A stretch of DNA of 36,578 nt, from NCBI GenBank assembly GCA_021647705.1, contig JAKIUF010000044.1:1-36578 (forward strand). The letters run 5' to 3'. Below are positions 1-36,578 of this stretch, piece after piece; positions within the stretch are counted from its first letter, which is position 1, and every line of letters begins with the position of its first letter. The notes beneath the pieces are model-generated. The model ran no database searches. It was not told the DNA's origin and saw only the letters and a list, made by a program, of their open reading frames with translations. Both the position numbers and the translations under genes were made by a program. The stretch comes from Gammaproteobacteria bacterium (GTDB lineage Bacteria; Pseudomonadota; Gammaproteobacteria; SZUA-152).

Positions 1-14
1 CCCCTTTCCCATTT

Positions 15-44
15 GGTGGAACCGCTGCGCTTGTTCCACCCTAC
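15..44. repeat. REP-like palindrome, GTTCCACC subtype
   Basis: A 30-nt unit starts GGTGGAACCGCTGCG and ends GTTCCACCCTAC. Its arms GGTGGAAC and GTTCCACC pair to form a hairpin. Identical 30-nt copies occur at 14763-14792 (same orientation) and 14905-14934 (inverted). It is a subtype of the GTAGGGTGG palindrome family dispersed through this window. Confidence 0.85.
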
Positions 45-62
45 CCGGCTTATAACTTAAAT

Positions 63-360
63 ATGAATTAAGTGCTAAAAACACCGGGTATTTAATGCAG
101 AGATCGCAGAGACGCAGAGGATACAAAGTTTTTCATGTTTTTCTCTGCGTCCTTTGCGCCTCTGCGACCTCTGTGTTTATAACTCACCACTTGTCAGTAC
201 CACTTCAACATAATCTCCCAATACATCGAAACGATTGCCCAAGTGTTTACACCTCTGGATTCCGGCTAAAAATATGCCGGAATGATGGTGTTGTCAGTGA
301 CGAAAGTGCCAACAGAACGATTTGGCCCTTTAATTCATATTTAATAACATTGGAGCAAAA
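63..360. repeat. Dispersed ~300-bp element, copy A
   Basis: This stretch is a diverged copy of 28287-28612. Both begin with TGAATTAAG(T/C)GCTAAAAA, contain a block close to TTTGCGCCTCTGCG, then TTGTCAG, ACATAA(T/C)(C/G)TCCCAAT and a hairpin with arms ATTCCGGC and GCCGGAAT. In both places the right end stops a few bases after the stop codon of a minus-strand gene (jetB here, hisZ at the other copy). No open frame is shared between the copies, so it looks non-coding. It accounts for all of the jetB downstream region visible here. Confidence 0.75.
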
Positions 361-376
361 GCTCTCTTGATCGAAC

Positions 377-1051
377 CTATTCGGTTTCGGTGACAATGCC
401 TTCACTCTCTTTATTTTCCGACGTTGTTGCCCGGGACAACGCCTGCACAGCATCATCGTTAACAAAACTGACAATCATCGGATGAATCTTCAACCAGGCT
501 TCGCCGCTTACCAGGTCTTCTTCACTGTGAAATTCGATAAGGCGCAAACGGCGCAAATGAATAAACAACTGTTTTCGTTCCGTGAGCTTTTCCGGCAGGC
601 TACGGGCCAGGATATTTTTCATGGCAATGCTCAAGGCTTCCATGGATTCGGTGACGTAACCTTTGTCGTCTACCTGACCTTCGCGTAACGCTTTGTCATA
701 TTGCAAACGCAGCACCAGCACCATGGCTACTTCGGACTGAGACAACCGGTTGCGCAAACTGCCTGCAAAGGCCGAGATCTCCGCTTCTTCCATTCCGGGC
801 GTTTCGCTGCCCGGCGGATAAAGCCGCAGGTATTCAAAGCGCCGGTCGTGAAATACGGTGATATTCATAATATGCAGGTAATCCTGCACCAGATCAGCAA
901 TACGCAGGTAGCGGTCATAAAGCTGTTGTTCGGTCTGGCTTTCGCTCCGGCATAACACGCCATAATTGAGCAGGCGAATAGTGAGTTCACGAAACTCATC
1001 AAGACCCAGGTTTTCCTTTTCGAGTCGTTGGCTCAGTACGTCAGTCAGCAT
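377..1051 (-). CDS. jetB: JetB/MksE-like condensin subunit (DUF4194)
   Basis: A 224-residue acidic protein that reads as DUF4194, the MukE/MksE/JetB-type kite subunit of SMC-like complexes. In Wadjet and MksBEF systems it binds the kleisin (JetA/MksF) and helps the SMC motor (JetC/MksB) act on DNA, for example against plasmids. I chose the ATG at 1051 because AGGAAAAG lies just upstream and because it overlaps the jetA stop by 11 nt, as expected for coupled subunits. An upstream ATG at 1108 would overlap jetA by 68 nt. The gene after it in such operons, the SMC-like ATPase, does not follow within the remaining 376 bases, which are a dispersed repeat. The family call is from memory of the pattern, not a search. 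Confidence 0.7.
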   Translation of the reverse strand: MLTDVLSQRLEKENLGLDEFRELTIRLLNYGVLCRSESQTEQQLYDRYLRIADLVQDYLHIMNITVFHDRRFEYLRLYPPGSETPGMEEAEISAFAGSLRNRLSQSEVAMVLVLRLQYDKALREGQVDDKGYVTESMEALSIAMKNILARSLPEKLTERKQLFIHLRRLRLIEFHSEEDLVSGEAWLKIHPMIVSFVNDDAVQALSRATTSENKESEGIVTETE

Positions 1052-2507
1052 GATTCTTTTCCTGGAAATGTTCCTGAGTGTGTTCCACCAGCTCGATGAT
1101 GAAATCATCGGTCATTTCATAATAATCCGTTTGCACTTGCTGGCCGGTAGGCTCTACACGAAAATAAAATTCGCTGGAGCGACGCCCCGCAGCACCTGCT
1201 TCAATGGCATGGGCAGCCATCAACAGGTCACGGGCATTTTGCACCGGTAACTGCTTGCTGTGAATACGATGGCCGTTTTTAAGTGCGGCAACAATAAACT
1301 GCCCTACCTGCTGGTTGTTAACCACAAAAGCCTTTTGCAGTGACTGCTGGATAAACAGCTCGCGACGCGAAGCTTTGTCCATGGGTGTCTGCACCTCGAC
1401 AGAACTGTTAACCAGCCGCCGCTGCCGCCCGGCATGCAGTCGCAATGCGCCGGGGTCAGTCACACCGAGGTCAAGTGTAGCCATGGCATCGGCCACAGCA
1501 TCCAGCGCCTGTGGTTGTTTTTCCTTCGGCAACGCGCCCAGTTGCTGACAGAGATTGAGCAGATCACCCTGTTCACCACCCAGAGTGTAACTGAGCTGGC
1601 GAATGATGATATCAGCACGGCGGGTGAAGCTGTGCAGGGCATTGCGCAGCGCGGGCAGCATGATGTCACTGGCACTGTGAATGCGTGACTCGATACTGTC
1701 GAGAATGAAATAATAAAGTGAAGCCTGTTTGTCCTGTAATAATTCCGGTGCTAGCTTGCGTAATTCAATCTCGGCACCGGTCTTGAATTTTTTCTGTTTG
1801 CGTTTGGCCTTACGCAACAGTGACTCAATTTCATCACGGTATTTTTCTACGCTGTCTGCCGAGAGGCGCACGGAAAGATCCGGCATGAAACGCTTTTCCA
1901 TAAAATCGAAAAATTCGTCACTGGCCTGCTGGACGACCTGTTGAGCCTCTACTTCCCGTACCAGCATGCGTTTACGCTCATCCAGCTCAGCAATCACATC
2001 GCTGAAGTCGCTGATAATGCGTTCCGAGTATTCGTAGGCATCGAGCAGGTCATACACTTCGCCACGCTCAAGAAAGGAGTGCAGGGCATTGCGAGTGTTA
2101 CGGGTATTGCGATGCCGGGTACGAAAACCGCCACCCGCTGTTTCCACCATGGGCTGAGTAAACAAGCGACCAATACGACTGAAGGCATAACTGCTTTGCA
2201 GAGTAGCCTCATCGGCATGGCGCTCGATCCAGCCATGCTCCAGCAGCAGATTGAGAACCCAGTTGGCCTGCTCCCGCTCGCTGCGCACTGGTGCGGAAAA
2301 ATCCTCCTCTTCCTCGTCCAGCACGGGGGTACGGGTAATGGCCTCGGTGAAGGATTCCAGCACCTGATCCCGGGTAAAGGCACGCTTGTAATCCGCCAGT
2401 GAACCATAAAGGGAGGCATGCAGAATACGCAGGCATTCCACCACCTGTTCCCGGTATTTACCGAAAAAGGGGCGGAAAAAATGGGTGCGATTATCTGTGA
2501 AAAACAT
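1041..2507 (-). CDS. jetA: JetA/MksF-like kleisin subunit (DUF5716 type)
   Basis: A 488-residue protein whose N-terminus (MFFTDNRTHFFRPF) and pairing with a DUF4194 gene fit the JetA family, a MukF/MksF-like kleisin of Wadjet or Mks condensins. Residues 1-130 look like a winged-helix region, including LLEHGWIERH. The middle (about 150-330) is long, charged and helical with a coiled-coil character, and the C-terminal part ends in a short acidic, hydrophobic stretch that would bind JetB or the SMC head. It lies upstream of and overlaps jetB, which is the usual order. The ATG at 2507 has no strong ribosome binding site. Its role in plasmid or phage defence is inferred from the family. Confidence 0.7.
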   Translation of the reverse strand: MFFTDNRTHFFRPFFGKYREQVVECLRILHASLYGSLADYKRAFTRDQVLESFTEAITRTPVLDEEEEDFSAPVRSEREQANWVLNLLLEHGWIERHADEATLQSSYAFSRIGRLFTQPMVETAGGGFRTRHRNTRNTRNALHSFLERGEVYDLLDAYEYSERIISDFSDVIAELDERKRMLVREVEAQQVVQQASDEFFDFMEKRFMPDLSVRLSADSVEKYRDEIESLLRKAKRKQKKFKTGAEIELRKLAPELLQDKQASLYYFILDSIESRIHSASDIMLPALRNALHSFTRRADIIIRQLSYTLGGEQGDLLNLCQQLGALPKEKQPQALDAVADAMATLDLGVTDPGALRLHAGRQRRLVNSSVEVQTPMDKASRRELFIQQSLQKAFVVNNQQVGQFIVAALKNGHRIHSKQLPVQNARDLLMAAHAIEAGAAGRRSSEFYFRVEPTGQQVQTDYYEMTDDFIIELVEHTQEHFQEKNHAD

Positions 2508-2586
2508 GGAGATGATTAGGGTCTAATAGCCGAGGGGCCATACTATACCGAAAACGACCCGGGTTTGGGTGAATAGTGCTTACCTC

Positions 2587-2742
2587 AATGCCATTAAGTT
2601 AACAAATTCGTAGGTTGGTGGTGAGCTTGCGAACCCCAACATTAGCGGCCCTGTTGGGGCTCGCAGCCGTAGGGTGGGCACGTAGTTTGTACCCACGCGG
2701 TGACTCTGCATTCGCGTGGGCAAAAAAACATGCCCACCCTAC
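2587..2742. repeat. Composite of two palindromic repeats
   Basis: The left part (2587-2668) begins AATGCCATTAAGTTAACA and then GTAGGTTGG with arms CCCCAAC and GTTGGGG. It matches 25001-25102, except that the last arm present there is missing here. The right part (2669-2742) is a full GTAGGGTGGGCAC...TGCCCACCCTAC palindrome of the family dispersed in the window. One repeat therefore appears to have inserted into, or replaced, the end of the other. The block lies between jetA (transcribed away from it) and the phoA-like gene (ending at it), and I see no gene in 2508-2828. Confidence 0.8.
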
Positions 2743-2828
2743 CTTTTTGTATACGTTATTGTGTTCCATTTCTTAAAGACATTGTCATTTACCCTGCCAG
2801 CCTGTTTTAACCGTTTTTCTTTTGAAAA

Positions 2829-4424
2829 TCAGTGGGGCTGCGGGATTGTCAAGCCCAGTGCTTTTTTCATCATTATCGCGATTTCTGTACTGTGATGAAT
2901 ACCATTAAATTGCCGGGTGATTGCTTCCGGCCCAAGTGCCACCACCGGAACGGGTGTGTCCGTATGCGTGCCTGTGCCCCACACTACGTTTTGGTGCCTC
3001 GACAAAATTATCCCGAGCCTGTTTTGTCGATGATTATTAAAATAAACATAAAATTCCTTAAAATCGTTCACATAAAACCCATCATCCACAGGCTGTAATA
3101 TTTCTTCTGCTTCCTCCAGGGATATTTTGAATTCAGAACTTCCATTAACAATATTCATCAAACTTTCTGCCGTTTCCTGTTCTTCAGGCAAAGCAGTAAA
3201 TTCAGATATCATGTCTGTGTAGGATTTTTTCTGCCGGTAAAGCATATCGATTATTTTTGGCGCACCAAAATTGTACTTTGGCTTAAACTTGATATCCTTA
3301 AAAGCAGAACCTTCCAGTTCTTTTGCCTTTGGAACATCAAAGTTTGAATAACTAAAACCGAATGATCCGGTTTCATGATCTGCTGTTAACACAACCAGAG
3401 TATCGCCCTTTTTCTCAGCCCATTCCATGACATACCCAATCGTTTTATCAAATTGCAACATCTGATGAAGCATTGTACCCGCATCACTGGTATGACCTGC
3501 CCAATCGATTTGGCCCGATTCAACCATCAAAAAGAATCCTTTTTTATTTCTGGACAAATGATCAAGTGCCTTGATGGTCATTTCTTTCAACGTAGGATGC
3601 TTTCTGGATTTTTGATTCTCCGTTTGATATTCACGAATACCATTAGGCATTTTTTTAGTATCAAAAAGGCCCAATAGCTTCTTGTTTTTGGGTGCTGCCA
3701 ACATTGACTTCCGATCAAACACAAGATGATAACCTTTAGCTTCAGCTTCGTTTAACAAGTTACGATCATCCGTTCTTTTGGAATTCAGCGTAATGTGTTC
3801 AGGAATTTGTTGACGAAGGTGAGCATACACTTTGCTTTCCCTATCTTCGACACCCTGCGGAAGAAACGACCGCAGACCGGCAGACAACATCACATCAACA
3901 TGATTATTTATCAAATCGGAAGCAATGTTATTTTCCATTGACCGATGAGGCTGGTGAGCGGCAAATGCAGCAGGCGTTGCGTGGGTGATACGGGTATCAG
4001 ACACCAGCCCTGTCGATTTCCCTGCATCACGCGCACGCTCCAGGATAGTCTTTTGTGGATTACCTTTATAATCCAGACCAATCATTTCTGATCCCGAATA
4101 ATGCCCCGTCGCCAGTTGCGTAGCTGATGCCGCAGAATCAACGACGAGCGCATTATGGGGATGGGTCATCATTAACCCAAGCTCGCCCCGGGACATGAAC
4201 TTTTCCAGGTTCAGCTCCCGAGTATGCGCATTGGGTGCCAGCCGGGCATATGACAGGGCTAATGCATATTGTTGAGGCCCCATGCCATCACCGATCAGGA
4301 GAATGACACTTTTGACGGTGGGATTCGCAAATACCTGTTGTGGTATAAATAAAAAAAGAAGTGAACTGAAAATGACCGAATAAATTTTTCGATAACTCGA
4401 TGGCTTGGCGCGCCTGTAATTCAT
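2829..4424 (-). CDS. Alkaline phosphatase, PhoA family, exported
   Basis: This metal-dependent phosphomonoesterase would release inorganic phosphate from organic phosphate outside the cytoplasm. The protein has 531 residues. It starts with a signal peptide (basic start, hydrophobic SVIFSSLLFLFIP, cleavage near VFA-NP). Family motifs are in order: LLIGDGMG (first metal Asp), VDSAASAT (the Ser nucleophile corresponding to Ser102 of E. coli PhoA), GQIDWAGH (metal Asp/His), TADHETGSF (Asp-His) and GTGTHTDTPVPV (metal His). I chose the ATG at 4424, preceded by AGGA and followed directly by the signal peptide. The frame is open upstream to 4568, but that part is a toxin-gene remnant and not phosphatase. 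No Pho box was recognised. Confidence 0.9.
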   Translation of the reverse strand: MNYRRAKPSSYRKIYSVIFSSLLFLFIPQQVFANPTVKSVILLIGDGMGPQQYALALSYARLAPNAHTRELNLEKFMSRGELGLMMTHPHNALVVDSAASATQLATGHYSGSEMIGLDYKGNPQKTILERARDAGKSTGLVSDTRITHATPAAFAAHQPHRSMENNIASDLINNHVDVMLSAGLRSFLPQGVEDRESKVYAHLRQQIPEHITLNSKRTDDRNLLNEAEAKGYHLVFDRKSMLAAPKNKKLLGLFDTKKMPNGIREYQTENQKSRKHPTLKEMTIKALDHLSRNKKGFFLMVESGQIDWAGHTSDAGTMLHQMLQFDKTIGYVMEWAEKKGDTLVVLTADHETGSFGFSYSNFDVPKAKELEGSAFKDIKFKPKYNFGAPKIIDMLYRQKKSYTDMISEFTALPEEQETAESLMNIVNGSSEFKISLEEAEEILQPVDDGFYVNDFKEFYVYFNNHRQNRLGIILSRHQNVVWGTGTHTDTPVPVVALGPEAITRQFNGIHHSTEIAIMMKKALGLTIPQPH

Positions 4425-4464
4425 GTGTTGTTCCTGAAAAATAAACGTGGAGGAATGCAAAACC

Positions 4465-4568
4465 GATAGAGGAAAACAAAAGGTGCCTATCTTCATCTTT
4501 TTCGATAATCTTGTCCGTCTTTTCATTCCCTTTTTGAACCCATATAAAATATCGGCATCAAAGACCAT
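4465..4568 (-). pseudogene. VapC-like PIN toxin remnant, frameshifted and truncated
   Basis: The reading frame opening at 4568 encodes MVFDADILYGFK, which matches the N-terminus of PIN-domain VapC ribonuclease toxins, including the first catalytic Asp (usually DTDILIW or DADILIW). After an AAAAA run the natural continuation GNEKTDKIIEKDEDRH lies in another frame, consistent with loss of one base. The similarity then fades around FSSI, before the remaining acidic catalytic residues. The start overlaps the antitoxin stop by 11 nt, as in intact vapBC operons. What is left is about 35 codons directly upstream of the phosphatase gene, so no active toxin is expected. Confidence 0.65.
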
Positions 4569-4794
4569 GATGAGGCTTTCTCAAGCTTTCCAGCTCTTCA
4601 AGTACTGTTGTTCCTGAATCACCTCGCACTCCAAAAAAAGGATGCTCTTTGACTTTCAATTCCGTTTTTCCTCTAGCAGGTTTTATTATGCCTTTTACTT
4701 TACCGTGATAAAGAACTGTAACACTCTCACTTCTATCAAGAGCTTTCAGAATATCATTTGTCTTATACCCCAAATCTACTATAGGTACCTTCAT
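4558..4794 (-). CDS. VapB/Phd-type antitoxin
   Basis: A 78-residue protein of the antitoxin type that pairs with PIN toxins. The N-terminal half (VPIVDLGYKTNDILKAL, then VTVLYHGKVKGIIKP) has the Phd/YefM-like DNA-binding pattern. The C-terminal EHPFFG and the following acidic, Leu/Arg-rich tail are the part that would bind the toxin. The ATG at 4794 has a good GAGGT ribosome binding site; an ATG at 4827 has none. Its partner toxin gene is only a remnant, so this is an orphan antitoxin that might still repress its own promoter. The region upstream (4795-5011) has no gene that I can support. Confidence 0.7.
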   Translation of the reverse strand: MKVPIVDLGYKTNDILKALDRSESVTVLYHGKVKGIIKPARGKTELKVKEHPFFGVRGDSGTTVLEELESLRKPHHGL

Positions 4795-5011
4795 AGCTAC
4801 CTCAGAAGCAACATGCAATATGACCACTTAATTCTATACACCTTAGATTACACATCAAGGAATATATTCCCTCCAGAGGATTCAAAAGGTTACAACTATA
4901 AAAAAATTTCGTAAACACACAAATCATCAGCATCAAGTTCGCTTGTTATACTGCACTGCAAGACCTAACCTCGATGTTTTATAAGGCGGTCAAATTGACT
5001 ACACTGTAGAA

Positions 5012-5311
5012 TTACTCTAGCTCCAAATCATCGTCGAGAAGATAATCAAATCCACTATCTTCAATGAAATTTTGTATCATCATTGATGCTTTTTCGGCCT
5101 CATATGTATTAGCTGGATGACCTAAAACAATCTTCTTCTCTTTCATATCAAGCGCACTTTGGTCACACATAGCATCAACAAAACTCAAAAGATCTTTAGC
5201 TTCCTGCTCCGACGATATTTTTTCTTTCGATAGGCTTTGACCTACTTTTGATTTTAACTCTTTAGCATAGTGGAGAATATATTTTTTTATATAATCATCA
5301 ATTTTATTCAC
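5012..5311 (-). CDS. Small acidic hypothetical protein, possible immunity or antitoxin partner
   Basis: A 99-residue protein I do not recognise. The first half is basic and helical (IKKYILHYAKELKSKVGQ), the middle is helical, and the end is strongly acidic (LLDDDLELE). It starts with GTG at 5311, and this GTG overlaps the stop of the upstream gene in a GTGA arrangement, so the two are translationally coupled. A small acidic gene placed directly after a toxin-like gene suggests an immunity or antitoxin role, but that rests on context only. AT-rich base use differs from the B12 genes and suggests transfer. Confidence 0.5.
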   Translation of the reverse strand: MNKIDDYIKKYILHYAKELKSKVGQSLSKEKISSEQEAKDLLSFVDAMCDQSALDMKEKKIVLGHPANTYEAEKASMMIQNFIEDSGFDYLLDDDLELE

Positions 5312-5729
5312 AATTCAACCTTCACAGCTCCTATTGACTCTAGAACCTTTTCAACTTTTTTAAGTTTTTTAATTAAATCAGCAGTTGACATATTCTGAGT
5401 AACAACCAGCGAAGCATGGCCAGGCCTGTCTCTTATAAATTTAAGCCCTTCGGGAAGGGGGCATGCTCATCTATCGCATAAATATCAATATCTGTATGAA
5501 ATCTAGCCTTGGATTTAATTATTGATTTGAGCTTCCTCATGTTTGTAGCAAATAAAAATCCTTTTGTTAAATCCTTATTTACTTGTGCTCTATCTTGACT
5601 GAGATTAAAGTCAACTGGCGTAATAGAATCTTCGGTAAGAGTGCTGTGACTACCTGGATCAGCAATTCTCACAAATTCCTTGAGTTCGATTATTATATGC
5701 CTAAGGTCTTCCATCGTTATTAGTTCCAT
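5308..5729 (-). pseudogene. Toxin-like hypothetical gene with a single-base frameshift
   Basis: The first frame (5729 to 5433) encodes 98 residues ending DEHAPFPKGLNL. Reading with one extra C in the CCCCC run at about 5456-5461 continues smoothly as DEHAPLPEGLKFIRDRPGHA and then SLVVTQNMSTADLIKKL, ending at 5308 with a stop that overlaps the next start. The restored protein would have about 140 residues. The LPEGL...RDRPGHASL...MS pattern reminds me of the C-terminal part of Tse2-type ADP-ribosyltransferase-like toxins, a weak resemblance by eye. The ATG at 5729 is preceded by GGAAAG. The shift may be a true mutation or a homopolymer sequencing error. Confidence 0.5.
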
Positions 5730-6030
5730 ATTCTTTCCATTTTATGAATTAATTCTAACTTATTAGTATCAAGCCTGTTTTGCTTTGCTACCCACAGCAT
5801 TGAGCGAAAAACCAGGAAAATTTTTCCGATAATCATACAAAGCCTGTCAATTTGACCTGATATCTTGATATTGATGGACTATCAAGGCAGATATACTCTG
5901 TTATTTTCGTCCAAACCCTATCCCTCGGGTATCACCATGTCAACTCAACATTTCGAAAACCACAAGTTTCAATACAACGATAAAAACAGCTATATCGCAA
6001 CCACTTTTCATGACACCACAAGTTTATTGC
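5730..6030. other. Intergenic, no gene supported
   Basis: This 300-bp AT-rich space separates the toxin-like pair from the 3' end of cobS. A plus-strand frame at 5865-6074 exists, but it lacks a ribosome binding site, runs into cobS and has no recognisable family. I see no terminator hairpin with a T run after cobS. Confidence 0.5.
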
Positions 6031-6792
6031 TCATAAAAACAACACCGCACAAACCAATACACCTGTTTCGGTGATTTCAATCAACGCACCTACAATATCA
6101 CCGGTCACACCGCCAATGCGTTGAATCATCAAACGTCGTGCCAATACAAACACGATCACCTCTGCAAGCAATAACCACAAGCCAATACCACCTGCTAATA
6201 ACAATACGCTGGCAGCAACAACAGCAATGACAAAAATCAGGCCACGGCGTGGCAAACCGGCAACAAGTGCAGAACCCAGGCCATTCTGGCGAACATAGGG
6301 TGTGGTGAGAAATAACAGTGACGGTATGGTTCTGCCCAACACTGGAGCAATCAATATCATCAGCATCGGCAAACTGAACAATGAGGTCGATACCGATGCT
6401 TCAAGCAGGGCATGCAGGGCTGCGAATTTCAGCAGCAACAGCAACACAATGCTGACCACACCGGCAGGGCCGCAAGACGGATCTTTCATAATGGCCAGAG
6501 TTTTGTCACAATCACCCAGCCCACCGGCCCAGGCATCAGCGCTGTCAGCAAGACCATCCAAATGCAGGCCACCGCTGATGAGCGCCCAGGCTGTCAACAC
6601 AATGGCAGCGCTCAGCATCGTCGGCGTATCCTGTAACATCCAGGTAAGCAGGACGAGTACTGCTCCGATCAACAAACCAATTAATGGATAATACAACTGT
6701 GACGAAGCCATTTGCTTTTCATTCGGGGTGTCTTTCAAGCGCACGGGAATACGTGTAAGAAATTGTAATGCGATAAGAAATGGTCGCATCAT
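6031..6792 (-). CDS. cobS: Adenosylcobinamide-GDP ribazoletransferase (cobalamin synthase)
   Basis: CobS joins adenosylcobinamide-GDP to alpha-ribazole (or its phosphate) to make adenosylcobalamin, at the inner membrane. The 253-residue protein starts LIALQFLTRIPV, typical of the family, carries the conserved DGLADSADAWAGG motif near residue 80 with KDPSCGPAG following, and has several hydrophobic spans (for example AVLVLLTWML and the C-terminal half). It is the last gene of the B12 cluster. Its ATG overlaps the cobC stop as ATGA. The substrate-activating enzyme CobU/CobP, normally encoded nearby, is not in this window. Confidence 0.93.
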   Translation of the reverse strand: MMRPFLIALQFLTRIPVRLKDTPNEKQMASSQLYYPLIGLLIGAVLVLLTWMLQDTPTMLSAAIVLTAWALISGGLHLDGLADSADAWAGGLGDCDKTLAIMKDPSCGPAGVVSIVLLLLLKFAALHALLEASVSTSLFSLPMLMILIAPVLGRTIPSLLFLTTPYVRQNGLGSALVAGLPRRGLIFVIAVVAASVLLLAGGIGLWLLLAEVIVFVLARRLMIQRIGGVTGDIVGALIEITETGVLVCAVLFL

Positions 6793-7415
6793 TCCGGAAT
6801 CCGTAATTGTTTTAACGCTGCATGTTTCACTTCAATTTCCAGCAACTGTTTAATGGGGCGTTGCTGAACATGACAAAGCAATACACGCATCACTCCACCA
6901 TGGGTAACCAGCAAGATGCGTTCACCTTGGTAATCCCGCAGGAGATCAGTCCAGGCCGATAATACACGTTGTGCAAATTCCAATAATGGCTCTGCTTCGG
7001 GGGGTGTATTCTGTACCGGGTCATTCCAGAATTGTGTCAGGGCATCTTCATCAATACTCATCAATTCGGCGGCGGTGCGCCCTTCCCAACGACCAAAGTG
7101 CATTTCTTTAAAACGTGAATCAAGACTTACCGGTAGCGAGTGCTTTTGCCCCAGTTTGTGTGCGAAGTCTGCGCAACGTTGCAGTGGAGAACTGATAATG
7201 CGATGCCATGTTTGCGAGTGGTTTTTCATTTCCTGCGCTATCGCCGCATCCATTTGCGACCAGCCGTTTTCCGTCAGGGCATCATCAATGCTGCCACGAA
7301 AGCGCGATCCACCGACGGTTTCGCCATGGCGCAACAGGTCGATAATGGTCTGTGTATTGTCGGGAGATTTACAAATTTCCGGAAACCTCTGCTTCAGCAA
7401 ATGTCGCCATACCAT
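6789..7415 (-). CDS. cobC: Alpha-ribazole phosphatase, histidine phosphatase family
   Basis: CobC removes the phosphate from alpha-ribazole-5'-phosphate or from the final nucleotide loop product in lower-ligand assembly. The phosphohistidine motif LLRHGET is followed by FRGSIDDALTENGW, the second part of the pattern, and later by VTHGGVMRVLL with the second active-site His. At 208 residues from the ATG at 7415 the length fits the family. That start overlaps cobT by 47 nt and has no clear ribosome binding site; a TTG at 7400 is an alternative, and the exact start is uncertain. The 3' end overlaps cobS by 4 nt, so translation is probably coupled. Confidence 0.85.
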   Translation of the reverse strand: MVWRHLLKQRFPEICKSPDNTQTIIDLLRHGETVGGSRFRGSIDDALTENGWSQMDAAIAQEMKNHSQTWHRIISSPLQRCADFAHKLGQKHSLPVSLDSRFKEMHFGRWEGRTAAELMSIDEDALTQFWNDPVQNTPPEAEPLLEFAQRVLSAWTDLLRDYQGERILLVTHGGVMRVLLCHVQQRPIKQLLEIEVKHAALKQLRIPE

Positions 7416-8424
7416 TGTGCAAAGCACAAGCCATGCGCAGCAAAGGGACGGCGATGGCCGCACCACTGCCCTCACCCAGACGCATTCCCATATCGAGCAG
7501 TGGCTCCGCCTGTAATGCTTTCACAATGTGTTTATGGCCCGGTTCAGCCGAGGCGTGTGCGTACAATAACCAGTCTCCAACACCATCACATTGTTGGGTT
7601 GCCACCAGTGCAGCAGTGCTGGCGATGAAACCATCCACCAACACCGGCACACCCATTTGCGCACAGGCGATAAATGCGCCAGTGAGTGCGGCGATTTCAA
7701 ACCCTCCTAAATATTGTAGTGCGGTAACTGGTGAATCGATTTTCGATTTATGCAGGTCCAGTGCGGCTTTGATAACTGTTATTTTATGTGAGACTCCTTT
7801 GCTGTCCAGTCCGGTGCCCGGACCGGCCAATGCTTCTACAGCATTGTCTGTGAGTATGCATGCCAGCGCCGTTGCAGCACTGGTATTGCCGATGCCCATT
7901 TCACCACCGATAAACAAGTCCATGCCTTTGGTGACAGCACGTTCGGCACTTTGTCGGCCAATGTTCATGGCCTGTGCCAGTTGCTGTTCAGTCATCGCGG
8001 CTTGTCTGGAAAAGTTCGCTGTGCCGGGAGCGATTCTCTGGTCACTGACATTAGGCAAAGGGCCGGGGTCTACAACGGTGCCGAGATTAATCACTTCCAA
8101 TGGTGCATTTAATTCATGCGCTGCTACGCTGATGGCTGCACCACCATTGGCAAAATTGCGCACCATTTCTGCGGTAACTGCTTGAGGAAAGGCGGAGACA
8201 CCTTCGGCGGCAATACCATGGTCTGCTGCAAAAACAACAATGCGTACCCGCTCCAGTGTAGGTTTTTCTTTTCCTTGCATGGCGGCCAAGCGAATTGCGA
8301 TGGATTCCAGTTGGCCCAATGCGCCCAGTGGCTTTGTTAATACTGCCTGACGGGCTTCTGCTGCTGCCTTGCTTGTACTGTTCAATTGGGCAACGGGTAC
8401 TTTTAACCACTCGGAATTGTTCAC
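7369..8424 (-). CDS. cobT: Nicotinate-nucleotide-dimethylbenzimidazole phosphoribosyltransferase
   Basis: CobT transfers phosphoribose from nicotinate mononucleotide to 5,6-dimethylbenzimidazole, giving alpha-ribazole phosphate. The 351-residue protein contains LTKPLGALGQLE, VFAADHGIAAEGVSAFP, GGEMGIGNTSAA, VDGFIASTAAL and, near the end, MRLGEGSGAAIA, which holds the catalytic Glu of the family. I chose GTG at 8424, preceded by AAGGA at a good distance; the frame extends upstream to 8469 without a better site. It follows cobQ after a 162-nt gap filled by a REP palindrome. BluB in the same cluster would supply its base substrate. Confidence 0.95.
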   Translation of the reverse strand: MNNSEWLKVPVAQLNSTSKAAAEARQAVLTKPLGALGQLESIAIRLAAMQGKEKPTLERVRIVVFAADHGIAAEGVSAFPQAVTAEMVRNFANGGAAISVAAHELNAPLEVINLGTVVDPGPLPNVSDQRIAPGTANFSRQAAMTEQQLAQAMNIGRQSAERAVTKGMDLFIGGEMGIGNTSAATALACILTDNAVEALAGPGTGLDSKGVSHKITVIKAALDLHKSKIDSPVTALQYLGGFEIAALTGAFIACAQMGVPVLVDGFIASTAALVATQQCDGVGDWLLYAHASAEPGHKHIVKALQAEPLLDMGMRLGEGSGAAIAVPLLRMACALHNGMATFAEAEVSGNL

Positions 8425-8488
8425 TTGATTTCCTTTTTTACAAACTATATTTATTGGTGCATATAACATATTCTGACATATAGCACTT

Positions 8489-8590
8489 GTAGGGTGGACA
8501 CGTTTTGTGTGCCCACGCGGAGTTCATGCCTCACACAGTTTAAACGATAAAATATTTCCCGCGTGGGCACACAAAACGTGCCCACCCTAC
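8489..8590. repeat. REP-like palindrome, GTGCCCACCCTAC family
   Basis: The left end is GTAGGGTGGACACG and the right end CGTGCCCACCCTAC, with inner arms CCCACGCGG and CCGCGTGGG, so the whole 102 nt can fold into a long hairpin. It fills the cobQ-cobT gap. The last bases of the repeat, read on the minus strand as GTAGGG, supply the TAG stop codon of cobQ. Confidence 0.85.
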
Positions 8591-10068
8591 ATTGTTTGTA
8601 AACCTAACATCATCTCCAGTTGCGGCATGTCCAGATATTCTTCCAGGGTATCTGCCAGACGATTGATGTCTGTTTCCCGTCTGGTGTGGTAATCCGTTAT
8701 TTCAGGCTTGGCCAATCCGGCCCAGCGCAGCAGTGCTTCACATGCGGGTTGTGATTCAAACAGGCCGTGTAGATAGGTACCAATAACCTGGGCATCATCC
8801 GAAACAGCACCATCATTTCGCTTATCCAATTTCAATAACGGGCGTGACAATGCTGCGCCGGTCGTACATCCAGCATGAATTTCATAACCATGAACAGTAG
8901 AACCGTCTAACAATAAATTGCCTTTTACTGTGCACAGTTGTTTTTCAGCTTCCAGCCTGGTTTCCAGTTGCAATAATCCCAGCCCTGCACTGGATCCGGG
9001 CTCACTTTCGATACCCTCGGGGTCGTGAACCATTTTCCCCAGCATTTGAAATCCACCACAAATGCCTAGCAGCTTTCCGCCATAACGCAAGTGACGTTGA
9101 ATCGCTACGTCCCATCCATTGTCACGTAACCAATCCAGGTCACTGCGCACACTTTTACTGCCGGGCAGAATAATCAGATCAGCAGGTGGCGGTGTTTCTC
9201 CTGCCCCCACAAATAACAGCTCAACTTGTGCCTGCAAACCCAGTGGATCAAAATCGGTATGATTACTCAAACGCGGTAATCGCGGCACAATAACACGCAA
9301 CACATTCTCACCCGAAGCAGCCGGGTGGTTAGCAAGATTAAGACTGTCTTCTGCTTCCAGGTGCAGTTCATGCAGATACGGCAACACGCCAAGCACGGGT
9401 TTGTTCACCCGTTGTTGTAACCAGTTTACCCCTGGCTCAAGCAAGCTTGCGTCGCCACGAAAACGATTGATCAACATTCCTGTTACCAATGCCTGTTCAG
9501 TTCGGGATAATAATTCCAGGGTGCCCACCAATTGTGCGAAAACGCCACCACGTTCAATATCGGCCACCAATAACACCGGGCAATTCACCGCTTCGGCAAA
9601 ACCCATGTTGGCAATATCGTTGTCACGCAAGTTGATCTCCGCCGGACTGCCTGCGCCTTCCACCAAGACCACATCGTATTGCTGTTGTAGGCGGTGATAA
9701 GATGCCAGCACGGCTTCCATCGCTTTGGGTTTGTAAGCGTGATAGGCGCGTGCATCCATTTCCGCTACAGCATGGCCGTGAATAATAATCTGTGAACCCG
9801 AGTCACTATTAGGTTTCAGCAATACCGGGTTCATATCGGTATGCGGCTCGATGCCACAGGCCTGGGCCTGCACGGCCTGGGCCCGGCCAATTTCACCACC
9901 ATCAACAGTAACAGCACTATTAAGTGCCATGTTTTGCGGTTTGAACGGGGCGACACTGATACCGCGTCGTTTTAATAAACGGCACAGCCCTGCCACCACC
10001 GTGCTTTTGCCTGCATCCGATGAAGTGCCTTGAATCATCAGGCCCCGTTTCAAACTACGCTGATTCAC
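8587..10068 (-). CDS. cobQ: Cobyric acid synthase (glutamine-hydrolysing)
   Basis: CobQ (CbiP) amidates the b, d, e and g side chains of adenosyl-cobyrinic acid a,c-diamide, using glutamine and ATP. The 493-residue protein has the N-terminal [18 protein letters not shown] site, [12 protein letters not shown], and the C-terminal class I glutamine amidotransferase domain with ICGGFQMLG (Cys nucleophile) and HGYEIHAG. I chose GTG at 10068, which overlaps the cobD stop as GTGA and has GGAG upstream; the ATG at 10038 would start at MIQGTSS. The stop codon lies inside a REP palindrome, so the natural C-terminus may have been changed slightly. Confidence 0.95.
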
Positions 10069-11114
10069 GCCGATAACTCCGCTAACGAAACATCTAATTC
10101 CAGTAATGCCTGTTGCAGGCGCTGCCATTCCTGTTCGTTGGCGGGTAAACCAAAACGTAAACGCGCAGGCGCTTCAAACAAACGGGTGAATATGCCCTGC
10201 CCTGCCAGTTGCTCATGTATTGTTGCCGCCTGTGTCATGGCGACTGATTGAAACAGACAACTTCCCCCATCAGGGGTTAACTGAGCAGCGTTTAACAAAA
10301 CATGTAAGCGCTGTGATTGCTGCTTGAGTTGTTCACGCATAGCCGTCTGCCAGACACGATCCTCCAGTGCCTGTGTCGCCAGCCAGCGGGCCGGGCCACT
10401 GATGGTCCATGGCCCCAGTTCCTGTGCCAAAGAGCGCAACTGCTTTTTTGCCGCCAACACAAAACCCACCCGAGCACCCGCCAAACCAAAAAACTTGCCC
10501 AAGGAACGCAAGACAATCAAACCTTCTTGATAACTGTAAGTTGCCAGACTGTTAGTCGGTGTGCAGTCCATAAAGGCCTCGTCCACGATCAAACAGCCAC
10601 CGCGTGCCGCTAGGTGTTGATGCCAGTCCAGCAGCAGGGCAACATCAAAACACACACCCGTGGGATTGTTGGGATTGACCACAACAACAATATCGTGATC
10701 ATCAATGGCGGTATGCAACTGTTCTGCGCGAATCAAATCAACATGATGCCCGGCGCGCAACCAGGCATGGGCATGTTCGTTATAACTGGGAGCCAGCACG
10801 GCAACTCTGCTGCGTGCATACAGTCCGGGTAAGGCCTGAATCGCAGCTTGTGATCCCGCCACGGGCAACAAATCCTGTGCGGCGTAATAATCACAGGCCG
10901 CACGATGCAAGCCGTCTTCATCTTCCGGCAAACGTTGCCAAACTGACATTGGTGGCACTGCCTTCTGCCAGCCATTGGGGTTAATTCCAGTGGACAGGTC
11001 GAGCCATTTCTCCAGGGCAAGACCATAACGGGAAGCCGCCTGCCGTAACCTGCCACCGTGTACCAGCAAACCGTTTTCTGTCAGATCAGAATCACTTAAA
11101 CAGGAGTCAGGCAA
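10065..11114 (-). CDS. cobD: L-threonine-O-3-phosphate decarboxylase, PLP-dependent
   Basis: CobD in Salmonella naming (CobC in Pseudomonas naming) makes (R)-1-amino-2-propanol O-2-phosphate, the linker that CbiB attaches. The 349-residue protein is a fold-type I aminotransferase relative. It starts [15 protein letters not shown], typical for this family, has [13 protein letters not shown], the PLP motif [15 protein letters not shown], and [17 protein letters not shown] with the Schiff-base Lys. The start overlaps the end of cbiB by 8 nt and the stop overlaps cobQ by 4 nt. It lies in the expected place beside cbiB, its partner in the pathway. Confidence 0.92.
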
Positions 11115-12063
11115 ATAACCATCCTCCTATAACGATAACCAGCAACCACAACAACATGCCACGATTAACCAAACGCACAGCACGCTGAATATCACTGGCC
11201 TGTGGTAGTTTATCCAGCCCTAGCGGTGGTCGCTGTTGCAACTCACCGTGATACGTCGCCGCCCCACCCAGTTGTAATGACAATGCACCCGCCCCCGCTG
11301 CCATCACCGGACCGGCATTGGGACTCTTCCAGCTATAAGCCTGATGACGCCAGCAACGTATGGCTTTTTGAAACTCGCCCAACACGGCGTAGGTCAATGC
11401 GGTGAGACGCGCCGGAATAAAATTCAGCACATCATCCAGACGGGCCGCTGCCCAGCCAAAATGCCGATAGCGATCATTACGATAACCCCACATCGCATCC
11501 AGCGTGTTGGCTAACCGGTAAAAAATCACCCCCGGCGCACCTGCAATAACAAACCAGAACAGCGCAGCAAATACGGCATCACAACCATTTTCCAATACTG
11601 ACTCCACCGTCGCATTGGATATCTGTGTTTCATTCAAGGAGCGGGTATCACGACTCACCAGACGCCCGGCCATGACTCGGGCTTTAACGGTATTATTTTC
11701 CCGCAGGGCATCGCGCACCTGCATGGCATGCTGGGCCAGACTGCGACCGCCGATGGCAAGATACAAGACCAGTACACCGAGGACGGTAGCCAACCATTCA
11801 AACTGTGAGATATAAAACACACCTGCACTGATTGGAATCAATAACAGTGCAACACCCAACAGACCGCGCAAGCGTGCCACTAACGGTGAACTATCTGCCT
11901 GCCACAAACGCTGTTCAAGCCAACTCACCAGCTGTCCAAAACCAATCAATGGATGCCAGCGCCGGGGCTCACCCAACAAATAATCCAGTAACATCGCCAG
12001 CGCAACACTGAATCCAGTTGCTGCCACAATAACGGTGATAATTGACCATAATGACATATTCAT
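11107..12063 (-). CDS. cbiB: Adenosylcobinamide-phosphate synthase
   Basis: CbiB (CobD in Pseudomonas naming) joins the aminopropanol arm to adenosylcobyric acid in the inner membrane. The 318-residue protein has the family signature LDYLLGEPRRWHPLIGFG, several hydrophobic spans (about 8-25, 62-100 and the C-terminal [15 protein letters not shown]), and a WGYRNDRYRHFGWAAARLDD motif in the middle. I chose ATG 12063 because it overlaps the bluB stop as ATGA; a TTG at 12072 with GAGG upstream and an ATG at 12057 are alternatives. The end overlaps cobD. Confidence 0.92.
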   Translation of the reverse strand: MNMSLWSIITVIVAATGFSVALAMLLDYLLGEPRRWHPLIGFGQLVSWLEQRLWQADSSPLVARLRGLLGVALLLIPISAGVFYISQFEWLATVLGVLVLYLAIGGRSLAQHAMQVRDALRENNTVKARVMAGRLVSRDTRSLNETQISNATVESVLENGCDAVFAALFWFVIAGAPGVIFYRLANTLDAMWGYRNDRYRHFGWAAARLDDVLNFIPARLTALTYAVLGEFQKAIRCWRHQAYSWKSPNAGPVMAAGAGALSLQLGGAATYHGELQQRPPLGLDKLPQASDIQRAVRLVNRGMLLWLLVIVIGGWLFA

Positions 12064-12707
12064 TCCGGCCAACGATCCTCAAACAAACATTCCTGCAACG
12101 CCCGGCCCTGTCGCCATCCTTCCTGCTCCAACATAGGCCGGTCATAAAATTCACTCACCGGACCAATACACAACAAAGCGACAGGTTTCGCACCTTCCGG
12201 ACAGGCCAGCAAATCTGCCAACGCTCTGGGGTCAAAAAACGAAACCCACCCCATACCCAGGTTTTCCACCCGTGATGCCAGCCACATATTCTGAATAGCG
12301 CAAGCAGTGGAGCACAATGCCATTTCTTCCGGCATGGTACGGCGACCCAATACCGTACCATCATCCGGTGCCTGCACCACGGCAATCAAGGCTGCACATT
12401 CACGTAAACCTTCAACCTTGAGGCGAAGGAATTCCGCCTCTCTTTCACCCATCTGCCTGGCTGTTTGCATACGCTCCTGCTCAACCAGTGCTGCTATGCT
12501 GTCGCGCAACTCGTTTTTCTTAATTTGAATAAAACGCCAGGGCTGCATCAGGCCCACCGAAGGTGCGGCATGTGCTGCATCAAGAATGCGGGCCAACACC
12601 GCATCATCCATTTCACTGCCCGCGATAAAATGACGCATATCACGGCGCTCACGTATAACATGATATAGTGACTCCCGGTCAGCTTCAGTAAAGTGGCGGG
12701 CAGTCAT
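12060..12707 (-). CDS. bluB: 5,6-dimethylbenzimidazole synthase
   Basis: BluB splits reduced flavin mononucleotide with O2 to make 5,6-dimethylbenzimidazole, the lower ligand used by CobT. It is a nitroreductase-fold protein: VIRERRDMRHF near the start, then AAPSVGLMQPWRFI (flavin pocket), WLASRVENLGMGWVSFF, and LLCIGPVSEFYDRPMLE. It has 215 residues from the ATG at 12707; the frame is open to an ATG at 12752 that would overlap the ferredoxin gene by 13 nt, so the start is uncertain. The stop overlaps cbiB. It needs oxygen although the corrin ring genes around it are of the oxygen-independent type. Confidence 0.92.
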   Translation of the reverse strand: MTARHFTEADRESLYHVIRERRDMRHFIAGSEMDDAVLARILDAAHAAPSVGLMQPWRFIQIKKNELRDSIAALVEQERMQTARQMGEREAEFLRLKVEGLRECAALIAVVQAPDDGTVLGRRTMPEEMALCSTACAIQNMWLASRVENLGMGWVSFFDPRALADLLACPEGAKPVALLCIGPVSEFYDRPMLEQEGWRQGRALQECLFEDRWPE

Positions 12708-12739
12708 ATTATTGATCAGTATTTGTCGCGAATGATTTT

Positions 12740-13084
12740 TCAGGCCGCACATTCAGGCCCACGGTGATAAATTAATTCTTCAACCGGCACACCGCCCACC
12801 AGATGTTCCTTGATAATACGATCCAAATTGGCTTCGGTAACATTGTAATACCAGATACCGTCAGGCTGAATACACAGCACCGGGCCTGATTTACAAGTGG
12901 CAAAACACTGGGTACGGGTACGCTTTACGCGCAACTCACCCTTGTCGATACCCGCAGCCTTGAATTTCTCGCCCAGCGTATCAAACAATTCCTGCGCCTC
13001 ACCTTCTTCCGTACAGCGCGAGCCAACACACACCAGCATGTGACGTGCGTAGTCCATCATTTTTGGTTTTTCCAACTCACTCAT
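12740..13084 (-). CDS. Thioredoxin-like 2Fe-2S ferredoxin in the B12 cluster
   Basis: A 114-residue soluble protein with CVGSRC at about 19-24 and CFATC at about 60-64, then a further Cys in GPVLCI. This is the cysteine pattern of thioredoxin-like 2Fe-2S ferredoxins. Such genes are found in B12 clusters, where an electron donor could serve cobalt or corrin reduction; the exact partner is not known from sequence. The ATG at 13084 has GAGGT upstream. The open frame continues upstream to 13144 but crosses the repeat. It follows cbiH (65-nt gap with a REP palindrome), which makes CbiH with its extra domain the nearest candidate partner. Confidence 0.85.
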   Translation of the reverse strand: MSELEKPKMMDYARHMLVCVGSRCTEEGEAQELFDTLGEKFKAAGIDKGELRVKRTRTQCFATCKSGPVLCIQPDGIWYYNVTEANLDRIIKEHLVGGVPVEELIYHRGPECAA

Positions 13085-13124
13085 TTTTCTACCTCTGTAT
13101 ATTTTTTCTTTATGCAATTTATTC

Positions 13125-13149
13125 GTAGGGTGGGCATTGCCCACTCTAC
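13125..13149. repeat. Short REP-like palindrome
   Basis: GTAGGGTGGGCATTGCCCAC followed by TCTAC forms a near-perfect 25-nt palindrome of the same family as the longer repeats. On the minus strand it begins at the base directly after the TAA stop of cbiH. It occupies the gap to the ferredoxin gene. Confidence 0.85.
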
Positions 13150-14490
13150 TTAATTTATTTGTCGTTGCCAGATTTGCTGGTAATGTTTTAAAGCAGCAAC
13201 ATCAAATTCACCTTCTGATCTAATCAGCGAAAGATTAAACACTGAATCCTCTACCGCATCCACAAAATGCACACTGCGCAGTGAATCACCCCGTTGCAAC
13301 ATCCATGCAGCTGTCACTTTATGCCAGTGAATATGCAGATGAAAATGCGCATTTTCCATATTCAACCATTCACCACGAGATTCAAAATCACCCGCATCTA
13401 ACATAAGCTCGGTCACTGCTCCTGCCTCACTGCGCACCACTGCCCGCAACCGCCCCCACTCACTTGCGTCCTTCTGCACCAGTTCCAGCAGATCACCCGT
13501 CACAGCCACTGCGGAAAACTCACCGGCAGTATCGTCTTCACTGCCTGCCGTAATGGCGCTGAGAATCTGTCCCAGGGGCATATCAAAATAAGTCATCACG
13601 TCACGCAATGATGGTTTGCTACCCTGCTGTAAACCGTCACGCAAATATTCGCGCGCACATTCCTGCCAGCCATCCAAGCCCATGCTCAACGAGCGGCCCC
13701 GTTTTTCACCCTCTTTTATTTCGCCCGTGATACTGCTGTATTTATTGGCATAACCACGCGGAGTAATCATCAGCCCCTGTTCAAGAAAGGTGCTGCTGTT
13801 ACCCACCAACACCGTGGTTAACATACCAATTTTGCAATCTTTCATTTCATCCAGACGCACAATTTGTATATTTTGTGCTTCACGATAGGCTGACTTAACG
13901 ATAGCAACAGGTGTATCAGGTTTGCGGTGTTGCAACAAAATACGTTGCGCCTCGACAATCTGCCCGGTACGACGACCACTTTTAGGATTGTACAAAGCCA
14001 CCACAAAATCACTGCGCGCCGCCGCTTCCAATCGCCGTGAAATCACCGGCCAGGGAGTGAGCAGATCCGACAGGGAGATTGAACAGAAATCATGAGTCAG
14101 TGGCGCGCCCACCAAAGAAGCACAGGCCGACAACGCAGTACTGCCCGGTACCACTTCCACTTCGATATCGCTATCAGGTGTCCAACCGGATTTCAGCAAC
14201 ACTTCATAAGTTGGCCCTGCCATACCGTACACACCGATATCACCCGATGAAATCAGCGCGACCACCTTGCCTTGTTGCGCCTGCTCATAGGCTTCGATGC
14301 AGCGGTCTATTTCCTCAGTCATGCCTTTTTTCACCACCTCTTTGCCTTCAAGCTGATCCTTGACCAACTTGATATAGGTGGTGTAACCGATCACTACATC
14401 GGCTTCATCGATGGCGGCGACGGCACGGCCACTCATGTGCTCTTTGGCACCGGGGCCAAAACCCACCAGCAGAATTTTACCTTTACTCAT
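13150..14490 (-). CDS. cbiH: Cobalt-precorrin-3 C17-methyltransferase fused to a HutX/HemS-like domain
   Basis: Residues 1-257 are the CbiH/CobJ methyltransferase (VGFGPGAKEHMS, LISSGDIGVYGMAGPTYE, VVPGSTALSACASLVGAPL, ALYNPKSGRR, VLVGNSST), which methylates C17 and contracts the ring. Ordinary CbiH stops here at about 240-250 residues. This protein has 446. Residues 268-446 read like the heme-handling HutX/ChuX/HemS fold: an N-terminal helical part (ECAREYLRDG ... SLRDVM), SEWGRLRAVV, then GEWLNMENAHFHLHIHW, VTAAWMLQRG and SVHFVDAVEDSVFNLSL. Only one Cys is in the extension, so it is not the Fe-S type extension described for Bacillus CbiH60. The ATG at 14490 has GAGG upstream. The extension may hold the tetrapyrrole substrate or product; this is inference. 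Confidence 0.88.
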   Translation of the reverse strand: MSKGKILLVGFGPGAKEHMSGRAVAAIDEADVVIGYTTYIKLVKDQLEGKEVVKKGMTEEIDRCIEAYEQAQQGKVVALISSGDIGVYGMAGPTYEVLLKSGWTPDSDIEVEVVPGSTALSACASLVGAPLTHDFCSISLSDLLTPWPVISRRLEAAARSDFVVALYNPKSGRRTGQIVEAQRILLQHRKPDTPVAIVKSAYREAQNIQIVRLDEMKDCKIGMLTTVLVGNSSTFLEQGLMITPRGYANKYSSITGEIKEGEKRGRSLSMGLDGWQECAREYLRDGLQQGSKPSLRDVMTYFDMPLGQILSAITAGSEDDTAGEFSAVAVTGDLLELVQKDASEWGRLRAVVRSEAGAVTELMLDAGDFESRGEWLNMENAHFHLHIHWHKVTAAWMLQRGDSLRSVHFVDAVEDSVFNLSLIRSEGEFDVAALKHYQQIWQRQIN

Positions 14491-15013
14491 TGTGCAACCT
14501 CTGTTTATCGTTAATTTTTATAGAAAAACCGGGATAGAGAGGTGACCTTCTCCCCTCAAGGGCATAGCCGTCAGGCTAAACAGGTTTGTTAAACCCCCAC
14601 CAGTCCCATTTGCTCCTGGTACTTTTTCTAATTCCTGGTTCTGAATATACTGATCATGTCGATGGCTTCATTAGAGTCGTCGGTTCTTAAAACGCAATGG
14701 CTGTATGAGGGTTATTTTACCGACTTCAGGCCATCGAATTTGCAGAGCTTATGCAAGGTCATGGTGGAACCGCTGCGCTTGTTCCACCCTACTGATCGAG
14801 AGTAGAGCTGAAGCGTTCATTGTTTTTTGTTTCGCTCTGATAGAGAGTGAATCTGGAGTGTTCATCAGTTTTTTATTCCGCTCTATCCGGTGTAAGATAA
14901 AACCGTAGGGTGGAACAAGCGCAGCGGTTCCACCAGATTCTACAAGTTTATTCTGTGTTAAATAGAGAAAAATGAAAAACCAATAAACACTTCAAGCGGA
15001 GCAAGAAAAAGCT
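14491..15013. other. Long intergenic region with an inverted pair of repeats
   Basis: This is the largest gap inside the B12 cluster (523 bp). It holds a 30-bp perfect inverted repeat (14763-14792 and 14905-14934) around a 112-bp AT-rich core. I find no credible gene: the plus-strand frame at 14705-14908 crosses the repeats and has no family features. A separate promoter for cbiH may lie in 14491-14600 (TATAAA occurs at about 14514-14519 on the minus strand), but I cannot find a matching -35 box. Confidence 0.6.
14763..14934. repeat. Inverted pair of 30-bp repeats, MITE-like
   Basis: The left unit GGTGGAACCGCTGCGCTTG... and the right unit, ending GCGCAGCGGTTCCACC, are exact reverse complements over 30 bp. 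Each is itself a hairpin (GGTGGAAC / GTTCCACC). They face each other across 112 bp containing two rough copies of a segment ending TTTCGCTCT or TTCCGCTCT. No clear target duplication is visible. A third identical unit is at 15-44. Confidence 0.8.
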
Positions 15014-15415
15014 TTATCGCAAACTTTTTACAATCGACACCGTGGCATTTTTTCCATCGACACCTCTATATTTATGTTTCTCTACCAATAAATCCTGCAT
15101 GCTGGCCTGTGCCGCCAGTATGGCAGCTGCCTCGGCCACCGCCGGAGTACCCATGTATTTCATAACCACAGCAGAGGGATTAGGCACCTCAACCTGCGCC
15201 AGTTGCGCAGCACTGAAAAAATGCAATGGCCAGGATTGCTGTTCTGCCAAAGCCAACAAAGCAAGCTCGTCACTTTTTTTATCAATGCTGGCCAAAGCCA
15301 TCACTGCATCACGGCTTTGATCAATTTTTTCCAAAGCCTGATCAAGCGCTGTATTTAATGTCTCCAGCGAAACACCTCGATCACAGCCCATACCCAATAT
15401 CAGATGCTTCTTCAA
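15014..15415 (-). CDS. cbiG: CbiG C-terminal domain (CobE-like), separate ORF
   Basis: This 133-residue ORF corresponds to the C-terminal domain of CbiG, the cobalt-precorrin-5A hydrolase that opens the lactone and releases acetaldehyde; in aerobic pathways the same domain is the stand-alone protein CobE. It starts LILGMGCDRGVSLETL, matching the conserved G(I/M)GC.RG start of the domain, and contains KKSDELALLALAEQ, AQVEVPNPSA and GTPAVAEAAAILAA. The start is TTG at 15415, overlapping the stop of the first half as TTGA. One extra T there would join both halves as SVLKKHLILGMGC, so it is either a coupled split gene or a one-base deletion. Confidence 0.8.
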   Translation of the reverse strand: MKKHLILGMGCDRGVSLETLNTALDQALEKIDQSRDAVMALASIDKKSDELALLALAEQQSWPLHFFSAAQLAQVEVPNPSAVVMKYMGTPAVAEAAAILAAQASMQDLLVEKHKYRGVDGKNATVSIVKSLR

Positions 15416-16173
15416 ACGGACTGGCCTTGTGGCGGACGATAAACCACCAAACGTTCATCCAGACTGGCCCAGGTTTTATCATCTATTTCCCGTTGGGTAA
15501 TCCATAACAGTCCCGGAAATTTATTCAGGTCAACATCTTCAAATTTATCAAACAGATGAATATTCTTTGGCAGCGGCGTTGGACGGGTCCACCAGTTTTT
15601 TGAGCCACATTCCTGCACCAGGGCAATGGGCTCCTCATTCACCACATGGGCAGAGACACGGGTAATATTCAGTTTGGGGGCTTCCACCTTCCAGCCCAAT
15701 TCACGCCCCAAAATATCCACCGGGATGGTCTTACCCACATCAGAGGCCGTGGTCAGCACAGCAGTGGCACCCAGCATATTTGATAACTGTTCAGCATAGG
15801 CATTGGCACCACCGACATGACCGGACAACACTGGAATCACAAACCGGGCGGCATCATCCACCACCAGCACACCAGGGTCTTCGTCTTTGGATTTGAGGTG
15901 TGGAGCAATCAATCGCACCACGGCACCCAATGATACAAAAAACACAAGTTGATCATAGTTGGCAAAAAACCCGGCCATTTGTTCACGCAGCGGGCCGACG
16001 TAGGCATTAACCTTATTGGGGACATCCACCATTAATGGCGCAAATTTTTCCGCCACTACAATATCAGCCTCGGGCATACGTGAAGCCATCGCCGCCACCT
16101 GAGTGGCACCGTGTTTGGTGATGGCAATGAATGCCACACGGGGTGTTGTTGAAGGTGTTACAGTATTATTCAT
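15412..16173 (-). CDS. cbiG: CbiG N-terminal and middle domains, separate ORF
   Basis: This 253-residue ORF has the N-terminal and middle domains of CbiG, which opens the C20 ring lactone of cobalt-precorrin-5A. Visible family features are VAFIAITKHGATQVAAM, FVSLGAVVRLIAPHLKSK, DPGVLVVDDAARFVIPVLSGH followed by VGGANAYAE, and LTTASDVGKTIPVDILGRELGW. A complete CbiG would have the C-terminal domain in the same chain; here it is the next ORF, overlapping by 4 nt. The ATG at 16173 has AAGG upstream. It is separated from cbiL by a REP palindrome. Confidence 0.85.
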   Translation of the reverse strand: MNNTVTPSTTPRVAFIAITKHGATQVAAMASRMPEADIVVAEKFAPLMVDVPNKVNAYVGPLREQMAGFFANYDQLVFFVSLGAVVRLIAPHLKSKDEDPGVLVVDDAARFVIPVLSGHVGGANAYAEQLSNMLGATAVLTTASDVGKTIPVDILGRELGWKVEAPKLNITRVSAHVVNEEPIALVQECGSKNWWTRPTPLPKNIHLFDKFEDVDLNKFPGLLWITQREIDDKTWASLDERLVVYRPPQGQSV

Positions 16174-16209
16174 CTTTAAACCTTTTTACTTTAGTTTTCC
16201 GCTGCTTGT

Positions 16210-16275
16210 GTAGGGTGGGCATCGCCCACCATTCATACTCCAAACAACACCGCCGGTGGGCACTGCCCACCCTAC
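16210..16275. repeat. REP-like palindrome pair
   Basis: Left unit GTAGGGTGGGCATCGCCCAC and right unit GTGGGCACTGCCCACCCTAC are each hairpins and together form an inverted pair around 26 nt. On the minus strand the repeat begins 5 nt after the cbiL stop. It fills the cbiL-cbiG gap. Confidence 0.85.
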
Positions 16276-16280
16276 ATATA

Positions 16281-17054
16281 TTACGAAACGTTTTTCAATA
16301 CCGTTTTTTTACGACAGCCACGAATCATTTCACCCCGTTGTCGATTGGGATTCTTAATCAGCAACAAAGACAGGTAATTAACCTTTTCTCCATACAAACT
16401 ACTGACTTCGTTAATCACCCGCTCTTCCGGTGTACCTGCTTTTTCAATAAAACGACTGTGTGACAACAATTCACGTTCTGTCAGTAAATCAATAATGTCA
16501 TCCAATAACGGTTTGACTTTAAGTAAGATCAGCGTGTCAAATTCATCCAGCATGGTGGCGATTACATCCAGCCCATAACCCGCCGGAATAATCGCGACAG
16601 TATCGTCCACATCCGCCAATGGCATCTGCACGCGCGCAGCGGCAGCATTAAACGAAGGCACGCCTGCAACCGTTTCAATCATTACTGTTTCATCCAGTGC
16701 AGCAACGGTTTTCGCCAGGTGACCGAAGGTCGAATAGGTTGACGCATCACCTTCCACCAGAAACAAAACATCCTCCCCGGCCTGTAATTTTTCCAGCACA
16801 GTCTCTGCGGCACGCAGCCAGTATTTGGCGAGCTTTTCGGTATCATGTGTCATGGGAAAAATCAGTGGCATATGCTCGGTGGGTAATTCAAGTCCTGCGC
16901 GCAAAACAATACCTAGCGCATAACTGTCGCTTTTTGCATTACGAATGGGATAACTCCAGACTTTGTCCGTCTGCAATAATGCCCAGGCACGGCGCGTCAT
17001 TAAATCCGGATTACCCGGCCCCAGTGACAGCCCGTACAAGATACCGTTATTCAT
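16281..17054 (-). CDS. cbiL: Cobalt-factor II / precorrin-2 C20-methyltransferase
   Basis: CbiL adds the C20 methyl group to cobalt-factor II using S-adenosylmethionine, the first methylation after cobalt insertion. The 257-residue protein starts LYGLSLGPGNPDLMTRRA (GPG SAM motif), then has FLVEGDASTYSTFGHL, VAGVPSFNAAAARVQMPLA and a C-terminal region ending near NYLSLLLIKNPN. I chose ATG 17054, which overlaps the cbiET stop by one base (TAATG); the frame extends to 17105 without support. A REP palindrome follows 5 nt after the stop. Confidence 0.93.
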   Translation of the reverse strand: MNNGILYGLSLGPGNPDLMTRRAWALLQTDKVWSYPIRNAKSDSYALGIVLRAGLELPTEHMPLIFPMTHDTEKLAKYWLRAAETVLEKLQAGEDVLFLVEGDASTYSTFGHLAKTVAALDETVMIETVAGVPSFNAAAARVQMPLADVDDTVAIIPAGYGLDVIATMLDEFDTLILLKVKPLLDDIIDLLTERELLSHSRFIEKAGTPEERVINEVSSLYGEKVNYLSLLLIKNPNRQRGEMIRGCRKKTVLKNVS

Positions 17055-18361
17055 TACTCTTTCATCTCTGTCGGTTTTTCCGCTGCCTGAGCACAGACAA
17101 TCCACACTGGATTTTCAGCGGCCATTCTATGCATATGCAAAATTGGTTGGCTGCGGCTGGCCTGCAATTGAGTGACATCCCATTGGGCATTTTCTTCTTT
17201 AAGCGTTTGGGTTGCCTGCGCCAAATTTTCCAGAGTAACAAAGTTCATCACTAACCAGCCTCCCGCTTTCAGGCGCAACAGACACAAGCGAATCAGTTCT
17301 GCCAGCTCTCCGCCCGACCCACCCAGAAACACCGCATCCGGGTTAGGCCAGGTGTCTAACCGTTCAGGTGCTTTGCCGTGCTGCACACGGTAATTAGTGA
17401 TGGCCATGTTTTCACGGTTTTGCTGGACAATGGCGAAATCAGCCGGATTTTTTTCAATGGCATAAACATAACCCGAGCGACACAAACGTGCTGCTTCCAG
17501 CCCCACCGAGCCGGAGCCGGCACCGATGTCCCAGACAATACTGTCTGCATGCAGTTGCAGACGTGCCAATGACACAGCCCGTACTTCACGCTTGGTGATC
17601 AGTCCTTTATCCGGTTTTCGTTGTGCATAACAGGCATCATCCAAACCAAACACAGGAAGGCTATTTTGTGTTATGCGCTGCAACACCACCACGTTAGGGC
17701 TGGTAAAATAGGCCGCTGCCGCATCGCTCAACGACAGTTCACGAATAATATTTTCGTCATCGGTCAACAGGGCTTCTGCCACAGACATTGTAAATAACTC
17801 ACCCAAACCGACATCAAGCAGCATGCGCGCGATACGGTCCGGGGTATTTTCAGGGCTGGTAAACAGGGCAATAAGAGAATGGTTTTGTACCGTCTGCAAC
17901 AGTGGATACAAACCATGCTCCGGCCCGGCTTCATTTGACCACTCTCCAGCATCTTTACTGTGAGCGGATGCAATCACCGCCTCCTGCCAAGCCAGCCCCA
18001 AACGTGCAAAGGCCAATTGCAGGGTAGAGACATTAGGTATCACTTCACACTGTTCGTTACCCAGTTTATTCATCAGATAACGACCGATGCCATGACACAG
18101 GGGGTCACCTGTGGCCAGCACCACGACCTTCAGGTCATCGGCCTGTGCTTCAGTAATCCACACCGGCACTTTTGACAGACCCTGCGCAATATCATGCTGT
18201 ATTGCGCCAGCGGCAAAACTGTCAGCAAACAATGCCAAAGTACGATGAGCACCGATCACCACATCCGCCGCCGCAATATGTGCCAGCGCAACGGGAGTCA
18301 TACCCTCGGTGCCGTTGTCCAGCACGCCTATAATATAGATGGGAGTGTTGGATGCCACCAT
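17054..18361 (-). CDS. cbiET: Cobalt-precorrin-7 C5- and C15-methyltransferase/decarboxylase, fused
   Basis: This 435-residue protein fuses CbiE (residues 1 to about 225, tetrapyrrole methylase type: VVVLATGDPLCHGIGRYL, VIPNVSTLQLAFARLGLAW) with CbiT (about 240-435, Rossmann methyltransferase: LITKREVRAVSLARLQL, VWDIGAGSGSVGLEAARL, AVFLGGSGGELAELI). It corresponds to CobL and methylates C5 and C15 and decarboxylates the C12 acetate. The ATG at 18361 overlaps the cbiD stop by one base (TAATG) and its stop overlaps the cbiL start in the same way. Confidence 0.95.
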   Translation of the reverse strand: MVASNTPIYIIGVLDNGTEGMTPVALAHIAAADVVIGAHRTLALFADSFAAGAIQHDIAQGLSKVPVWITEAQADDLKVVVLATGDPLCHGIGRYLMNKLGNEQCEVIPNVSTLQLAFARLGLAWQEAVIASAHSKDAGEWSNEAGPEHGLYPLLQTVQNHSLIALFTSPENTPDRIARMLLDVGLGELFTMSVAEALLTDDENIIRELSLSDAAAAYFTSPNVVVLQRITQNSLPVFGLDDACYAQRKPDKGLITKREVRAVSLARLQLHADSIVWDIGAGSGSVGLEAARLCRSGYVYAIEKNPADFAIVQQNRENMAITNYRVQHGKAPERLDTWPNPDAVFLGGSGGELAELIRLCLLRLKAGGWLVMNFVTLENLAQATQTLKEENAQWDVTQLQASRSQPILHMHRMAAENPVWIVCAQAAEKPTEMKE

Positions 18362-19458
18362 TAGGTCTCCGCCAACTTGTTGCCGTCAAAATCACAAATC
18401 AGCACGTTAAGATCAAATGGTGCATGTTGATAACGTGCCATAACCGTGCTGATCACTTTATTGCCCAGCGCCTGATAAAACTCAGCGCCCTTCCCCAAAG
18501 CCTCAATGCGCTCACCCGCATAACGTGCCGTTTCCGCCGCACGAATATCATCACAAACATCATCAGGCACACCAATACCCGCTGCCAGCTCCGCCAGCAA
18601 ACCGGTATTCACCGCATTGCGATTGGCATGAGTAATGGTTTCGCCCTGCGCCATTTTGGTTAGCTTGCCCACCATGCCACCGATAATCACATGTTTGATA
18701 TCTTCTTTTACCGCAGTGTCCAGTGCATATTTGAGAAAGTCACCCATTTGTACAAAGCAGGCGGGAGCCAATGATGACAGTTCACGGATAACAAATTTTT
18801 CCGTGCGGCCACCGGTGGTCAACACCACTGTATCCTGTCCCTGATTGGACGCCACCTGAATACCTTGAATCACACTGTCACGAAACGCCGCCGTGGAATA
18901 AGGATGCACAATACCTGTGGTACCCAAAATGGAAATTCCACCGATGATCCCCAATCGCGCATTCAGAGTACGCTTCGCCATGATCTCACCGCCGGGCACG
19001 GAGATGGTCACCTCCAGCCCCTGCGTCTCCAATAACGACCCTGCCACCAGACGCACATTTTCCTCGATATTTTTTTGCGGAACAGGATTAATCGCCGGGC
19101 CGTTCACTTCCAGACCCAGCCCCGCCATCGTGACCACACCCACACCGGAGCCACCTTTGATCAGCACCTGATCCGGGTATCCCGGCAGTAAACGCACGTC
19201 GGCGGTCAACGGTGCTTTGTGGGTAACATCCGGATCATCACCGGCATCCTTGATCACCACTGCATGGGCCCGACCGTTTTTGCAATAACCCTCGGTCACC
19301 GCAAAGCGCACCTGCTGACCGTTGGGTAACTGACACTCCACATCATCCGGCACTTCATTGGTCAGCAATCCCAGACACGCAGCACGGGCCGCAGCGGCAG
19401 AACATGCCCCTGTGGTAAAACCCTTGCGGGTACCCTTCTTTTTTTTCTGTTTTTGCAT
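18361..19458 (-). CDS. cbiD: Cobalt-precorrin-5B C1-methyltransferase
   Basis: CbiD methylates C1 of cobalt-precorrin-5B in the oxygen-independent route; the oxygen-dependent route uses CobF instead, so this gene is a marker for the early-cobalt pathway. The 365-residue protein has the family start GTRKGFTTGACSAAAARAA, IKDAGDDPDVTHKAPL, GGSGVGVVTMAGL, LGIIGGISILGTTGIVHPYS (with the conserved STAA following) and VIIGGMVGKLTKMAQG. The N-terminus is very Lys-rich (QKQKKKK). It starts 30 nt after cbiC and overlaps cbiET by one base. Confidence 0.96.
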   Translation of the reverse strand: MQKQKKKKGTRKGFTTGACSAAAARAACLGLLTNEVPDDVECQLPNGQQVRFAVTEGYCKNGRAHAVVIKDAGDDPDVTHKAPLTADVRLLPGYPDQVLIKGGSGVGVVTMAGLGLEVNGPAINPVPQKNIEENVRLVAGSLLETQGLEVTISVPGGEIMAKRTLNARLGIIGGISILGTTGIVHPYSTAAFRDSVIQGIQVASNQGQDTVVLTTGGRTEKFVIRELSSLAPACFVQMGDFLKYALDTAVKEDIKHVIIGGMVGKLTKMAQGETITHANRNAVNTGLLAELAAGIGVPDDVCDDIRAAETARYAGERIEALGKGAEFYQALGNKVISTVMARYQHAPFDLNVLICDFDGNKLAET

Positions 19459-19488
19459 GCTTGTATTGGCGCTATAACTATTTATGTC

Positions 19489-20157
19489 TTACGCATTTTT
19501 TTGCTGCGCTTCGGCTAATGCTAACAAGGCATGTAAAGCCGACACCACCAATGTTGATCCCCCTTTGCGTCCTCTGGTAATTAACCATGGCACTTCTTTC
19601 AACTCACTCAAAGCATCTTTGGATTCTGCGGCAGAAACAAATCCTACCGGCATACCGACGATTAAAGCGGGCCGCGCTGCACCCTGTTTAATCAATGACA
19701 ATACTTCCAGCAAGGCGGTTGGCGCATTACCCACAGCAACGATACCGCCATCAAGCAAACCTTGTTTATGCGCTTTGCGCATCGCCTGTACCGCACGGGT
19801 GGTATTCTCCATTTTAGCCTGAGCAATAACATCTTCATCAGCAATAAAATGATGAGTATGTACGCCAAAATGCGCCAAGCGAGGCCTGGAAAGTCCCACA
19901 CAAATCATCTCCACATCAGCCACAATCGGCGCTCCGGAAACCAGCGCCTGTATACCCGCCTCCGTCGCCTTCGGATGAAAACAACCCAGACCGTTAAACT
20001 CAAAGTCTGCCGTTGCATGAATCATACGACGTACGATCTGCCATTCATCTTCGCTATAGGCTTCGTGTGATCCGGCTTCGTTATCAACAATGGCAAATGA
20101 ATCGTGTTCGATTTTCTGCCCTGCCTGGGTCAGCTGTTCGGTGATTACATTACTCAT
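19489..20157 (-). CDS. cbiC: Cobalt-precorrin-8 methylmutase
   Basis: CbiC moves the methyl group from C11 to C12 of cobalt-precorrin-8, giving cobyrinic acid. The 222-residue protein shows RRMIHATADFEFNG (family active-site His region), ADVEMICVGLSRPRL, GIVAVGNAPTALLEVLSLI, PALIVGMPVGFVSAAESK and TRGRKGGSTLVVSALHALL. The ATG at 20157 overlaps the cbiX stop as ATGA, and it lies 30 nt before cbiD. Confidence 0.95.
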   Translation of the reverse strand: MSNVITEQLTQAGQKIEHDSFAIVDNEAGSHEAYSEDEWQIVRRMIHATADFEFNGLGCFHPKATEAGIQALVSGAPIVADVEMICVGLSRPRLAHFGVHTHHFIADEDVIAQAKMENTTRAVQAMRKAHKQGLLDGGIVAVGNAPTALLEVLSLIKQGAARPALIVGMPVGFVSAAESKDALSELKEVPWLITRGRKGGSTLVVSALHALLALAEAQQKNA

Positions 20158-21038
20158 GCGTCTGCCTTTTCATGGTTATGCTCATGGTGATGATGGTGGT
20201 GATCCGCCTCTGCTTCCTGTCGATACAAACAACCATCACATTCCATCATGCGGCGTTCGTTATCATTTAACTCACCGCTGGCTTCAAGTACACGTTCATT
20301 AAGCAGTGCGTAGATTTCTTCTTCAAAACCAAAATACTGGCCATGGGCGAATTCAATGTGCGGATACTGGACTTTCAATCGTACAACCTGACGCTTGATA
20401 CGTTCAATCAAGGTACCGGTAAACAGGTAATACGGCAAAATCACTATTTGCGTCATACCCTGTTGCACATGACGCTGCACTGCCATTTCCAGGCGGGGAT
20501 AAGTGATGCCGGTAAAGGCAATGTCCACCAGTTCATGATCGCTTTCTTCAAATAACCAACGGGCCATTTTGGCAATTTCGCCATTGGCAACACGATCTGA
20601 TGAACCTCGTCCCAGCAGAATGACACCGGTGCTTTTTGGGTCCGGCGCATCCATCGCCATCATCACCTTACGCAGATTGCGTTTAAGAATAGTAAGAATG
20701 GGTTCAACTGCACCAAGATGACGGGCATAAATAAATTCTACCTGCGGGTGACGTTGGCGCGCATCTGCAATGAAATGTGGAATCTCCATTTTCACATGAC
20801 CGGCGGCATTTAAAATCAACGGTACCACGATCACCCGCCCCGCCCCTTCTGCCGCATTGTCCAGGCCACGATCCAGCAACACATCGGCAAACTCAATAAA
20901 ACAGGTCTCAATCTGCCATTGCGGATTTTTTTTCCGCCAAATATCGGCAAAGCGATCAATCTCGCGATTACCATCTTGGTTGCGTGAGCCGTGGCCCACC
21001 AATAAAATTTTGGTTTTTATATTTGATTTCATATTCAT
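20154..21038 (-). CDS. cbiX: Sirohydrochlorin cobaltochelatase, long form
   Basis: CbiX inserts cobalt into sirohydrochlorin (or precorrin-2), committing it to the early-cobalt route. The 294-residue protein has two chelatase repeats: KILLVGHGSRNQDGNREID and PLILNAAGHVKMEIPHFI, then ILLGRGSSDRVANGEIAKM and ILPYYLFTGTLIERI. The C-terminal tail has an MECDGC motif (residues 265-270, the MXCXXC Fe-S motif known from long CbiX) and a run of six His at 280-285 followed by HNH, probably for cobalt storage. Start is ATG 21038 or 21032. It overlaps cbiC by 4 nt. Confidence 0.93.
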   Translation of the reverse strand: MNMKSNIKTKILLVGHGSRNQDGNREIDRFADIWRKKNPQWQIETCFIEFADVLLDRGLDNAAEGAGRVIVVPLILNAAGHVKMEIPHFIADARQRHPQVEFIYARHLGAVEPILTILKRNLRKVMMAMDAPDPKSTGVILLGRGSSDRVANGEIAKMARWLFEESDHELVDIAFTGITYPRLEMAVQRHVQQGMTQIVILPYYLFTGTLIERIKRQVVRLKVQYPHIEFAHGQYFGFEEEIYALLNERVLEASGELNDNERRMMECDGCLYRQEAEADHHHHHHEHNHEKADA

Positions 21039-21068
21039 TTATTAGTTGGAAGACTCTGATAAAAAGCG

Positions 21069-21863
21069 CTAAGTTTCATGGACAGTTTTGTGCGTCGCCT
21101 TACGAAACCGATGACTGAAATTTTTGTCGTAAAGCTTTGATTTCTTCAGTTCAGTCCAGTCACGCGCACCAATGGTAGGACTGACGATAATCATGGCCTG
21201 GCTGTTGATTTTCTCAGCACGACATTTTTCACGGATATCGTTAAGCGTACCGCGAATGACTTTTTCCTCATCTGGCCAACTGGCTTTATGTACTACCAGT
21301 ACCGGTGCATCCGGTGACCAACCGGCCTCCAGTAAATCGGCCTGTACTTTTTTCAACAGGGTAATAGAAAGAAACAGGCAAAGCGTACAATGATGCTGTG
21401 CCAATTCAGGCAGTGATTCACCCTCGGGCATGGGGGTACGGCCTTCGACCCGTGTCAGAATTACCGTCTGCGTCACTTCGGGCAGGGTCAGGCTTTCCAC
21501 TCCGGCAGCGGCAGACGCCATGGCCGATGAGACGCCGGGCACCACACCAACCTCGATGCCCTGCTCGTCCAGCGGTTGTACCATTTCAATCAATGCGCCG
21601 TACAAACCGGGGTCACCCGTTTGCAGTCGAATTACCGTCTGGCCATTTTGCGCTTTATCAATCAACCAGGCGACAATCTGCTCCAGGTCCATTCCCTTGG
21701 AATCTTCAACCGCACAGCCCGGCTTGGCCCAGCGCATGGCCGCTTGTGATACCAACGAACCAGCAAACAAAATGGCATCGGCCTGTTCGATCAATCCCCG
21801 GCCTTTGACGGTAATCAGTTCCGGGTCACCCGGGCCTGCACCCACAAACCACACCTTGCTCAT
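21069..21863 (-). CDS. cbiF: Cobalt-precorrin-4 C11-methyltransferase
   Basis: CbiF (CobM) methylates C11 of cobalt-precorrin-4. The 264-residue protein has the tetrapyrrole methylase pattern VWFVGAGPGDPELITVKGR, ADAILFAGSLV, VIRLQTGDPGLYGALIEM, VVPGVSSAMASAAAG, LPEVTQTVILTRVEGRTPMP and VVHKASWPDE. I chose the ATG at 21863, two bases after the cbtA stop; the open frame goes on to 21905 inside cbtA. No strong ribosome binding site is visible, so coupling to cbtA is likely. Confidence 0.95.
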   Translation of the reverse strand: MSKVWFVGAGPGDPELITVKGRGLIEQADAILFAGSLVSQAAMRWAKPGCAVEDSKGMDLEQIVAWLIDKAQNGQTVIRLQTGDPGLYGALIEMVQPLDEQGIEVGVVPGVSSAMASAAAGVESLTLPEVTQTVILTRVEGRTPMPEGESLPELAQHHCTLCLFLSITLLKKVQADLLEAGWSPDAPVLVVHKASWPDEEKVIRGTLNDIREKCRAEKINSQAMIIVSPTIGARDWTELKKSKLYDKNFSHRFRKATHKTVHET

Positions 21864-21864
21864 A

Positions 21865-22578
21865 TTAATGCGCCAGCTTCTGCTGGAAAAAACCGTAAAG
21901 ACCACCCAGAGCTAACCAAAATATGGCATTGGCAATAATCGTGGCGATAATAAAACGCTGTATCAAATCAGCAGGTGCCAGGGCGCTGTGTACATCAGGC
22001 AGAGGTGCGCCCACCACATGCGGCAGCAGGATTAACAAACCACCCAGTATTTTCAGCACTACACGGGGACTGAATACCAGCAGAGCCAGTCCCACGGCAC
22101 TACAGGCAATGGTCGCCAGCCACCAGTATTGACGCGACTGAAGATCAGCGGCTTCGGTACCCGGCAGTTCTGGATGTAAACCCAGTGAGGGGGCAACAAA
22201 AAATACCGCATAACCCGCCAACCCCCACAGCAGGCCGGTTCGCCAGTTGAGTGTGGTGCCTCTCAGCACCGTTGCGGCTCCTATCAACAGGGCAAAACCC
22301 AGGGCGATAACTATGTTGGCACCGGCAGTAAAGAGTGTGCGTTGCAAACCATCCTGTGGTGCCCATGTCGAATCATCATGTGCATGATCACTTTCTGTAT
22401 GTGCATGTACATGCCCACTTTCTGACGCACCGTGTTCAACAGCCGGAGACTGCTCGTAGCTTTCGGCTTCAATAATCGTAGGGACCACCTGAAACTGCTG
22501 AATCAGGGTCAGCAGTATTCCGGCTGACAGGCTGCTCAGGGCGACAACGGTAAACAGGTTTTTAAGCGAAACAGTCAT
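21865..22578 (-). CDS. cbtA: Cobalt transporter subunit CbtA
   Basis: CbtA is an inner-membrane protein linked to B12-regulated cobalt uptake. The 237-residue protein has about five hydrophobic spans: LFTVVALSSLSAGILLTLI, IVIALGFALLIGAATVL, TGLLWGLAGYAVFFVAP, LATIACSAVGLALLVFS and the C-terminal IIATIIANAIFWLALGGLY. Between the first two is a His-rich loop (HVHAHTESDHAHDD), likely metal-binding. ATG 22578 was chosen; a GTG at 22590 is also possible. It follows cbtB by 14 nt and precedes cbiF by one base. Confidence 0.9.
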   Translation of the reverse strand: MTVSLKNLFTVVALSSLSAGILLTLIQQFQVVPTIIEAESYEQSPAVEHGASESGHVHAHTESDHAHDDSTWAPQDGLQRTLFTAGANIVIALGFALLIGAATVLRGTTLNWRTGLLWGLAGYAVFFVAPSLGLHPELPGTEAADLQSRQYWWLATIACSAVGLALLVFSPRVVLKILGGLLILLPHVVGAPLPDVHSALAPADLIQRFIIATIIANAIFWLALGGLYGFFQQKLAH

Positions 22579-22592
22579 TGTCGATAACACTC

Positions 22593-22796
22593 TTAATGGC
22601 AGGGGAAAACCACTGAATGACGGGAGTCGTGGGCAGCATTATGCAGCACACCGGTTTCGGCAAAACCGGCGATGAATAACAGCACAATGCCCACGGAAGC
22701 AGCTAGAGCAGCGGCGGTGTATTTGCTGACACCAGCAACAGGCTGGGCAATGTCTGTGGCGGCATTTGATACCGTATTGTTTAAATGGTTATGCAT
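22593..22796 (-). CDS. cbtB: Cobalt transporter subunit CbtB
   Basis: A 67-residue small membrane protein with one transmembrane span (ALAASVGIVLLFIAGFAE) and a C-terminal metal-binding tail (LHNAAHDSRH, ending FPCH), the form of CbtB that pairs with CbtA in cobalt uptake. The ATG at 22796 has a strong GAGGAT site. It stands after the REP-filled gap behind cbiA and directly before cbtA, under the same upstream riboswitch if the operon is read through. Confidence 0.92.
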   Translation of the reverse strand: MHNHLNNTVSNAATDIAQPVAGVSKYTAAALAASVGIVLLFIAGFAETGVLHNAAHDSRHSVVFPCH

Positions 22797-22866
22797 GATT
22801 TTTATCCTCTTGTTTATGCTTCATTCTCAATATAAAAACAAATGTTGTTGATGTTAATAAACAGCC

Positions 22867-22960
22867 GTAGGGTGGGCATGCTTTTTTGCCCACGCGGATG
22901 CTGGCGATACTGACAATATTCACAATACCCGCGTGGGCACAAAAAACGTGCCCACCCTAC
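22867..22960. repeat. REP-like palindrome, GTGCCCACCCTAC family
   Basis: Ends GTAGGGTGGGCATGC and CGTGCCCACCCTAC, inner arms GCCCACGCGG and CCGCGTGGGC. It fills the gap between cbiA and cbtB. On the minus strand its GTAGGG end supplies the TAG stop of cbiA, exactly as at cobQ. Confidence 0.85.
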
Positions 22961-24243
22961 AAAAACAGTTGTGCCGTCGCCACGGGATTCGACGGAAAAT
23001 ACAGGTGCAGATACGAGGCATTAAGTCGTCCTTGCCGATATACCGGCTCACCACGCCGCCCTTTGCGCGCACCTTTACTCACGGCAACCGGTGCCAGTGG
23101 ACTGTCTAACGTTGAGTAGTGGTAAGTGTGGCCACGCATGTTCCCTTCCGGCAATTCAATGCCATGCAGACCCAGGTTTGACAGGCGCGATTGCATGCTC
23201 GCATGACCCGGCAACAGACCTGCCATTTCGGCGGTTTCCCCTTGTACATCCGTCAGTGAATCCATCAGATAAAGCATGCCACCACATTCGGCCACAATAG
23301 GTCTGCCAAGTTGGTGATGGGTCTGAATCGCTGCCTTCATGGACGCATTGGCCGTCAGTTGTTGCAGATGCAGCTCCGGGTAACCACCGGGCAGATAAAG
23401 CGCCTCGGCATCAGGCAGGCAGGTATCGCTCAGTGGTGAAAAGAAACAGAGTTCAGCTCCCAGCTTACGCAACAGATCAAGGTTGGCGCGATACAAAAAT
23501 GCGAAAGCGGCATCACGGGCAATGGCAATGCGCACACCTTTCAACGGGGGCTGTTCTGCGGGTTCATCACTCGTTGCACTATGAAAGACTACAGTAGATG
23601 GTAATTGATCTGGAACACCCTGCAAGGCCGCAGCTGCCCGGTCAATGCGTGCATCAAGGTCGGCAATTTCATCCGCTTGCACCAGACCGAGGTGGCGGTC
23701 CGGCAGGGAAATATCCTCATCACGTCGCAGCCAGCCGAAGGCGGTTTGCTCCACCGGCAGGCTTTCCACCAGCATTTCATAATGACGCTCACTGGCCACA
23801 CGATTCGCCAACACACCGGCAAAAGGCAGGTCCGGCTGATAATTGGCCAGCCCATAGGCCAGCGCACCAAAAGTCTGCGCCATGGCGCTGCCATCGATTA
23901 CTGCCAATACCGGGATGCCAAACAAACGGGCAAGGTCCGCACTGGAACGCTCGCCGTCAAACAACCCCATCACCCCTTCGATTAAAATCAGGTCAGCATC
24001 GCCCGCCGCTTCATACAACAACTCGCGGCAGTGTTGCTCATCGCCCATCCACAAATCGAGCTGATAAACCGGGTTACCGGAGGCCCGCTCCAGAATCATC
24101 GGGTCGAGAAAATCCGGGCCGGTTTTAAAGACACGCACACGACGGCCACGTTCGGTATGAAAACGCGCCAGCGCTGCGGTGATCGTGGTTTTACCCTGGT
24201 TGGAAGCCGGCGCGGCAACAAATAATGCGGAGCACTTTCTCAC
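22957..24243 (-). CDS. cbiA: Cobyrinate a,c-diamide synthase
   Basis: CbiA (CobB) amidates the a and c side chains of cobyrinic acid with glutamine and ATP. The 428-residue protein has the P-loop region VAAPASNQGKTTITAALA, FKTGPDFLDPMILERASG, LIEGVMGLFDG, and the amidotransferase half with AYLYLPGGYPELH-type sequence (ALYLPGGYPELHLQQL), VAECGGMLYLMD (Cys nucleophile) and MRGHTYHYS (His). The ATG at 24243 overlaps the cobO stop as ATGA. The stop codon lies within a REP palindrome, so the last residues may not be ancestral. Confidence 0.95.
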   Translation of the reverse strand: MRKCSALFVAAPASNQGKTTITAALARFHTERGRRVRVFKTGPDFLDPMILERASGNPVYQLDLWMGDEQHCRELLYEAAGDADLILIEGVMGLFDGERSSADLARLFGIPVLAVIDGSAMAQTFGALAYGLANYQPDLPFAGVLANRVASERHYEMLVESLPVEQTAFGWLRRDEDISLPDRHLGLVQADEIADLDARIDRAAAALQGVPDQLPSTVVFHSATSDEPAEQPPLKGVRIAIARDAAFAFLYRANLDLLRKLGAELCFFSPLSDTCLPDAEALYLPGGYPELHLQQLTANASMKAAIQTHHQLGRPIVAECGGMLYLMDSLTDVQGETAEMAGLLPGHASMQSRLSNLGLHGIELPEGNMRGHTYHYSTLDSPLAPVAVSKGARKGRRGEPVYRQGRLNASYLHLYFPSNPVATAQLFL

Positions 24244-24857
24244 AGATCAATCCCCGGCTGGGCACGTACACCATCACGAAAAGCATGTTTAACATCCTGC
24301 AATTCGCTCACCGTATCCGCCGCTTCACACAGGGCATCGGGCGCACCACGCCCGGTAATCACCACATGCTGCATGGCCGGACGCTGCCGGAGATCCGCCA
24401 GCACGGTATCCAGTTGCAGCCAGCCGAATTTGAGCGGGTAAGTCAGTTCATCAAGCACGACCAAATCAAAAGAAGGGTCATTCAGCATCTCGCGCACCAC
24501 GTCCCAGCCGCGCTGAGCCGTTTCGATGTCCCGCTCCAGATTCTGCGTGTCCCAGGTAAAACCCTCACCCAGCACATGCCACACCACACCGGGCTGGCGC
24601 TGGAAAAAAGCTTCTTCACCGGTGTCACCCCGGCCTTTGATGAACTGCGCGACACCCACCTTCATATTATGTCCCAGGGCACGGGCCAGCATACCGAAAG
24701 CCGAGCTGGATTTTCCCTTGCCGTTACCAGTAAGCACCAGCAACACACCCTGGTCACGATCAGCACGGGCAATGGCATCATCCACCACCGTCTTTTTGCG
24801 CTGCATGCGGTTGCGATGACGCTCTGCCTTGCCTGTCGGCACACTCTCGTTTGTCAT
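24240..24857 (-). CDS. cobO: Cob(I)yrinic acid a,c-diamide adenosyltransferase
   Basis: CobO (CobA/BtuR type) transfers the adenosyl group from ATP to the reduced cobalt, giving the adenosylated corrinoid. The 205-residue protein has RMQRKKTVVDDAIARA, the P-loop VLTGNGKGKSSSAFG, VAQFIKGRGDTGEE, VVLDELTYPLKFGW and VITGRGAPDALCEAADTVSE. I chose the ATG at 24857, with AGGA upstream; ATG 24863 is also possible. It is the first gene after the cobalamin riboswitch, about 285 nt downstream of the aptamer, and overlaps cbiA. Confidence 0.95.
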   Translation of the reverse strand: MTNESVPTGKAERHRNRMQRKKTVVDDAIARADRDQGVLLVLTGNGKGKSSSAFGMLARALGHNMKVGVAQFIKGRGDTGEEAFFQRQPGVVWHVLGEGFTWDTQNLERDIETAQRGWDVVREMLNDPSFDLVVLDELTYPLKFGWLQLDTVLADLRQRPAMQHVVITGRGAPDALCEAADTVSELQDVKHAFRDGVRAQPGIDL

Positions 24858-25000
24858 AGTCATTTTCCTGCACGCCCACCCGCGCACAAATCAGTGATCG
24901 TCATCGATCACAAAAGTGAGATACCTGCGGGGGGAACAAAAAATCTGACACGCACTGAACAAGGTTCTGTCAGCCGTAACATCGCCCGCCGCAATGTATA

Positions 25001-25126
25001 AATGTCATTAAGTTAACAGCGATACGCCGTAGGTTGGCGGTAAGTCCGCGAACCCCAACATCATCGGCCCCGTTGGGGTTTGCAAGCTCACCACCAACTT
25101 ACAACAAGCAGAAAATTTAACTTAAT
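25001..25126. repeat. Palindromic repeat, GTAGGTTGG family, with flanking inverted repeat
   Basis: The core 25029-25102 runs from GTAGGTTGGCGG to CCACCAACTTAC, with inner arms CCCCAAC and GTTGGGG. It is bracketed by ATTAAGTTAA (25007-25016) and its reverse complement TTAACTTAAT (25117-25126). A second copy at 2587-2668 shares the AATG(T/C)CATTAAGTTAAC left end. It lies between the riboswitch and cobO, so it is part of the operon leader. Confidence 0.75.
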
Positions 25127-25141
25127 AACAACGTAAGCAAC

Positions 25142-25346
25142 ATCTTCAGGCCGGTCTCCGGACTCACGAGGGGATACTCCGAAGGCTGCGCCTTCCCGTG
25201 AAAAACACAGTGGCATAATGCAGACCCTTGACTCGTTTACCGTTGCGGGGGCAGTGCCGGGATTATTCCCTGCCAACCATAAGGGCAGAAATGCACCGGC
25301 TTCCCGTTTCATCCCTCGGGCGAAAGCCGTCGGGACACCTGAAGAT
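25142..25346 (-). promoter_or_regulatory. Cobalamin riboswitch
   Basis: Read on the minus strand, a perfect 9-bp outer stem is formed by ATCTTCAGG (from 25346) and CCTGAAGAT (to 25142). Between them are the conserved elements of the aptamer: GGGAAGCCGGTG, CACTGCCCCCGCAACGGTAA, GCCACTG, and the B12 box AGTCCGGAGACCGGCC. It faces cobO and the whole cobalamin cluster and would reduce their expression when adenosylcobalamin is plentiful. No obvious T-run terminator follows, so control may act on translation of cobO or through the leader repeat. Confidence 0.95.
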
Positions 25347-25356
25347 AAGTAGCGGA

Positions 25357-25386
25357 ACTGTACTTGTTTGGTGGGTAAGCTGTCAA
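25357..25386 (-). promoter_or_regulatory. Sigma-70 type promoter of the B12 operon
   Basis: On the minus strand a perfect -35 box TTGACA (25386-25381) and a -10 box TACAGT (25362-25357) are 18 nt apart. Transcription would start about 25349-25351, just before the first base of the riboswitch stem, a convincing geometry. Confidence 0.75.
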
Positions 25387-25428
25387 GAATCCAACAGGCG
25401 GCTCCTCGATCACGAATCACAAAACCCA

Positions 25429-25532
25429 ACGCAAAGGCGAAAGATGCGGAGAACGCGGAATTCCATATCATTTGAGATCTTTTTATCTCTTTTGTCTGTC
25501 ATTCTCATAACTCTTTGCGCTCTCTGCGTTAC
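25429..25532. repeat. GCAAAG/CTTTGCG inverted repeat, partial copy of the dispersed element
   Basis: The arms AACGCAAAGGCGAAAGATGC and TAACTCTTTGCGCTCTCTGC pair imperfectly. The same core with CTTTGCGCCTCTGCG occurs in the larger elements at 63-360 and 28287-28612, but the flanking parts are not clearly shared. The region up to 25686 holds no gene that I can support. Confidence 0.6.
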
Positions 25533-25686
25533 AACACTATAAGTCAGACAACAACAAACCTCGTTACGTTTCTGATCGGGTTCCGGTATTACCACAAAAT
25601 AATTCATTTCCTCATTTGAAAAGATAAAAAGATAGGGGTCGTGTCTTTTGACTATCAAGAATAGATAAGGGAACTTAATTATTTAT

Positions 25687-25760
25687 GCAGGGTGGGCACA
25701 TACTATGTGCCTAGGCGGTGATTCCCCATCCGCGTGGGCAAAAAAGCATGCCCACCCTAC
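25687..25760. repeat. REP-like palindrome, diverged left end
   Basis: The left end is GCAGGGTGGGCACATA and the right end GCATGCCCACCCTAC. The inner arm CCGCGTGGGCA is conserved but its partner is changed to CCTAGGCGG. It stands alone between the B12 promoter region and the plus-strand small gene. Confidence 0.8.
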
Positions 25761-25983
25761 GGCTCGAAGATAGGGTAGAGTAGAAAAAATTGATGAGGCC
25801 AGACTCAATTGATATTCGAGAATATTGGAAAGTTAACTACTCGCCAAACAGCACTGAAAGCGTAGGGGGAGAATTTATAATAATCATGCTCTGCCCCTTA
25901 TTTTTCTAAAATAAAACGCCAATATGATACTTGGCTCATTTTTCTTTAACCCTTTTTCTTCATGGGAGTGAAATTGTTTACTT

Positions 25984-26309
25984 GTGAAAATCATTAATGA
26001 CTTTTTAAAAAAGCGGATTATCAGTACATACATATATGAAATGACACCCAAGCTGGTAAAGAACTATGGGCCGCTTGATCAATTTACAGTGCCTCAAATT
26101 GAACGCGTAGCCAAAGAGTGTTATATCGATATGAGGAATCAAATCGAACAAAAAATCTTTATCGCATAGACCAATGGTTTCTTGATGTTTTAAAAAAAGA
26201 AATATCGATGTGGTTTTTTGAGGGCTATAAATATAAAACGAGAGATGTGATCAAGCTGTCCAAGCCGAGAATTTGGCGTGGAGGGTATATGAGTAAAAGC
26301 ACTTATTAA
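25984..26309 (+). pseudogene. Small hypothetical gene with probable frameshift
   Basis: This is the only gene-like plus-strand sequence away from the window end. The first frame (GTG at 25984) encodes MKIINDFLKKRIISTYIYEM, then LVKNYGPLDQFTVPQIERV, and stops at 26169 after IEQKIFIA. With one more A in the AAAAAA run at about 26153 it continues as KNLYRIDQWFLDVLKKEISM to SKSTY at 26309, giving about 109 residues. I do not recognise the family with confidence; the FLKKR...LVKNYG...VPQ pattern weakly recalls DUF6559-type proteins. AT-rich composition differs from the neighbouring genes. No strong ribosome binding site is seen. Confidence 0.4.
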
Positions 26310-26413
26310 AATCAATGGGGACAGCCATTAGCAGACACTTGAGTAAACACTAATACATTCTGCCAAACGGCAGGCTTTCACATTTCACTGGGCACAAAAC
26401 ACATCAACCCTGG

Positions 26414-26839
26414 TCACTTGACATAAACGGTAATTTTTTCTGATATTACCGGTGGATTGTGAGGGATATGGCGGTGGTCGCCCAGAATCAATTGCAGCGT
26501 ATGCTTACCCTTGGGCAGCTCAATGGTCTTTTCAGTCTGACCACCACCAAAGTGCAGGACTTCACTTCCCATAGGTTTATTCAAATCAGGCAGAGCATCT
26601 CCGTTAATTATCAAATGGTGATGACCGGTTGCCGCTTTATCCAGGCCTGCTGGCGACACTCCCATGCCCTGCAATCCAAACTTTACCGTTACCGTTTTAT
26701 TGACTGTTTCACCATTGGCCGGAGAAATAATATATAGCCTGGTTCCTTCGGGTGATGGCGCTCTTTGCGATTCACCGGCCTGCGCACTTGAAGCCAAAAG
26801 AAACAACATAACGAACGATGCTTTTAATAAATACGTCAT
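26414..26839 (-). CDS. Exported DUF4399 protein
   Basis: A 141-residue protein with a clear signal peptide (LLKASFVMLFLLASSAQAGE, cleavage near AQA). The mature part has the DUF4399 pattern: LYIISPANGETV, VKFGLQGMGVSPAG, TGHHHLIING, LPDLNKPMG, HFGGGQTEKTIELPKGKHTL and HIPHNPPVISEKITV. The HHH and HRHIPHN motifs suggest metal binding, but the function of the family is not known to me. The ATG at 26839 has AGGAAA upstream. It is encoded just after purA but there is no evidence of a functional link. Confidence 0.9.
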   Translation of the reverse strand: MTYLLKASFVMLFLLASSAQAGESQRAPSPEGTRLYIISPANGETVNKTVTVKFGLQGMGVSPAGLDKAATGHHHLIINGDALPDLNKPMGSEVLHFGGGQTEKTIELPKGKHTLQLILGDHRHIPHNPPVISEKITVYVK

Positions 26840-26917
26840 AACATTTTCCTCTTTATCCTAACTTGATAAAAGTTGATTGTTCCTGAAGAGTATTGAAAAA
26901 CCTTACTGGTCTTGCAA

Positions 26918-28261
<1,344 letters not shown>

Positions 28262-28286
28262 TTAAAAATTGTTTTGTCGTTAAATG

Positions 28287-28612
28287 TGAATTAAGCGCTA
28301 AAAATATCCAAACAAATAAAATCACTGGCTTACATTCAGCGAGACGGGCCATTCCCCTGCCACGAATCACAATGTCATAAAATCTAGCGCAAAGAATGCA
28401 GCGTTTTTAGTGTTTTTTTTCTGCGTTCTTTGCGCCTCTGCGTTTGTAACACGCCATTTGTCAGGCCACGACAACATAACGTCCCAATGTGCCGAAACGC
28501 TTCTCTGGAGGTTTACTCCCCTGGAGTCCGGCTAAAAACAGGCCGGAATGACGGTGTTTTCAGTAATAATAAAGTGTTAACAGAATGATTCAGGTATTAA
28601 TTCCCACTCGTT
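28287..28612. repeat. Dispersed ~320-bp element, copy B
   Basis: This is the second copy of the element at 63-360. It shares TGAATTAAGCGCTAAAAA, TTTGCGCCTCTGCG, TTGTCAG, ACATAACGTCCCAAT and the hairpin GTCCGGCTAAAAACAGGCCGGA in the same order, with an extra block of about 70 nt near the left end. It fills the hisZ-purA gap and ends 3 nt from the hisZ stop. No gene is seen in it. Confidence 0.75.
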
Positions 28613-28615
28613 AAT

Positions 28616-29797
28616 TTATGAAACATCAACCACACACCACTGACCATCCTGCATAACCAGAATCTGCTGGCATCCTGCCGTAATAGCATTGCCGTTTTGA
28701 CCCGGCAATTCACAAATCACTTGTTGCCCTGTTTTGCGCAGTTCACGAATTTTATCGATGAGCTCAGGACTGTCATCTGCGGGGGCAAAAATACTTTTTT
28801 CTGCGTCCCTGTTATCCGCACCCAGCACGGCCAATGCGCGCAAATCTGCGCTGAACCCGGTGGCCGGGCGGGCGCGCCCGAACACGGCACCGATATCATC
28901 GTAACGTCCACCTTGTGCAATTGCCCTGCCTTGCCCTGCCTGATAAGCGGCGAACATCACACCGGTGTGATAGTGAAAACCACGTAACTCGGCCAGATCA
29001 AAATGCAGTTGCAGGTTCGGTTGCTGTCGGCTGACGCGCTGTGCAACCTGTTCCACTTCATCAAGCGCTTGCAACGCAGCGGCATTCCCTTTCAAAACCA
29101 GACGTGCCTTGCCCAATACTTCAGCACCGCCATTCAGCCATACTAAATCTTCAAGTGCCTGACGGGCATCAGCAGCCACCGATAACGTTTCAAGCAGGCT
29201 TTGTATTTCCGGCACGGCCTTGCGTTGCAGGGCATCAAACAACTGGCTCTCCTGCTGTGCATCCAGTCCGGCAGCTTGCGTTAACGCACGAAAAATACCG
29301 ACGTGCCCCAGATCCACATAAACCGAATCAACACCAGCCAGTGCCAGAGTATCCAGCATCAGATTGACCATTTCCGCGTCGCTTTCCACGCCGCTGTGTC
29401 CATACAGCTCAGCACCCACTTGTGTAAAACTGCGTGGGCCACCGAGACCATCACCACGGGTATGTAACACGGTACCCTGATAACACAGACGCACAGGCGT
29501 TTTGCGTTCACTCAAACGATGCGCATCAATACGTGCCACCTGCGGGGTGATGTCGGCACGCACGCCCATCATGCGGCCATTGAGCTGATCGGTCAGTTTG
29601 AAGGTTTGCAGGTCGAGGTCATTACCGGTACCCGTCAACAATGAATCCAGATATTCCACCAGGGGCGGAGTCACCAGTTCGTAGCCCCAGCCGTGAAACA
29701 AATCCAGCACGGCACGGCGCAACTGCTCCAGACGCCCAGCCTGGGGCGGCAGCAGTTCTTCAATACCTTCGGGTAATAGCCAACGTTCGTTATTCAT
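28616..29797 (-). CDS. hisZ: ATP phosphoribosyltransferase regulatory subunit
   Basis: HisZ is a histidyl-tRNA synthetase paralogue without aminoacylation activity that forms a complex with short HisG, the first enzyme of histidine synthesis. The 393-residue protein has WLLPEGIEELLPPQAGRLE, YELVTPPLVEYLDSLL, MGVRADITPQVARIDAHRL, LCYQGTVLHT, and GRYDDIGAVFGRARPATGFS. It lacks the C-terminal anticodon-binding domain of true HisS. It follows the DUF2065 gene and precedes purA, the normal order for this chromosomal block; hisG itself is not in the window. Confidence 0.95.
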   Translation of the reverse strand: MNNERWLLPEGIEELLPPQAGRLEQLRRAVLDLFHGWGYELVTPPLVEYLDSLLTGTGNDLDLQTFKLTDQLNGRMMGVRADITPQVARIDAHRLSERKTPVRLCYQGTVLHTRGDGLGGPRSFTQVGAELYGHSGVESDAEMVNLMLDTLALAGVDSVYVDLGHVGIFRALTQAAGLDAQQESQLFDALQRKAVPEIQSLLETLSVAADARQALEDLVWLNGGAEVLGKARLVLKGNAAALQALDEVEQVAQRVSRQQPNLQLHFDLAELRGFHYHTGVMFAAYQAGQGRAIAQGGRYDDIGAVFGRARPATGFSADLRALAVLGADNRDAEKSIFAPADDSPELIDKIRELRKTGQQVICELPGQNGNAITAGCQQILVMQDGQWCVVDVS

Positions 29798-29856
29798 GAT
29801 GATGCACTGTGTGTAAAACTGGCTCGCAGATTTAATTTCTATTGCTAAGATAAAAC

Positions 29857-30045
29857 TTACTGACGGATCAGGTACAGCAACAGCAGCCCAATGGCCATGC
29901 TGGCCAGACTGGCGATGCGTATTTGACGATCCCCCATTTCCAACATCGCAAGCATTTTTTTGCGGAACCCGGCAGGACTCAAAAAAGGAAACAAACCTTC
30001 TATCACCAACACCAGCGCCAAAGCGCTCAGCAAATCATCCCACAT
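29857..30045 (-). CDS. DUF2065 (YjeT-like) small membrane protein
   Basis: A 62-residue protein with two hydrophobic spans (LLSALALVLVIEGLFPFLSP and ASLASMAIGLLLLYLI) joined by a basic loop (FRKKMLAMLEMGDRQIR). This is the DUF2065/YjeT pattern, usually placed between hflC and hisZ or purA. The function is unknown; it may relate to HflKC in the membrane. Intact length for the family. Confidence 0.88.
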   Translation of the reverse strand: MWDDLLSALALVLVIEGLFPFLSPAGFRKKMLAMLEMGDRQIRIASLASMAIGLLLLYLIRQ

Positions 30046-30081
30046 TCTGTTTATTACTCAACGCAATCGGTCGCTCTCCTC

Positions 30082-30147
30082 GCAAGGTGGGCACCGCCCA
30101 CCATTGCGATTCGGGCAGACAAACACGGCGGGCAATGCCCGCCCTAC
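30082..30147. repeat. REP-like palindrome pair
   Basis: Left unit GCAAGGTGGGCACCGCCCAC and right unit GGCGGGCAATGCCCGCCCTAC are two hairpins in a pair, similar to 16210-16275. On the minus strand it begins 3 nt after the hflC stop. Confidence 0.8.
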
Positions 30148-30150
30148 GAT

Positions 30151-31005
30151 TTATTTGAAATATTTAAAGAATTCCGAGTCCGGCTCAATCACCAGAATAT
30201 CGCTCTTGCTAGCAAAGGTTGTTTTGTAAGCATTCAAACTGCGATACAGGGAATAAAATTCCACATCTTTACCATACGCTTTGGCGTAAATTTCTGTGGC
30301 TCCGGCATCACCTTCACCACGAATGATTTCCGCGTCACGAAAGGCATCCGCGATAATAACCGTACGTTGACGATCAGCTTCGGCACGAATAATTTCCGCT
30401 GATTCTGCACCACGGGAACGCAGGTCTTTGGCAACACCCTCACGCTCCGCACGCATGCGACGATAGACGGAATCACTGATTTCAGGTGGAAAATCAATAC
30501 GTTTAATACGCACGTCAATGATCTCGATACCAAATGCTTCGGCCTGCTTGTTGGCCTGTTTGGTAATCAATTCCATGATTTGCAGGCGTTCACCCGACAC
30601 GGCTTCCTTGATGGTGCGTTTGGCAAACTCACCACGCAAACCATCTTTGACGATTTGTGACAGACGCAGGTTGGCCCGTACCGCATCACCACCAGTCGCG
30701 GTGAAATAATTGGATACATCATTGATGCGCCATTTCACAAACGAATCCACGATGAGGTTTTTCTTTTCGCCGGTAAGGTAACGCTCCGGTTCTGCATCCA
30801 AGGTTTGAATACGCGCATCAAACTTGCGCACGTTATTCACAAAAGGTGTTTTCCAGTGCAGTCCGGGGCCATAATCTGTGCTGACAATTTCACCCAGACG
30901 GAAAAGGATAACCTTTTCACGTTCATTCACAGTGAAGATCGAAAACGATGCAATCACCACGGCAACCGCCAGGAGGATGCCAATCAATCCTTTAGCCTGT
31001 CCCAT
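30151..31005 (-). CDS. hflC: HflC, regulator of FtsH protease
   Basis: HflC forms with HflK a large SPFH-domain assembly in the inner membrane that encloses and modulates the FtsH protease. The 284-residue protein has an N-terminal membrane span (LIGILLAVAVVIASFSIFTV), then NEREKVILFRLGEI and the SPFH domain (VNNVRKFDARIQTLDAEPER, ISDSVYRRMRAEREGVAKDL, RSRGAESAEIIRAEADRQRT), and a C-terminal helical region ending in SDILVIEPDSEFFKYF. The ATG overlaps the hflK stop by one base (TAATG) with GAGG upstream. Confidence 0.96.
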   Translation of the reverse strand: MGQAKGLIGILLAVAVVIASFSIFTVNEREKVILFRLGEIVSTDYGPGLHWKTPFVNNVRKFDARIQTLDAEPERYLTGEKKNLIVDSFVKWRINDVSNYFTATGGDAVRANLRLSQIVKDGLRGEFAKRTIKEAVSGERLQIMELITKQANKQAEAFGIEIIDVRIKRIDFPPEISDSVYRRMRAEREGVAKDLRSRGAESAEIIRAEADRQRTVIIADAFRDAEIIRGEGDAGATEIYAKAYGKDVEFYSLYRSLNAYKTTFASKSDILVIEPDSEFFKYFK

Positions 31006-32198
31006 TAGCGTACTCCTCTACCGCGAACATTGTCGCGCAGTCGTTGTTCTACAATTTGTCGTGATGCTGAATCACCTTCAATAATGCGTCGTCCATCCGA
31101 TGAACCACCGGAACCGCCAGACATCATTTTATCCAGCGGTAAATACAACAGATTGCCGCCGCCTTTGACATCCACCAGCACTTTGCTGCTGTTGGTCATC
31201 ACCGATTCCATCGCCTCAAGGTACAGACGCTTGCGTGTGACTTCAGGAGCTTTTGCGTATTCCGTCAACACTTGCGTGAAACGCGATGCTTCACCTGTAG
31301 CTTCAGCAATCACCTGCTCTTTGTACGCATTGGCTTCAGCCAATTGGCGTGCAGCCTTACCACGCGCACGAGGGACGATGTCATTGGAATAAGCCTTGGC
31401 TTCGTTAATCACACGCGCCTGATCACCTTGCGCCTTAACGGCATCAGCAAAGGCCTCCTGCACCTGCTCAGGAGGCTGTGCGTCTTGCAGGTTAACAGTA
31501 GTGACTTGCAGACCCGCTTTATAACGATCCAGAATTTCCTGCACCTGCGCGCGCGTTTGCTCTGTCACATCAGCACGGCCTTCTTTAAGAATGTAATCCA
31601 TCTCACTTTTACCAATCGTTTCGCGTATCGCACTTTCGATAACCTGACGTAACGTGGTCTCTGGATCTTTGACGTTAAACAGATAATCGCTGGCGCTTTT
31701 CACTTTATATTGCACAGCCAGTTTGACGTCGACGATATTTTCATCTTCGGTCAGCATCAGTGACTCACGCCCCACGCTGCTGCCCGTCTGTCGATTACCG
31801 CCTCCGGCACGAAAACCGATGCTGATGCCACGGATGTTGGCAATATCCACCGTTTCCACACTCTGAATACCTCGCGGATGCCAATGCGGCCCTGGCTGGG
31901 TGGTTTTGTTGTATTTGCCAAACTGTAACACCACGCCACGAGTACCTTCCTCGACGATGTATACACCAGAAATCGCCCATACAGTAACCGCCACAAAGGC
32001 AATCAAACCAAGACCGATAGAACCGGCTTTGCCGGAACCGGAGCTTCCATTACGTTTGCCTCCGCCACCAAACAAGCCACCAAATTTCTCCTGAAGTTTT
32101 TTCACCACTTCATCGAGATCCGGTGGACCCTGCTCATTATTTTTACGTCCGCCCCAGGGATCTTTGTTCCCTGAACCGCCAGGTTCATTCCAGGCCAT
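31005..32198 (-). CDS. hflK: HflK, regulator of FtsH protease
   Basis: HflK is the partner of HflC in the FtsH-modulating complex. The 397-residue protein starts MAWNEPGGSGNKDPWGGR, the usual Gly/Asn-rich HflK N-terminus, then PPDLDEVVKKLQEKFGGLFG, a membrane span (GLIAFVAVTVWAISGVYIV) and the SPFH domain (EEGTRGVVLQFGKY, MLTEDENIVDVKLAVQYKV, INEAKAYSNDIVPRARG). I chose ATG 32198 with GGAG upstream. The 253-bp gap to hflX (32199-32451) may hold a promoter, but I see no clear boxes. Confidence 0.96.
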   Translation of the reverse strand: MAWNEPGGSGNKDPWGGRKNNEQGPPDLDEVVKKLQEKFGGLFGGGGKRNGSSGSGKAGSIGLGLIAFVAVTVWAISGVYIVEEGTRGVVLQFGKYNKTTQPGPHWHPRGIQSVETVDIANIRGISIGFRAGGGNRQTGSSVGRESLMLTEDENIVDVKLAVQYKVKSASDYLFNVKDPETTLRQVIESAIRETIGKSEMDYILKEGRADVTEQTRAQVQEILDRYKAGLQVTTVNLQDAQPPEQVQEAFADAVKAQGDQARVINEAKAYSNDIVPRARGKAARQLAEANAYKEQVIAEATGEASRFTQVLTEYAKAPEVTRKRLYLEAMESVMTNSSKVLVDVKGGGNLLYLPLDKMMSGGSGGSSDGRRIIEGDSASRQIVEQRLRDNVRGRGVR

Positions 32199-32451
32199 AT
32201 TACGCTCCACGTTTAAAAACTATTTTATAAAACTGCTGTAAAAATTACGACAAAAACTATTACTCTGACCGATGTCAGTAAAATACTGCATTTTGGCATA
32301 CGCACCCAACACGCCACTAATCTGGCAACAGGCAATACGCACCAAACATGAATAAGTGAGTCGCTAGCTTTCCGCCAACACAAGATGTGGATTTTAGGGG
32401 GTTTCGGTACCTAGCTGCAACCGTTATATCTCAGGTTAATGTTTTACGCGC

Positions 32452-33801
32452 TCAAGAAACTGGACGATTACCCTCAGCCCGTACCCCTTCTGTCTTTTGC
32501 AAGGCTTCAAAATCCCGCCGCGCCAGCTCGACTTCCAGCAGCAGATCACCATTTTCCTCCACCTGCTCTTTGAGCACCTTGCCGAGATCAAACAGTCTGG
32601 CACGCAAGCGGCCATTGGCCGCTGGCACACGAATCCATTCGTGCAACTGGTCAGCGCTAAAACGTTGATCCAGCGCGGTTTTCAGCAATTCCATACCTTC
32701 GCCCGTTTGTGCAGAACACCAGGCCCGGCGCACCTGTCCGTCTTCATTATGATCCAAACGGGCGGGATGATCGGTCAACAGATCCACCTTGTTGAATACC
32801 TCAATCTGCGGCACTTTGTCCGCACCGATCTCCTTCAGCACAGCATTCACCTGTTCGATTTGTTGCGGATAATTCTCGTTACTCGCATCAATCACATGCA
32901 ATAATAAATCTGCCTGCCGGGTTTCTTCCAATGTCGAACGGAAGGCGGCGACCAGATCATGGGGCAGATTCCGAATAAATCCCACGGTATCGGCGAGGAT
33001 AATCGTGCCGGTATCCGGTAACACCAGACGCCGCAGGGTGGGATCCAGAGTCGCAAACAATTGATCAGCCGCGTACACCCCGGATTCCGTCAACCGGTTA
33101 AACAGAGTGGACTTGCCCGCATTGGTGTAACCCACCAGCGAGACCGTAGGCACCTCCGCCTTGCGCCGGGAGCGACGACTCTGCTCACGCTGATTCTGCA
33201 CCTTGTCCAGGCGTTTATTCAATTGTTTGATGCGCGCAGCCAGTAAACGTCGATCTGTTTCCAGCTGGGTTTCACCCGGCCCACGCAAGCCGATACCGCC
33301 CTTTTGGCGCTCCAGATGTGTCCAGCCCCGCACCAGCCGTGTTGATAAATGTCGTAACTGAGCCAGCTCTACCTGCAATCGCCCTTCATGGGAGGTCGCA
33401 CGCTGGGCAAAGATATCCAGAATCAACCCGGTACGGTCCAGCACCCGACACTTGAGCAGGCGCTCCAGGTTACGTTCCTGCGAAGGAGCCAGCGGTGCAT
33501 CCACCAATACCAACTCCGCCTGTTCGTGTTCAATGAGCGCCAGCACTTCATCAGCCTTGCCGGTGCCAATAAAATATTTCGGATCGGGTTTACGCCGCGT
33601 AGCAGACACCATGGCCACAGGCTCCGCGCCCGCCGATATAGCCAACTCACGAAACTCAGACAAGGCTTCGCCATCTATGCGCGAAGAAGTGGCTTGAGGG
33701 GAGATGCTGTGAGAAAAATCCACATGCACCAAAATGGCACGCTCTCTTGAGGGGTCACGCAGGCCGGATGCATCTTCCAGGGTACCGGGACGCTCAAACA
33801 A
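32452..33801 (-). CDS. hflX: Ribosome-associated GTPase HflX
   Basis: HflX binds the 50S subunit and splits stalled ribosomes under stress. The 449-residue protein has the N-terminal HflX domain (ILVHVDFSH, FIGTGKADEVLALIE, ELVLVDAPLAPSQERNLERL, VLDRTGLILDIFAQRA, GRLQVELAQLRHLSTRLVRG), the linker GGIGLRGPGETQLETDRRLL, and the G domain (GYTNAGKSTLFN, ADTVGFIRNLPHDLVAAFRS, EVFNKVDLL, SAQTGEGMELL). The start is a TTG at 33801 with a GGAGGG site upstream, unlike its ATG neighbours. It follows hfq by 32 nt. Confidence 0.96.
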   Translation of the reverse strand: MFERPGTLEDASGLRDPSRERAILVHVDFSHSISPQATSSRIDGEALSEFRELAISAGAEPVAMVSATRRKPDPKYFIGTGKADEVLALIEHEQAELVLVDAPLAPSQERNLERLLKCRVLDRTGLILDIFAQRATSHEGRLQVELAQLRHLSTRLVRGWTHLERQKGGIGLRGPGETQLETDRRLLAARIKQLNKRLDKVQNQREQSRRSRRKAEVPTVSLVGYTNAGKSTLFNRLTESGVYAADQLFATLDPTLRRLVLPDTGTIILADTVGFIRNLPHDLVAAFRSTLEETRQADLLLHVIDASNENYPQQIEQVNAVLKEIGADKVPQIEVFNKVDLLTDHPARLDHNEDGQVRRAWCSAQTGEGMELLKTALDQRFSADQLHEWIRVPAANGRLRARLFDLGKVLKEQVEENGDLLLEVELARRDFEALQKTEGVRAEGNRPVS

Positions 33802-33833
33802 ACACGTCCCTCCCCGAAATAACGATAGAGACT

Positions 33834-34085
33834 TCAGGAATTATTAGAATCTTGACCACCTTCACCGGCTACCGGTAATTTTACGTTGCGCGCAGGCACC
33901 ACCGTGGAGATAGCATGTTTATAAACCATTTGATTGACGCTGTTTTTCAGCAGCACGACAAACTGATCAAACGAATCAATTTGTCCCTGTAGTTTTATAC
34001 CATTAACCAGAAAAATTGAGACAGGAACACGCTCCTTACGCAGCGCATTCAGAAAAGGGTCTTGTAATGATTGCCCCTTCGACAT
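33834..34085 (-). CDS. hfq: RNA chaperone Hfq
   Basis: Hfq forms a hexameric ring that helps small RNAs pair with mRNAs. The 83-residue protein has the Sm1 motif ([39 protein letters not shown]) and the Sm2 motif ([13 protein letters not shown]), with a short polar tail. The ATG at 34085 has a strong AAGGAG site. Position between miaA and hflX is the classic arrangement. Confidence 0.98.
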
Positions 34086-34159
34086 GGTGTTTCTCCTTTT
34101 ATGTATCCTTATTAGAGTTATTGGAACTCAGCGCGCCTTAATCGTTCGCTGCTTGCTGT

Positions 34160-34189
34160 ACTATAAAACGCACCAGCTTCCTCGGACAA
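34160..34189 (-). promoter_or_regulatory. Possible sigma-70 promoter of hfq-hflX
   Basis: On the minus strand TTGTCC (34189-34184) and TATAGT (34165-34160) are 18 nt apart, about 75 nt upstream of the hfq ATG. This is the best candidate in the miaA-hfq gap; it is a pattern match by eye only. Confidence 0.4.
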
Positions 34190-34261
34190 CGCAGGGAAAA
34201 CCCAACCACTCGGCCGTAAAAACCACTAGCAAATACGCGCTAGTCAGCTTTCACACAATTA

Positions 34262-34290
34262 CGGGAGGTGCCTGAATTTGGCAACTCCCG
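34262..34290. terminator. Stem-loop after miaA
   Basis: CGGGAGGTGCC and GGCAACTCCCG pair in 10 of 11 positions around a 7-nt loop, 12 nt after the miaA stop. There is no T run on either side, so it may be a 3' end-stabilising or attenuating hairpin and not a standard intrinsic terminator. Confidence 0.4.
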
Positions 34291-34302
34291 CCCCTGTGTC
34301 TC

Positions 34303-35253
34303 TCATATGGCACTAGCGGCAAGATATTTCAAGACCTGAGTCAGAATTTGCTCCGGTTTTTCTTCAAAGTTGAGCCGGAACGCCGCCTCCTCCGGCTCGT
34401 GTTTCAGCCAGGTAAGCTGACGTTTGGCGAATTGACGGGTGGCAATAATGCCTTTTTCTACCATGGTATCGTAGTCCCACTGACCATCTAGATGCGCCCA
34501 CGCCTGACGGTAACCCACTGCACGCATTGAAGGCAGGTCTGCATGCAAATCATCCCGTTGATACAAAGCGTCCACCTCCGCCATGAGACCCTGCTCCAGC
34601 ATAATCTGAAAACGCTGTTCAATACGCCGATGCAGCAAGACACGATCCATCGGTGTCAGCACAATTTTTATGGGACGACAGGGCAAATCATTATCGATAT
34701 CCCGTTGTAAAAAAGTGCTCATGGGCTGGCCGCTCAATTCAAACACTTCCAGTGCGCGCAGAGTCCGCTGCGGATCATTGACGTGAATGCGCCCGGCAGC
34801 CTCGGGGTCCACCTGTGCCAGCCGGGCATGCAAATGGGCCAGACCCTGCTCGGCCAGCTCGGCCTCCAGACGTACCCGCACCACAGGATCGGACGACGGC
34901 AAAACCGACAACCCCTGCTCCAGCGCCCGAAAATACAACATGGTGCCACCCACCAATAACGGAATACGGCCACGGGCCAGAATGTCATTGATTTCCTCCA
35001 GTGCCCGCTGTCGAAACTGCGCCGCTGAAAACGGCTTGGCGGGATCACAGATATCAATGAGCCGGTGAGGAGCAGCAGCCAGAGTTGCCGCATCAGGCTT
35101 CGCTGAACCAATGTCCAGACCACGGTAAACCATCACCGAATCCACGCTGATAATATCGCAAGGTAACTCCTTGCAAAGCGCAATGGCCAGATCTGTCTTG
35201 CCTGTGGCCGTGGGACCCATGAGAAAAATGGCGGGTGGGAGTGTATTTGGCAT
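34303..35253 (-). CDS. miaA: tRNA dimethylallyltransferase
   Basis: MiaA adds a dimethylallyl group to A37 of tRNAs that read codons beginning with U. The 316-residue protein has the P-loop [94 protein letters not shown] and [13 protein letters not shown]. The ATG at 35253 gives the normal start; no strong ribosome binding site is seen. mutL, the frequent upstream neighbour, is replaced here by a MITE-like element and accessory sequence. Confidence 0.97.
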
Positions 35254-35370
35254 GGGGCATTCTACTGTTGGCTACGGCTGTCGCAAAATTTTTGCGCAAA
35301 GGTAAGACCGGCTTGTTGGGCAAACCCGGTGATTGACACATGGGCTAGTTATGAAAACAGCTTTTTAAAC

Positions 35371-35636
35371 CAGGCATTGGGCAGCCAGATATTGAAAATA
35401 TATGATTAACTTATGCTCAAGTAGAGTAAAAATGCTCCAATATTTTGGATTTTACGAAATACATGACAATTTTCTGGCGCGGACAAACGAAGAAAATCCA
35501 ACGTTGGATGTTTTATAGTCACAAAGTGGTCTTAACATTTCAATCGAGTACGCTACAAGCAGTGAAAATGTATATTTAATAATCATTTTGTTCATAAATA
35601 AACCATAAAATACAAAATTAGGCTGCCCAATGTCTG
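35371..35636. mobile_element. MITE-like element with 6-bp target duplication
   Basis: The left end CAGGCATTGGGCAGCC (35371-35386) and the right end GGCTGCCCAATGTCTG (35621-35636) are terminal inverted repeats matching in 15 of 16 positions. The 266-bp element is flanked on both sides by TTAAAC (35365-35370 and 35637-35642), consistent with a 6-bp target duplication. The AT-rich interior has no useful open frame. It accounts for about half of the gap between miaA and the next gene remnant; I see nothing definite in the rest. Confidence 0.75.
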
Positions 35637-35762
35637 TTAAACTTGCCCGTCACGCAAAAATAAGGGTATTTTACATACAACCCTTATACTTCTCATGGTT
35701 AATGGCAAAACTGTGCAGCGCAAACAAAGTGCAGCATAGTTTGTATCCGAACAAGTGCCTTG

Positions 35763-36506
35763 TCATGCATTACATCTATTCCTGCTTGCTCGAATTACTT
35801 CGATTTTAGACATTTCTTCATAACTATCTGAAGCATGTAAAAATCCGATGTTTTTAGCGTGTGACTTGTCAATTAAATCCAAAAGAAAATCGATATTTTC
35901 AGTTTGTATTGAATTCAGCAAAAAAAAATCTGAACGTATTTTATCTCTGCTGCTTGTATTCAAATAGGAGGATAGCTTCCCGATCAGGCCAACCAACACA
36001 TCTGATAGCTGTGTTAACCTGCTTGATTTTGAATCAACAAATGAATAGTTATTTATAACCTCCGATCCATCTATTATTTTGTAACCGCCCATTAATTCAG
36101 ATATTGAGTCTTCGTTATCGAATATATGTGTTGAATTCTTAAACAGATAGACGGGGCGCAAATAAAAATGAGAAAAATCTTTTATCAAAAGATAATCTTC
36201 TTCATCCATAACAAAAGGTAACGATCCTTTTTTCTTTGCTTCTTTTAATATCTGCCTAAGTGATTCCAAACCAAAATGAAATTCCATGTCATCTATGTAA
36301 TCTACAAACAGATCACTTAGGGCTTCGATAAACGATAGGATCGAATTCTCCTTGATGTTCGGATACTCGAACCTGTGAAATAGAACAATTATTGATTCAA
36401 TCTCAAGTTTTGATAGCTTGTATAAATCATCTTTCATTTTGTTAGAAAATTGGTAACTACTCAGCCTGATCTCCCTCAAATTATTGAATAACAAATGAAT
36501 TTTGAT
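35763..36506 (-). pseudogene. DUF3800-like gene truncated at the 5' end by an insertion sequence
   Basis: About 247 residues remain, open from the IS border to the stop at 35763. Features are IESIIVLFHRFEYPN, FVDYIDDMEFHFGLESLRQI, LPFVMDEEDYLLIKDFSHFY, LRPVYLFKNSTHIFDNE and VDSKSSRLTQLSDVLVGLIG, the last resembling the C-terminal motif of DUF3800-type proteins. A normal family start (with YIDESG) is missing. The nominal start (TTG at 36527) and first six codons lie in the IS sequence, so they are not original. AT-rich base use suggests an acquired gene. The family name is a judgement by eye. Confidence 0.5.
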
Positions 36507-36578
36507 GTAAGCTCCATAGCCATGCAATCACTGCCCAATCTAAAAAATCTCAGCGACACAGAAAAAGATGAGTTGATC
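36507..36578 (+). mobile_element. IS66-family insertion sequence, left end (runs off the window)
   Basis: The element appears to begin at GTAAGC (36507-36512), the terminal sequence typical of IS66-family ends. Only 15 nt separate it from the transposase ATG, as in the single-gene (ISBst12-type) subgroup. It interrupts the DUF3800-like gene. The other end and the 8-bp target duplication expected for the family (ATTTTGAT is the adjacent octamer) are outside the window. Confidence 0.6.
36522..36578 (+). CDS. IS66-family transposase, N-terminal fragment cut by window end
   Basis: The first 19 codons read MQSLPNLKNLSDTEKDELI, which matches the LP.L..L...EKD.LI start of IS66 TnpC-type transposases. 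It would be a DDE transposase acting on the element ends. Only the start is in the window, so the rest cannot be judged. It reads into the region beyond the right border. Confidence 0.65.
   Translation, partial: MQSLPNLKNLSDTEKDELI

What the first reader, a model, noticed from the sequence alone, without database searches (positions are those of the whole stretch)
377..2507. JetA-JetB pair without a visible SMC gene
The kleisin and kite genes overlap as in Wadjet/MksBEF operons, where the SMC gene (jetC/mksB) usually follows at once. Here the 376 nt after jetB are a dispersed element with no coding sequence. Either the element has separated jetB from jetC, or the system has lost its motor, or it uses a distant SMC.
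Basis: partly seen in the sequence, partly recalled or inferred. Interest (0 to 1): 0.55.

Follow-up and report, generated by a model that had tools for sequence, protein, structure and literature searches.

The report
Wadjet operon split by contig end
The two genes are the first half of an ordinary four-gene Wadjet anti-plasmid operon; the motor and nuclease genes are intact at the end of another contig of the same genome, so nothing appears to be lost.

Summary
The jetA-jetB pair is real (PADLOC E 1.9e-216 and 3.1e-99). The "missing" SMC gene is an artefact of the window edge: base 1 is the end of contig C59. Contig C56 of the same genome begins with the same repeat (94 of 99 bases, inverted) and then carries, in the expected direction, an intact jetC (1223 aa, PADLOC E 0) and jetD (378 aa, E 2.9e-110). 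The own genome gives one match (E <= 0.001) to this JetA and one to this JetC. In the nearest relative found (L012, JetA 96%) the phosphatase gene, jetA, jetB and jetC lie on one contig with a 172-nt gap. So this is a complete type I Wadjet (MksFEBG) operon with repeats between jetB and jetC, among them a MITE-like element (57-344). JetC has its ATPase motifs and JetD its conserved acidic residues. The contig join is inferred, function untested. Low interest. Side results: in relatives it is the nuclease jetD, not the motor, that is variably present; the genome has a second complete Wadjet operon; and 6 of 8 near relatives examined carry 111-558 nt in the jetB-jetC gap.

The parts
1041..2507 (-). 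jetA (mksF), kleisin, 488 aa, intact
   Evidence: PADLOC JetA1 1.9e-216; Pfam JetA 8.8e-30
377..1108 (-). jetB (mksE), KITE, 243 aa as first-ATG ORF; probable true start at codon 20 (377-1051)
   Evidence: PADLOC JetB1 3.1e-99 over residues 22-236; Pfam DUF4194; start inferred from homologue extents
57..344 (.). dispersed, apparently non-coding MITE-like element with perfect 15-nt terminal inverted repeats (57-71/330-344), after jetB
   Evidence: inverted repeat; 61 matching stretches in own genome, 5 others spanning from 54-60 to 337-350
1..52 (.). second dispersed hairpin repeat (GGTGGAAC...GTTCCACC) at the contig edge; with the neighbouring element end (1-99) it is shared with the edge of contig C56, where jetC (C56:545-4216) and jetD (C56:4345-5481) follow
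   Evidence: the same hairpin lies in the jetB-jetC gap of L012

Best explanation
This is the 5' half (jetA, jetB) of a complete type I Wadjet/MksFEBG operon. The assembly broke in a cluster of dispersed repeats between jetB and jetC, leaving jetC and jetD at the edge of contig C56. By homology with studied Wadjet systems, kleisin JetA, KITE JetB and SMC ATPase JetC form a loop-extruding sensor of smaller circular DNA that activates the nuclease JetD to cut plasmids. Gene content, order within each contig and motifs are shown here; the contig join and the function are inferred.
For: JetC1 (E 0) and JetD1 (2.9e-110) intact on C56 in the required orientation, jetC starting 544 nt from the contig edge. 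One match to this JetA and one to this JetC in the genome at E <= 0.001. Contig edges share 94 of 99 bases, inverted as needed. L012 (JetA 96%, JetB 93%, JetC 95%) has the phosphatase gene, jetA, jetB and jetC on one contig; its jetB end matches the C59 side and 71 nt across its jetC start (44 of them upstream of the ATG) match C56 at 94%. A further 94 nt of the L012 gap match C56:234-325, inverted, at 83%. L013 has A-B-C-D on one contig. In 51 loci with a readable gap, 43 have jetC within 50 nt of jetB or overlapping it (L026 left out, its jetB end holds an ambiguous codon). JetC has Walker A at 29, SGGQ at 1085, Walker B at about 1116. JetD E222, D297, D299 are kept in 19 of 19.
Against: No read or contig crosses the jetB-jetC gap in this genome. 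The shared edge repeat differs at 5 of 99 positions, so the two ends may be separate copies, and the repeats could also mark a rearrangement; part of the C56 edge matches L012 only in inverted orientation. Single-sequence searches of PDB chains found nothing for any of the four proteins and NCBIfam nothing for JetA and JetB, so family assignment rests on Pfam and PADLOC profiles.
Confidence: 0.93

Rival explanations
1. The operon is truly split: repeat-mediated rearrangement has moved jetC-jetD elsewhere in the chromosome, and the four proteins still work together in trans.
For: Both contig edges hold repeat DNA; edge copies differ at 5 of 99 bases; a stretch of the C56 edge is inverted relative to the L012 gap.
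Against: Orientation and edge positions are just what an assembly break would give; relatives keep the genes together; 44 nt just before jetC on C56 match those before jetC in L012.
Confidence: 0.05
2. JetA-JetB is an orphan remnant that lost its SMC motor.
For: Only that no SMC gene follows jetB in the window.
Against: Intact JetC of the same PADLOC type, the only match in the genome; jetA and jetB are open throughout.
Confidence: 0.01
3. JetA-JetB uses the SMC of the second Wadjet operon, on C43.
For: A second complete Wadjet I operon exists.
Against: That JetC best fits a different PADLOC model (PDLC00518) from the C56 JetC (PDLC00515) and sits in its own A-B-C-D operon.
Confidence: 0.01

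Closest known systems
Wadjet type I (JetABCD; MksFEBG of Corynebacterium glutamicum; Wadjet of P. aeruginosa PA14 and E. coli GF4-3)
   Same: Same four genes in the same order, profile matches for all four proteins, ATPase motifs in JetC and conserved acidic residues in JetD.
   Different: Repeats of about 0.8-0.9 kb (if the contigs abut) between jetB and jetC, where 43 of 51 relatives have an overlap or at most 50 nt.
MksBEF without nuclease (as described for Pseudomonas aeruginosa in PMC10586767, passages seen)
   Same: Same kleisin-KITE-SMC core.
   Different: Here jetD follows jetC, so the nuclease is present.

Membership tests
Wadjet type I | kleisin JetA gene | tested here: met
   PADLOC JetA1 1.9e-216
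Wadjet type I | KITE JetB gene following or overlapping jetA | tested here: met
   PADLOC JetB1 3.1e-99; overlapping ORFs
Wadjet type I | SMC ATPase JetC with Walker A, signature and Walker B | tested here: met
   on contig C56; adjacency to jetB inferred
Wadjet type I | jetC directly downstream of jetB in the same genome | tested here: inconclusive
   contig break; orientation, edge repeat and synteny agree, but no sequence crosses the gap
Wadjet type I | Toprim nuclease JetD with conserved acidic residues | tested here: met
   PADLOC JetD1 2.9e-110; E222, D297, D299 in 19 of 19; that these are the metal-binding residues is recalled
Wadjet type I | restricts circular plasmids | not testable with these tools
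   needs a transformation assay
MksBEF without nuclease | no JetD/MksG | tested here: not met
   jetD 128 nt after jetC on C56

The most novel reading that the evidence does not exclude
The spacers of Wadjet operons in this genus repeatedly receive and keep palindromic repeats of several kinds (jetB-jetC here and in 6 of 8 near relatives; jetA-jetB in this genome's second operon). These may uncouple translation and set the ratio of motor to kleisin-KITE, as REP elements are known to do in some operons (recalled).
Probability: 0.08. Interest if true: 0.35.

Novelty: new member of a known kind. Interest (0 to 1): 0.1.

Why it matters
Mainly as a caution: a defence-system caller that works contig by contig would probably score this operon as incomplete, although all four genes are in the assembly. 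The side result has some use: closely related Sedimenticola loci that differ by jetD while the jetABC DNA is about 95-96% alike are natural pairs for asking what the motor does without its nuclease.

Tried and rejected
Lost motor: rejected, jetC is intact on C56. Borrowed SMC from the C43 operon: rejected as unnecessary. A JetB-JetC fusion seemed present in L026; the translation shows an ambiguous codon near the end of jetB, so it is not evidence of a fusion. The first gap survey gave false gaps of about 660-870 nt in some loci, which I put down to stops met when reading from the match start; it was replaced and none of its numbers are used. The terminator scan of both contig edges found none; promoter-like sites were 3 against a shuffled mean of 0.7 (sd 0.9) in window 1-460 and 1 against 0.8 in L009 1-600; nothing is built on this. 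PDB sequence searches of the four proteins gave no hit. NCBIfam gave none for JetA and JetB.

Full report
Observation. The window is contig C59 of its genome, base 1 being the contig end. On the minus strand, ORFs 1041-2507 (488 aa) and 377-1108 (243 aa) overlap and are JetA and JetB by Pfam and PADLOC; NCBIfam has no hit. The best JetB profile match starts at residue 22 of the ORF, and 39 of 56 best matches in relatives start at residue 13 or later, so I infer that translation begins at codon 20 (377-1051). The gene before jetA, 2829-4568(-), is an alkaline phosphatase by Pfam (1.5e-83).

The 376 nt after jetB. They are repeat DNA with 61 matching stretches in the genome, a lower bound because 40 of 335 candidates were scored. 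An element at 57-344 ends in a perfect 15-nt inverted repeat, and 5 other matches span from 54-60 to 337-350. That makes it MITE-like; no transposase was sought. A separate hairpin unit fills about 1-52.

Where the motor is. JetD_C searched in the own genome gave two places, one on C56 (29.8 bits, cut-off 22) and one on C43 (172.8 bits). C56 begins with the inverted match of window 1-99 (94 of 99), then carries jetC at 545-4216 (1223 aa) and jetD at 4345-5481 (378 aa) on the plus strand. PADLOC: JetC1 E 0, JetD1 2.9e-110. Pfam over cut-off: SbcC_Walker_B, AAA_29 and SMC_hinge in JetC, JetD_C in JetD; DUF3322 in JetD is just under its cut-off. Reading the minus strand of C59 outward and then C56 gives jetA, jetB, repeats, jetC, jetD. 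The genome gives one match at E <= 0.001 to this JetA and one to this JetC. If the contigs abut, the jetB-jetC spacer is about 0.8-0.9 kb (376 + 544 nt, less up to 113 if the shared ends are one copy).

Relatives. A scan of genome contigs with JetA gave 59 loci. In L012 (JetA 96%, JetB 93%, JetC 95%) jetA-jetB-jetC lie on one contig with a 172-nt gap. Its jetB end matches the C59 side at 87%, and 71 nt across its jetC start match the C56 side at 94%. Its gap shares the hairpin with the own repeats and another 94 nt, inverted, with C56:234-325 (83%). The stretch before jetA matches the window's phosphatase region. L013 has all four genes on one contig. Of 59 loci, 52 allowed the jetB-jetC gap to be measured; 6 lacked a jetB or jetC match, and L032 was dropped because its best jetC match lacked the N-terminus. 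Leaving out L026 (an ambiguous codon near the jetB stop), 43 of 51 have a gap of 50 nt or less, one has 62, and seven exceed 100 (L012, L013, L015, L016, L018, L025, L049). In a set of 20 genomes that includes the own one, 4 have this JetA: the own and 3 of 11 others of the same genus, so the operon is patchy.

Integrity. JetC has Walker A at residue 29, SGGQ at 1085 and Walker B near 1116. Among 19 JetD proteins (the own and 18 from loci), E222, D297 and D299 are invariant; reading these as the Toprim metal-binding residues is recalled. PDB sequence searches gave nothing for any of the four.

Mechanism. By homology with Wadjet type I: JetABC acts as sensor of smaller circular DNA and triggers JetD to cut (passages seen in PMC10586767 and PMC10123090). 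Nothing here tests function.

Side result on jetD. Rows of the JetC tree: the own operon and 41 loci. From 48 loci with a near-full JetC match, 7 were left out because they have under 1150 nt after jetC and no JetD. Of the 42 rows 19 have JetD after jetC and 23 do not. Nineteen of the 23 lie on one side of a branch with support 100; the quick, midpoint-rooted tree needs at least 5 changes, and their direction (gain or loss) is not settled. An HMM from 19 JetD proteins found none at E <= 10 among 203 ORFs from the DNA after jetC in loci without a JetD match; its only positive control was its own training set. The own JetD searched in 13 genomes matched 4 of 13: the four that have jetD beside jetC; the other 9 gave none. 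Against a simple reading, JetD_C by Pfam matched 4 of 14 genomes of loci without adjacent jetD, among them those of L012 and L035, so some have another kind of JetD elsewhere. In L035 against L036 the aligned flanks are 87 nt apart in the first and 1292 nt (holding jetD) in the second; in L031 against L033, 35 nt against 3117 nt (jetD plus a partial second copy). Review PMC10586767 already proposes that P. [quoted passage not shown]

Check.

Noticed in passing
L071:8053-15121 (own genome C43): A second, complete Wadjet type I operon (JetA of DUF3375 type, B, C, D). A copy of the window 57-344 repeat family (81% over 221 nt, L071:13343-13554) lies between its jetA and jetB.
   Followed up: partly
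L035 vs L036; L031 vs L033: Closely related Sedimenticola loci with about 95-96% identical jetABC DNA, jetD present in one and absent in the other; no own-type JetD elsewhere in the L035 and L031 genomes, though L035's genome has another JetD_C match.
   Followed up: partly
jetB-jetC gaps of L012, L013, L015, L016, L018, L025: 6 of the 8 near relatives examined (not L014, L017) have 111-558 nt in this gap. L012 and L013 share pieces with the own jetB-jetC repeats; L015 and L016 share a hairpin also found elsewhere in the own operon; L018 and L025 matched none of the other gaps.
   Followed up: partly
L012:15972-16931: The nearest relative has no jetD match in the 959 nt after jetC, and its genome (G017, 73% complete) no own-type JetD, though a different JetD_C match.
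   Followed up: partly
L033:18526-18780: A second, partial JetD C-terminus downstream of the full jetD.
   Followed up: no
G025:C58:1360-2583 (L082): The jetD match holds one in-frame TAA, so the gene is possibly broken.
   Followed up: no
window 2665-2744 and L009:4221-4309: The same GTAGGGTGGGCA hairpin repeat stands upstream of jetA and between jetC and jetD.
   Followed up: partly
window 28388-28590: A second copy (74% over 213 nt) of the repeat family of 57-344 in the window.
   Followed up: no
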